The notes beneath the pieces were generated by a model. It saw nothing but the letters and a program-made list of their open reading frames with translations. It was not told the DNA's origin and searched no databases. This document shows, piece after piece, positions 1 through 64,000 of a stretch of DNA of 64,000 bases. The DNA comes from Deltaproteobacteria bacterium (GTDB lineage Bacteria; Myxococcota; Myxococcia; Myxococcales; 40CM-4-68-19), in NCBI GenBank assembly GCA_005879315.1, contig VBLC01000041.1, forward strand, positions 1-64,000, read 5' to 3'. The translations under genes were made by a program, and so were the position numbers. Every line of letters begins with the position of its first letter. Position 1 is the stretch's first letter.

Positions 1-353
1 TGCTTGGGGAAGGCCCTTTGCGTGGCGCGCCTTCCCGCCGCCGTGAGCTCGATCCGCACCCGCCGCCGGTCGCCCTCGACCGGATTGCGGCGGACCAGCC
101 CGCGCTCCTCCAGCTGATCGACGAGCAGCACCACGTTCGGCCGGCTGGTGAGCAGCTTGGGGCCGAGCTCGCAGGGCTCGAGCGGTCCGAGATGGAGCAG
201 CGCCTCGAGGATGCCAAACTGCGTGGGCGTGAAACCCTCCTCCCGCAGCGCCCCTTCCAGGCGCATCTGCAGCGAGGAGGTGCAGCGCACCAGCTTGATC
301 AGGGCATCGAGCGCCCGGACCTCCGCCGCTCTACCTTTGTAATGCGTGCCCAC
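1..353 (-). CDS. MarR-family transcriptional regulator (C-terminus cut by window edge)
   Basis: The minus strand translates to a MarR-type winged helix. A dimerisation helix (LDALIKLVRCTSSLQMRLE) is followed by the recognition region (TPTQFGILEALLHLGPL; LLTSRPNVVLLVDQLEERG) and the wing (RNPVEGDRRRVRIELT). The start is GTG at 353, with GGAGG five bases upstream and an in-frame stop at 378-380. At least 117 residues are visible and the C-terminal helix lies outside the window. It is divergent from the pirin gene across a 77-bp gap that holds a perfect palindrome. It probably represses itself and pirin; the ligand is unknown. Confidence 0.88.
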   Translation of the reverse strand, partial: MGTHYKGRAAEVRALDALIKLVRCTSSLQMRLEGALREEGFTPTQFGILEALLHLGPLEPCELGPKLLTSRPNVVLLVDQLEERGLVRRNPVEGDRRRVRIELTAAGRRATQRAFPK

Positions 354-377
354 CGAATCCTCCGATCCTGCCGGGCA

Positions 378-395
378 TCATTCAGTCCTGAATGA
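378..395. promoter_or_regulatory. Palindromic operator, probable MarR-family binding site
   Basis: TCATTCAG-TC-CTGAATGA is a perfect 8-2-8 inverted repeat in the divergent marR/pirin intergenic region. Its length and spacing fit the 16-20 bp palindromes bound by MarR dimers. It lies 24 bases upstream of the marR start and 35 bases upstream of the pirin start, so one bound dimer could control both promoters. Binding is inferred. Confidence 0.65.
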
Positions 396-430
396 ATTAG
401 TTAGCTCTCAATGAAGCAGGAGACAAGGCC

Positions 431-1336
431 ATGAAGAACGAGAGAGTCCGCGCAGCCGAAAGAATCGTCACCTCGCATCGCCAGCTGGAGGGCGGCGGAT
501 TCGTCGTGCGCCGGCCCATCCCGGGCGAGCAGATCGACGCGGTCGATCCCTTCCTGCTCATCGACGAGATGGGCCCGGTCGAATACGGCCCCGGCGAGGC
601 GGTCGGCGCGCCCGACCATCCTCACCGCGGCTTCGAGACGGTCACCTACGTGCTCGAAGGCGAAATGGAGCACGAGGATTCGGCCGGCCACCGCGGCCGG
701 CTCGGTCCGGGCGATGTGCAGTGGATGACCGCCGGCGCGGGCATCGTCCATTCGGAGATGCCTTCGCAGCGCATCCGCGAGCAGGGCGGCCGGGTGCACG
801 GCTTCCAGATCTGGGTCAACCTGCCCAAGAAGGAGAAGCTCACCCGCCCGCGCTACCAGGAGTACTCGCGCGAGAAGCTGCCGCAAGCGCGCACCGACGA
901 CGGCAAGGCCGAGGTGCGGGTGATCGCTGGAGAGGCGCTCGGCGTCCAGGCCGTGATCCAGACGCGCACGCCGATCGTGTACCAGGACTGGACGCTCCAG
1001 CCGGGCGCGGACGTCACGCTTCCCTTCGCTTCCGACTTGCAGATGCTGGTCTACGTGTTCGAGGGGTCGGCGCGCGTCGGCCCGGACGGTGCGACCGTCG
1101 GAGAAGGCCAGCTGGCCATCCTCGGCGCGGGCGATTCCGTGCGACTGGCGGGGAGCACCGAAGTCGCACGGCTCCTGCTGCTCGGCGGCGTTCCGCTCCG
1201 CGAGCCAGTGGCTCGCTACGGTCCGTTCGTGATGAACACGCGGGCCGAACTCGCAGAAGCCTTCGAGGACTTCCAGAGCGGGCGGATGGGCGAGATCACG
1301 CGCACCGCCGAAGTGCAGGGAGACTCCTCGCCGTGA
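431..1336 (+). CDS. Pirin family protein
   Basis: A 301-aa bicupin. The N-terminal cupin has the pirin metal site: HPHRGFETVTYVLEG (about residues 58-72) with a later His-Glu pair in IVHSEMPS (about 107-114). Family members are cytosolic, metal-dependent quercetin dioxygenases or regulators; the substrate is not predictable here. AGGAG lies eight bases before the ATG. It is divergent from a MarR regulator and shares the palindromic operator, so it is probably induced by a MarR ligand such as a phenolic or electrophile. The C-terminal cupin ends close to the following hairpin. Confidence 0.93.
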   Translation: MKNERVRAAERIVTSHRQLEGGGFVVRRPIPGEQIDAVDPFLLIDEMGPVEYGPGEAVGAPDHPHRGFETVTYVLEGEMEHEDSAGHRGRLGPGDVQWMTAGAGIVHSEMPSQRIREQGGRVHGFQIWVNLPKKEKLTRPRYQEYSREKLPQARTDDGKAEVRVIAGEALGVQAVIQTRTPIVYQDWTLQPGADVTLPFASDLQMLVYVFEGSARVGPDGATVGEGQLAILGAGDSVRLAGSTEVARLLLLGGVPLREPVARYGPFVMNTRAELAEAFEDFQSGRMGEITRTAEVQGDSSP

Positions 1337-1344
1337 GCGGAAAT

Positions 1345-1379
1345 GAGCATCGAGCCCGGACGTAGAGGGCTCGATGCTC
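1345..1379 (+). promoter_or_regulatory. Perfect 13-bp inverted repeat that contains the next start codon
   Basis: GAGCATCGAGCCC, a 9-nt loop, then GGGCTCGATGCTC. The right arm contains the ATG of the following gene (1374-1376), and the GAGGG Shine-Dalgarno sits at the loop/right-arm junction. There is no T-run after it, so it is a poor intrinsic terminator for pirin. It could hide the ribosome-binding site and start of the next gene, or act as a weak terminator or mRNA-stability element. Confidence 0.6.
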
Positions 1380-2348
1380 GCTCTGGTGCTAGCCTCTGCG
1401 CTCGCGGCCGATGACCTGCGGCTCGTGACCGACGAGGCCGAGGCTGCGCTCGCGATTTTCATCGCCGAGAACCAAGGGAATGAAGCGCCGTCGGCGTTGT
1501 GGGAGCGGCTCTTCGACAGCGAAGGCTACCGGCTTCTCCAGCGGCGTGAAGAATCGATGCAGCGCCCCTTCTCCAACGCTGATTTCCGCAAATTCCTCAC
1601 CGCTCCGGCAACCGTCGCCGAGCAGCCCGCGCTGCAGCGCACGCTCGAGGAGTGGCGAGGACGCGGGCTGCGCGAACCCTCGCGGCGCGCGCACGCATAC
1701 CTTCCGCCCGATACCCCCATTCGCGCGCGTGTCTTCATCCTGATCAAGCCGCGCCACAACAGCTTCGTCTTCGAACCGAAGAAGGCGCCCGCCATCGTCC
1801 TCTACCTCGATCCGGCCAGAACGGCGGAGCAGTTCGAGAACACCGCCGCGCACGAGCTCCATCACATCGGCTATTCCGCGGCCTGCCCCGAGAGCAAAGG
1901 CCTGCCGCCCAAGCTGGCGCTGGCGCGCGATTTCGCGAAAGCCTTCGGCGAAGGCCTGGCGATGCTCGCCGCGGCGGGCGGGCCGGACGTTCATCCCCAC
2001 GCGGCGAGTCCCGCGAGCGACCGTGCGCGCTGGGATCGCGACTTGGCGAATTTCGACTCGGACCTGGGCGCGGTCGAGCGGTTCCTGCTCGACATCCTCG
2101 ACGGCAGGATCGCCGATGAGCAGCAGGCGATGAAAGCAGCCGGGCCGTTCTGGGGCGAAACCCAAGGCGCCTGGTACACCGTCGGCTGGAAGATGGCGGC
2201 GATGGTCGAGCAGAAGTTCGGGCGGGCGCGGCTCATCGAGGCCGAGTGCGACCCGGCGGCGCTCTTGCGCGACTACAACCGCGCAGCGGAGGGAAGGGCT
2301 CTTGCACGCTGGTCGCCGTCGCTGCTGGACCGGCTCAGCGGGCGCTGA
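1374..2348 (+). CDS. Putative exported zinc metallopeptidase (HExxH), family not identified
   Basis: A 324-aa protein with a short hydrophobic N-terminus (residues 1-12, ending ALAA) that could be a minimal signal peptide. A clear HELHHIGY zinc motif (HExxH) lies near residues 161-168. The organisation resembles DUF5700-like putative Zn-dependent proteases, but I cannot confirm membership. A downstream acidic helix (AFGEGLAMLAAAGG, about 185-198) may supply the third ligand. No upstream in-frame start exists because a stop lies at 1344-1346; GTG at 1386 is an alternative start. The start codon is buried in a long hairpin. Confidence 0.75.
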   Translation: MLALVLASALAADDLRLVTDEAEAALAIFIAENQGNEAPSALWERLFDSEGYRLLQRREESMQRPFSNADFRKFLTAPATVAEQPALQRTLEEWRGRGLREPSRRAHAYLPPDTPIRARVFILIKPRHNSFVFEPKKAPAIVLYLDPARTAEQFENTAAHELHHIGYSAACPESKGLPPKLALARDFAKAFGEGLAMLAAAGGPDVHPHAASPASDRARWDRDLANFDSDLGAVERFLLDILDGRIADEQQAMKAAGPFWGETQGAWYTVGWKMAAMVEQKFGRARLIEAECDPAALLRDYNRAAEGRALARWSPSLLDRLSGR

Positions 2349-2381
2349 TCAAACGCCTTCCGCGCCGAATTCTTTTGCGCG

Positions 2382-2762
2382 CTACTTCTTCTGCGCGCGC
2401 TGCTTCGCTTCCCAGAGCGCGAAAGTCGCGCCCGTCGGATCGGTGATGAGGCTCATCCATCCGAACTCGCCGACCTCGGTCTTGTCCATCACCACCTTGC
2501 CGCCCAGCTCCCGCGCCTTCCGCGTCGAACTGGCCACGTCGGCGACGCCCACGTACGCCAACCAGAAGGGCGGCGCGCCGGCGAGCATCTTGCTCTTGAA
2601 CATTCCTCCCCCGGTCCCTTCCCCGACGTTGATCATCGTGTAGGTCTCGCCTCCCGAGATCGGCACGTCTTCCAGCTTCCAGTCGAAGAGCCTGGAGTAG
2701 AAGGCCTTCGCTTTCGCTACGTCATTGGTCTGCAGCTCGACATGAACGAATGGGTTTGCCAT
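2382..2762 (-). CDS. VOC family (glyoxalase/bleomycin-resistance-like) protein
   Basis: A 126-aa protein with two babab modules. It opens NPFVHVELQTNDVAKAKAFY, the first VOC strand and helix with a candidate metal-binding His, and later has GWMSLITDPTGATFALWEAK, the last strand typical of the family. The start at 2762 is chosen because AGGAGG lies six bases upstream; a longer reading to 2816 adds a non-homologous Arg-rich leader. Members are lyases, dioxygenases or small-molecule binding proteins, and the substrate is not evident. It converges with the metallopeptidase gene. Confidence 0.88.
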   Translation of the reverse strand: MANPFVHVELQTNDVAKAKAFYSRLFDWKLEDVPISGGETYTMINVGEGTGGGMFKSKMLAGAPPFWLAYVGVADVASSTRKARELGGKVVMDKTEVGEFGWMSLITDPTGATFALWEAKQRAQKK

Positions 2763-2837
2763 TGGCCGCCTCCTCGAAACGACGGAGACGCTGCACCGCG
2801 AGCGGCAGCCAGTCAACTGCGCCGAAGAGCAGAACCC

Positions 2838-3242
2838 CTAGAAGCGATTCTGGTAGCCGACCAGCGGTCCGCCCGTCCTGTCGCCGCTGATGCTGATGCG
2901 CGGTCCCGATTGCGCGTCATACGCGCCGACGAGGGCGCCGAGCAGGAGGCCGATGCCGCCGCCGATGGCGACGTCGCGACCGACGTGCGAGCTGTCCGCG
3001 GCGAACCCGATCACCGCACCGCTGGCGACCCCGAGCAGACCGCCGAACATCGCATCGCGGAAGATGATCGCCACCGGCGACGCTCCGTAGGCCCCCGAGA
3101 TCTCGAGGCGCAGTGGGTTCTCGCTGGGCGGCTGGTTGAGGCGGAGCGAGAGCTCGCGGCGCGGCGAGACATCCGCTTGCGCGAATGCGGGCACGGCGGC
3201 GAAGAGCGCGGCGACTGCAAGCAACGCGACCTGGATGCGCAT
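2838..3242 (-). CDS. Exported protein with glycine-zipper segments, unknown function
   Basis: 134 aa. A typical Sec signal peptide covers residues 1-21 (AVPAFAQA cleavage region). Two Gly/Ala-rich hydrophobic stretches follow (GGLLGVASGAVIGFAA, about 67-82; AIGGGIGLLLGALVGAY, about 91-107), a glycine-zipper pattern seen in small outer-envelope proteins. No catalytic motif is visible. It is divergent from the hydrolase gene at 3415. Confidence 0.7.
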   Translation of the reverse strand: MRIQVALLAVAALFAAVPAFAQADVSPRRELSLRLNQPPSENPLRLEISGAYGASPVAIIFRDAMFGGLLGVASGAVIGFAADSSHVGRDVAIGGGIGLLLGALVGAYDAQSGPRISISGDRTGGPLVGYQNRF

Positions 3243-3414
3243 GGTCGTTCTCCTTCGGGCTGCCAGGAAAGCTCTGCCAAGAAAGCTGGTGATGCCAGCC
3301 GGCCCTACGCAACCGCACGGAGCGGCTGCGCAGCGCTCCCCTGCTCAGACGGCGGCCGAATTGGACGTCCGCGTCGGGCGAGCGGCGCTCGCCGCGCCGA
3401 TCCATCCTCCGCGC

Positions 3415-4302
3415 ATGCATCCTTCTGGCGCAGCGATCCGGATCGGCGAGCGCGAGCTGTACCTCGAGCGCGAAGGACGCGGCCAGCGGCTGCTGCTGCT
3501 CGCCGGTCTCGGCCCGGCCGGATCGCATGCCGTCTTTCATCCCGCGTTCACCAACCTCGCCGCAGATCACGAGGTCATCTACGTCGATCTCTTCGGCCGC
3601 GGGCGCTCGGGAAAGCCGGCGCATCTCGACGAGATCGACTTCGCCGGCGATGCGCACGACGTCGCCGGGCTGCTCGAGCTGCTCGGACCCTCGCACGTCT
3701 ACGGCTTTTCTTACGGCGGCCTGCTCGCGCAGCAGCTGGCGCTCGACCGCCCCGGGCTGGTTCGCTCGCTCGCGCTCGCCAACACGCTGCACAGCCCCGA
3801 GATGTGGCAGGCGAATCACGCCAACATCAACCGCGAGCTGGAGAATCAATACCCGGAAGTCTGGGAGCAGATCCTCGCGCTGCGCGCCGGCGGCATTCCC
3901 TCGACGGCTCCGGAGATGCAGCGGCTGTTCGCTGCGGCGATGCGGCTCGTGCGCTTCTACAATCCCGACAATGCCGAGAAGCTCGCGCACCTCGCCGAGC
4001 CCGGCGCGCGCAATCAGGCGCTCTATCCGGTCTTCTGCGGCGCCGACGTCGATTTCATCATCGGCGGAAAGATTCCCGCCATCCCCGACTTCCGACCGCG
4101 GCTGCGAGAAATCTCCTGCCCGATGCTCATCGTCGCCGGCCGCTACGACCGGGCGCTCTATCCGCGCTGCCAGCGCGAGCTGGCTTCGTTTGCGCCGCAA
4201 GCGCGCTTCCTGATGCTCGAGCGCAGCGGCTCGTTCGCGCATGTCGAGGAACCGGAAACGCTCTTCGCGGCGGTGCGAGAGCTGATCGCAACCGCGAAAT
4301 GA
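3415..4302 (+). CDS. Alpha/beta hydrolase, proline iminopeptidase-like
   Basis: A 295-aa alpha/beta-hydrolase. The nucleophile elbow GFSYGG is near residue 102, the acid is in GRYDRALY near 243, and the His is in SFAHVEEP near 274. The oxyanion region is LLAGLGPAG and the strand IYVDLFGRGRSGKP is classic S33 or epoxide-hydrolase style. The ATG at 3415 is chosen because homology begins there (IRIGERELYLEREG); the open frame continues upstream with low-complexity sequence and there is no clear Shine-Dalgarno. Probably cytosolic; substrate unknown. Confidence 0.85.
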   Translation: MHPSGAAIRIGERELYLEREGRGQRLLLLAGLGPAGSHAVFHPAFTNLAADHEVIYVDLFGRGRSGKPAHLDEIDFAGDAHDVAGLLELLGPSHVYGFSYGGLLAQQLALDRPGLVRSLALANTLHSPEMWQANHANINRELENQYPEVWEQILALRAGGIPSTAPEMQRLFAAAMRLVRFYNPDNAEKLAHLAEPGARNQALYPVFCGADVDFIIGGKIPAIPDFRPRLREISCPMLIVAGRYDRALYPRCQRELASFAPQARFLMLERSGSFAHVEEPETLFAAVRELIATAK

Positions 4303-4324
4303 TCGGATCGCCGGCCTGAGCCGG

Positions 4325-4978
4325 TCAGGGAGGCAAGAGACCCATGCGCGCCGCGAAGCGCACCAGGTCGGTAGCGGAGTGCGCGCCCAATTTGCGCAGG
4401 ATGCGCGCGCGGTGCGTCTCGACCGTGCGCTTGCTGATGTAGAGCTGCCGCGCGATCTCGGCGGTGGCCATGCCGGCGACCGTGAGATCGAAGACCTCGC
4501 GTTCGCGGTGCGTGAGCGAGGCCAGCGGTGAGCCGCCCTCGCTTTGGCCGCGGCGCAAGCGCCGGTAATCGTCGAGAACGAAGCGCGAAATGCCGGGAGC
4601 GAGATATGGCTGCCGCTGGGCGACCGTGCGGATGGCCGCCACGACCTCGTCCATCGATTGCTCCTTGCTCGCGTATCCGATCATTCCCGCGTCGAGAGCC
4701 TGAGCCACGTGCTGCTCGTCGCGCACCATGGAGAGCGCCATCAGGCGGCGCTTGGGATCTTCGCGCATCAGCTCGCGCGCGACCTGGATGCCGCTCACGC
4801 CGGGCAAGAGCAAGTCGATCACCGCGACATCGGGATTGGTCTGGCGCACGACTTCGAAGGCCTCATGCGCGTCCGAGGCTTCGGCGACGACCTTGAGGTC
4901 GGATTGGGTGGCGAGCAGCGCGCGCAGCCCCTCGCGGAAAAGACGGTGATCGTCTACCAGAGCGACGGTAGTGGCCAT
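4325..4978 (-). CDS. NarL/FixJ-type response regulator
   Basis: 217 aa. The receiver domain (about 1-120) has acidic pocket residues in LVDDH, the phosphoacceptor Asp in VAVIDLLLPG (near 52) and the conserved Lys in YASKEQ. A LuxR-type helix-turn-helix at the C-terminus (LTHREREVFDLTVAGMATAE, then AEIARQLYISKRTVETHRAR) binds DNA. The start at 4978 has GGAG eight bases upstream; GTG at 4990 is an alternative. It is an orphan regulator with no kinase alongside. The kinases at 6615-10440 lie nearby but not in the same operon. Confidence 0.93.
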   Translation of the reverse strand: MATTVALVDDHRLFREGLRALLATQSDLKVVAEASDAHEAFEVVRQTNPDVAVIDLLLPGVSGIQVARELMREDPKRRLMALSMVRDEQHVAQALDAGMIGYASKEQSMDEVVAAIRTVAQRQPYLAPGISRFVLDDYRRLRRGQSEGGSPLASLTHREREVFDLTVAGMATAEIARQLYISKRTVETHRARILRKLGAHSATDLVRFAARMGLLPP

Positions 4979-5350
4979 GAGGGTCTCCACGGTCGCGGAC
5001 GCAGGTACGTCGCGCCCGCGCGCCTACGGACTGTACTCTACTCTCCGTATGCGGACGTAGCCAAGGCCTTCTCCGGCGAAGTCATTGTTTCGTACAGGAT
5101 CCGGAGCGGCCGACGCCGCGCAATGGTACGAGGGTCTGCGTCCGGATTCACACGCGCATCACGCTCCGTATGCTTGCGCACGGCGCACCGGAGCTATCCG
5201 CCTGGTACTGAACGGCCTTTCTTCTCTGCGCTCGCTCGCTGGCGCTCGCTCGAAAGGGCGACTAGGATGTGCATAATTACACCTACTCACCCGGATGGCT
5301 TGACCCCCGACCCGAGGGGCGCAGTACCCCAGTATCCGAGGGAGAAAACC
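4979..5350. other. 372-bp intergenic region between divergent genes
   Basis: No convincing gene. It must hold promoters for the NarL-type regulator (minus) and the exported barrel protein (plus). CTCCGTATGC occurs twice (about 5044 and 5165), and GCGCTCGCTCG is repeated around 5229-5253. GAGGGAG upstream of 5351 is the ribosome-binding site of the next gene. The function of the repeats is unknown. Confidence 0.5.
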
Positions 5351-5833
5351 ATGCGATTCACATCGACAGCGATCCTGGCCGTGGGGCTGCTTGCCTCGTC
5401 CGCGCTGCGCGCCGAGGAGGAGCAGGCGTGCATGCAGGTCCAGTCGTCGATCGTCACCAGCTTCATCGCATGTCCTGCAAACTTTCCCAGTCCGGTAGGC
5501 CTCTGCACCCAGGGCACCATCGCCTCCGGACCGTTGCAGGGGACGACGCTCTTCCGAGCGTTGTCGGTCAATGTCTCAACGGGCGTCTACACGGGCGAGC
5601 TGGTGATCACGACCAGGGACGGTACGGTGATCATCAATGACCGGGGCGTGCTCCTCCCAGGGCATTTCGTAGAGAAAGACGTGATCGTCCACGGCACGGG
5701 CAGGTTCGAGGACGCGCGCGGAACGCTGGTTTCCGCAGGTGTCGTGACGATGTCCGGGTTCAGCGGCACGCTGTCCGGACGGATCTGCTTCGACGGCGAG
5801 CACGGCGGCGACCGCGAGGAAGAGCGGGAGTAG
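5351..5833 (+). CDS. Secreted protein with allene-oxide-cyclase/dirigent-like barrel
   Basis: 160 aa. The signal peptide covers residues 1-20 (LLASSALRA). The mature part has Cys residues consistent with oxidation outside the cytoplasm. It also has the strand signature GTGRFEDARGTLVSAG (about 116-131), which I associate with the allene oxide cyclase/dirigent-type eight-stranded barrel. Bacterial members are mostly uncharacterised secreted proteins. The ATG at 5351 has GAGGGAG just upstream. The SDR gene starts nine bases after its stop, so the two are probably co-transcribed. Confidence 0.65.
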   Translation: MRFTSTAILAVGLLASSALRAEEEQACMQVQSSIVTSFIACPANFPSPVGLCTQGTIASGPLQGTTLFRALSVNVSTGVYTGELVITTRDGTVIINDRGVLLPGHFVEKDVIVHGTGRFEDARGTLVSAGVVTMSGFSGTLSGRICFDGEHGGDREEERE

Positions 5834-5842
5834 ACTCGCCGG

Positions 5843-6646
5843 GTGCGCTCGCTCCGGGGGAAGACGGCGGTCATCACAGGAGCGGCGAGCGGTATCGGGC
5901 GGGCGCTGGCCCATCGCTGCGCACGCGAAGGCATGCACGTGGTGCTTGCCGACCTCGACAAGCGCGGTTTGAAGAAGGCTGCGGAGGAAATTCCCGGCTC
6001 GCTGGCAGTTCGCACCGACGTGGCGAGCATGGGACAAGTGCAGGCGCTCGCTTCCAAAGCTTACGCGCGCTTCGGGGCGGTCCACCTGCTCTGCAACAAC
6101 GCCGGGATCGCCGAGCATGGCCCGCTCTGGGAGCTGCCTCTCTCCCGCTGGCGGCGCGTCCTCGCCGTCAATCTCTGGGGCGCCATCCATGGCTGCCTCG
6201 CCTTCGTCCCCCGCATGCTCGCGCAAGGCCAAGCCGCGCACGTCGTCAACACGGCCTCGATGGCCGGCCTGGTGACGCCGCCCTCCGCGGGCGCCTACAG
6301 CGTGAGCAAGCACGGCGTGGTCGCGCTCTCCGAAGCGCTGGTGCAGGACCTGGCTACGCGCGGGGCGCGCATCGGAGTCTCTGTCCTCTGCCCCGGCTGG
6401 GTACAGACTCGGATCGCGCGCTCGACCAAAGGAGCGGACGCGGTGATGCGCTCGCTGGTCGCGCACGGGCTTCCGCCGGAAATGGTGGCGGAGCAGACGC
6501 TGCGGGCGGTCCGCGACGACCGCTTCTACATTCTCACCCATCCGGCGATGGCGAGAGCGGTGCAGAGGCGCACCGAGGACATTCTCGCCGGACGCGCGCC
6601 GCCCCTGGCCTTGTTCAGGCGCCGCGCTCGATCGCAGGCAGGGTGA
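5843..6646 (+). CDS. Short-chain dehydrogenase/reductase (SDR)
   Basis: 267 aa. The Rossmann glycine motif is TGAASGIGRA (about 12-21), and ADLDKR at the end of strand 2 suggests NAD preference through its Asp. CNNAGIAEHG, the catalytic Ser in NTASMAG and YSVSK (about 153-157) complete the classical SDR active site. The GTG start at 5843 follows the previous stop by nine bases. The substrate is unknown; it looks like the broad-specificity SDRs near lipid and secondary metabolism. Its 3' end overlaps the opposing kinase gene by 32 bp. Confidence 0.92.
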   Translation: MRSLRGKTAVITGAASGIGRALAHRCAREGMHVVLADLDKRGLKKAAEEIPGSLAVRTDVASMGQVQALASKAYARFGAVHLLCNNAGIAEHGPLWELPLSRWRRVLAVNLWGAIHGCLAFVPRMLAQGQAAHVVNTASMAGLVTPPSAGAYSVSKHGVVALSEALVQDLATRGARIGVSVLCPGWVQTRIARSTKGADAVMRSLVAHGLPPEMVAEQTLRAVRDDRFYILTHPAMARAVQRRTEDILAGRAPPLALFRRRARSQAG

Positions 6647-7835
6647 CGGTGAAGCGCGTGCCGCGCCCTTTGGGCGAGACGGCCTCGATCGAGCCGCCGT
6701 GGCCTTCGACGATGCTGCGGCAGATGCTCAGCCCCAGCCCGCTGCCGCGCCGCGAGGACTTGGTCGAGGTGAAGGGCTGGAAGAGCCGCTGGGCGACGGC
6801 AGGATCGAGCCCCGACCCGTTGTCGGCCACCTCGATGAAGACGTGCGGCCCCTCGTGCCAGGTGCGAACGTTGACGGCAGGGTTGAGCACCGCCTGCACG
6901 GCGTCGGCGGCGTTGCCGAGCAGGTTGAGCAAGACCTGGGTGATCTCCGGGCCGCGGCCGCGCACCAGCGGCACCGCGCGCAGATCGCGCTCGAGCTTGA
7001 TGCCCTGGCGGAAGCGGTGCGAGAGCAGTTGCACCGCGGCAAGCACCGACTGGTTGATGTCGATCGGTTCCGGCTCGCCTCGAAGGGAGTAGCTCTCGAT
7101 GCCGCGTGCCAGCGCCTCCAGCTGGACTCCGGCCGCGCGGATGGTGGCGAGAGACTCCTCGGCCGACCCGGCCAACTCGGGCGAGGCGCGCAAGATGTCG
7201 CTCTTGAGGAGCTTCACCTCGTCGTCGGCGAAATTCCTCTTCACCGCCCGCTCGGCGGCGCGGGCCGCATCGAGCAGCCGCCCCATCTCCACCTCGAGCG
7301 CCGACGCGCCGGCGAGGAGCGGCTTCACCGCCTTGTTCAGCTCGTGCCCCAGGCTGGCCGAGAGCCGCCCCAGGGCTGCCATGTGCTCGGCGTCGATCAG
7401 CTCCTGATGGCTCGTTTTGAGCTGGTTGACGAGCTTCTCGTGCTCGTCGGAGAGCCGCTTGGTCTCCAACGCGCGCCGCACCGTCACGCGCATGTCTTCC
7501 ATGTCCCAGGGTTTGAGGACGAATCGATAAACCAATCCTTCATTGATTGCCTTCAATGCCACCGCGGTATCGGGAAAAGCGGTGAGCAGGACGCGCAGGG
7601 CCCGCGGCCGCAGCTCGCGCATGCGGGCGAGGAATTGCAGCCCCTCCATCTCCGGCATGCGCTGGTCGGTGATCACCAGATCGATGTCGCGCAACATGGC
7701 CACTTCCAGTCCCCGCTGCGCGGAAGTGGTGGCATCGACGTCGATGTCGGACTCGGACTCGAAAACGCGTCGGACGAGATTGAGGGCCATCGGCTCGTCG
7801 TCGACGACGAGAACACGGTAGGAGGGTTCGGGCAC
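6615..7835 (-). CDS. Receiver-histidine kinase protein (REC-DHp-HATPase)
   Basis: 406 aa, cytosolic, with no membrane segment. The N-terminal receiver (1-125) has VVDDEP, phospho-Asp in LVITDQRMPEMEG and Lys in VLKPWD. A helical DHp region follows with the phospho-His in LGHELNKAV (near 184). The HATPase_c domain has an N-box (LLNLLGNAADAV), G1 (DNGSGLD) and G2 (GSGLGLSICRSIV). Receiver-first kinases are usually switched by phosphotransfer from another kinase. The neighbouring divergent membrane kinase, 58 bp away, is an obvious candidate partner. GTG start, no strong Shine-Dalgarno. Confidence 0.92.
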   Translation of the reverse strand: MPEPSYRVLVVDDEPMALNLVRRVFESESDIDVDATTSAQRGLEVAMLRDIDLVITDQRMPEMEGLQFLARMRELRPRALRVLLTAFPDTAVALKAINEGLVYRFVLKPWDMEDMRVTVRRALETKRLSDEHEKLVNQLKTSHQELIDAEHMAALGRLSASLGHELNKAVKPLLAGASALEVEMGRLLDAARAAERAVKRNFADDEVKLLKSDILRASPELAGSAEESLATIRAAGVQLEALARGIESYSLRGEPEPIDINQSVLAAVQLLSHRFRQGIKLERDLRAVPLVRGRGPEITQVLLNLLGNAADAVQAVLNPAVNVRTWHEGPHVFIEVADNGSGLDPAVAQRLFQPFTSTKSSRRGSGLGLSICRSIVEGHGGSIEAVSPKGRGTRFTVTLPAIERGA

Positions 7836-7893
7836 GACAGAAATTTTACCAGATCATTGATTGCTGCCAAATCGGCCGGTATTCTTTTTCGAC

Positions 7894-10436
<2,543 letters not shown>

Positions 10437-10440
<4 letters not shown>

Positions 10441-11321
10441 GAGGCGTCCCAGCGCTGATCGATTCCGCCCTGCGGAACGCCTGGTCCTTCAAGGAGCTGC
10501 CCTGGCATCTCGAGGTGGACCCTGACCGCGGCAGCTTTCCGGAAGAGAGCTTCTTCGCCGGCGGGCTGCGCCCCTTTCGCGCGATGAGCAGCGCGCAGCG
10601 GCGCGCGTTCGTGTTCCGGGAGACCTGCTTTCATCTCTCCAATCTCCTCGCGGGCGAGCGGAGCGGCGAGCATCTGGTTGCGCAAGTGCTGGTGCTCACC
10701 GCGCGCGAGCGGCCGGGGCACCGGGAGTTCCTGGCACTGATGGCGCAGGAGGAGGCGAAGCACTTCCTCGCCTTGCAGAAATATCTCTCGGAGAAAGCGA
10801 GCGTGCTCTATCCGCCCTGCCGCCGGCTCTTCCTCGCGCTCGAGGCGGTGGAAGCGTGCGCCTCGCCCGAGGTCAAGCTGCTCGTCGGCCAGGTGGTGTT
10901 CGAGTGGACGGCGGCGTCGCTGGTCTCGACGCTCCTGGTGAAAGCGCGCGAGCCGCTGCTCTCCGCGGTCTTGCGGGTGAATCTCAGGGACGAGTCGCGC
11001 CATCTCGCCTACAGCTACGAGCTGCGCGAGCCGCTGGCGAAGGTCCTGACCGGCCGGGTGGCGCCGGAGATGGAGGACCTCGTCTTCGAGAGCGTGCGGG
11101 CGAGCGTCTCCGCGCTGCTCGCCGAGCCGGTGTGGAGCGAGCTCGGCCTCGAAGCGCGGGCCATGCGCCGCCACGCGCTCGAGCGGCTGGAGCGGCTCGG
11201 CGTGCTCGACCGCTACCGCAAGCTGGTGCCCGAGCAGCTGGCGCGCTGCGGTTTTCCGGTGGCGAAATTGACTCGCCGGCTGGGCAAGGGGCTGGTGAGG
11301 GGGCTTGTCGCGGATGGCTGA
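10437..11321 (+). CDS. Ferritin-like diiron protein (R2/AurF-like oxidase or oxygenase)
   Basis: 294 aa, all helical. It carries the carboxylate-bridged diiron pattern: Glu in LLAGERSGE (about 74/78), QEEAKH (E106xxH109), VVFEWT (E156) and RDESRH (E186xxH189). This matches the ExxH pairs of R2-like oxidases and AurF/CmlI-type N-oxygenases. The GTG start overlaps the kinase stop by 4 nt, and its stop overlaps the FAAL start by 8 nt. Context suggests it oxidises or desaturates an acyl or aminoacyl chain carried on the nearby ACP. The exact reaction is unknown. Confidence 0.75.
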
Positions 11322-13068
11322 TTCGATCGCCTCGCTGTTCCGCGCAGGAGATCCGGGCCGGGTCGCCGTCCATTTCCTGCGCAGCCAGTCCAAGGGCGGC
11401 TTTCGCGACGAGCAGATCACGCTGGGCGATTGGGTCCGGGGGGCGGATGCTTGCGCGGCCGCGCTGGAGGCGCGCGGGCTGCGCCGCGGCCAGCGAGTGC
11501 TGCTTTGCCTGCCGACGGGCCGCGCCTTCCTCGACGCCTTCCTCGGCGCGATCTCGATCGGGGTCGTCCCCGTGCCGCTGCCATCGCTGGAAGGATTCGC
11601 GCGGCCGGCCGCGTTCGTGAATCGGCTCACGAGCGTGGTGCAAGACGCCGCGCCCTCCGCCGTCTTCGCCGACCCGCGGACCGCCGCTCACCTGCGCCGC
11701 GCCGGGCTCCTCGGCGCGGACTTGCCCGTGATCGAACCGATGCCGCCGCGGGCTGGATCGGCTCCCGTGCCGCGGCCGCCCGAGGGCGACGAGGTCGCGC
11801 TCATCCAGTACACCTCGGGCAGCACCGGCACGCCGCGCGGTGTAGTGATCACCGCCGCAAACCTGGCGGCCAACATCGAAGCGATGGGCAAGGCGTTGCG
11901 GCTCACCTCCGCCGACCGCGTCGTCTCCTGGCTGCCGCTCTACCACGACATGGGGCTCATCGGCGGGCTGCTCGCGCCGGCCGCGCACGGCGCCACCTGC
12001 TCGCTGCTCTCGCCCCTCGAGTTCATGCTCCATCCGGCCAGCTGGATGCGGGCCGCCTCGCAGGCGCGCGCGACGCTGACCGTGGCGCCGAACTTCGCCT
12101 ATGGCCTGGTGGCGCGGAAGGTCGCCGACGAAGATCTGCGCGGCCTCGATCTCTCCTCGCTGCGCGCTGCGATCAACGGCGCCGAGCCGGTCGACGTTGC
12201 CACCGCCGAAGCTTTCTGCGCGCGCCTCGCCCCGATGGGGTTCTCGCCGCGCAGCTATTTTCCCGTCTACGGCCTCGCCGAATCGACCCTCTCCGTCGCC
12301 TTCCCGCCGCTCGGGCGCGGCCTCAAGGTCGATCACGTGCGGCGCGACGAGCTGGCCAAGGGTCGCGCCGTGACCGCCGAGCCGGGCCCCGGCACGATGC
12401 GGATCGTCTCGGTCGGCCGCGCGCTCGAGGGCCACAGCATCTCCATCGTCGAAGCCGTCGATCACGCGCCGCTGCCGGAGCGGAGGCTGGGCGAGATCTG
12501 GGTGCAGGGGCCGAGCATCTCGCCCTGGTACTTCGACAAGCACGAGCCGGTGCGGTCGCGCCGGCATTCGCTGCGCACCCAGGACGTGGGATACCTCGCC
12601 GACGGCGAGCTCTATGTCGTCGATCGCCTCAAGGATCTGGTGATCGTCGCGGGCCGGAGCTACTCGCCCTCCGACATCGAGCGCGCCGCCGAGGGCGTGG
12701 AGGGAGTGCGCGCGGGCCGCTCGGTGGCTTTCGGCGTCGCCGACGAAGACCGCGCCACCGAGGCGCTCATCCTCGTCGCCGAAGTGCAACCGCGCAGCCG
12801 CGCCGAGCTGCGCCGGCTGTCCGATGCCGTGCGCGAGCGGGTGACGGACCAGATCGGCCTTTCACCCGCCGACGTGCGACTGCTCAAGCCGGGAGCGCTG
12901 GCGCGGACCTCGAGCGGAAAGCTGATGCGGCGCGACGCCCGCGACCGATATCTCCACGGCGGGCTCGACGGCGGCCAGGCGCTGCGGCCGTTCTTCCCGC
13001 AGCGGATTCTCGACGCCGCCCGCGCCACGGTGATGCGCTTTCTCGCGCGGCGTCTCGCTCAGCGCTGA
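11314..13068 (+). CDS. Fatty acyl-AMP ligase (FAAL)
   Basis: 584 aa, adenylate-forming. The P-loop is IQYTSGSTGTPRGV, then LPLYHDMGL, typical of FAAL/FadD32-type enzymes, NGAEPVD and YGLAESTLSV. The hinge/A8 region LKDLVIVAGRSYSPSDIE and a C-terminal SGKLMRR with the catalytic Lys follow. FAALs activate fatty acids to acyl-AMP and load an ACP rather than CoA, and an ACP is encoded about 1.6 kb away on the opposite strand. ATG at 11314 overlaps the diiron gene. Its 3' end overlaps the convergent crotonase-like gene by 10 bp. Confidence 0.93.
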   Translation: MADSIASLFRAGDPGRVAVHFLRSQSKGGFRDEQITLGDWVRGADACAAALEARGLRRGQRVLLCLPTGRAFLDAFLGAISIGVVPVPLPSLEGFARPAAFVNRLTSVVQDAAPSAVFADPRTAAHLRRAGLLGADLPVIEPMPPRAGSAPVPRPPEGDEVALIQYTSGSTGTPRGVVITAANLAANIEAMGKALRLTSADRVVSWLPLYHDMGLIGGLLAPAAHGATCSLLSPLEFMLHPASWMRAASQARATLTVAPNFAYGLVARKVADEDLRGLDLSSLRAAINGAEPVDVATAEAFCARLAPMGFSPRSYFPVYGLAESTLSVAFPPLGRGLKVDHVRRDELAKGRAVTAEPGPGTMRIVSVGRALEGHSISIVEAVDHAPLPERRLGEIWVQGPSISPWYFDKHEPVRSRRHSLRTQDVGYLADGELYVVDRLKDLVIVAGRSYSPSDIERAAEGVEGVRAGRSVAFGVADEDRATEALILVAEVQPRSRAELRRLSDAVRERVTDQIGLSPADVRLLKPGALARTSSGKLMRRDARDRYLHGGLDGGQALRPFFPQRILDAARATVMRFLARRLAQR

Positions 13069-14630
13069 CCGAGCACGCGCCGTGCGCTGCGGGCGATCGG
13101 CGACTTGCTCCCGGCAGCGCAGCGGAGAAGGCCGCCGCGCACGACCGGAAATCCGCAGAGCAGATGAGCGAGCAGATCCGCCTGCGAAGGATGAACCAGG
13201 GTACCGTCGTCGAGCGCCCTGATCGCTTCCCTGGCGAGCGCCTCCACGGCGCGTCCGGCGAGATTCTTTTGCCTGCGCCGGGCCTTCCTCGAGCCCAGAC
13301 GGCGAGCCACTGCCTTGGGGAGGCGGAAGCCGAACTCCAACAACTCGCTGCGGACCTGCGCCGAGGGTGCCTCGCGGAGAGCGGCCGTGAGAGCATCGAG
13401 GAGCCGTTTGCTGACGAACCGCCCGCGCGCGCGCGACACCACGGGCGCGAAGCCAGCCTGTTCGAGAAACTGGAAGAGCGGCGCGCCGGCGCGCCAAGGC
13501 ATCTCCCTGTTCGTTGGAACGAGCTCGAGGGGAGGCACGTCCTCGCCGGCCAAGGGAAGAAGCGCGCTGCAATCGGCATCTGGTTGCAGCGAGCCGACCG
13601 CGCAAGTGAGCACGCCGCGGATCTTCTTCGCCGCGAAAGCGATGTCCGCGCCGGCGGCGGGACCCAACTGGACGCCAGGCAGCGGCCGCAGCCGGAAGAG
13701 GCGCGCGAGAGCCGGCAGGGAACGATCGACATGCACCTTGAGTCGTTCGGGCCGCCGGTACAACGCGCTGCCGATGGCGTGCGCTTTCGCTGCCTGGCGG
13801 ATGAAGAAGAAAGACATCGCGCGCTCGGAATCGCGCGTCCCCACGGTGCGCCAGAAGCCCGCCAGCTCGTCGCGCAGTCCGTCTTCGAGCCGGTAGCCGC
13901 GCCGCAGCGTCAAGCGGGATAGCCGAAGGCATTCGCGCGCCAGCTGGCGCTCTGGCCCGGGCAGATCGGCGAGCCGAGGCAGCGGTCGCTGCGGCGGACG
14001 CCGCAGTTCGCGCTTCGGCCAGCCGCGCGCACGCAGGCCGGAGAGGAATCCGGGCAGCGCCTTGCGCAGATCGGGCGCGAGCCGATCGATGAGACCGAGC
14101 CGCAGCGCGCGCCTCGCATCGAGCCGCTCGCCGAGCAAGAGCCGCAGGCCGGCGCCGAGGCCGAGCAGCCGCGGCAGCCGCTGGGTCGCCCCGAAGAGGG
14201 GAATGAAGGCGTAGTCGCGCAGCTCGGGCATGTAGAAGTGCGTGTCGTAGCTGTCGCGCGCGATCCGGTAGTCGCAAGTCAGCGCCAGCTCCAGACCGCA
14301 GCCGTAGCAGTTGCCCTCGATGGCGGCGATGGTCGGCACCGGCGCGGCGGCGAGGCTCAGGTAGCAGCGCTGCAGCGCGTGTGCCCGCTCCATCGCGGCC
14401 TCTTCGCTGTGCGAGGAAGCGGCGAGCAGGAGCCCGACGCCGTTGATGAAGCTGCCGGGCTTCTTGCTCTGCACCACCACCGCGCGGGCGCCGGCCTCGA
14501 GGCCGGCCTCGAGCTCGCGCTCGAGCTCGAGCGCGACCGCGGGCGTGAAGACGTTGACCGAGGAGCCCCGGGTGTCGAGCGTCAGGTAGAGGATTCCGCC
14601 GCGCAGGGCCCCGGTGCAGCCCGCGGTCAT
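13059..14630 (-). CDS. Crotonase/FadJ-like protein with a degenerate dehydrogenase half
   Basis: 523 aa. Residues about 1-190 form an enoyl-CoA hydratase fold with oxyanion loop SFINGVG and both catalytic Glu positions present (YGCGLELALTCDYRIA and MPELRDYAF). The C-terminus resembles the 3-hydroxyacyl-CoA dehydrogenase C-terminal domain (RFVSKRLLDAL; LLAHLLCGFPVVRGG). The intervening Rossmann region lacks a recognisable GxGxxG. Length is well below the usual 700 or so of FadB/FadJ. It is coupled to the ACP gene by an ATGA overlap, so its substrate may be acyl-ACP. Confidence 0.75.
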   Translation of the reverse strand: MTAGCTGALRGGILYLTLDTRGSSVNVFTPAVALELERELEAGLEAGARAVVVQSKKPGSFINGVGLLLAASSHSEEAAMERAHALQRCYLSLAAAPVPTIAAIEGNCYGCGLELALTCDYRIARDSYDTHFYMPELRDYAFIPLFGATQRLPRLLGLGAGLRLLLGERLDARRALRLGLIDRLAPDLRKALPGFLSGLRARGWPKRELRRPPQRPLPRLADLPGPERQLARECLRLSRLTLRRGYRLEDGLRDELAGFWRTVGTRDSERAMSFFFIRQAAKAHAIGSALYRRPERLKVHVDRSLPALARLFRLRPLPGVQLGPAAGADIAFAAKKIRGVLTCAVGSLQPDADCSALLPLAGEDVPPLELVPTNREMPWRAGAPLFQFLEQAGFAPVVSRARGRFVSKRLLDALTAALREAPSAQVRSELLEFGFRLPKAVARRLGSRKARRRQKNLAGRAVEALAREAIRALDDGTLVHPSQADLLAHLLCGFPVVRGGLLRCAAGSKSPIARSARRVLGQR

Positions 14631-14908
14631 TTCTGCTCGGTGAGAAAGAGCGCGAGCGACTCGACCGTCAGCTCGGCAGGGTCGTTGACGCTGGCGATCC
14701 ACTCCGGCAGGAACACCGGCCTGCCGAGCTCCTTCTCCAAGAGCACGGTGAGCTCGACCACCTTGAGCGAGTCGAGGCCCAGGTCGGCGAGGATCGACGC
14801 CTGCGGCGTGATCCTCTTCCGCAGGCTCTTCGCCACCAGCGGCTCGAGCGCCGCGCGGACCGCGGGGAAGAGCTCGGGCTCGCGCTTGCGTGAACGTCGC
14901 GCGGTCAT
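14627..14908 (-). CDS. Acyl carrier protein
   Basis: 93 aa. The phosphopantetheine site is LGLDSLKVVEL, with Ser near residue 47. A basic N-terminal extension (TARRSRKRE) precedes the four-helix ACP fold. The ATG at 14908 is chosen because it starts the domain and sits just below the palindromic promoter region. The stop overlaps the crotonase-like gene (ATGA). With the convergent FAAL and diiron genes it makes a self-contained acyl activation and tailoring set. A dedicated ACP, separate from the housekeeping one, is inferred. Confidence 0.9.
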   Translation of the reverse strand: MTARRSRKREPELFPAVRAALEPLVAKSLRKRITPQASILADLGLDSLKVVELTVLLEKELGRPVFLPEWIASVNDPAELTVESLALFLTEQK

Positions 14909-14910
14909 CG

Positions 14911-14972
14911 GGGTATCATTTGATACTCGGGCGGGGTGCGGGCCCTGTAAAGAATTTTCCACACTGATACCC
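14911..14972. promoter_or_regulatory. TGATAC inverted repeats in the ACP / His-rich protein divergent promoter
   Basis: GTATCA-TT-TGATAC at 14913-14926 is a perfect 6-2-6 palindrome placed just before the ACP start. A further half-site TGATACCC at 14965-14972 mirrors GGGTATCA at 14911-14918. They bracket an AT-rich stretch (about 14947-14963) that could be a core promoter. The arrangement looks like an operator array for a dimeric repressor controlling both directions; the regulator is not in the window. Confidence 0.5.
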
Positions 14973-14980
14973 TTGCACAC

Positions 14981-15394
14981 ATGAGCTCTTCCCAGCGGGC
15001 AGCGCGGGCGTTGTTCCTCGCCGCCACCGCGGCGCACGGGCTCGTCGTCGCCGGGCTCGCTCATGCCGAAGAGCATCATCGCGAGGATGTCTCCGAAACG
15101 GCCCAAGCCTGGAGAGCGGCAGGCGATCCGCTCGATGCCCTTGCCTTCGCTCTGACCCACGCGCACCAGCGTCCCTCGGGGCCCGCGGAGCGCAAACACT
15201 CGCACGGGCCGGGGCGTCATGGCTCGGGCAGCCTCTCGCACCTCGCCGTCGCACTCCACGCCGCCCCGCAGCTGCCGCAGCTGGAAAGGGCAGCTCCGCA
15301 ACACAGGCCGCCCATCGCTGCCGTGGCGCCGCGGCGCGCGACGCTCCGGTATCTCATCGTCGAGCAGGCGCAGGGGCCGCCGCCCGGCTGTTGA
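14981..15394 (+). CDS. Small histidine-rich exported or membrane-anchored protein
   Basis: 137 aa. A hydrophobic segment (residues about 8-28, ending AGLAHA) reads as a signal peptide or anchor. The rest is unusually rich in His (HAHQRP, HSHGPGRHGSG, LSHLAVALHAA), which suggests metal binding. I do not recognise a family. It lies 43 bp upstream of the TonB-dependent receptor gene and is likely co-transcribed with it, so a role in metal or metal-complex uptake is a reasonable inference. Confidence 0.6.
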   Translation: MSSSQRAARALFLAATAAHGLVVAGLAHAEEHHREDVSETAQAWRAAGDPLDALAFALTHAHQRPSGPAERKHSHGPGRHGSGSLSHLAVALHAAPQLPQLERAAPQHRPPIAAVAPRRATLRYLIVEQAQGPPPGC

Positions 15395-15437
15395 AGCGCA
15401 GCGATCGCAGCCGGCTCATTCGTTCTCGGAGATACCG

Positions 15438-18044
15438 ATGCACCCGATTTCGCGGGGGCGCTGCCATGCGCTCTTGCTCGCGTTCGCCATCCCATCGCTC
15501 GCGAGGGCGGAGGAGTTGGCGCTGCCCAGCGGCTTCGCGCCGCCGCGCCTGATCGAGCGCGTCGAGGCCCGCTATCCGGACGAGGCGCGCAGAGCGGGCT
15601 TGAGCGGCACGGTGCTCCTTCAACTGGTGGTCGACGTCGACGGCTCGGTCCGCGAGGCACAGGTCGCGCGCGGTGCGGGGCACGGATTCGATGAGGCCGC
15701 CCTCGAAGCTGCCCGCAAGCTTCGCTTCGAGCCGGCCAGGCAAGGCGGCGCACCCATTTCGGTGCAGCTCAACTACGAGATCCATTTCCTGCTCACGCCG
15801 GAGCTGCCGACGCTGCACGACGTGGCAAGGCCGGCCGGCTCGGCGCCGGAGGAGGCTGGCAAGCAGAAGTCTTCTCGCGGCCCTTTCGAAGTGACGGTCG
15901 AGGGCGAACGGCCTTTCACCGCCGCAAGCGCCCGCGTGGTGCGCGACCGCGACTTCCTCTTGCGGCCGCGGATCACGCCGGAGGACATCCTCCGGGTCGT
16001 CCCCGGTCTGGTGCTCGCGCAGCACCAGGGCGGGGGCAAGGCCGACCAGCTCTTCCTGCGCGGATTCGACGCCGACCACGGCACCGACGTGTCGGTCAAC
16101 CTCGACGGCATTCCCGTCAACATGCCCTCGCACACGCATGGGCAAGGGTTCGCCGATCTGCACTTTCTCATTCCCGAAGCCATCGAGCGTATCGAGGTGG
16201 TGAAGGGCCCTTACGACGCGCAATACGGAGACTTCGACACCGCGGGCGCGGTCAACCTGGTCACGCGCGACGTCTTCGACCGATCACAACTGACCGTGCA
16301 AGGAGGAGTCTTCCCCACCGCACTCGCCGCGCACGACGTCGAAGGCGGCCCGCCGCGCGGCACGAGCTGGCGCGCCCTCGGCATTGCGGCGCCGGCAATG
16401 GAGAAGGTCCATCCCTGGTTCGCCGCCGAGGTCTCCGGCGCGCAGGGCCCCTTCCTGCACGGCGAGCGGCTGCAGCGCTACAACCTTTTCGCCAGCTCTT
16501 CGTTCGAGCTGTCGCCCAGGGCGCAGCTCTCGGTCTTGGGCCTGGCCTATGCCTCGAGCTGGATCGGTTCGGGACAGATCCCCTCGCGGCTGATCGAGCA
16601 GGGCTTTCTCGACCGCTACGGCGCCATCGACCCGAGCGAAGGAGGCGACACCCAGCGGCAGCAGCTCATCGTCTCGCTGCGCGCGCGGCCTGATGACAGC
16701 TCGTCGTTCACCGCGGCGGGCTCGGTCCTCCGCTACGGGCTGACCCTGTTCAACGACTTCAGCTTCCAGGCCAAGGATCCGGTGAACGGCGACGAGATCG
16801 AGCAGGACGATCAGCGCACGTCGATCTTCGCGAATTTGAAATACGAACGGCGGGATCTGGGATTTCTCAACAGCACTTTGGGGGTCCAGCTGCGGAGCGA
16901 CGACGTCACCGCCTCCCTCTTCAAGGTCCACAAGCGTGCGCGCCTCGCCCGGTGCCTCGAGATCGAAAACCCCTGCGTGAGCACCAACGATCGCCAGACA
17001 GACGCTGCCGCTTATCTGCAGGCGGACCTGCGTCCTCTGGCCTGGCTCCGCCTGGTGCTCGGCCTGCGCCACGACCTCTTCGAGTTCGACGTGCGATCGC
17101 TCAAGCCCGGCTTTGGCCTCGACGCGGAGCATCCCGATCCGCTGCCGCCGGCGGTGCAGCGCAGCATCACCAGCCCCAAGGCGAGCCTCGTGCTCACGCC
17201 GCTGCCGCAGCTCGACCTCTACTTCAATTACGGGCAGGGGTTTCACTCCAACGACGCGCGCAGCGCCGTGGAGACGGGAGGGAGCGGGGCGCTGCCGCGC
17301 GCCATCGGCTACGAGATCGGAGCTCGCACCCGGCTGCTCGACGAACGCCTCGACCTGGCCGCCGCGCTCTGGCGACTCGACCTCGCCAGCGAGCTGGTGT
17401 GGAGCGGCGACCAGGGAGGCACTTCGCCCTCCGACCCGACGCGGCGGCAAGGCATCGATCTGGAGGGACGCTATCGCATTCTCCCCTGGCTCTTCGCTGA
17501 CCTCGACGTCTCGCTCGCCAATGCGCAGTACCGGCAGGACTTCGGCAACGGCCACGCCGTCGCGCTCGCGCCGCCGCGGATCATCACCGGCGGGCTGACG
17601 GCGCGGCATCCGTCCGGCGTCTCGGCGTCGCTGCGCGTGCGGCACATCGGCCCGCGGCCTGCGTCGCAGCTGGAGGCGAGCAGCCCGCTCGATCCGGCGA
17701 ATCCTGCAGGGCCGCGCGTGCCGCCCTGTACGCCCGCCCTCGACGCGAACGATCCGGTGCAGTCACGCTGCTTCCTGGTCGCCGATGGATACACGATCTT
17801 CGATGCGGTGCTCGGCTACACCACGCCGCGCTGGTCGCTCTTCCTCATCGCCGAGAACCTCACCAACAGCGCCTATCGCGAGGCGCAGTTCGGCAACGTC
17901 TCGCAGGTCATCGCGCCGCCGGACGGCCGCACCGTCTCCTCGAAGGGTGCGCCGTGGACCCCGGAGGGGCATGCCGTGCAGGACATCCATTACACGCCGG
18001 GCAATCCGTTCGGCGCGCAGCTTGCGGCGACGCTCTACTTCTAG
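15438..18044 (+). CDS. TonB-dependent outer-membrane receptor with N-terminal TonB-like domain
   Basis: 868 aa. The signal peptide is about 1-22 (IPSLARA). Residues about 30-120 form a TonB C-terminal-type domain (YPDEARRAGLSGTVLLQLVV; DEAALEAARKLRFEPA). The plug follows (ILRVVPGLVLAQHQGGGKAD; LRGFDADHGTDVSVNLDGIP; IERIEVVKGPYDAQYGDFDT), then a 22-strand-type barrel ending in an aromatic residue (ATLYF). The plug loop MPSHTHGQG is His-rich. The substrate is not determined; the His-rich neighbour hints at a metal. ATG at 15438 gives the complete signal peptide. Confidence 0.92.
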   Translation: MHPISRGRCHALLLAFAIPSLARAEELALPSGFAPPRLIERVEARYPDEARRAGLSGTVLLQLVVDVDGSVREAQVARGAGHGFDEAALEAARKLRFEPARQGGAPISVQLNYEIHFLLTPELPTLHDVARPAGSAPEEAGKQKSSRGPFEVTVEGERPFTAASARVVRDRDFLLRPRITPEDILRVVPGLVLAQHQGGGKADQLFLRGFDADHGTDVSVNLDGIPVNMPSHTHGQGFADLHFLIPEAIERIEVVKGPYDAQYGDFDTAGAVNLVTRDVFDRSQLTVQGGVFPTALAAHDVEGGPPRGTSWRALGIAAPAMEKVHPWFAAEVSGAQGPFLHGERLQRYNLFASSSFELSPRAQLSVLGLAYASSWIGSGQIPSRLIEQGFLDRYGAIDPSEGGDTQRQQLIVSLRARPDDSSSFTAAGSVLRYGLTLFNDFSFQAKDPVNGDEIEQDDQRTSIFANLKYERRDLGFLNSTLGVQLRSDDVTASLFKVHKRARLARCLEIENPCVSTNDRQTDAAAYLQADLRPLAWLRLVLGLRHDLFEFDVRSLKPGFGLDAEHPDPLPPAVQRSITSPKASLVLTPLPQLDLYFNYGQGFHSNDARSAVETGGSGALPRAIGYEIGARTRLLDERLDLAAALWRLDLASELVWSGDQGGTSPSDPTRRQGIDLEGRYRILPWLFADLDVSLANAQYRQDFGNGHAVALAPPRIITGGLTARHPSGVSASLRVRHIGPRPASQLEASSPLDPANPAGPRVPPCTPALDANDPVQSRCFLVADGYTIFDAVLGYTTPRWSLFLIAENLTNSAYREAQFGNVSQVIAPPDGRTVSSKGAPWTPEGHAVQDIHYTPGNPFGAQLAATLYF

Positions 18045-18066
18045 ATGACCTACACTCGGCCCGGCC

Positions 18067-18471
18067 ATGCAGATCTCCTCCGGCACGCTGGTCTACCGCT
18101 GGCGAAACGGCGCGCTCGAGGTGCTCATCGTCAAGCCCGGCGGCTTCGCTGCCAAGTACGGCTGGAGCATTCCCAAGGGGCTCGTCGAGCCGGGGGAGGA
18201 CCTCGAGGCCGCCGCGCGCCGGGAGACGCGCGAGGAGACCGGAGTCGATCCCGATCAGCTCACGCCGCTCGGCCATGTGGACTACACGAAGTCGAAGAAG
18301 CGCATCCACTGCTTCTTCGGCCCCGCCCCCGCGCAGGAGCCGAAGAGCGAGCCCGACTTCGAAGTCGCCGAAGCGCGCTTCGTCCCGCTCGCGGATGCGC
18401 GGCGTCTCCTGCACCCGGACCAGCGGGCGTTCGTCGACATGCTCGCGGCGCGCGTCGGCCAGAAACCGTAG
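18067..18471 (+). CDS. NUDIX hydrolase
   Basis: 134 aa. The complete Nudix box GLVEPGEDLEAAARRETREE continues TGV and fits GX5EX7REUXEEXGU (about residues 40-62). The opening SSGTLVYRWRNGALEVLIV and KYGWSIPKG are typical of MutT-like members acting on nucleoside diphosphate derivatives, often diadenosine polyphosphates. It begins 22 bp after the receptor gene and is followed within 35 bp by the MOSC gene. Confidence 0.93.
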   Translation: MQISSGTLVYRWRNGALEVLIVKPGGFAAKYGWSIPKGLVEPGEDLEAAARRETREETGVDPDQLTPLGHVDYTKSKKRIHCFFGPAPAQEPKSEPDFEVAEARFVPLADARRLLHPDQRAFVDMLAARVGQKP

Positions 18472-18505
18472 TTGCTCATCGCGTCGCGGCGTGCGAGGAA
18501 ATGGC

Positions 18506-18970
18506 ATGCCGCCCGGCCGCGTCGAGCACATCCACCTGGCGGGGCATGCCGGCGAAGCGATGCGCAGCATCGAGCGCGTCCGCGCTGTCGCCGGCATCGG
18601 CCTCGAGGGCGATCGCTACGCCGCCGGCCTCGGCCGCTTCTCGCAGAACCGCAAGCTGAGCCGCGCGCTGACGCTGATCGAGGGGGAAGTGCTCGATGCC
18701 CTGCGCGCCGAGTCCGGCGTCGATCTGCAGCCGGGCGAGTCGCGCCGCAATTTGACGACCCGAGGCATCGCGCTCAATCCGCTCGTCGGCCAGCGCTTCC
18801 GCATCGGCAGCGTGCTCTGCCAGGGGCTCGCGCTCTGCGAGCCCTGCGAGTATCTGATGGAGTTGATCGGAAAGCCGGTGCTCGATCCGCTCCTCCACCG
18901 CGGCGGGCTGCGGGCCGCGATCCTCGAAGGTGGAGAGATTCGCGTCGGCGACGAAGTCTGCCTGGCCTGA
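18506..18970 (+). CDS. MOSC domain protein
   Basis: 154 aa, essentially one MOSC domain: IGLEGDRYAAGLGRF near the N-terminus and the conserved Cys region LALCEPCEYL (about residues 110-119). It ends with RGGLRAAILEGGEIRVGDEV. MOSC proteins bind molybdenum cofactor or act in sulfur transfer. The ATG at 18506 is in frame; the ATG at 18501 is not. No molybdoenzyme lies alongside. Confidence 0.9.
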   Translation: MPPGRVEHIHLAGHAGEAMRSIERVRAVAGIGLEGDRYAAGLGRFSQNRKLSRALTLIEGEVLDALRAESGVDLQPGESRRNLTTRGIALNPLVGQRFRIGSVLCQGLALCEPCEYLMELIGKPVLDPLLHRGGLRAAILEGGEIRVGDEVCLA

Positions 18971-19061
18971 AAGAAGACTGAGGCCGGAGGGCGGGCGGCC
19001 GCCTGCAAATGTTCACAAAGGCCTCCTTGACAAGCATCGCGGCGGAGATCGACAAGGCCTC

Positions 19062-21737
19062 GTGAGCGAAAATCTCGACCTCGCGCAGCCGCGCGCCTCG
19101 GTCCCGCCCCGCCGGGCGCGCACCGCCGCCGACGGCTCCGCCCGCGCCGCGCAAGGCGAGCGCGAGATGCTCGAGGTCGGCGCGCTTCCCCCCGAGGCCG
19201 TTTTCACCCGCTTCGGAACGAGCGACAAGGGCCTCACGCCCGATCAAGTCGAAGAGCGGCTCGAGCGCGTCGGCCCCAACGAAGTCGAGCATGCGCGCCG
19301 GCTCGGCTTCTTCGGAGAGATCTTCCAGCGCTCGAAGAACCCGCTCGTCATCCAGCTGCTGGTCATCGCCGTCGTCTCGCTGGCGCTGGGCGACGTGCGC
19401 GCCGCAACGGTAGTCGGCGCGATGGTGATCCTCAGCGTCGCCCTCGGCTACGTGCAGGAGCGCCGCTCCAACAACGCCGTCGAGAAACTGCTCTCGATGA
19501 TCAAGGCCACCTGCACGGCCGTCCGCGCAGGCAAGGAGATCGAGCTCCCGCTGCGCGACCTGGTTCCCGGCGACCTGGTGGTGCTGGCGGCAGGCGACAT
19601 CGTTCCTGCCGACCTTCGGCTGGTGGCCACCAAGGACTTCTACGTCAGCCAGGCCGCCCTCACCGGCGAGTCGATGCCCATCGAGAAGACGGCCGCCGCC
19701 GCCGACACCGCCGGCAAGAACGCCATCGATCTCCCCAACGCCTGCTTCCAGGGCTCGAACGTCCTCTCCGGCACTGCCCGCGGCGTCGTGGTGAACACGG
19801 GCGCGCGCACCTATTTCGGCGCCATCTCCGCCCGCCTCGCCGGCCAGCGCGTGCTCACCAGCTTCGATCGGGGCATCGAGAGCTTCACCTGGCTGATGAT
19901 CCGCTTCATGGTGGTGATGGTGACGGTGGTCTTCTTCATCGTCGCTCTCACCAAGCACGACTGGGCCGGCGCGCTCCTCTTCGGACTCTCGGTGGCGGTG
20001 GGGCTCACGCCCGAGATGCTGCCGATGATCGTCACCGTCAATCTCTCCAAGGGCGCGATGGCGATGAGCAGGAAGCAGGTCATCGTCAAGCGACTCAACT
20101 CCATCCAGAACTTCGGCGCGATGGACGTGCTCTGCACCGACAAGACGGGCACCCTGACGCAGGATCGGATCGTCCTCGAGCGCTACGTCGACGTGACCAA
20201 TCGCGAGTCGGACGACGTCCTTCGCTACGCTTACATGAATTCGTACTACCAGACCGGCCTGCGCAATCTGCTCGACCGCGCCATCCTCGCCCACACCGAT
20301 CTCGACGTGGAGCGCAGCGCCCGCAAGGTGGACGAGATCCCTTTCGACTTCCAGCGCAAGCGCATGTCGGTGGTGATCGACTACCAGGGCGATCACGTCC
20401 TCATCTGCAAGGGAGCGGTGGAGGAGTTGTTCCGGGTCTGCACTCGCTACCAGGTCGACGACGACATCAACCCGCTCATCGACATGCTCAAGCAGGACCT
20501 GCTCGAGGAGTACGAGAACCTGAGCCGCGACGGCTACCGCGTCGTGGCCATCGCCTATCGCGAATTTCCACGCACCAAGGAAGTGTTCTCGACGGCGGAC
20601 GAGACCGATCTCGTCCTGCTCGGCTACCTGGCCTTCTTCGACCCTCCCAAGGACTCGGCGATGGCCGCGCTCGAGGCGCTGCGCAAGAGCGGCGTCGCCA
20701 CCAAGATCCTCACCGGCGACAACGCCCTCGTCACCCGGAAGGTGTGCCGCGACGTCGGCCTGGTCGTCGAGCAGGTGGTCACCGGCGATCAGCTGCGCGG
20801 GCTGGGCGAGGGCGAGCTCACCGACCTCGCCCGACGGGGGAACGTCTTTGCCCGCCTCACGCCCTCGCAGAAAGAGGACATCATCCGCGCCCTCCAGCGC
20901 GGCGGTCACGTGGTCGGCTTCCTCGGCGACGGAATCAACGACGCGCCGGCGATGAAGACGGCCGACGTCGGCATCTCCGTCGACACCGCCGTCGACGTCG
21001 CCAAGGAGTCAGCCGACATCATCCTGCTGAAAAAAAGCTTGCTGGTGCTCGAGGACGGAATCCTCGAGGGCAGACGGGTCTTCGGCAACATCACCAAGTA
21101 CGTCAAGATGGGCGCGAGCTCGAACTTCGGAAACATGTTCTCGGTCGTCGGCGGCAGTTACTTTCTTCCCTTCCTGCCGATGGCGCCCATCCAGGTTCTC
21201 GTCAACAACCTGCTCTACGACTTCTCGCAGGTGGGGATCCCCGCCGACCGCGTCGACGACGAGTACCTGGAGAAGCCGCGCAAGTGGAACATCGAGAACA
21301 TCAAGAAGTTCATGATTTTCATCGGGCCGATGAGCTCGATCTTCGACTACACCACCTTCTTCCTCATGCTCTATTTCTTTGGCTGCATCGCCTACAAGAC
21401 GACGCCGAATCTCGATCTGAAGGACCATTACGAGCGCCTCTTCCACACCGGCTGGTTCGTCGAGTCGCTGCTCACGCAGACCTTGATCGTGCACATCATC
21501 CGCACCAACCGCGTGCCTTTCTTCCAGAGCCGCGCCAGCTGGCCGCTCACGCTGACGACGCTCTCGGTGATGGCGGCCGCCTGCGCGCTTCCCTATTCGC
21601 CGATGGCCGACTATCTCGGCCTGGTGCGATTGCCCATGTCTTTCTGGCTGTGGATGCTGGCCACCTTGATCGCCTACTCCACGCTGACGCACTTCGTGAA
21701 GATGCGCTTCATCCGGCGCTACGGGGCCGACGAGTGA
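19062..21737 (+). CDS. mgtA: Magnesium-transporting P-type ATPase (MgtA-like)
   Basis: About 891 aa from GTG 19062; an open frame continues upstream, but this start matches the E. coli MgtA length of 898. P3-type signatures: TGES actuator loop, VGLTPEMLP in the ion-binding helix, DKTGTLTQD with the phosphorylated Asp, KGAVEEL (nucleotide domain), GDGINDAPAM, and the late helix NNLLYDFSQ. Inner-membrane Mg2+ import is the expected role. The stop overlaps the next gene (GTGA), coupling it to an EIIA-domain protein, which is unusual. No MgtL-like leader or Mg2+ riboswitch was recognised upstream. Confidence 0.93.
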   Translation: MSENLDLAQPRASVPPRRARTAADGSARAAQGEREMLEVGALPPEAVFTRFGTSDKGLTPDQVEERLERVGPNEVEHARRLGFFGEIFQRSKNPLVIQLLVIAVVSLALGDVRAATVVGAMVILSVALGYVQERRSNNAVEKLLSMIKATCTAVRAGKEIELPLRDLVPGDLVVLAAGDIVPADLRLVATKDFYVSQAALTGESMPIEKTAAAADTAGKNAIDLPNACFQGSNVLSGTARGVVVNTGARTYFGAISARLAGQRVLTSFDRGIESFTWLMIRFMVVMVTVVFFIVALTKHDWAGALLFGLSVAVGLTPEMLPMIVTVNLSKGAMAMSRKQVIVKRLNSIQNFGAMDVLCTDKTGTLTQDRIVLERYVDVTNRESDDVLRYAYMNSYYQTGLRNLLDRAILAHTDLDVERSARKVDEIPFDFQRKRMSVVIDYQGDHVLICKGAVEELFRVCTRYQVDDDINPLIDMLKQDLLEEYENLSRDGYRVVAIAYREFPRTKEVFSTADETDLVLLGYLAFFDPPKDSAMAALEALRKSGVATKILTGDNALVTRKVCRDVGLVVEQVVTGDQLRGLGEGELTDLARRGNVFARLTPSQKEDIIRALQRGGHVVGFLGDGINDAPAMKTADVGISVDTAVDVAKESADIILLKKSLLVLEDGILEGRRVFGNITKYVKMGASSNFGNMFSVVGGSYFLPFLPMAPIQVLVNNLLYDFSQVGIPADRVDDEYLEKPRKWNIENIKKFMIFIGPMSSIFDYTTFFLMLYFFGCIAYKTTPNLDLKDHYERLFHTGWFVESLLTQTLIVHIIRTNRVPFFQSRASWPLTLTTLSVMAAACALPYSPMADYLGLVRLPMSFWLWMLATLIAYSTLTHFVKMRFIRRYGADE

Positions 21738-22555
21738 AGGCGCTGCTCACCGCCCTGCGCGAAGGGCGCCTGGTCGAGCTGCCGGACGCAGACAAGGGAA
21801 AGTCGCTCGAGTTCCTCGCCAACCTGATCGAGGCGGTGCCCGACCTGCCCAGCGTGCCCGAGCTGTACGAAGCGATGATGGCGCGCGAGAAGTCGATGAA
21901 CACCGGCATCGGCAAGGGAGTGGCTTGCCCGCACGTGCGCGCGGCCGGAAATGGCGAGCTGGTCTGCGCCGTGGGCTGGAGCCGCTCCGGCATCGATTAC
22001 GGCGCGCCAGACGGCAAGAAGGTCCATCTCGTCGTCATGTATTACATCCCTGACTCGCAGAAGAACGTCTACTTGAAGGAGATCTCGTCCTTGGCCGCCG
22101 CGGTCCGGCGCGAGGGCGACATCTCCGCGCTGGCCAGCGCCGAGGACATCGCCACCGTGCGCGAGCGGCTGCTCGACTGGGTGAGCGCGGCGGTCGACGC
22201 CAGCATTCCCGAGGCCAAGGCGCGGATGATCCGCCTCGAGTCGCGGCAGGCGGTGACGGAGGCGGCGCCGCTCGCGACCGGGCCGGGGGCGCTGCAGATC
22301 TTCAACGTCCTCGTGCTGGACGCGCCTGGGCAGAAGCCGACCGTGCTCTGCCAGCAGCCCGACCTCGCCGCCGCGCTGGAGAAGGAGGATGGTCTCGGCG
22401 CCCTGGTTCAGCAGCGGGGCCAGTTCGATCGCGGCGGATATCGGCTCGTCTTCAACTCCGCCACGCAGTACGACAAGGGGCGCACGCTCTACGACTACTG
22501 GGCGGTGAAGACGGCGCCGCCGGCTTCGAGCCCGCCCCCGCCGCCGCGCAGCTGA
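21734..22555 (+). CDS. PTS EIIA(Ntr)-like protein with C-terminal extension
   Basis: 273 aa. Residues about 1-160 resemble PtsN/EIIA(Ntr), with the phosphorylatable His in GKGVACPHVRAAG (near 58) and the helix-rich tail DISALASAEDIATVRERLLD. The C-terminal 110 residues (ALQIFNVLVLDAPGQK..., DKGRTLYDYWAVKTA) form a separate domain I do not recognise, ending in a Pro-rich tail. GTG overlaps the mgtA stop by 4 nt. EIIA(Ntr) proteins regulate ion transporters by phosphorylation-dependent binding, so control of the adjacent Mg2+ ATPase is a natural inference. No EI or HPr gene is nearby. Confidence 0.82.
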   Translation: MKALLTALREGRLVELPDADKGKSLEFLANLIEAVPDLPSVPELYEAMMAREKSMNTGIGKGVACPHVRAAGNGELVCAVGWSRSGIDYGAPDGKKVHLVVMYYIPDSQKNVYLKEISSLAAAVRREGDISALASAEDIATVRERLLDWVSAAVDASIPEAKARMIRLESRQAVTEAAPLATGPGALQIFNVLVLDAPGQKPTVLCQQPDLAAALEKEDGLGALVQQRGQFDRGGYRLVFNSATQYDKGRTLYDYWAVKTAPPASSPPPPPRS

Positions 22556-22561
22556 GGCGGG

Positions 22562-23980
22562 TCACGCGAGCAAGAGCCCGCGGGGGACCAGCGCGCGCTC
22601 GAGCAGATCGAAGAGCGCCTGCACGGCGAGCGCCAGCAGCGCGGCGGGCACTGCTCCCTCGAGAATGAGGCCGGTGTCGGCCAGGCGGATGCCGGTGAGG
22701 ATGGGCTGACCGTAGCCGCCGGCGCCGATGAGCGCGCCGAGCGTGGCCGCGCCGACGTCGATCACCGCCGCCGTCTTGATCCCCGAGAGGATGCTGCGCG
22801 AGGCGAGGGGCAATTCCACCCTGGCCAGCACTGCGCGCTCGGGCAGACCGAGAGCATGCGCCGACTCGCGCAGCTCGGGCGCAATCCCGGAGAGGCCCGC
22901 GTGCGTGCCGCGCATGATGGGCAAGAGACTGTAGAGAAAAAGGGCGACGATGGCCGGCCCGGCGCCGATGCCGAGCAGCGGGATCATGAAGACGAGCAGC
23001 GCCAGGGAAGGAATGGTCTGCACCACTCCTGCGACGCCGAGCGCGACCTGTCCGAGCCTCCGCCAGCGGAAGGCGAGGATGCCGAGCGGCAGCGAGAAAG
23101 CGATGGCGGCGGCCAGCGAGACGGCCACGAGAAAGAGATGCTCGGCGGTGCGCTGCGCAATGCGCGCGGCCAACCCGGCGCTGGCGACCGGCCGGTCGAG
23201 GCCGAGCTTTTCGCGCAGGAAGTCGGAGGCGACTTGCGCCTCGGGTACGCGATCGATGAGCGCCCGCGCGTTCATGGCGATCATCTCCGGTGCGCTGATC
23301 GCGCCCGCAAGGCGGGCCAACGCGCGGGCGGCAGGAGCGGGGAGCGGCGCCCGGAAGAGGAAGACCGCCTGGTAGCGGGGAAAGGCGCGGCGGTCGTCCT
23401 CGAGGAGCGCGAGATCGCCGGCGCGAATCTCGGCGTCGGTGGAATAGAGGTCGGTCGCCTGGATGTCGCCGCTGCGCAGCGCGCGATAGGCCAGTTGGTG
23501 ATCCATGCCGCGGACGCGCGCCTGCGAGAGCCGATACACCTCGCGCAGGCGCGGCCAGCCGTCGCGCCGACGCAAGAATTCGTTGCTAAAGCCCAGCTCG
23601 ATGTTCGGCAGGCGCGAAAGGTCGCTGATGACGCGCACGCCCAGCCGCTCGGCGACGTCGCGCCGCATGCCGAGAGCGTAGTTGTCCTCGAAGCCGAGCG
23701 GATCGCTCATGCCCAGGCCGAGGCGCGCCAGCGCGCCGGGAAGATCCCGTTCGCCGGCGAGCATCTCCTCGGCGATCGTGCCGGTGTACTCGGGGTAGAT
23801 GTCGATCTGCCCCGCCCGCAGAGCCTCCCAGAGCACGCGGGTGCCGCCGAGCTCGCGCCGGTGCTCGGCGGGCGTGCCGTTGGCGCGCAGCGTCTGAACG
23901 GCGATCTCGGCGAGGATCACCGACTCGGTGAATTGCTTCGAGCCCACTTGAACGGCGAGGGCGAGGAGCAGCGCGGTCAC
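22562..23980 (-). CDS. Glycine betaine/choline-type ABC transporter: binding protein fused to permease
   Basis: 472 aa. After a short hydrophobic start, residues about 10-215 are an OpuAC/ProX-type substrate-binding domain (GSKQFTESVILAEI; AGQIDIYPEYTGT). Residues about 260-470 are the ProW/OpuBB-type permease, with the EAA-like loop ESAHALGLPERAVLARVELP and GAGGYGQPIL. The binding domain comes first, opposite to BusAB/OpuABC fusions where it is C-terminal. The ATG overlaps the ATPase stop (ATGA). The substrate (betaine, choline or another quaternary amine) is inferred from family only. Confidence 0.9.
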   Translation of the reverse strand: MTALLLALAVQVGSKQFTESVILAEIAVQTLRANGTPAEHRRELGGTRVLWEALRAGQIDIYPEYTGTIAEEMLAGERDLPGALARLGLGMSDPLGFEDNYALGMRRDVAERLGVRVISDLSRLPNIELGFSNEFLRRRDGWPRLREVYRLSQARVRGMDHQLAYRALRSGDIQATDLYSTDAEIRAGDLALLEDDRRAFPRYQAVFLFRAPLPAPAARALARLAGAISAPEMIAMNARALIDRVPEAQVASDFLREKLGLDRPVASAGLAARIAQRTAEHLFLVAVSLAAAIAFSLPLGILAFRWRRLGQVALGVAGVVQTIPSLALLVFMIPLLGIGAGPAIVALFLYSLLPIMRGTHAGLSGIAPELRESAHALGLPERAVLARVELPLASRSILSGIKTAAVIDVGAATLGALIGAGGYGQPILTGIRLADTGLILEGAVPAALLALAVQALFDLLERALVPRGLLLA

Positions 23981-24717
23981 GGCGCCCTCCGCTGCGCCCG
24001 GACGAAGCTGGTGACGAAGGGATCGACTGGCGCGCGGATCAGCTCCTCGACCGCTCCCTGCTGGACGATGCGGCCGGCGCGCATCAGCACGGCGCGGTCG
24101 GAGAGAAAAGCTGCCTCGGCGAGATCGTGCGTCACCAGCACCACCGTCTTGCGCAGGCGAGCGAAGACGTCGCGCAGGTCCTGCTGCAGCTCGAAGCGGG
24201 TCATGGGGTCGAGGGCGCCGAGCGGCTCGTCGAGGAGCAGCACCTCGGGGTCCAGCATCAGGGCGCGCATCAGGCTCACCCGCTGCGCCTGTCCGCCAGA
24301 GAGCTGCGAGGGGAATCGGCGCAGGGCATCGGGGGGCAGCCGCGCGATGTGCGCCAGCTCGGCGGCGCGCGCCTCGATCCGCTGCTCGTCCCAGCGCAGC
24401 CAGCGCGCGACCAGCGCGACGTTGCCGAGCGCGTCGAGATGGGGGAAGAGGCCGCCGCCCTGCACGACGTAGCCGATCTGCCGGCGGATGGCGGGCAACT
24501 CCGCGCGGGAGAGGGCGCGGCCGCGGAAGCGGACCTCGCCTGCGTCAGGCCAGACGAGGCCGTTGAGGAGCCGCAGCAGCGTCGATTTGCCGGCGCCGCT
24601 CGGACCGATCAGCGCCGTGGTGCTGCCGCTGGGGACGGAGAGGTCCAGAGGGCCGAGCGCGAACGCGTCGTCGTAGCGCTTGACGGCGCCGATGGTCTCG
24701 AAAGTGGGCTGGCCCAT
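23977..24717 (-). CDS. ABC transporter ATP-binding protein (OpuBA/ProV-like)
   Basis: 246 aa. Walker A GPSGAGKST, Q-loop YVVQGGG, signature LSGGQAQRV, Walker B VLLLDEPLGALDP and the switch His in VTHD. It lacks the C-terminal CBS pair of true ProV and ends soon after the ATPase domain. The start at 24717 gives the standard domain; a longer frame to 24759 adds a non-homologous leader. First gene of a two-gene operon with the binding-protein/permease fusion. Confidence 0.93.
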   Translation of the reverse strand: MGQPTFETIGAVKRYDDAFALGPLDLSVPSGSTTALIGPSGAGKSTLLRLLNGLVWPDAGEVRFRGRALSRAELPAIRRQIGYVVQGGGLFPHLDALGNVALVARWLRWDEQRIEARAAELAHIARLPPDALRRFPSQLSGGQAQRVSLMRALMLDPEVLLLDEPLGALDPMTRFELQQDLRDVFARLRKTVVLVTHDLAEAAFLSDRAVLMRAGRIVQQGAVEELIRAPVDPFVTSFVRAQRRAP

Positions 24718-24881
24718 CTGTGAGCCTGCGATGCTACCAAGTCGGAGGCGGGCGCACACCGCTCGCCTTCGCAGCAGGTCCTCCTCGGGTGCAGCGCATC
24801 GCCTCCGTTGCTGCGCTCGGATCGCAAATGCTACCGATTCGATCGGCCCTTTCGCGCTCCAGCTACGGGAGGATTGACGAC

Positions 24882-25133
24882 ATGGCAGGTAGATTCTTGA
24901 CGGCGGTGAGTCTGGCGATCGTGATGTTGAGCGCGGGCGCTCGCGCGGACGAAGCGCGAGATGCTTCCAGCGAGACGGTCGCTTCGGCCTCGGGCATGGT
25001 CCGCTCGCGGCCGGCGCGGCCGAGCGAGGCGCGCAAGCCGGGCAAGGCGAACGGGGTCAAGCCGGGCAAGCACTCGCCGCGGCAGACGCCGCGCGACGCG
25101 AGCGATCCGAACCTCGATCAGCATCTCGGTTAA
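24882..25133 (+). CDS. Small exported basic protein, unknown function
   Basis: 83 aa. Residues 1-23 are a signal peptide (VMLSAGARA, then DEARDA). The mature part is short, Lys/Arg/Pro-rich and probably disordered, with repeated KPGK (ARKPGKANGVKPGKHSP). GGGAGGA lies about nine bases before the ATG, which supports translation. No family recognised. Confidence 0.6.
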   Translation: MAGRFLTAVSLAIVMLSAGARADEARDASSETVASASGMVRSRPARPSEARKPGKANGVKPGKHSPRQTPRDASDPNLDQHLG

Positions 25134-25172
25134 CAGCGCCGTCGCGTCGCACGGTCGTACCCAACCGTCCCG

Positions 25173-25430
25173 TCAGCGGCGGCTGTCTTGACCTTTCAGC
25201 TCGCGCTCCGCCTGCAGCCAATCCGCCTGATCGCTTCCGTGCAGGGCGCCGCGTTCCTGCCATAGCTCGTAGGCGCGCCGCTCCACTTCCTCCCGTCTGG
25301 GCTCGCGCTCGCTCATCTGCGGAGCGCTCGGGCGGGTCGTCTCGCGCTCGTCCTGCGTGGGCGCGCGCCTGGCCGCCGGCTGCTTCGCGGGCGCAGACGC
25401 GGTCGGCTTCTTGCCGGTGATGGTCGCCAT
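25173..25430 (-). CDS. DUF2934-like small protein
   Basis: 85 aa. A Lys/Ala/Pro-rich N-terminal half is followed by the motif VERRAYELWQERGALHGSDQ and then ADWLQAEREL, which matches the small DUF2934 domain found in many proteobacteria. Function unknown. Start at 25430 because GGAGG lies five bases upstream. It is convergent with the small exported protein. Confidence 0.75.
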   Translation of the reverse strand: MATITGKKPTASAPAKQPAARRAPTQDERETTRPSAPQMSEREPRREEVERRAYELWQERGALHGSDQADWLQAERELKGQDSRR

Positions 25431-25551
25431 GGGGGCCTCCGTGGCGCCAAGTATGCGCGCGCAGCGGAAGATGCGCATCCACTCATCGACAGGGCTCGCT
25501 CGCGAGGCGCAGAGGTGCTATGCGAGCAGCCCACCGTCTCTGGGGGATGCC

Positions 25552-26913
25552 ATGACCAAGACGCTCATCGCCAGCCTTGCGCTGCTCGCGGCGCAGCCGG
25601 TTCTCGCAGACGTGATCGTGTTCCAGGGCGCTCGACTGATCGACGGCAGTGGGAAGGCGCCGCTGGAGAATGCAGTCATCGTCGTCGACGGCGGGCGCAT
25701 CGCTGCCGTCGGACCGGCGCGCAAGGTGCAGATTCCCGAGGGGGCGCGGCAGATCGATCTCAAGGGCCGCACCGTCATGCCCGGCATCATCAACGCCCAC
25801 GGTCACGTCGGGCTCGTCGCCGGCGGCAAGAACAGCGCCGACGCCTACACGCGCGAGAACGTTCTCGCCCAGCTGGCGCAGTACGAGCAGTACGGCGTCA
25901 CCGCCGTGCTCACTCTCGGCCTGAACCGCGATCTGGTCTACGACGTGCGCGACGAGCAGCGGCGCGGCGCCCTCGGCGGCGCCTCGCTCTTCACCGCCGG
26001 GCGCGGCATCGGCGTCCCCGACGGCGCTCCTCCCGTGCCGGTGGCTCCCGACCAGGTCTACCGTCCCAAGACGGTCGAAGAAGCCATCGCCGACGTGCGG
26101 GAGACGGCGTCGCACCATCCCGACTTCCTCAAGCTCTGGGTCGACGACGTCTACGGCAAGTTCCCCAAGATGCAGCCAGCCATCTTCCATGCGGCCATCG
26201 AGGAAGCGCACAAGAACGGCGTCAAGGTCGCCTCGCACGTCTTCTATCTGGAGGACGCCAAGGAGCTGGTCCGCGACGGCGTCGATGCGCTGGCGCACAG
26301 CGTGCGCGACCAGGCGGTGGATGCGGCGCTGATCGATCAGATGAAGCAGCGCGGGACGTTCTATGTCTCGACTTTTACCGTGGACGAGTCCGCGTTCCGC
26401 TTCGCCGACGAGCCGGCGCTGCTCGACGATCCTTTCCTCGCCGGAGCGCTCGCTCCCGAAGTCATCCAGCAGTTCCGCAGCGCCGAGTACCGGCAGAAGG
26501 TCGCGGCCGATCCCAACCTGCCGAAGATCCGCTCGGCGCTCGCCAACGGCATGCACAACCTCAAGGCGCTGCACGACGCGGGCGTGCACATCGCTTTCGG
26601 CACGGACTCGGGCGCGAACCCGGCGCGCATCGCCGGCTGGGCCGAGCATCGCGAGCTGGAGATGATGGTAGCGGCCGGGCTCAAGCCCATGCAGGCCATC
26701 GTCGCGGCGACGCGCGGGAGCGCGCAGATGCTCGGCGCCGCCGACCGCGGCACGCTGGAGAAAGGCAAGCGCGCCGACTTCCTCGTGCTGGCCGGAAATC
26801 CCCTCGACGACATCCGCAATACGCGGAAGCTCGTCGCCATCTGGCACGGCGGGCGCGAGGTCAAGCCTCGCGTCCCGCCCGCCGCCGGCGCTACTGCGAG
26901 TGCGCCACGGTGA
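25552..26913 (+). CDS. Exported amidohydrolase (imidazolonepropionase-like)
   Basis: 453 aa. Signal peptide about 1-19 (AAQPVLA). Metal-dependent amidohydrolase signatures: INAHGHVG (HxH), later His in KVASHVF and ALAHSVRD, and Asp in FGTDSGAN; typical C-terminal GTLEKGKRADFLVLAGNPLDD. This is the superfamily of imidazolonepropionase-like periplasmic enzymes including Xaa-Pro-type dipeptidases. Substrate not predictable. GGGGGA lies before the ATG. The 3' end overlaps the convergent lipoprotein gene by 23 bp. Confidence 0.92.
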   Translation: MTKTLIASLALLAAQPVLADVIVFQGARLIDGSGKAPLENAVIVVDGGRIAAVGPARKVQIPEGARQIDLKGRTVMPGIINAHGHVGLVAGGKNSADAYTRENVLAQLAQYEQYGVTAVLTLGLNRDLVYDVRDEQRRGALGGASLFTAGRGIGVPDGAPPVPVAPDQVYRPKTVEEAIADVRETASHHPDFLKLWVDDVYGKFPKMQPAIFHAAIEEAHKNGVKVASHVFYLEDAKELVRDGVDALAHSVRDQAVDAALIDQMKQRGTFYVSTFTVDESAFRFADEPALLDDPFLAGALAPEVIQQFRSAEYRQKVAADPNLPKIRSALANGMHNLKALHDAGVHIAFGTDSGANPARIAGWAEHRELEMMVAAGLKPMQAIVAATRGSAQMLGAADRGTLEKGKRADFLVLAGNPLDDIRNTRKLVAIWHGGREVKPRVPPAAGATASAPR

Positions 26914-27703
26914 AGGTGTTGCAGGCGCTCCAGACCAGCTTCACGCCGACGTCGTCGTACTGAGCGCCGCTGGCCGCCGCGGGCCGCTGCGTCCAGACGC
27001 GCTTGACCTCGACCGAGCCCGAAGTGATGCAGGGGGTCTGGCCGCCCTGGTAGGTGACGTCGACGAGGGCGGCGGTAGCGATGCCGAAGTTGATGGTCTG
27101 GCCCTGGCTGCTGACCGAGCCGCCGAAGTCGGCGGTGGCATTGCCGGTGACCTTGGTGCTGGTGACGGTGAGGCTGCCCGCCTCGTGCAGGTTGAAGTTG
27201 AAGTTGATGGTCTGACCGGTGCTGCTGGTCTCCGTGCCGCTGAAGCTGCCCGAGATGTTCCAAGTCACGGAGTTGGCGGTGGCGGTGATGCTGCCATTGA
27301 TGGTGATGCTCGTGCCCGCCGAGCTGTCGGTGCAGTTGTTGAAGGTGACGGTGTTGCCGCTCACGGTGCCGCAGGAGCTCAGGTCGGCGGCGCTGCGGAG
27401 CGCGCTGCTGATGGTGACGTCCCCAGGGAGGCGGACCGGCACGCCGGAGCTGCCGAAGGCCAGCGAACCGAGCACCATGGCAAAGTCGACGACCGAGGCG
27501 CCCGACGTTGCCGAGGGCGAGCTGCTGAACGAGCTGGCGGCGGAGAGATTCGTCGTAGCCGTCGAGGCGGCCGTCTGATCCGATGAGGTGGGTGTCTGCG
27601 CCGATCCGTAAGCGAAGTTCCGCGAAAGAGCGGCATTGCCGCCGCCGCCGCAAGCCGCCAGGAACATCGCCGCGGCGCCAAGGTACGACAGTGTGATCTT
27701 CAT
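26891..27703 (-). CDS. Lipoprotein, Ser/Thr-rich beta-structured, unknown function
   Basis: 270 aa. Type II signal peptide with lipobox FLAAC (Cys near 18) followed by GGGG, suggesting an outer-membrane lipoprotein with a flexible linker. The body is Ser/Thr/Gly-rich with alternating hydrophobic strands (TVSGNTVTFNNCTDSSAGTS; TINFNFNLHEAG), like an extended beta-sheet or adhesin-style domain, with several Cys. No family recognised. It is convergent with the amidohydrolase. Start at 27703 gives the clean signal peptide; GTG-type starts upstream are less likely. Confidence 0.7.
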   Translation of the reverse strand: MKITLSYLGAAAMFLAACGGGGNAALSRNFAYGSAQTPTSSDQTAASTATTNLSAASSFSSSPSATSGASVVDFAMVLGSLAFGSSGVPVRLPGDVTISSALRSAADLSSCGTVSGNTVTFNNCTDSSAGTSITINGSITATANSVTWNISGSFSGTETSSTGQTINFNFNLHEAGSLTVTSTKVTGNATADFGGSVSSQGQTINFGIATAALVDVTYQGGQTPCITSGSVEVKRVWTQRPAAASGAQYDDVGVKLVWSACNTFTVAHSQ

Positions 27704-27810
27704 TGTTCGCCCCCTTTGCATTCCATACTAAGGCCTTTGGGGGTGAGCGCAATTTAGTTCTCTTAACCGCCGGTCTTCAGGTCGGTTCAGCAATCCAGCT
27801 GGAGGGACCG

Positions 27811-28206
27811 ATGAAAACACTGACGATGGCAATGCTCGCCGGCGCGCTCCTCTGCGGCGCCGCGCGCGCGGACGACAACGACGCTCTCGACCAGAAGGTC
27901 GCGGCCGACAAGCAGAAGCTGCACGACGATCGGCAGAAGGTGCAGGGCGACGAGAAGCAGGAAAAGGCGGACAGGTCGCAGCTGCGCAGCGATCGCGAGC
28001 AGCTGGAGAAGGATCGGGCCGCGGGCAACAAGGACGCGGTCAAGGCCGACCTGGCGAAGCTGAAGGACGACCGCGGCAAGCTGCGCGCGGACGAGAAGAC
28101 CGAGCGCGGAGACCGCAAGGAGCTGCGCGAGGACCGCAAGGACCTGCGGGCGGATCGCAAGGCCGACCGGAAGGAAGATCGCAAGGATCGGCAGAAGAAG
28201 CACTAG
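27811..28206 (+). CDS. Exported highly charged coiled-coil protein
   Basis: 131 aa. Signal peptide about 1-20 (LLCGAARA). The mature protein is almost entirely charged Lys/Asp/Arg/Glu helix. It carries a loose heptad-like repeat around D-R/K-x-x-L and ends in the DRK-repeat tail RADRKADRKEDRKDRQKKH. GGAGG is six bases before the ATG. No family assigned; similar low-complexity exported helices occur in myxobacteria. It could be structural or a polyelectrolyte binder. Confidence 0.65.
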   Translation: MKTLTMAMLAGALLCGAARADDNDALDQKVAADKQKLHDDRQKVQGDEKQEKADRSQLRSDREQLEKDRAAGNKDAVKADLAKLKDDRGKLRADEKTERGDRKELREDRKDLRADRKADRKEDRKDRQKKH

Positions 28207-28211
28207 CGCGG

Positions 28212-29114
28212 TCAGCGGCAGGCGCCGGCGGCGTTCGACCACTCCTTCTGGATGAGGTAAGTGGCGCCGCCGGCGCGCAAGTGGACGGTACTACCGACGC
28301 AGAGGTCGCCGATTTCGCCGCCGGACGAGTCGTACCAGGCGAGCGGAGCGGCGAGCTTGGAGGCGAGCCCGACCTCCGGATCGGTCGTGGCTTCGGCCAG
28401 CTCGTGCGACGCGACGGAAGTGACTCGATCGAAAGCCTGCCCGCTGCCGCAGCCGACGTCGCATCCGGAGCCGGCGCCCATATCTGGCAGCACGGCATAG
28501 GCGATGCTCTTGCCGCGAACCCGGAAGGCGCTGTGGTAGCCGCAGAATCCTCCCGCAGTGCAGGAGTGCGAGCTGCCCAACCGGATGCGGATGCCGGGCG
28601 CGAAGTGGATCATATAGAGAGTGTTGTCGTCGGCAGCGGGCAGGACGCCGGCGCGGATCTGCGCGGACAGCTCCTTTTCGATCTGCGCGTCGGTCAGCGA
28701 TTTGCCGTGGGCGCGAGGCGAGATTTGCACGGCTCCAGCGAAGCTGCCGCGACCGATGTGCTGCCCTGTGCCGGGGCTGCCGTCGACGGCGGCGACGGTG
28801 GTGTCGTATTCCTTCAGCCAGGAGAACGCAGCCGAGCCGACCATGGCTTTGTAGAAGTTGCCAATGTGAGCGCCGACCTGCGAGTCGACTTGGCCCCAGA
28901 GGACGGCGACCACCTTGGCTTGCTCGAGCACAGGCCCGCCGTAGTACCGCACCCGACCGGCGCGCGTTTTCGCCTCCCCGGTGGAGAGGGGCAGCGGATG
29001 GCCGGCGCCGTGCTCGATTGTTTCGTCGGTCTGGTCGGCGGAGAGATCCTCCGTCCCGCCGCAGGCCGCGAGCAAAAGCAGCGCCGCCGCGGCGGACATG
29101 AATGAAGCGCGCAT
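28212..29114 (-). CDS. Lipoprotein with SHELAEATTDP motif (putative EXORDIUM-like protein)
   Basis: 300 aa. Lipobox LLLAAC (Cys near 18) predicts a lipoprotein. YYGGPVLEQAKVVAVLWG (about 58-75) resembles the start of EXORDIUM/phosphate-induced proteins. VASHELAEATTDPEVG (about 237-252) resembles the HExxE-type motif of that wider group, seen in secreted bacterial and fungal proteins and possibly metal-binding. Several Cys pairs (SHSCTAGGFCGYHS; GCDVGCGSG) suggest disulfides. Function unknown. Convergent with the charged protein gene six bp away. Confidence 0.65.
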   Translation of the reverse strand: MRASFMSAAAALLLLAACGGTEDLSADQTDETIEHGAGHPLPLSTGEAKTRAGRVRYYGGPVLEQAKVVAVLWGQVDSQVGAHIGNFYKAMVGSAAFSWLKEYDTTVAAVDGSPGTGQHIGRGSFAGAVQISPRAHGKSLTDAQIEKELSAQIRAGVLPAADDNTLYMIHFAPGIRIRLGSSHSCTAGGFCGYHSAFRVRGKSIAYAVLPDMGAGSGCDVGCGSGQAFDRVTSVASHELAEATTDPEVGLASKLAAPLAWYDSSGGEIGDLCVGSTVHLRAGGATYLIQKEWSNAAGACR

Positions 29115-29407
29115 GCGTTCCCCCCTCGGGCGCGCGCGGCTGGCGAGACGGCCGGCGGACGGCGCCGGGAGGGTGCATTGCAGAGCGCAGGCCAGCGCGG
29201 TTCCCTCGGGTAGGTCGCATTCTGGGCGGTCTCAGAGCAGGACGGGGGGTCTCGTTCTGCAAAAAAAAAATTATTTTTTTTTGCCCCCACCGACCCCCCC
29301 CCCGGTGGACGCGGCCGGTTGGGAGGCGGGAGTAGCTTGCAAATCGACAGCGAGAGCGGGATCTTGCGCCCCTCTCCGACAGGAGCGACCAGGAAAAGGA
29401 GCGACCC
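29115..29407. other. Divergent intergenic region with homopolymer tracts
   Basis: 293 bp without a supported gene. It should hold promoters for the lipoprotein (minus) and the HbpS/GlcG-like gene (plus). It contains a G6 run near 29234, the A10-TTA-T9 palindrome at 29261-29282 and a C10 run at 29294-29303. AAAAGGAG just before 29408 is the Shine-Dalgarno of the next gene. Confidence 0.55.
29261..29282. repeat. A10-TTA-T9 palindromic AT tract, copy 1
   Basis: A near-perfect inverted repeat of pure A and pure T arms around TTA, bordered by GC on both sides so the stem can extend two pairs. A second copy of the same core (A8-TTA-T8) lies at 63046-63064. Runs this long are very rare in the surrounding GC-rich DNA. 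Copy 1 sits 147 bp from the minus-strand lipoprotein start and 125 bp from the plus-strand gene. Confidence 0.7.
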
Positions 29408-29920
29408 ATGTCGATGCGGCTCGTCTTCGCGGCTTTGTTGATCGCAGCTTCCGGCGCCTCGGCGCAGAATCCGCCAGCGGCGCCGGCGCCGAGTCTGTAT
29501 GCCACGCCCATCGGACCAGCCATCGGCCTCGAGGCGGCCAAGAAGGTCGCGGCGGCCGCCGCCGCCGAGGCGCGCAAGAACAACTGGCTGATGGCCATCG
29601 CTGTCGTCGGTCCAGCGGGCACGCTCATCTATTATGAAAAGGCGGACAATACGCAGCTGGGGAGCGCACGCGTCGCCATCGACAAGGCCCGTTCGGCCGC
29701 GCTCTACAAGCGCCCGACGAAGGCATTCCAGGATGCGCTCGCCGGGGGAGGGGTGGGACTGCGAGTCCTGCGGCTGGAAGGAGCCGTTCCGGTCGAGGGA
29801 GGCGTGCCGCTGTACGTCGAGGGCAAGCTGGTGGGCGCCATCGGCGTCTCCGGGGATTTGAGCGAGCACGATGGGCAATGCGCGGTCGCTGCGGCGGCCT
29901 CGCTGGAGAAACCGAAGTGA
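29408..29920 (+). CDS. HbpS/GlcG-family exported protein
   Basis: 170 aa. Signal peptide about 1-20 (AASGASA). The rest is a GlcG/HbpS-like fold: GLEAAKKVAAAAAAEARKNN, then VVGPAGTLIYYEKADN and GGVPLYVEGKLVGAIGVSG, the standard family signatures. HbpS-type members bind haem extracellularly and modulate sensor kinases; GlcG itself is uncharacterised. Shine-Dalgarno AAAAGGAG supports the ATG. Confidence 0.88.
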   Translation: MSMRLVFAALLIAASGASAQNPPAAPAPSLYATPIGPAIGLEAAKKVAAAAAAEARKNNWLMAIAVVGPAGTLIYYEKADNTQLGSARVAIDKARSAALYKRPTKAFQDALAGGGVGLRVLRLEGAVPVEGGVPLYVEGKLVGAIGVSGDLSEHDGQCAVAAAASLEKPK

Positions 29921-30054
29921 TCGCCCCAGCCGCCCGCCTGCTCGTCCGCTCGATTGCTGATTGACTTCTTGCCTCGCCGCCACTAAACCGGCGCTGCTGC
30001 AACTCGCAGCCCGGCGGCGCAGGTGCCGCCTGAACACTGAAAGAAGTGCAACGA

Positions 30055-30261
30055 ATGGTCACAGGTACCGTGAAGTGGTTCAACGACGCGAAGGGATTCG
30101 GGTTCATCGTGCAGGACAACGGCGGCCCCGACGTCTTCTGCCATCACACTGCAATCCAGAGTGAGGGCTTTCGCTCGCTGGCCGAGGGGCAGAAAGTGGA
30201 GTTCGAAGTGAAGCAGGGCCCGAAGGGGTTGCAGGCGGCGAATGTCCGCCCCATTGCCTGA
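30055..30261 (+). CDS. Cold-shock domain protein (CspA family)
   Basis: 68 aa, one cold-shock OB fold. RNP1 is KGFGFIV, with the opening [10 protein letters not shown] and RNP2-like VFCHHTAI; the usual VFVHH is VFCHH here. It binds single-stranded RNA or DNA as a chaperone. ATG at 30055 gives the canonical N-terminus; a GTG at 30046 would add three residues. It is followed by a strong intrinsic terminator. Confidence 0.96.
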
Positions 30262-30285
30262 AACGGGGCCGGCGTCGTGTGAATG

Positions 30286-30320
30286 AGCCCGGCGCTCCAA
30301 CGCCGGGCTTTTTCTTTGTT
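30286..30320 (+). terminator. Rho-independent terminator after the cold-shock gene
   Basis: AGCCCGGCG, a 6-nt loop (CTCCAA), CGCCGGGCT, then TTTTCTTTGTT: a perfect 9-bp GC stem followed by a T-rich tract, 25 bp after the csp stop. The T-tract ends directly against the GGAGG of the next gene. Confidence 0.9.
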
Positions 30321-30330
30321 GGAGGTCCGA

Positions 30331-30528
30331 ATGCAGCCGCGATCGAACAAACGACAGAAGGAGCTCGCGCGGCAGGATCGCCAGCGCGAGAAGGAGGCGC
30401 GGCGCGAAGAGCGCAAGCGCCAGAAGTCGGAGCGGCCGCCGCGCGAGGAGGGCGCTGAGGATCCGGACATCGCAGGGATCGTCCCCGGCCCGCAGCCGGC
30501 CAGCGACGAGGAGACGCCAGAGCCTTAA
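30331..30528 (+). CDS. Small charged protein downstream of csp, unknown function
   Basis: 65 aa. The first 35 residues are a basic/acidic helix (KRQKELARQDRQREKEARRE) and the rest is acidic and Pro-rich (IAGIVPGPQPASDEETPEP). GGAGG at 30321-30325 abuts the csp terminator, so expression would depend on read-through or a promoter in the stem. It overlaps the convergent CBS gene by 4 bp. Similar small basic proteins often follow csp genes in Deltaproteobacteria, but no function is assigned. Confidence 0.7.
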   Translation: MQPRSNKRQKELARQDRQREKEARREERKRQKSERPPREEGAEDPDIAGIVPGPQPASDEETPEP

Positions 30529-31052
30529 TCCGCTCCGCCGCCGAGGTCGACCGGACCCGGCTTCTGCCGCGGGTCGGGCGGCAGATTGAGCACTTCGTCG
30601 GGAAAGAGGTCGACGATGAACTCGACGATGTCCTTCACCGAAACGACTCCGATCGGGCGGCCCTCCGCGTCGGTGAGCGGCACGTGCCGATAGCCGCCGA
30701 CGTGCATCAGATTGAGCGCCCAGGCGATGCCGTCGCTGCTCCGCAGCGACTCGGGATCGGGCGTCATGAACTCGCGCACGGTGGTGGTGCCCCAGTCCAG
30801 CTTGCGGCCGGCCACGCGGACCAGCAGGTCGCGCTCGGTGAAGATGCCCTTGAGCCGGCCTTCGCCGTCGACCACCAGCACGCAGCCCAGATGCCGCGTC
30901 TGCATGATCTCCACCGCCTGCCCCAGCGTCGCGTCGAGCGGCACGGTGATGGCAGGGCCGAGCTGCAGGGAGCTGATGGGCGCGGTGAGCAGCGGCCCCT
31001 GCAACTTTTGCGAAGCCGAGCGCCTGGGCTCGTCCGGTTCTTCGAGGTCCAT
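30525..31052 (-). CDS. CBS-domain pair protein
   Basis: 175 aa with two CBS motifs: TLGQAVEIMQTRHLGCVLVV...GIFTERDLLVRV (about 43-80) and GIAWALNLMHVGGYRHVPLTDAEGRPIGVVSVKDIVEF (about 108-145). CBS pairs bind adenine nucleotides and tune partner enzymes. As a stand-alone protein its partner is unknown. Cytosolic. Confidence 0.9.
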   Translation of the reverse strand: MDLEEPDEPRRSASQKLQGPLLTAPISSLQLGPAITVPLDATLGQAVEIMQTRHLGCVLVVDGEGRLKGIFTERDLLVRVAGRKLDWGTTTVREFMTPDPESLRSSDGIAWALNLMHVGGYRHVPLTDAEGRPIGVVSVKDIVEFIVDLFPDEVLNLPPDPRQKPGPVDLGGGAD

Positions 31053-31110
31053 GCGACAAGTATCCCACTTCCTGTTGCGCGGTACAGCGCGCTATGCGAG
31101 GAGGCTCCGC

Positions 31111-32580
31111 ATGAAGACACTCTGCCTCTTCCTCGCGCTGTCCTTGGCTGCGGAAGCGAACTCCGACCTGGACGCCGTCTATGCGCAGATCCCCCGCCGT
31201 CACGACGAGGCGGTGCAGCGACTGCAGCGCTGGATTCGCCAGCCCACCATCGCCGCCGAGAACCTCGGCAGCGAGGAGGGAGTCAAGCTCGCCCTGAACC
31301 TGCTCCGCGAGGCCGGCTTCCAGCGCGCCGAGCGGATTCCCACCGACGGAAAGCCAGGGATCTTCGCGACTCTCGACGCGGGCGCGCCCAGGTGCGCCGG
31401 CGTCTACTTCATGTACGACGTCAAGCAGGTCGATCCCAACGAGTGGTCCTCGCCGCCCTGGGAAGGTCGCATTGTCGACAAGCCAGGCTTCGGCAAGGTG
31501 CTGATGGGCCGCGGCGCGGTGAACCAGAAAGGACCGGAGGCCGCGTTTCTCGCAGCGCTGCACGCCATCGGCGGCGCCGGGCGAAAGCTGCCGGTCAATC
31601 TCGTTCTGGTGGCCGAGGGCGAAGAGGAGATCGGCTCGCCCCACTTCTACCAGGTGGTGCAGAAGCCCGAAGTGCAGTCGGCGCTCGCGCACTGCATCGG
31701 CGTCTTCATGCCCTCGGCGGCCCAGGGTCCGGACGGACAGGTGACTGTCACGCTCGGCGCCAAAGGTGTGATCGAGCTGGAGCTCGTCTCCAGCGGCGAG
31801 CGCTGGGGACGAGGGCCGGCCAAGGATATCCACTCAGGGAATCGGGCCCGCGTCGACAGCCCCGCTTTCCACCTGGTGCAGGCCCTCGCCACGCTGGTGA
31901 CGCCGGACGGGGCCGACCCAGCCATTGATGGATTCGCCGACAAGGCGCGGGGGCTCTCGCCCGAGCAGGAGGCGATGATCGACGCGGCGGCGAAGAGGGA
32001 GAGCGAAGCCGATGCGAAAAAGCAATTCGGGGTCAGTCACTGGTCGCACGACGTTTCCTGGCGCGATGCGCTCGCGCGGCTGGCGTCGCGGCCGACCGTC
32101 AACATCGAGGGGCTGGTCGGGGGCTATACCGGTCCGGGCGGAAAGACCGTCCTTCCTCATCGCGCGGTCGCCAAGCTCGACCTGCGGCTCGTGCCGGACA
32201 TGACGGCTGCTGAGGCGCTGGCCGCGCTCAAGGCGCATCTGGCCAAGCACGGCTTCGGCGACATCGAGGTGAACATGACGGGCGGGTACGATCCCAACAG
32301 CACCTCGCCGGAATCGGGCCTCATCCGCGCGCAGGTGGCGACGTACAAGCGCGAAGGAATCGATCCGCTTCTCTGGCCGCGAAGCCCGGGCTCTTGGCCC
32401 GGATATCTCTTCACCGGCGCGCCGCTCAAGCTTGCGGCAGGCCACTTCGGGCTAGGCCACGGGAGCGGCGCGCATGCCCCCGATGAGTATTACGTGATCG
32501 AGAGCTCGAATCCGAAGATCCAGGGGTATGACGGCGCGGTGCGGTCGTTCGTCGATTACCTGTACGAGCTCGCTCGATAG
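31111..32580 (+). CDS. Exported M20-family peptidase relative with altered metal ligands
   Basis: 489 aa. Signal peptide about 1-17 (LALSLAAEA). The M20 core is clear: EGEEEIGSP (catalytic/metal Glu), a dimerisation domain and the C-terminal His in GSGAHAPDEY. However, the usual GHYDV is FMYDVKQVD (first metal His replaced by Met), and the usual GRGASDDKG is GRGAVNQKG (bridging Asp replaced by Asn). Both changes are read directly from the DNA. It may be a pseudo-peptidase or use a single metal. GAGGAGG supports ATG 31111. Confidence 0.88.
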   Translation: MKTLCLFLALSLAAEANSDLDAVYAQIPRRHDEAVQRLQRWIRQPTIAAENLGSEEGVKLALNLLREAGFQRAERIPTDGKPGIFATLDAGAPRCAGVYFMYDVKQVDPNEWSSPPWEGRIVDKPGFGKVLMGRGAVNQKGPEAAFLAALHAIGGAGRKLPVNLVLVAEGEEEIGSPHFYQVVQKPEVQSALAHCIGVFMPSAAQGPDGQVTVTLGAKGVIELELVSSGERWGRGPAKDIHSGNRARVDSPAFHLVQALATLVTPDGADPAIDGFADKARGLSPEQEAMIDAAAKRESEADAKKQFGVSHWSHDVSWRDALARLASRPTVNIEGLVGGYTGPGGKTVLPHRAVAKLDLRLVPDMTAAEALAALKAHLAKHGFGDIEVNMTGGYDPNSTSPESGLIRAQVATYKREGIDPLLWPRSPGSWPGYLFTGAPLKLAAGHFGLGHGSGAHAPDEYYVIESSNPKIQGYDGAVRSFVDYLYELAR

Positions 32581-32648
32581 ACGTCGCCGGGCGCCTGCAG
32601 CCATCTCCTTTGGCAGTGCACATCGTTGCCTGCGGAGGTGTCTGCAAT

Positions 32649-33050
32649 ATGCCGGAGCAACGGACGTTGGAGAGAGCGAGGGAGGATCTGCGCGAGGGCA
32701 AAGCGCCGAGCACGGCGGCGGGCGAGTTCGTCCGCGAAGAGATGGAGCACATCCGCAAGGGGAAGCATGGGGCGCGCTCGACGAAGCAGGCCATCGCCAT
32801 CGGGCTCTCCAAGGCTCGGCGGTCAGGGGTTCCGCTCAAGCCTCCCACGAGCGGCAAGCGCAAGACGCAGCAGTCGGCGCGGCGCGCGTATCAAGTGGGC
32901 CAAGGGAAGCGCAAGCCGCGGTCGCGGTCGGCGAAGCGCAGCCGGGCGGTGAAGAGGGCGCTGAAGAGGGAGCCTCGGTCGTCGGCCTCTCGGCGCTCGC
33001 TGTCGCGGCAGGCGCGGAGCGCTTCGCGGCGGCGGCGGTCGCGGCGCTAG
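32649..33050 (+). CDS. DUF6496-like basic protein
   Basis: 133 aa. The first half carries EEMEHIRKGKHGARSTKQAI and AIAIGLSKARRSGV, typical of DUF6496/histone-like small proteins. The second half is a long Arg/Ser/Lys-rich tail, probably disordered and nucleic-acid binding. GGAGGTG lies upstream of ATG 32649. It may be a nucleoid-associated or stress protein; function unproven. Confidence 0.8.
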   Translation: MPEQRTLERAREDLREGKAPSTAAGEFVREEMEHIRKGKHGARSTKQAIAIGLSKARRSGVPLKPPTSGKRKTQQSARRAYQVGQGKRKPRSRSAKRSRAVKRALKREPRSSASRRSLSRQARSASRRRRSRR

Positions 33051-33090
33051 GGAGCACCCCGGCAGAGCCGGCCTGCGCTACAGTGGCGCA

Positions 33091-33531
33091 ATGAACTATT
33101 CGAAAATTGCGCTGGGAGGCCTGGTCGCCGGCGTCATCTGTTTCTTCGGCGATGGTGTCGTGCACGGAATGCTGCTCAAGAGCAGCTGGGAGGCCATCGC
33201 GGCCACCCTCCATCTCCCTCCGGGAGACTCGGGGTTCGGGTACTTCGGCCTCTACGACATCGCCAAGGGAGTCGGGTCGGTGCTTCTCTATGCGCTGATC
33301 CGCCCGCGGCTGGGCAAAGGACCGCGCACGGCTTTCATCGCCGGCGTTCTCACCTGGGCGCTGGTCCTGCCGATCCCGCTGTGCGGGTTGATCCCGATCC
33401 ACTTCTTCGGGCGGAAGTTCGCGCTGCTCTGGTCGATCTACGGCTTCTTCCCCATCGTGATCGGCGCGATGGTCGGCTCCTGGCTCTATCGCGAGGAGCC
33501 CGCGGGGCAGCAGGCAGCGATCGCGGCATAG
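33091..33531 (+). CDS. Four-helix integral membrane protein, unknown function
   Basis: 146 aa with about four transmembrane segments (LGGLVAGVICFFGDGVVHG; GVGSVLLYALIRP; FIAGVLTWALVLPIPLCGLI; FFPIVIGAMVGSWLY). It resembles small DUF1761-type inner-membrane proteins, with no catalytic motif. The next gene begins 3 bp after its stop. Confidence 0.78.
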   Translation: MNYSKIALGGLVAGVICFFGDGVVHGMLLKSSWEAIAATLHLPPGDSGFGYFGLYDIAKGVGSVLLYALIRPRLGKGPRTAFIAGVLTWALVLPIPLCGLIPIHFFGRKFALLWSIYGFFPIVIGAMVGSWLYREEPAGQQAAIAA

Positions 33532-33534
33532 CGG

Positions 33535-34143
33535 ATGGAAAAGCGCGTCTTCCTTCTCTCGCCGGCCCGGGCGGCGGGCGAGCGCATGGCCCTCTTGCTC
33601 AATCCGCGGGCGGGATTCGCGCTGGCGCAGGAGTTCCAGCGGGCGGGGGCGAAGCTGGGCGACTTGTTCGAGTTCGCCAGCGGTCTTTATTTCCGCGGGA
33701 AGCTGGCCTATGCGCGCGCGTTCGCGCAGCCGCCGCACGCGACGGCGGGCGGGCTCGTCATCCTCCCTGGCCGCGGGCTGGTCGACGCCGAGTCGCTCCT
33801 CACGATGGCAGATCTGATGGCCATCGCCCAGGTTCCGGTCGACGTGCGCGACCCGCGCTATCGCGAGCCCCTCGAGCGCGACGCACTCGATCTTTCGCAC
33901 AAGCTCGGCAAGAGCGGCGCGGCGGTGCTGCTCGGGAGCATCGCGACGGGAAAGTACGCCGATGTCCTCAGCCGCATTCTCGGCGAGCGGCTGCTCTTCC
34001 CGCCCGATTTCGTCGGCCGAGGCGACATGAGCCGAGGAGGACTGCTGCTGCGCTGCGTGCGGACCGGGACGGAGCTGCCGTACGCTCCGCTCATCGGTGC
34101 GGTCCGGCACGGTCCGCGCCCGCCGCGCCTTCCCAGATTCTGA
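33535..34143 (+). CDS. Conserved hypothetical cytosolic protein
   Basis: 202 aa, with no signal peptide or membrane segment. Alternating strands and helices (RVFLLSPARAAGERMALLLN; FARGKLAYARAF-like region; LLGSIATGKYADVL) suggest a Rossmann-like fold, with GSIATGKYAD possibly a phosphate-binding loop. I do not recognise the family. Probably co-transcribed with the membrane protein upstream. Convergent with the coiled-coil gene. Confidence 0.7.
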   Translation: MEKRVFLLSPARAAGERMALLLNPRAGFALAQEFQRAGAKLGDLFEFASGLYFRGKLAYARAFAQPPHATAGGLVILPGRGLVDAESLLTMADLMAIAQVPVDVRDPRYREPLERDALDLSHKLGKSGAAVLLGSIATGKYADVLSRILGERLLFPPDFVGRGDMSRGGLLLRCVRTGTELPYAPLIGAVRHGPRPPRLPRF

Positions 34144-34146
34144 CTC

Positions 34147-34758
34147 TCAGCGCTCTTGCGCGGCGTGGGAGATGGCGGCGCTCAAGTGCGCTCGCGCCGC
34201 GGCCAGGTCGCGGTTCTGCAGGGCCGTGCGCGCGTACTCGATGTCGCGGCGGGCCGCGCCGGAGAAGACGGAGGAGGCCTGGTCCAGCTCGTCCAGCACG
34301 GCGTAGTCGCCGGTCCTCAGCCGTTCCTGCGCAGCTTGCAGGCTGCTCATGGCCACCTGCACCTGCGCCTGGCGCGCGGCGCGCTCCTGCTCGGCCGCGC
34401 GCTGCCGGTTCTCGGCCTCGGCGAGCTGCTGGCGCAGGTCGCGCATCTCCCCCACCAGCTGCTGCAGCAACTGCGCCTGCTCCTGGCTCTGCGCGCGCTC
34501 GCGCTCGAGCTGGTAGACCCGAGATTGGAGAGCCTGCAGCTGCTGGTGCACTTCGTCGGGACCGGCGTCGAGCGGCGCAGCTCCCCCGTCATTGGGAGAG
34601 GAAGGACGCAGGCGGCCAGGCGGATCGGTGCCGAGCAAGACGGGCCTCGTTCCAGCATCGGCCGCTCCGCGTTTGCGGCGGGCGGGAGCGCCATCGCCCG
34701 GCTGCGCGAGCAGGAGCGCGGCGAGCAGTCCGGCGCACAGCGCTGCGGCGGCTCTCAT
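34147..34758 (-). CDS. Exported coiled-coil protein
   Basis: 203 aa. Signal peptide about 1-23. A Pro/Arg-rich linker leads into a long Gln/Glu/Ala coiled coil (about 66-140: QQLQALQSRVYQLERERAQS, EMRDLRQQLAEAENRQRAAE), then a helical bundle with TPR-like spacing (YARTALQNRDLAAARAHLSA). Its ATG overlaps the exonuclease stop by 4 nt (ATGA), giving coupled expression. Function unknown; perhaps envelope-associated. Confidence 0.75.
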   Translation of the reverse strand: MRAAAALCAGLLAALLLAQPGDGAPARRKRGAADAGTRPVLLGTDPPGRLRPSSPNDGGAAPLDAGPDEVHQQLQALQSRVYQLERERAQSQEQAQLLQQLVGEMRDLRQQLAEAENRQRAAEQERAARQAQVQVAMSSLQAAQERLRTGDYAVLDELDQASSVFSGAARRDIEYARTALQNRDLAAARAHLSAAISHAAQER

Positions 34759-35588
34759 CCCGCTCCCACGCCATTGCGCGCGCAGAATTCTTCGAAGCGG
34801 CCGCCCGGCAGGCCGCGGTATCGGAGTTCCTCGAGCGACTCGCGCAGCGGCACGTCGGCGACCAGCGTCGCGAGCCGCCGATAAAGAAACGCATCGTCGA
34901 GCCGCTCGCGCAGGGTTTCGGCCAGCCGGTCGGCGCCGCGGATCTCCAGAGGCCACCGGCGGGCATCGAGAGGGACGTGCTGCAGATGGAGGAACCGCGC
35001 GAGCAACGCCGCGGCAGTGCGCTCGCCGAAGCCGGGCAGGCCGGGAATTCCGTCGGCTTCGTCGCCGGTCAGCGCGAGAAAGTCCGGGACGCTCTCGGGC
35101 CGCACGCCGCGGCGCCGCAAGAGCCCATCCTCGTCGAGGACGCGCTTGCGGATGACGTCGACCTGCACCACCCGCTGCCCGACCAGACACTGCCCCAGAT
35201 CCTTGTCGGGGGTGAGGATGCGCACCTGCTCGACCTGGTCACGAAAGCGCGCCGCCCCGGTGGCGAGCGCATCGTCGGCCTCGAACTCCCTCATCGACCA
35301 GACCGTGACGCCCACCGCGCGCACCGCCTCCTCGGCGAGGTCGAACTGGCTGCGCAGCTCCGGCGGCACCCCCTCGTCGGTCTTGTAGCCGGCGAAGAGA
35401 TCGTTGCGAAAAGAGCGGATGGGATTGTCGAAGGCGATCGCGATGTGGCTGACGCTCTCGAGAGGATTGCGCAACAGCGCGAGCAGTGAATCGGTCAGGC
35501 CGAGAGTGGCTTTCAAGGGGCCGTCGGGCCGCTTCGAGTAGTGCGCGCGAAAGAGCTCGAAGGTCCCGTCCACCAGGTGCAGCCGCAT
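34755..35588 (-). CDS. 5'-3' exonuclease / flap endonuclease domain protein
   Basis: 277 aa, equivalent to the N-terminal nuclease domain of DNA polymerase I or ExoIX-like proteins. Metal-binding Asp residues lie in LHLVDGTFELFRAHY, IAFDN, REFEADDALATGAARF and LTPDKDLGQ, and the helix-hairpin-helix is LTGDEADGIPGLPGFGERTA. Stand-alone flap nuclease for RNA primer or flap removal. ATG at 35588 gives the catalytic N-terminus. First gene of the pair with the exported coiled-coil protein. Confidence 0.92.
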   Translation of the reverse strand: MRLHLVDGTFELFRAHYSKRPDGPLKATLGLTDSLLALLRNPLESVSHIAIAFDNPIRSFRNDLFAGYKTDEGVPPELRSQFDLAEEAVRAVGVTVWSMREFEADDALATGAARFRDQVEQVRILTPDKDLGQCLVGQRVVQVDVIRKRVLDEDGLLRRRGVRPESVPDFLALTGDEADGIPGLPGFGERTAAALLARFLHLQHVPLDARRWPLEIRGADRLAETLRERLDDAFLYRRLATLVADVPLRESLEELRYRGLPGGRFEEFCARNGVGAG

Positions 35589-35665
35589 GGCCGCAGCATC
35601 GCATGCCGGACCGCCGGGCGCCTCCTCCTTTGCGCGCCGGAAGGGCATCTCCATCTTGCCAGGCG

Positions 35666-36679
35666 ATGCAGTCGTTCGAGCACACGCCCCCGGAGGCGCG
35701 CGAGCTGCTTCCGCGGCGGATCAGCGAGCTCGGCCTGCGGCTCGAAGGCGGCATGCTGGAGAAATACGTGCAGCAGCTTCACAGCGAGCTGGATGCGCAT
35801 GGGCTCCGCCGCTTCCGGCCCGGGGTCTATCTCTCCGACGAGTGGGCCTGCCCCGACCGCGAGCCGATCATCGGCGTGCCTTTCTATCTGGCCGATCCGA
35901 AGCTGCAGGCGCTGGAGCGCGCCATCAACGATCTCGAGGACGAGCGCGAGATCCTCATGTACCTGCGCCACGAGGCGGGGCACGCATTCAATTACGCCTA
36001 CTGTCTGTATGAAACGAAAGAATGGCTCGACCTCTTCGGTCCCTTCGATCGTCCCTATGACGACCATTACACGCCGATCCCTTTCTCCCGGCGCTTCGTC
36101 CGCCACATCGCCGGCTGGTACGCGCAGAAGCATCCCGACGAGGACTTCGCCGAGACCTTCGCTGTCTGGCTGACGCCGGGGAGCGACTGGCGGCGCCGCT
36201 ACCGCGGCTGGCCGGCGCTGAGGAAGCTCGAGTACGTCGAGCGCATCGCGGGCGAGCTGGCCGACGTCCCGCCGCGCAAGGAGCCGAGCAAGGCGGTGCG
36301 CGAGCTGCCCGTCGAGGAGATGGCGAGCACCCTCGAGCAGTTCTATCGCGAGCGGCTGCCCGACGAGGACTCGGCGCTCGCCGACCTTATTCTCGATGGC
36401 GAGCTGGAGGACATCTTCCTCCGCCGCGGCGAGGAGCTTCGGCCGGCGTCGGCCTTCCTGCTCGATCATCGCAAGATCATCATCGACAAGATCACCTATT
36501 GGACCGGCGTGCGCCGGTCGCTGATCAAGAAGCTGATCGAGAGCATCGGCAAGCGGGCGCGCGACCTGGAGCTGATGGTGGAGAAGAAGCGCGAAGCGGA
36601 GCACCTGGCCGAGGTGGTCAGCTTCGCCACCGTGCTGGCGATGAACTACCTGGTGAGAGGCCGATGGCGGGAAGTCTAA
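35666..36679 (+). CDS. Putative zinc-binding metallopeptidase
   Basis: 337 aa. Zinc site YLRHEAGHAFNYAY (HExxH, about 95-110) with a likely third ligand in EDFAETFAVWL (about 160-170), a pattern seen in Peptidase_Mx-like zinc peptidases. The C-terminal third is helical (RRSLIKKLIESIGKRARD). No signal peptide. It overlaps the following ATP-grasp gene by 16 bp, so the two proteins are very likely functionally linked. The start at 35666 is taken as the first ATG after the Arg-rich non-homologous leader. Confidence 0.85.
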   Translation: MQSFEHTPPEARELLPRRISELGLRLEGGMLEKYVQQLHSELDAHGLRRFRPGVYLSDEWACPDREPIIGVPFYLADPKLQALERAINDLEDEREILMYLRHEAGHAFNYAYCLYETKEWLDLFGPFDRPYDDHYTPIPFSRRFVRHIAGWYAQKHPDEDFAETFAVWLTPGSDWRRRYRGWPALRKLEYVERIAGELADVPPRKEPSKAVRELPVEEMASTLEQFYRERLPDEDSALADLILDGELEDIFLRRGEELRPASAFLLDHRKIIIDKITYWTGVRRSLIKKLIESIGKRARDLELMVEKKREAEHLAEVVSFATVLAMNYLVRGRWREV

Positions 36680-37704
36680 AAATTGCCGTGCTCTACGAGC
36701 CGAGCGACAACACCGGTGCGCCTCCGCCGGAACGGCCGCGCCACCGCGAAAGGACGGCGCAGCCGCGGCGCCGGCGCCCGAGGCCCAAGCCAGACCGCGA
36801 GGAAGTGGCCGAAGCGCTGCGCAAGAACGGCTACGAGGCATTTCTCCATGAGCTGCGCGACGAAGCTTCGCTGCTCGACCTGGCCCGGACCAAGGCTGAC
36901 CTCATCTTCAACATGGTGGAGGCCTTCGGCGGCGACGACTCCAAGGAAGCACACGTGGCGGCCTTCCTCGAGCTGCTCGAGCTGCGCTACACCGGGTCCG
37001 GGCCGCAGGCGCTTCTCCTCGCGCAGGACAAGGCGGTGGCGAAGCAGATCTTCGCCTTCCACGGCATCCGCACGCCGCGCTTCGCCAGCTCCTATCGGGG
37101 GAAGATCGATCACCTCGACGACTTGGAATTCCCGCTGATCGTCAAGCCGGCCTGCGAGGACGGCTCGGTGGGAATCGACAGTGGCGCCTTGGTGAAGAGC
37201 GTGAAAGAGCTGCTCGAGCGGGTCTCGCTCATCCAGGAGAGGTTCGACGGGCCGGCGCTGATCGAAGAGTACATCGAGGGGCGCGAGATCTACCTGGGCG
37301 TGCTCGGCAACGAAAAGCCGCAGGCGCTGCCCGTGGTGGAGCTCGATCTCTCGCGCCTCCCGGAAGGCATGCCGAGGATCGCAGGCAAGGAAGTGAAATG
37401 GGACAAGGGGAGCGAGGCGTACGAGGTCACCCGGAGCGCGGCGGCGCGAGGTCTCGACGAGGAGACGACGCTCCGGCTTCAGGAGATCGCCGTGCAGGTC
37501 TACGGATCGCTCCGGCTGCGCGACTATGGCCGCGTCGACATCCGGCTGACCAAGGACGGGCGCATCTACGTCATCGAAGCCAATCCCAATCCCTGGCTCG
37601 CGCCCGAAGCCGAGCTGGCCATCGCCGCCGGCCTGCAGGGGCGGAGTTTTCCCGAGCTGATCGGTCAGATCGTCGAGCTCGCCCTGGCGCGCTACGCAGC
37701 GTAG
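36664..37704 (+). CDS. ATP-grasp ligase, D-Ala-D-Ala ligase-like
   Basis: 346 aa. The N-terminal domain (IAVLYEPSD, then a disordered Pro/Arg-rich insertion about 18-45) is followed by the ATP-grasp core: LRYTGSGPQALLLAQDKAVA, LIVKPACEDGSVGIDSGALV, ALIEEYIEGREIYLGVLG, VDIRLTKDGRIYVIEANPNP (metal-binding Glu/Asn). Family members join a carboxylate to an amine through an acyl phosphate. No peptidoglycan genes are nearby, and the coupled zinc peptidase suggests peptide formation and trimming rather than cell-wall D-Ala ligation. Confidence 0.9.
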   Translation: MAGSLKIAVLYEPSDNTGAPPPERPRHRERTAQPRRRRPRPKPDREEVAEALRKNGYEAFLHELRDEASLLDLARTKADLIFNMVEAFGGDDSKEAHVAAFLELLELRYTGSGPQALLLAQDKAVAKQIFAFHGIRTPRFASSYRGKIDHLDDLEFPLIVKPACEDGSVGIDSGALVKSVKELLERVSLIQERFDGPALIEEYIEGREIYLGVLGNEKPQALPVVELDLSRLPEGMPRIAGKEVKWDKGSEAYEVTRSAAARGLDEETTLRLQEIAVQVYGSLRLRDYGRVDIRLTKDGRIYVIEANPNPWLAPEAELAIAAGLQGRSFPELIGQIVELALARYAA

Positions 37705-37721
37705 CGAGCTAGAATGCGCGC

Positions 37722-38111
37722 ATGGCCGATCTCGAGCAGGCCAGGCGCATCGTCGAGCTGATGGTCCTCACCGCCTGGGCCGATGGCCGCGTCGAGGGCA
37801 GCGAGGCGCTCGCCATCCACAAACTGGCCAGCTCCATTCCCGAGCTGCGCCCGGTCGGGCCCACCGGCGAGATCACCCGAATCGCCAAGGCCAGGCTCGA
37901 GGAGGTCGGCGTCGAGCAGGCGGTGCGCGAAGCGGCGGGAGCCATCACCGATCCGCACTATCGTGAGCTGGCCTTCCAGTGCTGCGCGAAGATCAGCGGC
38001 GCCGACGGCGACTACGTCCCCGAGGAAGCCGCCGTGCTCACCCAGCTGCAGTCGCTCTTCGGCTTCGGCCCCGAGGACGTGAGGCGCCTGCTGGTGCTCG
38101 CCACCAGGTAG
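37722..38111 (+). CDS. TerB-like domain protein, copy 1
   Basis: 129 aa, all helical TerB-like fold: VELMVLTAWADGRVEGSEAL (acidic metal-binding loop near 14-28) and AKISGADGDYVPEEAAVL (second acidic loop). TerB-family proteins are linked to tellurite and phage stress and to membrane-associated complexes. 17 bp after the ATP-grasp gene; a paralogue follows. No other ter genes are present. Confidence 0.85.
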   Translation: MADLEQARRIVELMVLTAWADGRVEGSEALAIHKLASSIPELRPVGPTGEITRIAKARLEEVGVEQAVREAAGAITDPHYRELAFQCCAKISGADGDYVPEEAAVLTQLQSLFGFGPEDVRRLLVLATR

Positions 38112-38123
38112 TCAGGCTGCATT

Positions 38124-38143
38124 GTTGCCGTGAATACGGCAAC
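38124..38143 (+). promoter_or_regulatory. 8-4-8 hairpin between the two TerB-like genes
   Basis: GTTGCCGT-GAAT-ACGGCAAC is a perfect 8-bp inverted repeat 17 bp upstream of the second TerB start, with AAGGAG between. It could be an operator, an mRNA processing or stability stem that sets the ratio of the two paralogues, or a translation control element. There is no T-run, so it is not an intrinsic terminator. Confidence 0.6.
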
Positions 38144-38160
38144 GCGCTTAAAAGGAGAAA

Positions 38161-38538
38161 ATGCCGGACGTCGAGGGCGCGAGGCGCATCTACGAGCTGA
38201 TGGTCCTCACCGCCTGGGCGGACGGGAAGGTCGAGCCGAACGAAGCGCTGACCGTCCGGGAGATCGTCGCGGGTTTTCCCGACATCGGCAACAAGAGCGA
38301 GCTGTCCCGCGCGGTGAAGAAGCGCATCGACGAGAAAGGCTTCGAGGAGGCGCTGCGCGAGACTGCCGCGGCAGTCGCCGACCGCGCCGACCGCGAGCTC
38401 GCTTTCCGCTGCTGCGCGCGCGTGCTCAACGCCGGCGAGATGGACACAGAGGACCTCGAGGCGCTGGCGGCGCTCCAGGAGCTCTTCGCCCTCAGCGGCG
38501 AAGACGTCAAGCGACTGATGGCCAACTTGGAAGGCTGA
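38161..38538 (+). CDS. TerB-like domain protein, copy 2
   Basis: 125 aa, paralogous to the preceding gene (YELMVLTAWADGKVEPNEAL). Its first acidic loop is conserved, but the second region is shorter (VLNAGEMDTEDLEAL). AAGGAG lies four bases before ATG 38161. The tandem duplication suggests a heterodimer or differing ligands; function unknown. Confidence 0.85.
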   Translation: MPDVEGARRIYELMVLTAWADGKVEPNEALTVREIVAGFPDIGNKSELSRAVKKRIDEKGFEEALRETAAAVADRADRELAFRCCARVLNAGEMDTEDLEALAALQELFALSGEDVKRLMANLEG

Positions 38539-38736
38539 CCCTCGAGCCTGTTCGAATCTTGTGCCGCGCCGCGCGTCCCGGGCTACACCGCGAGGCGCTG
38601 CAAAATGTCCAGCGGTCTGCAATTCCTACCGTCGTACGCGAATTTCCCGTTCGCTCCTGTACAGGATTGGACGGGTCGCCAAGCTTTTGGGGGGAATTCG
38701 TAGGACTCTCGGACGACTTCTGGAAGGGGTGTCCTC

Positions 38737-45978
<7,242 letters not shown>

Positions 45979-45979
45979 G

Positions 45980-48094
45980 ATGAGGCCACCGCCCAAGATC
46001 GCGCCGCCGCCCATCGTGGTGGGCGGAAGCGTGCCCCTCGAAGCGTACGCGCCGCCGGCGCGCATCCTGATGGTCGACGACCATCCTCCCAACCTGGTCG
46101 CGCTCGACGCCATCCTCGAGCCGCTCGGGCAGGAGCTGGTGCACGCCCACTCCGGCGAGGAGGCGCTCCGCCAGCTTCTCGAGAGCGACTTCGCCCTCAT
46201 CCTCATGGACGTGCAGATGCCCGGCATCGACGGCCTGGAGGCGGCGCGGCTGATCAAGGAGCGGCCGCGCAACCGGCACATCCCCATCATCTTCCTCACC
46301 GCCATCCACAAGGACCCGGGCTACATCTTCCGCGGCTACAAGGAAGGCGCGGTCGATTACCTGCTCAAGCCCTTCGAGCCCGACATCCTGCGGGCCAAGG
46401 TCTCCGTCTTCGTCGATCTCTGGCGCAAGGGCGAGATGGTCCGCCGCCAGCAGGCGGTCCTGCGGGCGCGCGACCTGATCGAAGTGGAGAAGCGCGGCGA
46501 GACCCGCTTTCGCGCCCTCACCGACTCGATGCCCCAGTGCGTCTGGGCGGCGCGCGGGGACGGCGAGATCTACTACTGCAACCGCGTCTGGCGCGACTAT
46601 GCCGGGCCGGACGCGGGCATGACCTTCTTCGACGCGCTCGACGACGACGGGCTGGCGCAGATGCAAGGGGCCTGGCGCGAGACCGTCCGTTCCGGGCATC
46701 CGCTGGAGCGGGAGCTGCGGCTGCGACGGCACGATGGCGAGTGGCGCTGGCACCTCTGCCGCGTCGTTCCCGAGCGCGACGAGTCCGGCCGGCTGCTCGG
46801 CTTCATCGCCACCGCCACCGACATCGACATGCAGAAGCGGATCGAGGAGGCCAACCGGCAGCTCCTCGCTTCGGAAAAGGAAGCGCGGTCGCAGGCCGAG
46901 GTCGCCAACCGCACCAAGGACGAATTTCTCGCCACCGTCTCGCACGAGCTGCGCACGCCCCTCAACGCCATCCTCGGCTGGACGCGGATGCTGCGCACCG
47001 GAGCGGTCGAGCCGCGCCAGCTCCAGCGGGTGCTGGAGACCATCGAGCGCAACGCGCGGGTGCAGACGCAGCTGATCGAGGACATCCTCGACGTCTCGCG
47101 CATCATCGCCGGCAAGCTGCGGGTCAACATCCGCAAGCTCGATCTGCACGCGGTCGGGCGCGCTGCGCTCGATGCGGTGCGGCCGGCGGCCGATGCCAAG
47201 GGCGTGCAGCTCCTCAGCGAGTGGGAGGAGGGATCGGGCGATTTCTGCGGCGACCCCGACCGGCTGCAGCAGGTGATCTGGAACCTGCTCGCCAACGCCA
47301 TCAAGTTCACGCCGCGCGACGGGAGGGTGGTCTTGCGCGTCCACCGCGAACACTCGCAGGTGGAGGTGAGCGTCACCGACACCGGCGTGGGCATCGCGCC
47401 GGACTTCTTGCCGCTGGTCTTCGACCGTTTCCGCCAGGCGGACAGCTCGATCACGCGAACGCAGGGCGGCCTCGGTCTCGGCCTCGCCATCGTCCGCCAC
47501 CTGGTCGAGGTGCACGGCGGCACGGTGCACGCCGAGAGCGAAGGCGAAGGGAAGGGCGCGCGGTTCACCGTCCGCATGCCGGTGCGAGCAGTCGCGCCGC
47601 AGGCGATCGAGGCGGCGGCGCCCGACAGCGAGCCGCCGCTTCCCGAGGAGTCGCGCGAGATCCAGGCCATCCTGCAAGGTCTCCATGTGCTGGTGGTCGA
47701 CGACGATCCCGACGCGCGCGACCTGGTGGCGGCCGTCCTCGCCAACCACGGCGCGAGCGTGCGGACGGTCTCGAGCGTGGACGAGGCCATCGTCCAGCTG
47801 CGTGAGAAGCGGCCCGATGTTCTCCTCTCGGACATCGGCCTGCCCAGCGAGGACGGCTACATGCTGATGCGCCGCGTGCGGGAGATTGACAGCAGCGTGC
47901 CGGCCGCCGCGCTGACCGCCTATGCCGGGCCGACCGATCACCAGCGCGCTCTCGATGCGGGGTTCCAGGCGCACGTGACCAAGCCCGTCGAGCCCGCCGA
48001 CCTGGCGCTCCTGGTCGCCTCCTTGGCGGGGCGCACGCCGAGCGAAGTGCGCCCCGTGCCCCCCGAGGTGGCGGCGACGGTCGCGGCGGGATAG
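45980..48094 (+). CDS. Hybrid histidine kinase REC-PAS-HK-REC, partner of the giant kinase
   Basis: 704 aa, cytosolic. Receiver 1 (about 28-150; LILMDVQMPGIDG, Lys in YLLKPFEP), PAS/PAC (TRFRALTDSMPQCVWAARGD; WHLCRVVPERDESGRLLGFI), DHp with His in [13 protein letters not shown] (near 322), HATPase (NLLANAIKF; GLGLGLAIVRHL), then receiver 2 (VLLSDIGLPSEDG; Lys in HVTKPVEP). It begins 1 bp after the giant kinase stop, so both are made together. The receiver-first plan suggests it receives phosphate from the giant kinase. No DNA-binding output is present, so the final target lies elsewhere. Confidence 0.93.
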   Translation: MRPPPKIAPPPIVVGGSVPLEAYAPPARILMVDDHPPNLVALDAILEPLGQELVHAHSGEEALRQLLESDFALILMDVQMPGIDGLEAARLIKERPRNRHIPIIFLTAIHKDPGYIFRGYKEGAVDYLLKPFEPDILRAKVSVFVDLWRKGEMVRRQQAVLRARDLIEVEKRGETRFRALTDSMPQCVWAARGDGEIYYCNRVWRDYAGPDAGMTFFDALDDDGLAQMQGAWRETVRSGHPLERELRLRRHDGEWRWHLCRVVPERDESGRLLGFIATATDIDMQKRIEEANRQLLASEKEARSQAEVANRTKDEFLATVSHELRTPLNAILGWTRMLRTGAVEPRQLQRVLETIERNARVQTQLIEDILDVSRIIAGKLRVNIRKLDLHAVGRAALDAVRPAADAKGVQLLSEWEEGSGDFCGDPDRLQQVIWNLLANAIKFTPRDGRVVLRVHREHSQVEVSVTDTGVGIAPDFLPLVFDRFRQADSSITRTQGGLGLGLAIVRHLVEVHGGTVHAESEGEGKGARFTVRMPVRAVAPQAIEAAAPDSEPPLPEESREIQAILQGLHVLVVDDDPDARDLVAAVLANHGASVRTVSSVDEAIVQLREKRPDVLLSDIGLPSEDGYMLMRRVREIDSSVPAAALTAYAGPTDHQRALDAGFQAHVTKPVEPADLALLVASLAGRTPSEVRPVPPEVAATVAAG

Positions 48095-48108
48095 AACCGC
48101 GGCGATCC

Positions 48109-48735
48109 GTGAAGCTTCGTTCGCTCGAGCGTCCGCCGCTGCAGCCTGGCCTCTCGCGCACGCTGGTGCTGTTGCACGGCTATGGCGCCGACGAGAACGA
48201 CCTTTTGCCGCTGGCGCGCGAGCTCGACCCCCGGCTGCGGACCGTCTCGCTGCAAGCGCCGCTCTCCTTGGGCGGCGCGATGCGGGCCTGGTTCAATTTG
48301 ACGCAGGACGCGCGGGGGATCTCCTTCGACGCCGACGAGGCGCGCTTGGGCCTTCTGGCCGCGACCGAGGCGATCGAGGAGATCGCGCGCACTTCCCCGC
48401 GGCCCTTCTTGCTCGGCTTCAGCCAGGGCGCCGCCATCGCCCTGGGCGTGCTGCTGCGGCGGCCCGACCTGCCTGCCGGGGTCATCTCCCTCTCGGGAGT
48501 GCCGCCCGTGCTCGAGCGGCAGGATCTCGCCCCGGCTACGAGCTTGCGCGGCCTTCCCGTCTTCGCTGCTCACGGGACGGAGGACGCGCTGCTCCCCATC
48601 GAGCTGGGCCGCAACCTCCGCAGCGAGCTGCAGCGGCTCGGCCTCGAGGTCGAGTGGCACGAATATCCGATGGGTCACATGGTCGTCCCCGAGGAGATCG
48701 AGGACGCCGCCAAGTGGTTCGCCCGAAAGCTCTAG
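48109..48735 (+). CDS. Carboxylesterase/phospholipase-type alpha/beta hydrolase
   Basis: 208 aa. Nucleophile GFSQGAAIALGVL (Ser near 106), acid in HGTEDALLP (Asp near 161) and His in PMGHMVVPEE (near 191): the dienelactone hydrolase/acyl-protein thioesterase type. Opening LVLLHGYGADENDLLPLA is the oxyanion region. GTG start 14 bp after the kinase stop. Substrate unknown (short-chain ester or lysophospholipid). Confidence 0.9.
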   Translation: MKLRSLERPPLQPGLSRTLVLLHGYGADENDLLPLARELDPRLRTVSLQAPLSLGGAMRAWFNLTQDARGISFDADEARLGLLAATEAIEEIARTSPRPFLLGFSQGAAIALGVLLRRPDLPAGVISLSGVPPVLERQDLAPATSLRGLPVFAAHGTEDALLPIELGRNLRSELQRLGLEVEWHEYPMGHMVVPEEIEDAAKWFARKL

Positions 48736-48744
48736 AGGTGTCCG

Positions 48745-49191
48745 ATGCCGATCGAGATCGAGCGTAAGTTCCTCGTCCGGCAGGAGTTGTTCCCCAAGGA
48801 GTTGCCCGCGCCGGACGAGCTGGAGCAAGGCTACTTGTGCACCGAGCCGACCGTGCGCGTGCGGCTCGTGTCGCGACCCGACGGGACCCGGCATGCCGAG
48901 CTGACCATCAAGGGCAGCGGCCTCTTGCGGCGGCAGGAATTCAACTACCCCATCCCCGCCGAGGACGCGGAGGCGCTCCTCCGCCTCTGCAGCCGCGGCC
49001 TGCGCAAGCGCCGCCGCAAGCTCGGCCGCTGGGACCTGGACCATTTCCCCGAGCGCGATCTCTGGCTCGCCGAGATCGAGCTGAAATACGAGAGCGAGCC
49101 GTTCGAAAAGCCTCGCTGGCTGGGAGAAGAGGTCACCGACAACCCCGAGTACGCCAACATCCGCCTTGCCAGCCCGAAGAGGCCGGAGTAG
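48745..49191 (+). CDS. CYTH domain protein
   Basis: 148 aa. The EIERKFLV motif (ExExK) marks the CYTH triphosphate tunnel fold, with alternating charged strands (RVRLVSRPDGTRHAELTIKG; LWLAEIELKYESE). Family reactions include thiamine triphosphatase, inorganic triphosphatase and adenylate cyclase. Length fits the short CYTH class (about 150 aa), usually a triphosphatase. Nine bp after the esterase gene. Confidence 0.92.
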   Translation: MPIEIERKFLVRQELFPKELPAPDELEQGYLCTEPTVRVRLVSRPDGTRHAELTIKGSGLLRRQEFNYPIPAEDAEALLRLCSRGLRKRRRKLGRWDLDHFPERDLWLAEIELKYESEPFEKPRWLGEEVTDNPEYANIRLASPKRPE

Positions 49192-49218
49192 GAAGCGCGT
49201 CCCACGCAGGAGGTCCTC

Positions 49219-50574
49219 GTGCCCAGAATCGCTGCGGCCTTCGCCGTCGCTCTCGCCATCGGCCCCGCTCGCGCGGCCGATCCGGAGATCAAGTTCGAGA
49301 AGTACAAGCTCCCCAACGGCCTCACCGTCATCTTGAGCGAGGACCATCGCTTGCCCCAGGTGGCGGTCGACGTTTGGTACCACGTCGGCGCCGCCAACCA
49401 GGTGCCGGCCCGCAGCGGCTTCGCCCACCTCTTCGAGCACATGATGTTCTCCGGCTCGAAGCACGTGCAGCCGGGGCCCTTCAAGGTCCTCGAAGCGGTC
49501 GGCGCCACCGGGGTCAACGGCACGACGAACTTCGATCGCACCAACTACTTCGAGGTGGTCCCCAGCGCGGAGCTGCCCAGCGCGCTCTGGCTCGAGTCCG
49601 ACCGGATGGGCTATCTGCTCGACACCCTCGACGAGCAGAAGCTCAAGATCCAGCGCGACGTCGTCTCCAACGAGAAGCGCCAGAACTACGACAATCGGCC
49701 CTACGGGAGCTCGCAGCTGCGTCTCTGCGATCTGCTCTTCCCCAAGCCCCATCCTTATTTCGAATGCGTCATCGGCGACATCAGCGAGATCCAGGCCGCC
49801 TCCACGGCCGACCTGCGCAGCTTCTTCCGCCAGTTCTACGGGCCCAACAATGCCTCGCTCGCCATCGTCGGCGACTTCGACAGCAAGACGGTCAAGGAGC
49901 TGGTGGAGAAATACTTCGGGCCCATCCCGCGCGGGCCGGAAGTGAAGCTGCCCGAGATTCCTCAGCCCGAGATCCCCGGCCGCATCACCGAGAAGGTGGA
50001 GGACAAGCTCGCCGAAGTGCCGCGGCTCATCCTCGCCTGGAGGGGCGTGCGGCAGTTCACCGACGACGAGGCGGCCGGCGACGTGCTCGCCGAGATCCTC
50101 GGCAGCGGCCGCACCTCTCGCCTCTACAAGGCGCTGGTCTTCGACCGGCAGCTCGCCAGCAGCGTGAGCGCCGGCGACGAGACCCTCGGCCTGGGAGGAT
50201 GGTTCCAGATCACCGTCACCGCGGCTCGCGGGCACGAGATCCCCGAGCTGACGCCGGTGGTGCAGCAGATCATCGACGATGTCCGCAAGAACGGCGTTAC
50301 CCCCGAGGAGCTCGAGCGGGCCAAGCGCAACCTCATCGCCAACAGGCTCCGCACGGTGGAGCGGATCGGCGGCTTCGGCGGCAAGGCGGACCTGCTCAAC
50401 ATGTACGAGACCTTCCTCGGCGACCCCGGCTATCTGCCGCGCGACCTCGCCCGCTACCGCGCGGTGACACCCGAGGCGTCGAAGGCATTCGCGAACAAGT
50501 ATTTGATCGACGACAAGCGCATCGAGCTCGACGTCGTGCCCATGGCGAAGAAGACGGCGGAGGCCTCGCGATGA
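49219..50574 (+). CDS. Exported M16 zinc peptidase, active subunit
   Basis: 451 aa. Signal peptide about 1-18 (IGPARA). Inverted zinc motif HLFEHMMF (HxxEH, about 74-81) with the distal Glu in the following helix region. Family core YKLPNGLTVILSEDH at the start and a second M16 domain (VPRLILAWRGVRQF; EELERAKRNLIANRL). GTG start with GGAGG eight bases upstream. Its stop overlaps the next M16 gene (ATGA), giving an alpha/beta pair as in processing-protease-like M16B systems. Periplasmic. Confidence 0.92.
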   Translation: MPRIAAAFAVALAIGPARAADPEIKFEKYKLPNGLTVILSEDHRLPQVAVDVWYHVGAANQVPARSGFAHLFEHMMFSGSKHVQPGPFKVLEAVGATGVNGTTNFDRTNYFEVVPSAELPSALWLESDRMGYLLDTLDEQKLKIQRDVVSNEKRQNYDNRPYGSSQLRLCDLLFPKPHPYFECVIGDISEIQAASTADLRSFFRQFYGPNNASLAIVGDFDSKTVKELVEKYFGPIPRGPEVKLPEIPQPEIPGRITEKVEDKLAEVPRLILAWRGVRQFTDDEAAGDVLAEILGSGRTSRLYKALVFDRQLASSVSAGDETLGLGGWFQITVTAARGHEIPELTPVVQQIIDDVRKNGVTPEELERAKRNLIANRLRTVERIGGFGGKADLLNMYETFLGDPGYLPRDLARYRAVTPEASKAFANKYLIDDKRIELDVVPMAKKTAEASR

Positions 50575-52247
50575 AGACCATCGGCCTGATCGCGCTGGCG
50601 GCGCTCTCGGCGTGCGCCGGCCAGAAGGATGGAGTGAAGCCGGCGGCCGAGCCGGTCGTCTCGACGGCGCAGCAGGGCGGCTCCTCCGCGGCGCAGGGCG
50701 CGCAGCAGGGAGGCTCTGCAGCCGTCGAGAAGGGGAAGGAGGCAGGGCAGAAGGCGAGCGAGACCGCGCAGACCGGCACGGTGCCCGCGGCGCAGGTGGC
50801 TCAGCCGGTGGCCTCTGCCGCTGCCGAGTCGCCGATGATGCCCGACGTCGAATTCCGGCAGAAGAAGCCCGAGCCCCTCGCCGTGCAGCCGCACTTCGAG
50901 GCGCCGGTGCCGGTCGAGCGCAGGCTCAAGAATGGCGCTCGCGTCCTGGTGGTCGAGAACCATCAGCTGCCGCTGGTCGCAGTCCAGGTGCGCTTGCTCC
51001 ACGGGATCGATGCCGATCCGGCCGCGCGGCCGGGCCTGGCGGAGTTCGTGGCGGACGTGGTCGACGAGGGCACCAAGACGCGCCCGGCGGCGAAGCTGGC
51101 CGAGGAGATCGAGGACCTGGCCGCGCATCTGAGCAGCAGCGCGTCGCTGGAGACCTCCACGGTGCATCTCAATTGCCTGGCCGAGACGTTGCCCAAGGCG
51201 CTCGATCTGCTCGCCGACGTGGTGCAGAATCCCGCGTTCCGCAAGGAGGACGTGGAGCGCGTCCGCACCCTGAAGCTCACCCAGCTGGAGCAGAAGAAGG
51301 CCAGCATCGGCGCGCTCGCCGCCGACGAAGCCAACCGCGTCCTCTGGGGCGCAAGGCATCCCTGGGGACAACCCTCCGGCGGAACGCCCGAGTCGGTCTC
51401 GACCATCACCCCCGACGAGCTGGCGAAATTCCACGCTGCCTGGTGGGTGCCGAACAACGCCGTCATCTCCGTCTCGGGCGACGTGAAGACGGCCGAGATC
51501 GTCAAGCTGCTCGCGGAGAAGTTCTCCGGCTGGCGGCGCAAGCCGCTCCCGCGGCTGGCGCTCGCTGCGGCTCCGGTGTTGAAGGAGCGGAGCATCGACG
51601 CGCTGGAGAAGCCGACCGCGACGCAGTCGCAAGTGTGGGTGGTGGGCCGGTTGTTCGCAGCCAAGAATCCCGACGCGATCCCGCTGCGAGTGGCGAACCT
51701 GTCCCTGGGCGGCCTCTTCACCAGCCGCCTGAACATGAACTTGCGCGAGAAGCACGGCTACAGCTACGGAGTGCGCTCGGGCCTGAATCTGATGAGGTCG
51801 TCGGGGACCTTCTCGGCCTCCGGAGGGATCATCGCCAAGAACACCGTCGACGCCGTCCGCGAGTACGAGAACGAGCTCGGCAATTTCTCCAACGGCGAAG
51901 TCACCGAGGAGGAGCTGGCCCGGAGCAAGGAAGCTTTCATCCGCGCCATCCCCGCGCAGCTGGAAACCAACGACGCGGTCTCCGGCGCGATGGCCAATCT
52001 GGTCGCGCTCGAATTGCCCCTCCAGTACTACAAGAGCTTGCCGGCCAGGGCGGCGCGGGTCTCGCGGCCGGAGGTGGCGCGCGTCGTGAAGAAGTGGATG
52101 AAGCCATCGGTGTGGCCCATCGTCATCGTCGGGCCGGTGGGGCAGAGCAAGAGCGCGCTGGAGCAGCTCGGCTACGGTCCGGTCACCATCGCGCCTGCGC
52201 CGGGAGCCGGGCCGCCGAAGCCCGCCGCCGGAGCTGGGCAGCACTGA
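50571..52247 (+). CDS. M16 lipoprotein, catalytically inactive partner subunit
   Basis: 558 aa. Lipobox LAALSAC (Cys near 15), then an Ala/Gln/Gly-rich linker of about 90 residues. M16 fold from RLKNGARVLVVENHQLPLVA. The zinc motif is lost: PGLAEFVADVVDEG stands where HxxEH should be. The C-terminal substrate-closing R-Y segment is kept (NLREKHGYSYGVRSG). This is the classic inactive half of an M16B heterodimer, here membrane-anchored and coupled to the active gene by ATGA. Confidence 0.9.
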   Translation: MKTIGLIALAALSACAGQKDGVKPAAEPVVSTAQQGGSSAAQGAQQGGSAAVEKGKEAGQKASETAQTGTVPAAQVAQPVASAAAESPMMPDVEFRQKKPEPLAVQPHFEAPVPVERRLKNGARVLVVENHQLPLVAVQVRLLHGIDADPAARPGLAEFVADVVDEGTKTRPAAKLAEEIEDLAAHLSSSASLETSTVHLNCLAETLPKALDLLADVVQNPAFRKEDVERVRTLKLTQLEQKKASIGALAADEANRVLWGARHPWGQPSGGTPESVSTITPDELAKFHAAWWVPNNAVISVSGDVKTAEIVKLLAEKFSGWRRKPLPRLALAAAPVLKERSIDALEKPTATQSQVWVVGRLFAAKNPDAIPLRVANLSLGGLFTSRLNMNLREKHGYSYGVRSGLNLMRSSGTFSASGGIIAKNTVDAVREYENELGNFSNGEVTEEELARSKEAFIRAIPAQLETNDAVSGAMANLVALELPLQYYKSLPARAARVSRPEVARVVKKWMKPSVWPIVIVGPVGQSKSALEQLGYGPVTIAPAPGAGPPKPAAGAGQH

Positions 52248-52307
52248 ACGATCCGGCTGGCCAAGCGCTTGCAACAGCCGCGGGCAGGACGCAAGTTCGG
52301 GCGGCTG

Positions 52308-52589
52308 ATGCTGACTTTTCTGTCAGAGTCGATCTGTCGGATGCTGGGCAAAGCGCAGCGGCGGCCTGCGCTGCGCGCGCTGCCGGCCGAGTCGGATTTC
52401 AACAGTGATCTGCGCGTCTTGATAGGCGCCTTTCGGCGCGCTGAGCTGCGGCCGGTGAGCGAGCCGGAAGATCGCGACATCCCCGTCGCAGCTCCGGGCG
52501 CCGCTACGTTCGTGGCCGGGCAGGGCGCTCGCATCTATTCGCTGGAAGTGTTCCGTGCTCGGGGACCACGCCGCCCGCGAGCCGCCTAG
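52308..52589 (+). CDS. Possible small protein, weakly supported
   Basis: 93 aa if started at ATG 52308, with GC-biased third positions. No family or signal seen (DLRVLIGAFRRAELRPVSEP). It occupies the 344-bp gap 52248-52591, which otherwise holds only a short T-rich hairpin-like repeat (CTGAC...GTCAG near 52313). It ends two bases before the effector-like operon's last stop on the other strand. It could be spurious. Confidence 0.3.
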   Translation: MLTFLSESICRMLGKAQRRPALRALPAESDFNSDLRVLIGAFRRAELRPVSEPEDRDIPVAAPGAATFVAGQGARIYSLEVFRARGPRRPRAA

Positions 52590-52591
52590 AA

Positions 52592-54979
52592 CTACACGCG
52601 CAGCTGTTTGCTCGCCGGCTTGCTGTGCGGAACGTAGAACTTTTCCTTGCCGAACTTCATGACCAGCCGCACCTCCAGCGAGATCGAGTTGAGCTCAGGG
52701 TTCCACATTTCGCTCATTGGTCCATCGGGAAGCTCAAACTCGACGGTCAGCGGTTTAGTGGTCATCGACACGCTCGGGCGCACCTTGAACATCCGCTCTC
52801 CTTCGGGGACCACTTCGAACTTGCTCGCCTTCACCGCTGGCGGCTTGCCCTCCCCGGCCGCCTCGATGGTCGCCTTGTCGGTCAGATCCCGGGAATCGCC
52901 GGCGCTCGACCATTTTTCGATGTAGTGGAGGTCGAAGGACGCCCGTGAGGGCATGAACCCCATCTTCAACTCGGCCTCGCGCGGATCGGATCCTGCCTCG
53001 ATCTCAAATTTGGAGATCAAGTTGAGCAACGCCCGGAATTGCTCGTCGTAGTCGTCCAGGGACTCGGCGTCGTGTTTCCAGTCCGAGATTTTCCTGGTCG
53101 CCCACTCGGGTGTGAAGTTGCCTTCGCCATACAGCTCTCCCCAACAGCAATGCTTGACGTAGGTCTCGTAATCATTGTCGCGGAACATGCTCAAGAGGTG
53201 GCCGAGGGCCACGAGCAGGAGACCAGCGACCAGGAAAACCTGCGCGCCGGGCACTGCCAGGAGCGCGGCCAGACCCCAGACGGCGGTCGCGGCCGAGCCC
53301 GTCAGGGTGAGATACCCACCGGCGATCGCCTGGCTGTTGTCGCCTTTCTCGTAGGATTCGAGCAACTCATGGCCCGCGATGTAGGTCTCGATGCAGCCCG
53401 AGAGGAAGCCGATCGCCCCGATCGCCCGCTCGGAGACCTTGGCCAGCGAAAGGGCCGCGCTTGTGGAATCGAGCGAGAATTCCAGGAACTCAAGAAGCGC
53501 GATCTTCTGCTTCTCGATGTCCTCGCCTTTCATCGCTTCGATGAGGTCGTGGATGGCGAAGGCCATGTTGATGGCCTCGACGACCACCAGGACCTTGGTG
53601 GCGGCTCCTCTCCACCTGCCCTCGGATTCGAGCTCCTTTTCCCGATGCTCGATCTTCTCGAACTCCAGGATCTCGTAGTGCTGTCCCTTGACGACCTTCG
53701 TGTCGAAGACGGCGCCTGGCTCGCCCTCGTCTCTGGCCCAGTCGATCGGGCGCTGAACTCTCTTGAGCCGGATGTCCCAATGGAGCTTCATCGTCTTGAC
53801 GACGTACTCGACCGATTCGACCTTGCCCAGCTTGACCACCAGGATGGCCGGCCACTCCTTGAACGCCTCCAGCCACGCGCTCGCGGCCTTGCGGACGACA
53901 TTCTTGACCTCGGACGCCTCGATCTCCCTCGGGGAAAAGTACGCGTGGAAAAAATGAGCCTGGTCATCGAATATCTTGCCGAGCAATTTGCGACCGCAGA
54001 TCGACTCGCTCAGGCGCGTGATGCAAAGGCACCACGGGACAAAGTACTTGAGGAGCTCCTTGGGTTTCGCCAGGAACTCTTTTTCCACCAGCTTCATCGG
54101 CCAGGCGTCCAGCCAGTTGCAGAGGTATGAGCACCACCGATCGCGCCAGGAGGTCCGCGCATTGATCTGCCCGTCGTACTCCTTGAGGAAGTTGTCGATC
54201 GCCGATTGGTCGAGCCGGTTTTTGTTGCGATCGTAAAGCAGGTTGACCAAGGAGTTGGCCGGGTCGCCGTCGACCACGGCCTTGAGCACGCGGGCGAGGA
54301 GCACCTTCTTCTGTCGCCGGACCACCTCCTTCTGGTGCGGCTGCGTCTGATGCTTCTCGGTGGTCGTGTAATTGATCAGATCGTCCGCGGCCGCCACGTA
54401 GTACTCGTGCAGGTGCATGGCCACCGTGATCGGATCGAGCACCGGCACGAGGAGCTCATCGTGGCCAGGAATGACATTGGGGTCGTTCTCCTCGAAGGTC
54501 TGGTGCGGAACGTAATCCTGGACGTGCTTTTGCAGCTCGTCGATGGCCTTCAACGAGAGAGGGATGCGGGAGGCGAAGAAGTACCAGGTCAACACGTGCC
54601 CGTTGACCCGGCGCGGGAAGGAGATCCTTTGGCCGATCGGGACGCCCGCGGGCCGCTTGTCAGGCTCGACTCGCTTGCTCGGGTCGACCCGCGAAGGGTC
54701 CATCGGCGTAGCGGAGAGATCGCCCCCCGGCCCGCGATGCAGCTCTTCCCACCAGATCGCCACGCCCTGCACGTTGATATAGCTGCGGAACGCGTAGATC
54801 CATCGCTCGCCCTCGATCTCCTTCCAGGCGCCAGACCTGTCCTTGGTGAGGCCGAAAGGACGAAGATGTTTGGGCTCGGTGCCGCGCGCCTCGTACATCT
54901 TCCATTCGACGAATCGCACCGGCTTGGTGAAGACCGCGCAGGCCTCGTCGTACGCTTTCTTGAGGACCGGATCGCTCAT
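52592..54979 (-). CDS. Large protein with hydrophobic hairpin; candidate pore-forming or T6SS-type toxin
   Basis: 795 aa, no signal peptide, no family recognised. The N-terminal 450 residues are mixed and Trp/Tyr/Lys-rich. A helix near 460-475 (KVLVVVEAINMAFAI) and a long hydrophobic hairpin about 550-600 (GSAATAVWGLAALLAVPGAQ, then VFLVAGLLLVALGHLL) are embedded between charged segments, like colicin or VasX-type pore formers. The C-terminal 120 residues look beta-rich. The ATG overlaps the upstream gene stop (ATGA). Local GC is visibly lower than the flanks. Last gene of a three-gene operon. The toxin role is inferred. Confidence 0.55.
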   Translation of the reverse strand: MSDPVLKKAYDEACAVFTKPVRFVEWKMYEARGTEPKHLRPFGLTKDRSGAWKEIEGERWIYAFRSYINVQGVAIWWEELHRGPGGDLSATPMDPSRVDPSKRVEPDKRPAGVPIGQRISFPRRVNGHVLTWYFFASRIPLSLKAIDELQKHVQDYVPHQTFEENDPNVIPGHDELLVPVLDPITVAMHLHEYYVAAADDLINYTTTEKHQTQPHQKEVVRRQKKVLLARVLKAVVDGDPANSLVNLLYDRNKNRLDQSAIDNFLKEYDGQINARTSWRDRWCSYLCNWLDAWPMKLVEKEFLAKPKELLKYFVPWCLCITRLSESICGRKLLGKIFDDQAHFFHAYFSPREIEASEVKNVVRKAASAWLEAFKEWPAILVVKLGKVESVEYVVKTMKLHWDIRLKRVQRPIDWARDEGEPGAVFDTKVVKGQHYEILEFEKIEHREKELESEGRWRGAATKVLVVVEAINMAFAIHDLIEAMKGEDIEKQKIALLEFLEFSLDSTSAALSLAKVSERAIGAIGFLSGCIETYIAGHELLESYEKGDNSQAIAGGYLTLTGSAATAVWGLAALLAVPGAQVFLVAGLLLVALGHLLSMFRDNDYETYVKHCCWGELYGEGNFTPEWATRKISDWKHDAESLDDYDEQFRALLNLISKFEIEAGSDPREAELKMGFMPSRASFDLHYIEKWSSAGDSRDLTDKATIEAAGEGKPPAVKASKFEVVPEGERMFKVRPSVSMTTKPLTVEFELPDGPMSEMWNPELNSISLEVRLVMKFGKEKFYVPHSKPASKQLRV

Positions 54980-55446
54980 GAGGTCCTCGGCTCCAGAACC
55001 TCGATCTTCGTGTAGTCCGGCGGCCCGAAAGCGTGGTCCTGCAGATCCCAGTCCTTGGGCTCAGGGACTGGCTGGATGATGAAGAAGTAGTACTTCGGGA
55101 GGACGTCCGGCGGCCGCTCGTCCTTTGTGACCAGCTCCAGCGTCGGGATGTTGTGGAAGATGGTGCTCCTCGCTTTTCCACCGTGCTCCTGAGCGAGCGT
55201 GTAGACCGTCTTCAGTTTCACGTTGTCGAAGGTGATCGATTTGTGATGTTGGCCGAGGGGAACCGCGTCGTGGGACGTCTTTCTCATCACCGCGCCCGCG
55301 CTCGATTCGAGGACCAATTTGTCGCCGTCCTGGAGAGGCAGATCGAGAACTACAATGACGCTCCGCCGCGACGGGATGATCCCGATGGTGGTCCCCGGTC
55401 GCGGCCCGACCGCGGTTTTCGCATTCACCTTCTTGTTTCCGTTCAC
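54976..55446 (-). CDS. Small beta-rich protein of the effector-like operon
   Basis: 156 aa from GTG 55446. Alternating hydrophobic strands (IGIIPSRRSVIVVLDLPLQD; KLVLESSAG; PKYYFFIIQPVPEPKDW) suggest a beta-sandwich. No signal peptide and no recognised family. Overlaps both neighbours by 4 nt (GTGA and ATGA), so all three proteins are coupled. It could be a chaperone/adaptor, an immunity protein or a structural partner. Confidence 0.6.
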   Translation of the reverse strand: MNGNKKVNAKTAVGPRPGTTIGIIPSRRSVIVVLDLPLQDGDKLVLESSAGAVMRKTSHDAVPLGQHHKSITFDNVKLKTVYTLAQEHGGKARSTIFHNIPTLELVTKDERPPDVLPKYYFFIIQPVPEPKDWDLQDHAFGPPDYTKIEVLEPRTS

Positions 55447-58400
55447 GGCCGCTCCTGCACTCTGGTCTGGTCGTAGAAGGTGATGGCCTGTTCGCGCAGG
55501 CTGAACACGTGCTCGCCCGCCCGGACCTTGCAGTAGACCGGCCGGGGCGACCGGAGCAGGTTCTGGTCTGCGGTGAGCGCGTGCGGATCGAAGGCCACCG
55601 CGAAGCCCGAGTTGGCCACCTTGACCTTGTCGAAGTGCAGCTCCTGGTCGAGCTCGGGCGCGCCGGTGGCGAGGATGGCGTAGAAAGTCACCTGCAGTTC
55701 GCTCCCATCGTCGATGTTGAGAACGCGGCCCGCCAGCAGCGGATGATCGTTGATGTGCGCGGTTCTCTGCGACCAGGTGGCGAGGATGCGCTTCTCCTTC
55801 TCCTGCGCGCTCGGCTCCGGCTCCACGTTCTTCTCGCCTTTCCAGATCGACCACAGGTAGCCGAGCTGCTTGCCGCGGAACGCTTGCAAACCCTCGTATT
55901 GGCCGTCCTCGCGGCGGAAGACGATGCGCTCCGCGTGGATCGCCTCGCCCGCCGTCAGCGAGCCGAGCTTCTTGCCCGAAGGCTCGAACTTACTCCGATC
56001 CCATGAGGCGAAGAACCCAGGATGCTGCCCCTTCTTCACGCGCATGGGCAGGCCCAGGTGCGGATCGGGAACCAGGTCGCTGCCGTTGAAGGTCTGCCTG
56101 CCGGGCGCGTCACCCGGCATGAGCGTGGGAGGCGCGTTGGTGTCGTTCACCGCGACGACCAGTTCCTCCTCGCCCACCACCGACTGATCGACGGAGATCT
56201 CGATCTCCTTCTCGCGCACCGCTTCGATGGGCACCAGCAGTGTCCCCGCTGCGTCGGTCGTGCCTTGGTAGACGACGCTCCCGTCCACCTTCACTTGCAA
56301 CTCGGCTTTTGCGACGGGCCCGTTCGCATCGCGCAAGAGGAGCGTCACGTCTTCGTCGGGATGGAGGCGATCGTCCTTCTCGATTCTCCTCGACCCCTTG
56401 GCGTCGGGCGCGACCTCCGCGTGCGCCATCAGTCGCAGCGCGGTGACGGGATGGACGAAGATTGCTTTTCCCTCCTGGGGGAAGTCGTCGGCCTGCGCCA
56501 GGTCCTTCCAGAAGACGAAGAGCTGCGCGTTCTTCTTGAACTCCTCTCGCTCCTTGTCGGTGTGCGATTTGTGCCGCTCGTGTTGGAGGAACTTGTCCAG
56601 ATCGAGGGCGAACTCGGTGAGGCCTTTGACTGCCTGGTAGCGCGAGCGCCAGCACTCGACTGGCGTCCGGTAGAAGTGGCGCACCTCGCCCGGCGCGGGA
56701 ATGCCGTGCGGCATCTTGCCGATGGTCTTCTTCTGAGGGTCGAGCGCCTCGATCAGCTTCTGGGTGTGCAAGACGTCGCCGCGCTCCTCGCTCAGGTCGA
56801 GCTCGTTCAGCTTCACCTCGTCCTTGGCGCCGAATTCCTTCTCTGGCAGGGGTCCCACGGGGAAGACCGCGTCCTTGGAGAACACCGACCAGTGCACCAG
56901 CGGCGACCCCAAATAGTCACCCGCGATCCCGACGGGCTCTCCCGCCTCCACCGTCCATCGGCGCTTGCCGTCCTTCTTGTCGGCGTCGAGGATCGCGACC
57001 TTGCCGTCCTTGAGCGCGGCGATCGCCTGGCTCCTCCTGGCGGCTGCCTCCAGGTCGAAGTCGGCCCAGGCGGACAGTTCCTTCGCCTGCGCGCTGCCGT
57101 CCTGGGCGATCTTGATCCACTGGCCCTCGAGCTTGACGTACAGACCGTTGTCCTCGACGGTGCGGTCCTCCTCTTCGTAGAGGCCTGCCGCGAGCCATTG
57201 ATCGTTCTGCAAGTTGACCGGCGAGAACCTGCCTTTGTCTTCGTCCTTCCAGGTGGGCGCGTCGGCCATCACCCGCCACTTCGGCTTGCTGGCATCGGGC
57301 CCGTCGGTCAGGAGCCGGCGCAGCCAGCCCGCTTGGGTGCGGTCGGGATGGAGCGGTTCGCGCTGCAGATGCACGAAGAGGCTGAAGATCGACTTGTTGG
57401 CCTCCAGCGGATGGCGGAGGAGCACGAAGCCGGTGTCGCCCCAGGGATGGCCACCCGGCCCCGCCCCGATACGCGCCGCCACGACCTCACCGCGCGCGAT
57501 GGCGCAGATGGGCTTGCCACGATCGACCATGAGATCGGTGCCGCTGTGGAACTGTCCTGCGCTGCCCAAGGGGAACGCGCCGTGCAGCCCGCGCTCGCTG
57601 GCCTGATAGAGCGACTCCAGCGCCTGGGCAGTGACCGTCTGCGACTTGTTGATTTCAAATGGAAGGCGGCTGGCGCTGGTGCGGTCGATCTTGTGCACCA
57701 CTTCCTTGTCGTCGTCGACCTTCTGATCGGTGACGTAGAAGTAGCGGCCGATCTTGTCCATCTCCATGTAGCTGAGAAGCCGCTTCCCCTCGCTTTTGGG
57801 ATGGGTCTCGAGCAGCCGTCTGGCGCGCACCCAGTACTCGGAAAAGGAGGAGGGCTTCTGCTGCACCAACCGCAGATTTGACTCGCCCAGAAGCATGACG
57901 TTCGGGTTGGCGGGGTCGGTGATGCGCAGCCAGAGATCGCCATCCTGTTTCTTCCAGCCGGAGATGACGACGACGTGTCCGCCGTTCTTGCTGTTGGCGA
58001 GGCGGGTGTAGATGAGCACCGGGTTGTTGGCGTTGATCGCCTCGATGATGGGGTAAAAGCGCTTGTCCACTTCGGGGCGATCCGTGCTGATCGTGTCTTT
58101 GGGCGACTTCTGCAGATAGCTTTCCTGCAGCTTCCATCCCATCTTGTCGAAGAGCTGGGACAGATCGCAGCGGCCGTTGTCGGAGAGCGCCGCAATCGCA
58201 TCGGAGTTGGAGCCGCCCAGCCAGCGCAGGTTGTCGGCGTATTTGCCGACGGCGCCGGGGCCGGCCTTGCCGGTCTTGTGGCCGATGTACTCGGAGGTCT
58301 TGCCCAGCGCCTTGCAGTAGTAGTTGTAGAGCGTGGCCGCCGAGGTGCGGCCGCTCCACAGCCAGCTGTCGGCGAGCCCGTTGTAGTCGGGCAAGCGCGG

Positions 58401-58505
58401 GACATCGAGCCAGCGGCCCGCCGTGCCAGTGCGGTCCGGCTCCTCCATCCTGTCGGGTGTGCGAATCCCGTCGTCGGGATGGATGGGCAGTGACGGTGAA
58501 GCCAC
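55443..58505 (-). CDS. C39-like/M23 peptidase fusion protein, candidate effector
   Basis: 1020 aa, no Sec signal. Residues about 35-200 look like a C39-type papain fold with His in GGHVVVISGW (about 177) and Asp in ITDPANPN, but the nucleophile position reads SWLWSGRTS: Ser instead of Cys. Residues about 300-400 are an M23/LytM zinc endopeptidase (FHSGTDLMV, then LFVHLQ). A beta-sandwich (LLLRDANGPVAKAELQVKVD, about 710-770) and a second beta-rich region follow. GTG start with AGGGGGGAT upstream. First gene of the operon. It could cleave peptidoglycan cross-links, and delivery without a signal suggests secretion by a contact system. Confidence 0.8.
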   Translation of the reverse strand: MASPSLPIHPDDGIRTPDRMEEPDRTGTAGRWLDVPRLPDYNGLADSWLWSGRTSAATLYNYYCKALGKTSEYIGHKTGKAGPGAVGKYADNLRWLGGSNSDAIAALSDNGRCDLSQLFDKMGWKLQESYLQKSPKDTISTDRPEVDKRFYPIIEAINANNPVLIYTRLANSKNGGHVVVISGWKKQDGDLWLRITDPANPNVMLLGESNLRLVQQKPSSFSEYWVRARRLLETHPKSEGKRLLSYMEMDKIGRYFYVTDQKVDDDKEVVHKIDRTSASRLPFEINKSQTVTAQALESLYQASERGLHGAFPLGSAGQFHSGTDLMVDRGKPICAIARGEVVAARIGAGPGGHPWGDTGFVLLRHPLEANKSIFSLFVHLQREPLHPDRTQAGWLRRLLTDGPDASKPKWRVMADAPTWKDEDKGRFSPVNLQNDQWLAAGLYEEEDRTVEDNGLYVKLEGQWIKIAQDGSAQAKELSAWADFDLEAAARRSQAIAALKDGKVAILDADKKDGKRRWTVEAGEPVGIAGDYLGSPLVHWSVFSKDAVFPVGPLPEKEFGAKDEVKLNELDLSEERGDVLHTQKLIEALDPQKKTIGKMPHGIPAPGEVRHFYRTPVECWRSRYQAVKGLTEFALDLDKFLQHERHKSHTDKEREEFKKNAQLFVFWKDLAQADDFPQEGKAIFVHPVTALRLMAHAEVAPDAKGSRRIEKDDRLHPDEDVTLLLRDANGPVAKAELQVKVDGSVVYQGTTDAAGTLLVPIEAVREKEIEISVDQSVVGEEELVVAVNDTNAPPTLMPGDAPGRQTFNGSDLVPDPHLGLPMRVKKGQHPGFFASWDRSKFEPSGKKLGSLTAGEAIHAERIVFRREDGQYEGLQAFRGKQLGYLWSIWKGEKNVEPEPSAQEKEKRILATWSQRTAHINDHPLLAGRVLNIDDGSELQVTFYAILATGAPELDQELHFDKVKVANSGFAVAFDPHALTADQNLLRSPRPVYCKVRAGEHVFSLREQAITFYDQTRVQERP

Positions 58506-58575
58506 GACGAGATCCCCCCTGAACCTCGACCGAGCCGAGCTTACTGGAGATCACCGACCATGAACAGCGGCGATG

Positions 58576-59607
58576 TCAGCGGGCGCGCGCGATCGAGAAG
58601 AGGGCGATGTCGCGCAGATGGTCTGCGACCGCAGCGGGCAGCGGCGCGAGCGCGCGCAGAGATTCCTGGCAGAGCGCATCGGCCGTCTCGCGCGCTGCCC
58701 TGGCCGCGCCGCTGCGCTCGATGACGGCGCGCAGCTCCTCCGCATCGGCGCGCGGATTGCCCAGCCCGGCGCGCAGCGCTGCGGCGTCGGCCGGCGTGGC
58801 CATCTCGAGCGCACGCGCCAGAAGCAGCGTGCGCTTGCCCTCGCGCAGGTCGCTGGCGTTGGGCTTGCCGGTCATCTCCGGCGCGCCGAAGGTGCCGAGA
58901 AGGTCGTCGGCGATCTGGAACGCCTGCCCCAGCGGGCGCGCGTACCGCTCGAGCGTGGCGAGCACTTCCGGCGCCGCGCCGGCGAGCGTCGCGCCGAGCC
59001 GCAGCGGCATCTCGAAGCTGTAGCTTCCGGTCTTGAGGCGCTGGACCTCGAGCACGCCCGGCGCCGCCAGCGGGGGCCCGAGCGGCGCGAGCAGGTCGAG
59101 CGCCTGCCCGGTGATCACCTGCTGCAGCGCCTCGGTGAGCAGGCGGGCAGCTTCGAGGGCGCGGCCCGGCGAGGAGAGGACCAGCTCGTACGCCCAGGCC
59201 TCGCAGAGCGATCCGAGGAGGATGGCGATGCTCCCGCCCAGGTGCTCGCCGGCGGTCTTGGCGAGCGAAGCGTGCAATGTCGGGCCGCCACGCCGGATCT
59301 CGTCGCGGTCCATGAAGTCGTCGTGAATGAGCAGATAGGCGTGGAGCAACTCGATCCCGAGGCTGGCGTCGAAGGCGATCTCGCGCGCGCCGCCCGCCGC
59401 CTCGCAGCCGAGCAGGACGAGCGCGCCGCGGATGCGCTTGCCGCCGCGCAGGGCGTAGTCGCGCAGGAGCGCATGAGCGGGACGGAGATCGACGGGCAGG
59501 CTCGCAAGCCCTTCGCCCTTGCGGTCGAGAAATTCACGCAGCCGCGGGTCGCAGGCGCGCGAGTAGTCGGCGAGGTACGCAGGAGGACCCGGACTTGGGT
59601 GGGGCAC
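58576..59607 (-). CDS. Polyprenyl (geranylgeranyl/farnesyl) diphosphate synthase
   Basis: 343 aa. First Asp-rich motif LLIHDDFMDRDE and second motif IADDLLGTFG, with GGKRIRGAL (substrate diphosphate binding). A Tyr five residues before the first motif (HAYLLIHDD) suggests a short product, FPP or GGPP. The DDxxG second motif is common in actinobacterial and myxobacterial GGPP synthases. GTG start with AGGGG upstream, 25 bp after the HMG-CoA reductase stop, so both form an isoprenoid operon. Confidence 0.9.
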   Translation of the reverse strand: MPHPSPGPPAYLADYSRACDPRLREFLDRKGEGLASLPVDLRPAHALLRDYALRGGKRIRGALVLLGCEAAGGAREIAFDASLGIELLHAYLLIHDDFMDRDEIRRGGPTLHASLAKTAGEHLGGSIAILLGSLCEAWAYELVLSSPGRALEAARLLTEALQQVITGQALDLLAPLGPPLAAPGVLEVQRLKTGSYSFEMPLRLGATLAGAAPEVLATLERYARPLGQAFQIADDLLGTFGAPEMTGKPNASDLREGKRTLLLARALEMATPADAAALRAGLGNPRADAEELRAVIERSGAARAARETADALCQESLRALAPLPAAVADHLRDIALFSIARAR

Positions 59608-59632
59608 GGGAGCCCCTAGTATTAGCAGACCC

Positions 59633-60922
59633 TCAGGTCGCCTCGGGTGCCACCACCAGCTTGGCGAGAATCTCCTGCGCCCGATGCAGCTTGATCTCAC
59701 CCGCCGCGATCAGCGCCCGCGCCACTACTTCGACCGCGCTGCCCTTGGCTCCCGCGCTGACCGCCAGGTTGCGCGCGTGCAGCGCCATGTGGCCCTTCTG
59801 GATTCCGACCGTGCCGAGCGCCCGCAACGCGGCCATGTTCTGCGCGAGCCCGACCGCCGCCATGATCGCCGCCAGCTTCCGCGCGGGGGGGTCGCCCATC
59901 ATCCGCAACAGCACCGGAATGAGCGGATTGGCCTTCACCGCGCCTCCCACCGTCCCCACCTGGATGGGCAGTTCCGTGGTCCCTTTCAGCGAGCCGCGCT
60001 CCACCCACCAGCGCGTCAGCGGCTGATATTTCCCGCTCCGCGCCGCAAAGGCATGCGCGCCGGCCTCGATGGCCCGCCAGTCGTTTCCGGTGGCGAGCGC
60101 GACCGCGTCGACGCCGTTCATCACTCCCTTGTTGTGCGTGCAGGCGCGGTAGGGGTCGGCTTCGGCGAAGCGCGACGCCTCGGCGATGCCGTGCGCCACC
60201 TCCGCTCCGGAGAAGCCGAAATCCGCCAGCTCCTCGAAAGGAATGTTGCAGGCCGCGCGCGCCAGCCGCAGGTCCGCCAGGTTGGAGAGAATGCGCAGTC
60301 GCACCCGCCCGCCGCAGATGCGCTCCAGGAGCGGCGCCACGCCTTCGCACATGGTGTTGATCAGGTTGGCGCCCATCGCATCCTGCGTATCGACGATGAG
60401 GTGCACGATGGCATGCATCTCGTCGCCCACCTGGACCAGCCGCACTTCGAGGTCCTTGGCCCCTCCGCCGCGCGCCTTCATCGCCGGCTGCAGCGCGTTC
60501 GCGGCTGCGAGGATCTCCTCGCGCGCGCGGAGGATCGCCGTCCGCGCCGCCTCGGGGTTGGCCAGCTCGGTCACCTGCACCTGGCCGATCATCCGCGGCT
60601 CGTCGGCGTCGGCTAGAAAGCCGCCGCCCTCGCGCGCGATCTTCGCCGCCAGCGACACCGCTGCGATGACCGATGGCTCTTCCACCGCCATCGGGACCAC
60701 GACGTCCTCGCCGTTGATGAGGAAGTTGAGCCCCAGGCCGACCGGCAGCCCAAGCACGCCGACCGCGTTTTCGATCATCGCGTCGGCGTTCGCGACCGGG
60801 AGCGTCGCGCTCTGACCGAGGACGCGAAGCTCGTCGCTGCTCATTTCGAGCTGCTCGGCCAGCCGCCGGAGGCGCTCGGCCATCTTCATCTTGTAGAAGC
60901 CGGGGAGCCTGCTGGAAGCCAT
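59633..60922 (-). CDS. mvaA: Class II hydroxymethylglutaryl-CoA reductase
   Basis: 429 aa. Catalytic Glu in ENAVGVLGLPVG, Lys in THNKGVMNG, Asp in QDAMGANLIN and the His in KGHMALHARN are all present, as in Pseudomonas mevalonii MvaA. Typical class II length. Converts HMG-CoA to mevalonate with NAD(P)H. Followed by the polyprenyl synthase, which places it in isoprenoid synthesis rather than mevalonate degradation. Confidence 0.96.
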   Translation of the reverse strand: MASSRLPGFYKMKMAERLRRLAEQLEMSSDELRVLGQSATLPVANADAMIENAVGVLGLPVGLGLNFLINGEDVVVPMAVEEPSVIAAVSLAAKIAREGGGFLADADEPRMIGQVQVTELANPEAARTAILRAREEILAAANALQPAMKARGGGAKDLEVRLVQVGDEMHAIVHLIVDTQDAMGANLINTMCEGVAPLLERICGGRVRLRILSNLADLRLARAACNIPFEELADFGFSGAEVAHGIAEASRFAEADPYRACTHNKGVMNGVDAVALATGNDWRAIEAGAHAFAARSGKYQPLTRWWVERGSLKGTTELPIQVGTVGGAVKANPLIPVLLRMMGDPPARKLAAIMAAVGLAQNMAALRALGTVGIQKGHMALHARNLAVSAGAKGSAVEVVARALIAAGEIKLHRAQEILAKLVVAPEAT

Positions 60923-60971
60923 CTCTCCTCCGCGGCGTAGGATGCCGCATTCCGCCTGCGGTCGCTCGACA

Positions 60972-61013
60972 AAACGCTCGAAACGCTCACCGCGCCGGCT
61001 ACCAGAGTCTGGT
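60972..61013. promoter_or_regulatory. Candidate mvaA regulatory sequences
   Basis: In the 141-bp gap upstream of mvaA lie two copies of AAACGCTC nine bases apart (about 60972-60988). A perfect 6-1-6 palindrome ACCAGA-G-TCTGGT follows at 61001-61013, about 80 bp from the start codon. They may be an activator or repressor site; no regulator is adjacent. Confidence 0.35.
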
Positions 61014-61063
61014 GGCTCTACATGAAAGCGCAGTATCCGCCAGATGAAGTTTTCGGGAAGGTC

Positions 61064-62479
61064 TCAGCGGGAGGCGTCGCCGGCGCTGCCGGGTGCCTTC
61101 GGCGAGTCACGCCGCAGGCCGAAGAAGAGGGCCTTGCCGCCCCGGCGCACGTAGACGCGCGACACGAGCGTCTTTCCCATCGACGAGAGGACCTTCCGAT
61201 AGGCGCCCCGGTCGGGCACCGGCCTGCCGTCGACCTCGAGGATCAGATCGCCTTCGCGCAGGCCGGCACGATAAGCGCAGCTGCGCAGATCGATGGAGGC
61301 GATGCGCACGCCTTTGCCGCGATCGCTGTCGTCGGGCAGGATCTCCTCGACCGCGAAACCGAACGGCTCCTGCTCGCGCCGCAGCGCCGGCGGCGTCGTC
61401 GCCGGCTGCGCGAAACCGGAGGTCTTCTCGTCCAGCGCGACGGTGAGCTCGAGCAGCTTGCCGCTCCGCCACACGCCCAACTTCACCTTGCTCCCCGGCC
61501 GCGCGCTCGCGGTGAGCCAGCGCAGGCGGTAGCTCTCGAACACCGGCTCGCCGTTGAAGCGGACGACGACGTCCCCGGGGCGAATCCCGGCGCGGCTGCC
61601 CGGACCGCGGTCGACCACTTCGGTGATGAGCACTCCCTTGCCGCCCGGCACACCGAAGGAATCGGCGAGATCGGGCGAGAGGCTCTCCTGGATGCTGACG
61701 CCCATGTACCCGCGCACCACTCTCCCGGTGGCGAGCTGCGGCCCGATGTCCTTGAGCTGCGCGACAGGGATGGCGAAGCCGATCCCCTGCCCGGAAGGAT
61801 TGACCGCCGCGTTGATGCCGACCACCGCCCCGCGCGCGTCGAGAAGCGGCCCTCCCGAATTGCCGGGATTGATGGCGGCGTCGGTCTGGATGAAGTCGTA
61901 GTAGCCGGGCCGTCCCGAGGGATTCACGTCGCGGCGGCCTTTGTACGAGACGATGCCGGTGGTGACCGATCGCGAGAGGCCAAAGGGATTGCCGATGGCC
62001 ACGACCCACTCGCCGACTTCGAGGTGCTCGCTGTCGCCGAGAGGGAGCACGGGGAAGGATTGATCGGCCTCGATCTGGAGCAGGGCCAGGTCCGTGGCGT
62101 CGTCTTTGCCGACCACCATGCCGCGGTAGACCCTCTCCTCCTCGCCGACCTGCACGGTGATGTCGGTCGCGCCCTCGACCACGTGCCCGTTGGTGGCGAT
62201 GAGGCCGTCCTTGCGGATGAAGAACCCGGTGCCGATTCCCCGCACCGGCGCCTCGTGCGGATCGGCGCCGGCGCCGTACATCCGCTCGAGGAAATCGCGG
62301 AAGGGGTCGCCCTCGCTTCCGCCCCGCGCGGTGGTGGCGACGACTCCGACCACCGCGGGCATCGAGGTTTTGACCAGCGCAGCGATGGAGGCAGGCGGCG
62401 CGGTCGGCCGTTCCTTGAGCGCGGGGGCTTCCGTCCAGAGCCTGGCGGTGGCGGCGGCGGCGAGAGCGAGCGAGATCAT
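61064..62479 (-). CDS. HtrA/DegQ-type serine protease with two PDZ domains
   Basis: 471 aa. N-terminal hydrophobic export/anchor segment. Trypsin-like triad: His in ATNGHVV, Asp in DATDLALL, Ser in GNSGGPL. PDZ1 (GYMGVSIQES; GSRAGIRPGDVVVRFN) and PDZ2 (AYRAGLREGDLILEVDGRPV). Periplasmic quality-control protease/chaperone. It is the third of a run of three minus-strand genes for envelope proteins. Confidence 0.94.
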   Translation of the reverse strand: MISLALAAAATARLWTEAPALKERPTAPPASIAALVKTSMPAVVGVVATTARGGSEGDPFRDFLERMYGAGADPHEAPVRGIGTGFFIRKDGLIATNGHVVEGATDITVQVGEEERVYRGMVVGKDDATDLALLQIEADQSFPVLPLGDSEHLEVGEWVVAIGNPFGLSRSVTTGIVSYKGRRDVNPSGRPGYYDFIQTDAAINPGNSGGPLLDARGAVVGINAAVNPSGQGIGFAIPVAQLKDIGPQLATGRVVRGYMGVSIQESLSPDLADSFGVPGGKGVLITEVVDRGPGSRAGIRPGDVVVRFNGEPVFESYRLRWLTASARPGSKVKLGVWRSGKLLELTVALDEKTSGFAQPATTPPALRREQEPFGFAVEEILPDDSDRGKGVRIASIDLRSCAYRAGLREGDLILEVDGRPVPDRGAYRKVLSSMGKTLVSRVYVRRGGKALFFGLRRDSPKAPGSAGDASR

Positions 62480-62554
62480 GGCATCCCCGCGGCAGGCGCT
62501 TGCCCGCCCGCTCGGAACCTGTGGACGCGCACATCGGGCGGCAACGCGGGCCGT

Positions 62555-62932
62555 TCATTTGCGAACCATCTGCGAAACCAGCTCCTCCGCCGCTGCGTTC
62601 GCCGGGTGGGGTGGCCGTCTGCCGTCGAGCAAGACGCGAAATTCGTACTCCACCTCTGGCCGTCCGGGCGTCGTGCAGCGGACATCCACGTCGCCGAGCA
62701 GCTGGCTCGCCACCCGCCCTTGGCAACGGGGGTCGCCTTCGCCGCGGGCAGCCAAGGCAGCGAACACGGTCGCGCCGCCAGCCGGCTTCCAGGCCATGGC
62801 GGCGGAGATGGCCTTCTTGACGTCGCTGGAGTCGAAGCGCCCTTGCAGCCAGGAGAGGGTCAGGGCGAGCAGGAGCACCATGCCGACGGCGATGGGCCAG
62901 CGCCCGCGCGGGATGCCGAGCAGCTCTGCCAC
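62555..62932 (-). CDS. Single-pass membrane protein, unknown function
   Basis: 125 aa. One transmembrane helix (PIAVGMVLLLALTLSWL, about 13-29), then a soluble domain with Cys pairs (DPRCQGRV; DVRCTT). GTG start, six bases after the upstream gene stop. Probably an envelope partner in the same transcription unit as the HtrA protease. No family recognised. Confidence 0.65.
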   Translation of the reverse strand: MAELLGIPRGRWPIAVGMVLLLALTLSWLQGRFDSSDVKKAISAAMAWKPAGGATVFAALAARGEGDPRCQGRVASQLLGDVDVRCTTPGRPEVEYEFRVLLDGRRPPHPANAAAEELVSQMVRK

Positions 62933-62938
62933 GCGCCG

Positions 62939-63280
62939 CTACCTACCACGGGCGAGGAGCTTTTCCAGGGCGACGCGGTCGCCTTTCTGCAGTCTTTCCT
63001 TGGGGGGCTGCGCCACGATCCCTCCCCGTCCCGGCGCGCGCCCAGAAAAAAAATTATTTTTTTTCGCCGCCGCCACCGGAGGGGTGTGCGGGGGGTGGGC
63101 CGGCGATGCAGGGTGGTGGCCGAGCGCGGCGATGGCGTCCCAGCCGGCCCGCAGCCCGTGCGCGGCGAGCCGGGCGGCCGACCGGGGCACATCAGCGCGC
63201 ACCCAGAGCGTCTTGCCGCCAACTGGAACGAACAGCGCCGCGGCGCCGAGCAGCAGGCAACAGAAGAGAAAGGACTTCAT
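62939..63280 (-). CDS. Small exported/anchored protein interrupted by an AT palindrome
   Basis: 113 aa. Hydrophobic N-terminus (MKSFLFCCLLLGAAALFV), a helix (RLAAHGLRAGWDAIAAL), then a Pro/His-rich stretch and KKNNFFS encoded by the A8-TTA-T8 palindrome, followed by a basic C-terminus (ERLQKGDRVALEKLLARGR). The element keeps the frame and lies about 110 bp before the stop. No family recognised. Confidence 0.6.
   Translation of the reverse strand: MKSFLFCCLLLGAAALFVPVGGKTLWVRADVPRSAARLAAHGLRAGWDAIAALGHHPASPAHPPHTPPVAAAKKNNFFSGRAPGRGGIVAQPPKERLQKGDRVALEKLLARGR
63046..63064. repeat. A8-TTA-T8 palindromic AT tract, copy 2 (inside a gene)
   Basis: Same A-tract/TTA/T-tract core as 29261-29282. 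Here it lies within the small exported protein gene and encodes KKNNFF on the minus strand. The surrounding sequence is GC-rich, so it stands out strongly. Confidence 0.7.
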
Positions 63281-63369
63281 CGGGCGGAACGCTCCCACGC
63301 GTCGAGAGCGAAGGCCACTTTTCCGACGGCCTTGACGGAGCGGCAGGCGGCCCGCATGGTACGCGCGCC

Positions 63370-63912
63370 TTGGCGCGGAGTACGTCCGACACCTGGATCT
63401 GGGCGCTGGTCGTGGTGGCGACGGGCAGCGTGGTCGCGCTGGCGGTGCTGCAGGGCAATCGGGAGTCGTCCCTCGCGGGGCGGCCGGCGCCCGAGATCGC
63501 GCTGGCGCGCCTGGATGGATCGGGCAAGGCCTCCATCCCGCGCGGCAAGGTGACGTTGGTCGATTTCTGGGCCACCTGGTGCGCCCCTTGCCGCGTCTCG
63601 ATGCCGCGCCTGCAGCAACTCTGGCAGGACTACCGGCAGAGAGGCGTCGAGCTCTACTCCATCGACACCGACGATCCCGGTCCGGACCGCGTCGTTCAAG
63701 TCAGCGAGTTCCTCGCCCAGAACCGGCTCTCCATCCCTGTCCTGCTCGACGACGGCAGCGCCGCGCACGCATTCTCCGTCGCCGCCCTGCCGACGCTCTT
63801 GCTCCTCGACAAGGACGGCCGGGTCGTCTTCAGCCACATCGGCATGCTCAGCGCCGGGCGCGAGCGGGACCTGCGCTCAGCGCTGGACCGCGCGATCACC
63901 CAGAAGAGGTGA
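63370..63912 (+). CDS. TlpA-like membrane-anchored thioredoxin protein
   Basis: About 180 aa from TTG 63370; start uncertain, as no strong Shine-Dalgarno is seen. N-terminal anchor ([19 protein letters not shown]), then a TlpA/ResA-type fold with the redox motif [14 protein letters not shown] and the cis-Pro region [13 protein letters not shown]. It acts outside the membrane in cytochrome or disulfide reduction. Divergent from the small exported protein. Its 3' end overlaps fabI on the other strand by 17 bp. Confidence 0.85.
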
Positions 63913-64000
63913 GCCCCATCGCGTGGTAGCCCTTGTCGACGTACACCGTCGCGGCGGTGATGCCGCTCGCCAGCGGGCTGCAGAGGAAGGCGGCGGCATT
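63896..64000 (-). CDS. fabI: Enoyl-ACP reductase FabI, C-terminal fragment at window edge
   Basis: 34 residues on the minus strand. [20 protein letters not shown] and VDKGYHAMG match the C-terminus of NADH-dependent FabI ([15 protein letters not shown]..., VDGGYHIMG). The 5' part lies beyond the window. Essential last step of fatty acid elongation. Confidence 0.85.

What the first reader, a model, noticed from the sequence alone, without database searches (positions are those of the whole stretch)
52592..58505. Three-gene, translationally coupled, low-GC operon: peptidase fusion, small beta protein, hydrophobic-hairpin protein
The genes overlap by GTGA and ATGA, so the proteins are probably made together. 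None has a Sec signal, yet one is an M23-type cell-wall endopeptidase and another carries a hydrophobic hairpin like pore formers. Local GC is lower than the flanks (57% in one 60-base sample at 53101-53160). This fits a horizontally acquired antibacterial effector/toxin module. I see no VgrG, PAAR or classical immunity gene, so it may be an undescribed architecture.
Basis: partly seen in the sequence, partly recalled or inferred. Interest (0 to 1): 0.75.

Follow-up and report, generated by a model that had tools for sequence, protein, structure and literature searches.

The report
Orphan cell-wall and pore toxin operon
A relative of the myxobacteria carries three coupled genes for a peptidase-like cell-wall protein, a small orphan protein and a pore-former-like protein of the type VI secretion kind, although no type VI sheath gene was found in its genome, which instead has a phage-tail-like injection machine that may be what delivers them.

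Summary
In detail: three minus-strand ORFs at 52592-58505, joined by ATGA and GTGA overlaps, no signal-like N-termini, GC 63.1% against 68.2% for the rest of the window. Gene 1 is a papain/C39-like plus M23-like protein with relatives in 18 of 195 genomes of the phylum (own included); candidate active sites are changed (C39 Cys to Ser; first His of the M23 HxH motif missing wherever read). Gene 3 is a remote but solid relative of BTH_I2691/VasX-type T6SS pore-formers (0 of 200 shuffles reach its score), without a MIX hit. Gene 2 has no convincing relative.

TssC was found in 0 of 12 family genomes; this genome has an extracellular contractile injection system (eCIS) and an orphan spike-PAAR pair. 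Gene-1 relatives sit in one chromosomal slot in 6 family genomes and are absent there in 5; in one of those 5 they form a hydrolase array near the eCIS. Such M23 proteins lie within 16 kb of a sheath gene in 3 genomes (0.13 expected).

Best reading: an antibacterial effector module, perhaps delivered in trans by the eCIS (moderate confidence). Self-lysis for particle release is the main rival. The three-gene set was seen once.

The parts
55443..58505 (-). Gene 1 (P0001), 1020 aa: papain/C39-like region, M23-like region split by an insertion, Ig-like and other probable beta regions
   Evidence: ORF and translation; PF13529 E 1.3e-3 and PF01551 E 8e-5, both below cut-off; of 12 aligned family rows M23 matches 7 and C39_2 matches 6 at E up to 0.1
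57933..58079 (-). Pfam C39-like match, residues 143-191; the candidate Cys position upstream is Ser51 (WSGRT, codon 58353-58355)
57360..57554 (-). Pfam M23 match, residues 318-382: HxxxD at 320-324 and His379; the third candidate zinc ligand His538 is at 56892-56894
54976..55446 (-). Gene 2 (P0002), 156 aa, orphan small protein; overlaps gene 1 by GTGA
52592..54979 (-). Gene 3 (P0003), 795 aa, with a hydrophobic hairpin; overlaps gene 2 by ATGA
52895..53587 (-). Region of gene 3 (residues 465-695) matched by a profile of five other BTH_I2691-like proteins of the phylum built without P0003
   Evidence: 45.0 bits, E 2.3e-13 among 665 sequences
53177..53287 (-). Hydrophobic hairpin of gene 3, residues 565-601

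Best explanation
The operon encodes an antibacterial effector module: a large peptidoglycan-directed protein (gene 1), a small partner (gene 2, role unknown: adaptor or immunity) and a pore-former of the BTH_I2691/VasX type (gene 3). Lacking export signals, the proteins are most probably delivered by the genome's eCIS, with its own spike or the orphan spike-PAAR pair, so that the pore-former depolarises the target membrane while gene 1 binds or cuts peptidoglycan. Shown here: the genes, their homologies, no TssC match, an eCIS, and an excess of gene-1-type M23 proteins near contractile sheaths in three genomes. Inferred: toxicity, loading, delivery, target.
For: Gene 3: NCBIfam BTH_I2691 E 5.9e-7; a profile of five relatives built without it gives 45.0 bits against a best of 6.1 among 200 regional shuffles, and 9.9 bits with the hairpin masked; a profile including P0003 matches Tke5 (9r8g) at E 0.009. 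Tke5's helical region suffices to kill (PMC12909789, abstract and sections 7 and 12 read). Gene-1 relatives stand in an array with C39_2, Amidase_2, glucosaminidase, M15 and M23 matches over cut-off and further M23 and CHAP matches below it. TssC: 0 of 12 family genomes; sheath: 9 of 12, and 7 of 7 of those at least 90% complete and at most 5% contaminated. Own eCIS: two sheaths, two gp19 tubes, a spike, a Pvc16-type protein, plus spike and PAAR on C113. Gene-1-type M23 proteins within 16 kb of a sheath in G026, G064 and G114; 0.13 expected, P 3e-4. The sister group f2 has a row in neither match list, gene 1 or sheath. Antibacterial eCIS-associated toxins, one a peptidoglycan hydrolase, are in print (PMC8213781, passages).
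Against: The operon is not at the eCIS (C98 against C40), and no sequence link was found between its beta regions and eCIS proteins (112 targets). No Pfam match, DUF4157 included, in genes 2-3. Gene 1's candidate C39 Cys is Ser and its M23 site is non-canonical. No immunity gene recognised. All 11 genomes outside the family with gene-1-like hits also have TssC, so the family may be T6SS-linked by origin. Two of seven near-complete family genomes (G022, G027) have the eCIS and no gene-1 match. The distance threshold was chosen after seeing the data, and the G114 gene is an amidase-M23, not a C39-M23.
Confidence: 0.42

Rival explanations
1. Self-lysis module: peptidoglycan protein plus pore-former act like endolysin and holin inside the producer, releasing eCIS particles from a sacrificed subpopulation.
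For: No signal-like N-termini and no recognised immunity gene; array near the eCIS in G026; weak PHROG endolysin and metallo-endopeptidase hits of gene 1 (E 0.03 and 0.014); the discussion of PMC8213781 suggests that such toxins may be made just before lysis (passage).
Against: The proteins are far larger than usual phage lysins (recalled) and carry Ig-like modules; no phage record matches gene 1; the characterised gene-3 relatives Tke5 and Ptx2 are exported effectors (PMC12909789).
Confidence: 0.22
2. T6SS effector heritage: effectors inherited from T6SS-bearing ancestors, now used through another route (for example a Tad-like Kil apparatus) or decaying.
For: Outside the family 11 of 11 genomes with gene-1-like hits and 9 of 10 with BTH-like hits have TssC; in G064 a LysM-BTH protein lies next to a VgrG. 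A Tad-like killing apparatus of Myxococcus is in print (PMC8460266, search listing only).
Against: Long intact reading frames, 42-68% identity within the family and module exchange between genes argue for use, not decay. A Kil apparatus was not searched for.
Confidence: 0.2
3. Cell-wall binding or remodelling proteins of the producer without toxic role; gene 3 is a membrane protein of unrelated function.
For: Changed active sites in gene 1; fixed chromosomal slot among genes that look housekeeping (names by eye).
Against: No export signal; presence/absence at the slot; similarity of gene 3 to pore-formers.
Confidence: 0.13

Closest known systems
BTH_I2691 family T6SS pore-formers (Tke5, Ptx2; VasX-type)
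   Same: Hydrophobic hairpin with sequence similarity around it over residues 465-695
   Different: 28.4 bits against a cut-off of 150; no MIX or VasX_N Pfam hit; no VgrG-type OB domain on the contig; no TssC in the genome. DUF4123 adaptors were not searched.
M23 peptidases (lysostaphin, LytM)
   Same: HxxxD, a later His (His538) and a His in a YxHL-like position are present (roles of these positions in known enzymes are recalled)
   Different: First His of HxH missing wherever read; HxxxH instead of HxxxD in most relatives; a long insertion splits the domain
eCIS-associated antibacterial toxins (Geller et al. 2021, PMC8213781)
   Same: Peptidoglycan hydrolysis and missing immunity genes are described there (passages)
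   Different: This operon is not at the eCIS locus and has no DUF4157 match; words beginning with 'pore' or 'myxo' do not occur in that paper's main text
LysM fusions to a BTH_I2691-like region (in L075, L076; LysM-like in truncated L074)
   Same: Same pore-forming region
   Different: LysM N-terminus (2 of 6 members match PF01476); L075 lies beside a VgrG in a TssC-positive genome

Membership tests
BTH_I2691 family (NF041559) | Score above the curated cut-off | tested here: not met
   28.4 of 150 bits; 0 of 195 genomes has a match over it
BTH_I2691 family (NF041559) | Sequence similarity over the TM/C-terminal region beyond chance | tested here: met
   45.0 bits, best of 200 shuffles 6.1; masked hairpin still 9.9 bits. 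The model also gave a sub-cut-off match in 1 of 14 control genomes, Methanosarcina
BTH_I2691 family (NF041559) | N-terminal MIX / VasX_N domain | tested here: not met
   No Pfam family at E up to 1
BTH_I2691 family (NF041559) | Fold as in Tke5 | tested here: inconclusive
   AlphaFold model mean pLDDT 35.2
T6SS effector | T6SS in the genome | tested here: not met
   VipB/TssC (the one T6SS core family searched) in 0 of 12 family genomes; the same search finds it in 76 of 195
Peptidase M23 | Pfam gathering score | tested here: not met
   23.2 of 28.7 bits; 7 of 12 aligned family rows match at E up to 0.1
Peptidase M23 | HxxxD and HxH motifs | tested here: not met
   HxxxD present at 320-324 and His538 present, but first His of HxH replaced
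Peptidase C39-like | Catalytic Cys | tested here: not met
   Ser51 in the window copy and Ser in L027_5779; Cys in the 11 other proteins where the motif was found
eCIS effector | Encoded in or beside an eCIS locus | tested here: not met
   Different contigs here (C98, C40); relatives within 16 kb of a sheath in 3 genomes
eCIS effector | Found in or on eCIS particles | not testable with these tools
   needs particle proteomics
Toxin-immunity pair | Adjacent immunity gene | tested here: inconclusive
   Flanking genes are kept in genomes where the operon is absent; gene 2 could be one but has no relatives

The most novel reading that the evidence does not exclude
A lineage of Myxococcota without T6SS keeps an arsenal of shuffled peptidoglycan-hydrolase fusions and VasX-type pore-formers and fires them from an extracellular contractile injection system, so that one class of pore-forming toxin serves two different contractile machines.
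Probability: 0.3. Interest if true: 0.68.

Novelty: new variant of a known kind. Interest (0 to 1): 0.5.

Why it matters
If the link holds, it would join VasX-type pore-formers, known as T6SS effectors, to eCIS delivery and to a mosaic set of cell-wall hydrolases, and would give eCIS of this group an antibacterial (perhaps predatory) role. The changed active sites also raise the question whether such large hydrolase-like proteins act as wall anchors for the partner toxin rather than as enzymes.

Tried and rejected
Structure prediction gave useless models: P0003 alone mean pLDDT 35.2, P0001 with five other rows 39.3, so no fold search was run. Profile comparison of the beta regions of genes 1-3 with 112 targets (own eCIS and spike-PAAR neighbourhoods, selected relatives, window genes as background) found nothing beyond self above 4.1% probability (one search forced global alignment and is disregarded). 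A weak phmmer hit of P0003 to the solved structure of nigritoxin (E 0.081) is not significant and was not followed. Lysostaphin hits of P0001 are marginal (E 0.016 and above); a profile of the family finds no PDB chain at 0.01. Viral contigs: no relative of gene 2 or 3 (gene 1 was not scanned there). PHROGs: weak hits for gene 1 only. Other gene-2 matches (best E 0.005 in G174, 29% over 101 residues) were judged chance. The first genome-contig scan with P0003 found nothing; the second, with a gene-1 alignment, found five loci, whose lengths, frames and homology agree with stretches already taken from G029, G020, G023 and G025. Plasmid and phage records hold no copy of gene 1; gene 3 was tried on plasmids only. 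Literature: contractile injection with myxobacteria/Myxococcota, peptidoglycan, effector or predation and BTH_I2691 or VasX terms: no listed title or abstract start describes this pairing; most subscription papers are not in that library. Not searched: T6SS core families other than TssC, PAAR and DUF4123 genome-wide, other secretion systems.
Full report
Observation. Three minus-strand ORFs stand at the stated coordinates and overlap by GTGA and ATGA. The 5.9 kb have GC 63.1% against 68.2% for the rest of the window; non-overlapping stretches of the same size have mean 68.0%, sd 1.3, minimum 65.0. Third-position GC of genes 1, 2 and 3 is 0.88, 0.82 and 0.85; the called flanking genes 38-40 and 44-47 have 0.84-0.92. 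A G-rich, ribosome-binding-like run precedes the first start.

Setting. The window lies on contig C98 of a 4.43 Mb, 125-contig genome, 97.55% complete. The records named are Deltaproteobacteria or Myxococcales MAGs, some with sampling depths in their titles; that the 195 genomes searched as 'phylum' are Myxococcota and that these are soil organisms is inference. Neighbour names used here (M16 peptidases, polyprenyl synthase, HMG-CoA reductase, DegP-like protease) are read by eye and come from no call.

Gene 1. P0001 matches Peptidase_M23 (8e-5) and Peptidase_C39_2 (1.3e-3), both below the curated scores. Of 12 aligned family rows (some are segments of one protein) M23 matches 7, C39_2 6 (best 1.5e-11), Peptidase_C70 4 and Big_1 1, at E up to 0.1. 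Relatives are found in 18 of 195 genomes: 7 of the 12 of its own family (f1, own included) and 11 outside, 10 in f6 and one in f27; several outside hits cover only the C39 or only the M23 part. The candidate C39 Cys is Ser51 in P0001 and Ser in L027_5779, but Cys in L030, L033, L035, L036, L037, L038 and L041-L045, 11 proteins. HxxxD is kept in P0001 and in L032, its closest relative (68% over 272-693); L030, L027_10300, L029, L033, L037 and the f6 proteins L041-L045 have HxxxH. L038 escaped the motif pattern, but its printed sequence shows HGGVH. The first His of HxH is missing wherever the motif was read, and His538 is invariant in the five-row alignment A3; one relative, L027_10300, also lacks the YxHL-type His. 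The roles of these positions in known M23 enzymes are recalled. Gene 1 is thus a variant, perhaps partly inactive, member of a hydrolase-like family.

Arrays and slot. In G026 a run of fusion proteins matches C39_2, Amidase_2, glucosaminidase, M15 and M23 over cut-off, and another M23 and a CHAP domain below it; a C-terminal module of about 270 residues is shared between genes at 69% identity. P0001 lacks a further stretch of about 350 residues and that module, which some relatives have. Near the HMG-CoA reductase/polyprenyl synthase genes a gene-1 relative lies in G000, G023, G024, G025, G029 and, judged by the polyprenyl synthase alone, G020; in the five relatives the contig ends inside the gene or array, so only one side is seen, and one or two other ORFs may stand between. 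In G019, G022, G027 and G028 the second M16 gene and the HMG-CoA reductase side are close together without such a gene; in G026 none follows within the 20 kb read, its array being on another contig. G021 gave no HMG-CoA reductase match. G020 has a second relative elsewhere (L032). This is an island with an old presence/absence history rather than a private recent gain.

Gene 3. P0003 matches NCBIfam BTH_I2691 (T6SS effector) at 5.9e-7, but with 28.4 of 150 bits. The same model gave a sub-cut-off match in 1 of 14 control genomes (Methanosarcina), so I made a separate test: a profile of five other members, without P0003, matches P0003 at 45.0 bits over 465-695; the best of 200 shuffles done region by region has 6.1 bits; with the hairpin masked 9.9 bits remain, in two weak pieces. 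So much of the score, though not all, comes from the hairpin region. A profile that includes P0003 meets Tke5 (9r8g) at E 0.009. Tke5 has an N-terminal MIX domain, a helical region sufficient to kill and an Ig-like C-terminal region (PMC12909789: abstract, sections 7 and 12 read). P0003 has no MIX-like Pfam hit. In the phylum 12 of 195 genomes have model matches at E up to 1e-3, none over the cut-off; 9 of the 12 have TssC, the exceptions being G000, G026 and G155. In G064 a LysM-BTH protein lies next to a VgrG.

Gene 2. No Pfam, NCBIfam or PHROG match, no viral relative, no match in the other 11 family genomes; 5 other genomes of the 195 reach E 0.1, best 0.005 in G174.

Delivery. TssC is found in 0 of 12 family genomes; sheath genes in 9 of 12, and in 7 of 7 that are at least 90% complete and at most 5% contaminated; 5 of these 7 have a gene-1 match, G022 and G027 do not. 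The own genome has an eCIS on C40 with two sheaths, two gp19-type tubes, a spike and a Pvc16-type protein, and on C113 a spike with a nearby PAAR protein. The sister group f2 has no row in the match lists for gene 1 or sheath, though six f2 genomes have TssC. Outside f1, 11 of 11 genomes with gene-1-like hits have TssC and 9 of 11 a sheath. On the same contig, gene-1-type M23 proteins lie about 16.0 kb (G026, from the start of the array to the sheath match; 8.7 kb from the spike gene), 11.0 kb (G064) and 2.9 kb (G114) from a sheath. In G114 an Amidase_2 protein whose M23 part is seen by similarity and by the HGGVH motif, not by Pfam, and a partner that looks like a lipoprotein precede an eCIS-like operon with sheath, tube, spike and baseplate J. 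For the 15 genomes that have both kinds of match, 0.13 such pairs are expected within 16 kb (P 3e-4) and 0.20 within 25 kb (P 1e-3) (my count of loci per genome). Weak points: the distance was chosen after the fact; in most of the other 12 genomes the two lie on different contigs of drafts, so closeness cannot be judged; the place list is cut; sheath hits may include prophages; and G114's gene differs in architecture.

Judgement. The most economical reading is an effector module whose nearest characterised pore-former works by T6SS, in a lineage that has an eCIS and no TssC match. Delivery by the eCIS is an inference with moderate support; self-lysis for eCIS release and an inherited T6SS repertoire used by another route remain open. 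eCIS-associated antibacterial toxins, most of them without a recognised immunity gene, are described (PMC8213781, passages only), so the kind is known; the pairing, the T6SS-type pore-former in a TssC-free genome and the variant active sites are what seems new. The exact three-gene set was seen in one genome only.

Noticed in passing
G000:C113 (L049:14842-17058): Orphan eCIS-type spike gene followed by a PAAR protein with a C-terminal extension, away from the eCIS locus on C40.
   Followed up: partly
L075:9259-13671 (G064): LysM-type N-terminus fused to a BTH_I2691-like pore-forming region, next to a VgrG gene; L076 and the truncated L074 look alike.
   Followed up: partly
L101:12853-17161 (G114): Amidase plus variant M23 protein and a lipoprotein-like partner (by eye) ahead of an eCIS-like operon: a candidate toxin-immunity pair.
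   Followed up: partly
L087:2604-5363 (G029): 919-residue fusion of Amidase_2 with a C39-like part similar to L027_5779 and an NlpC/P60-like part (by eye).
   Followed up: no
L048:6047-12115; L052:10340-19999 and L053:3-3380: Very large ORFs inside the eCIS clusters (2022 codons here; 3220 and 1125 codons on the two sides of a fetch boundary in G026); the first has only one sub-cut-off Pfam match.
   Followed up: no
window 38737-45978: 2413-codon ORF in a stretch with AT skew of 0.14-0.29 from 39 to 46 kb.
   Followed up: no
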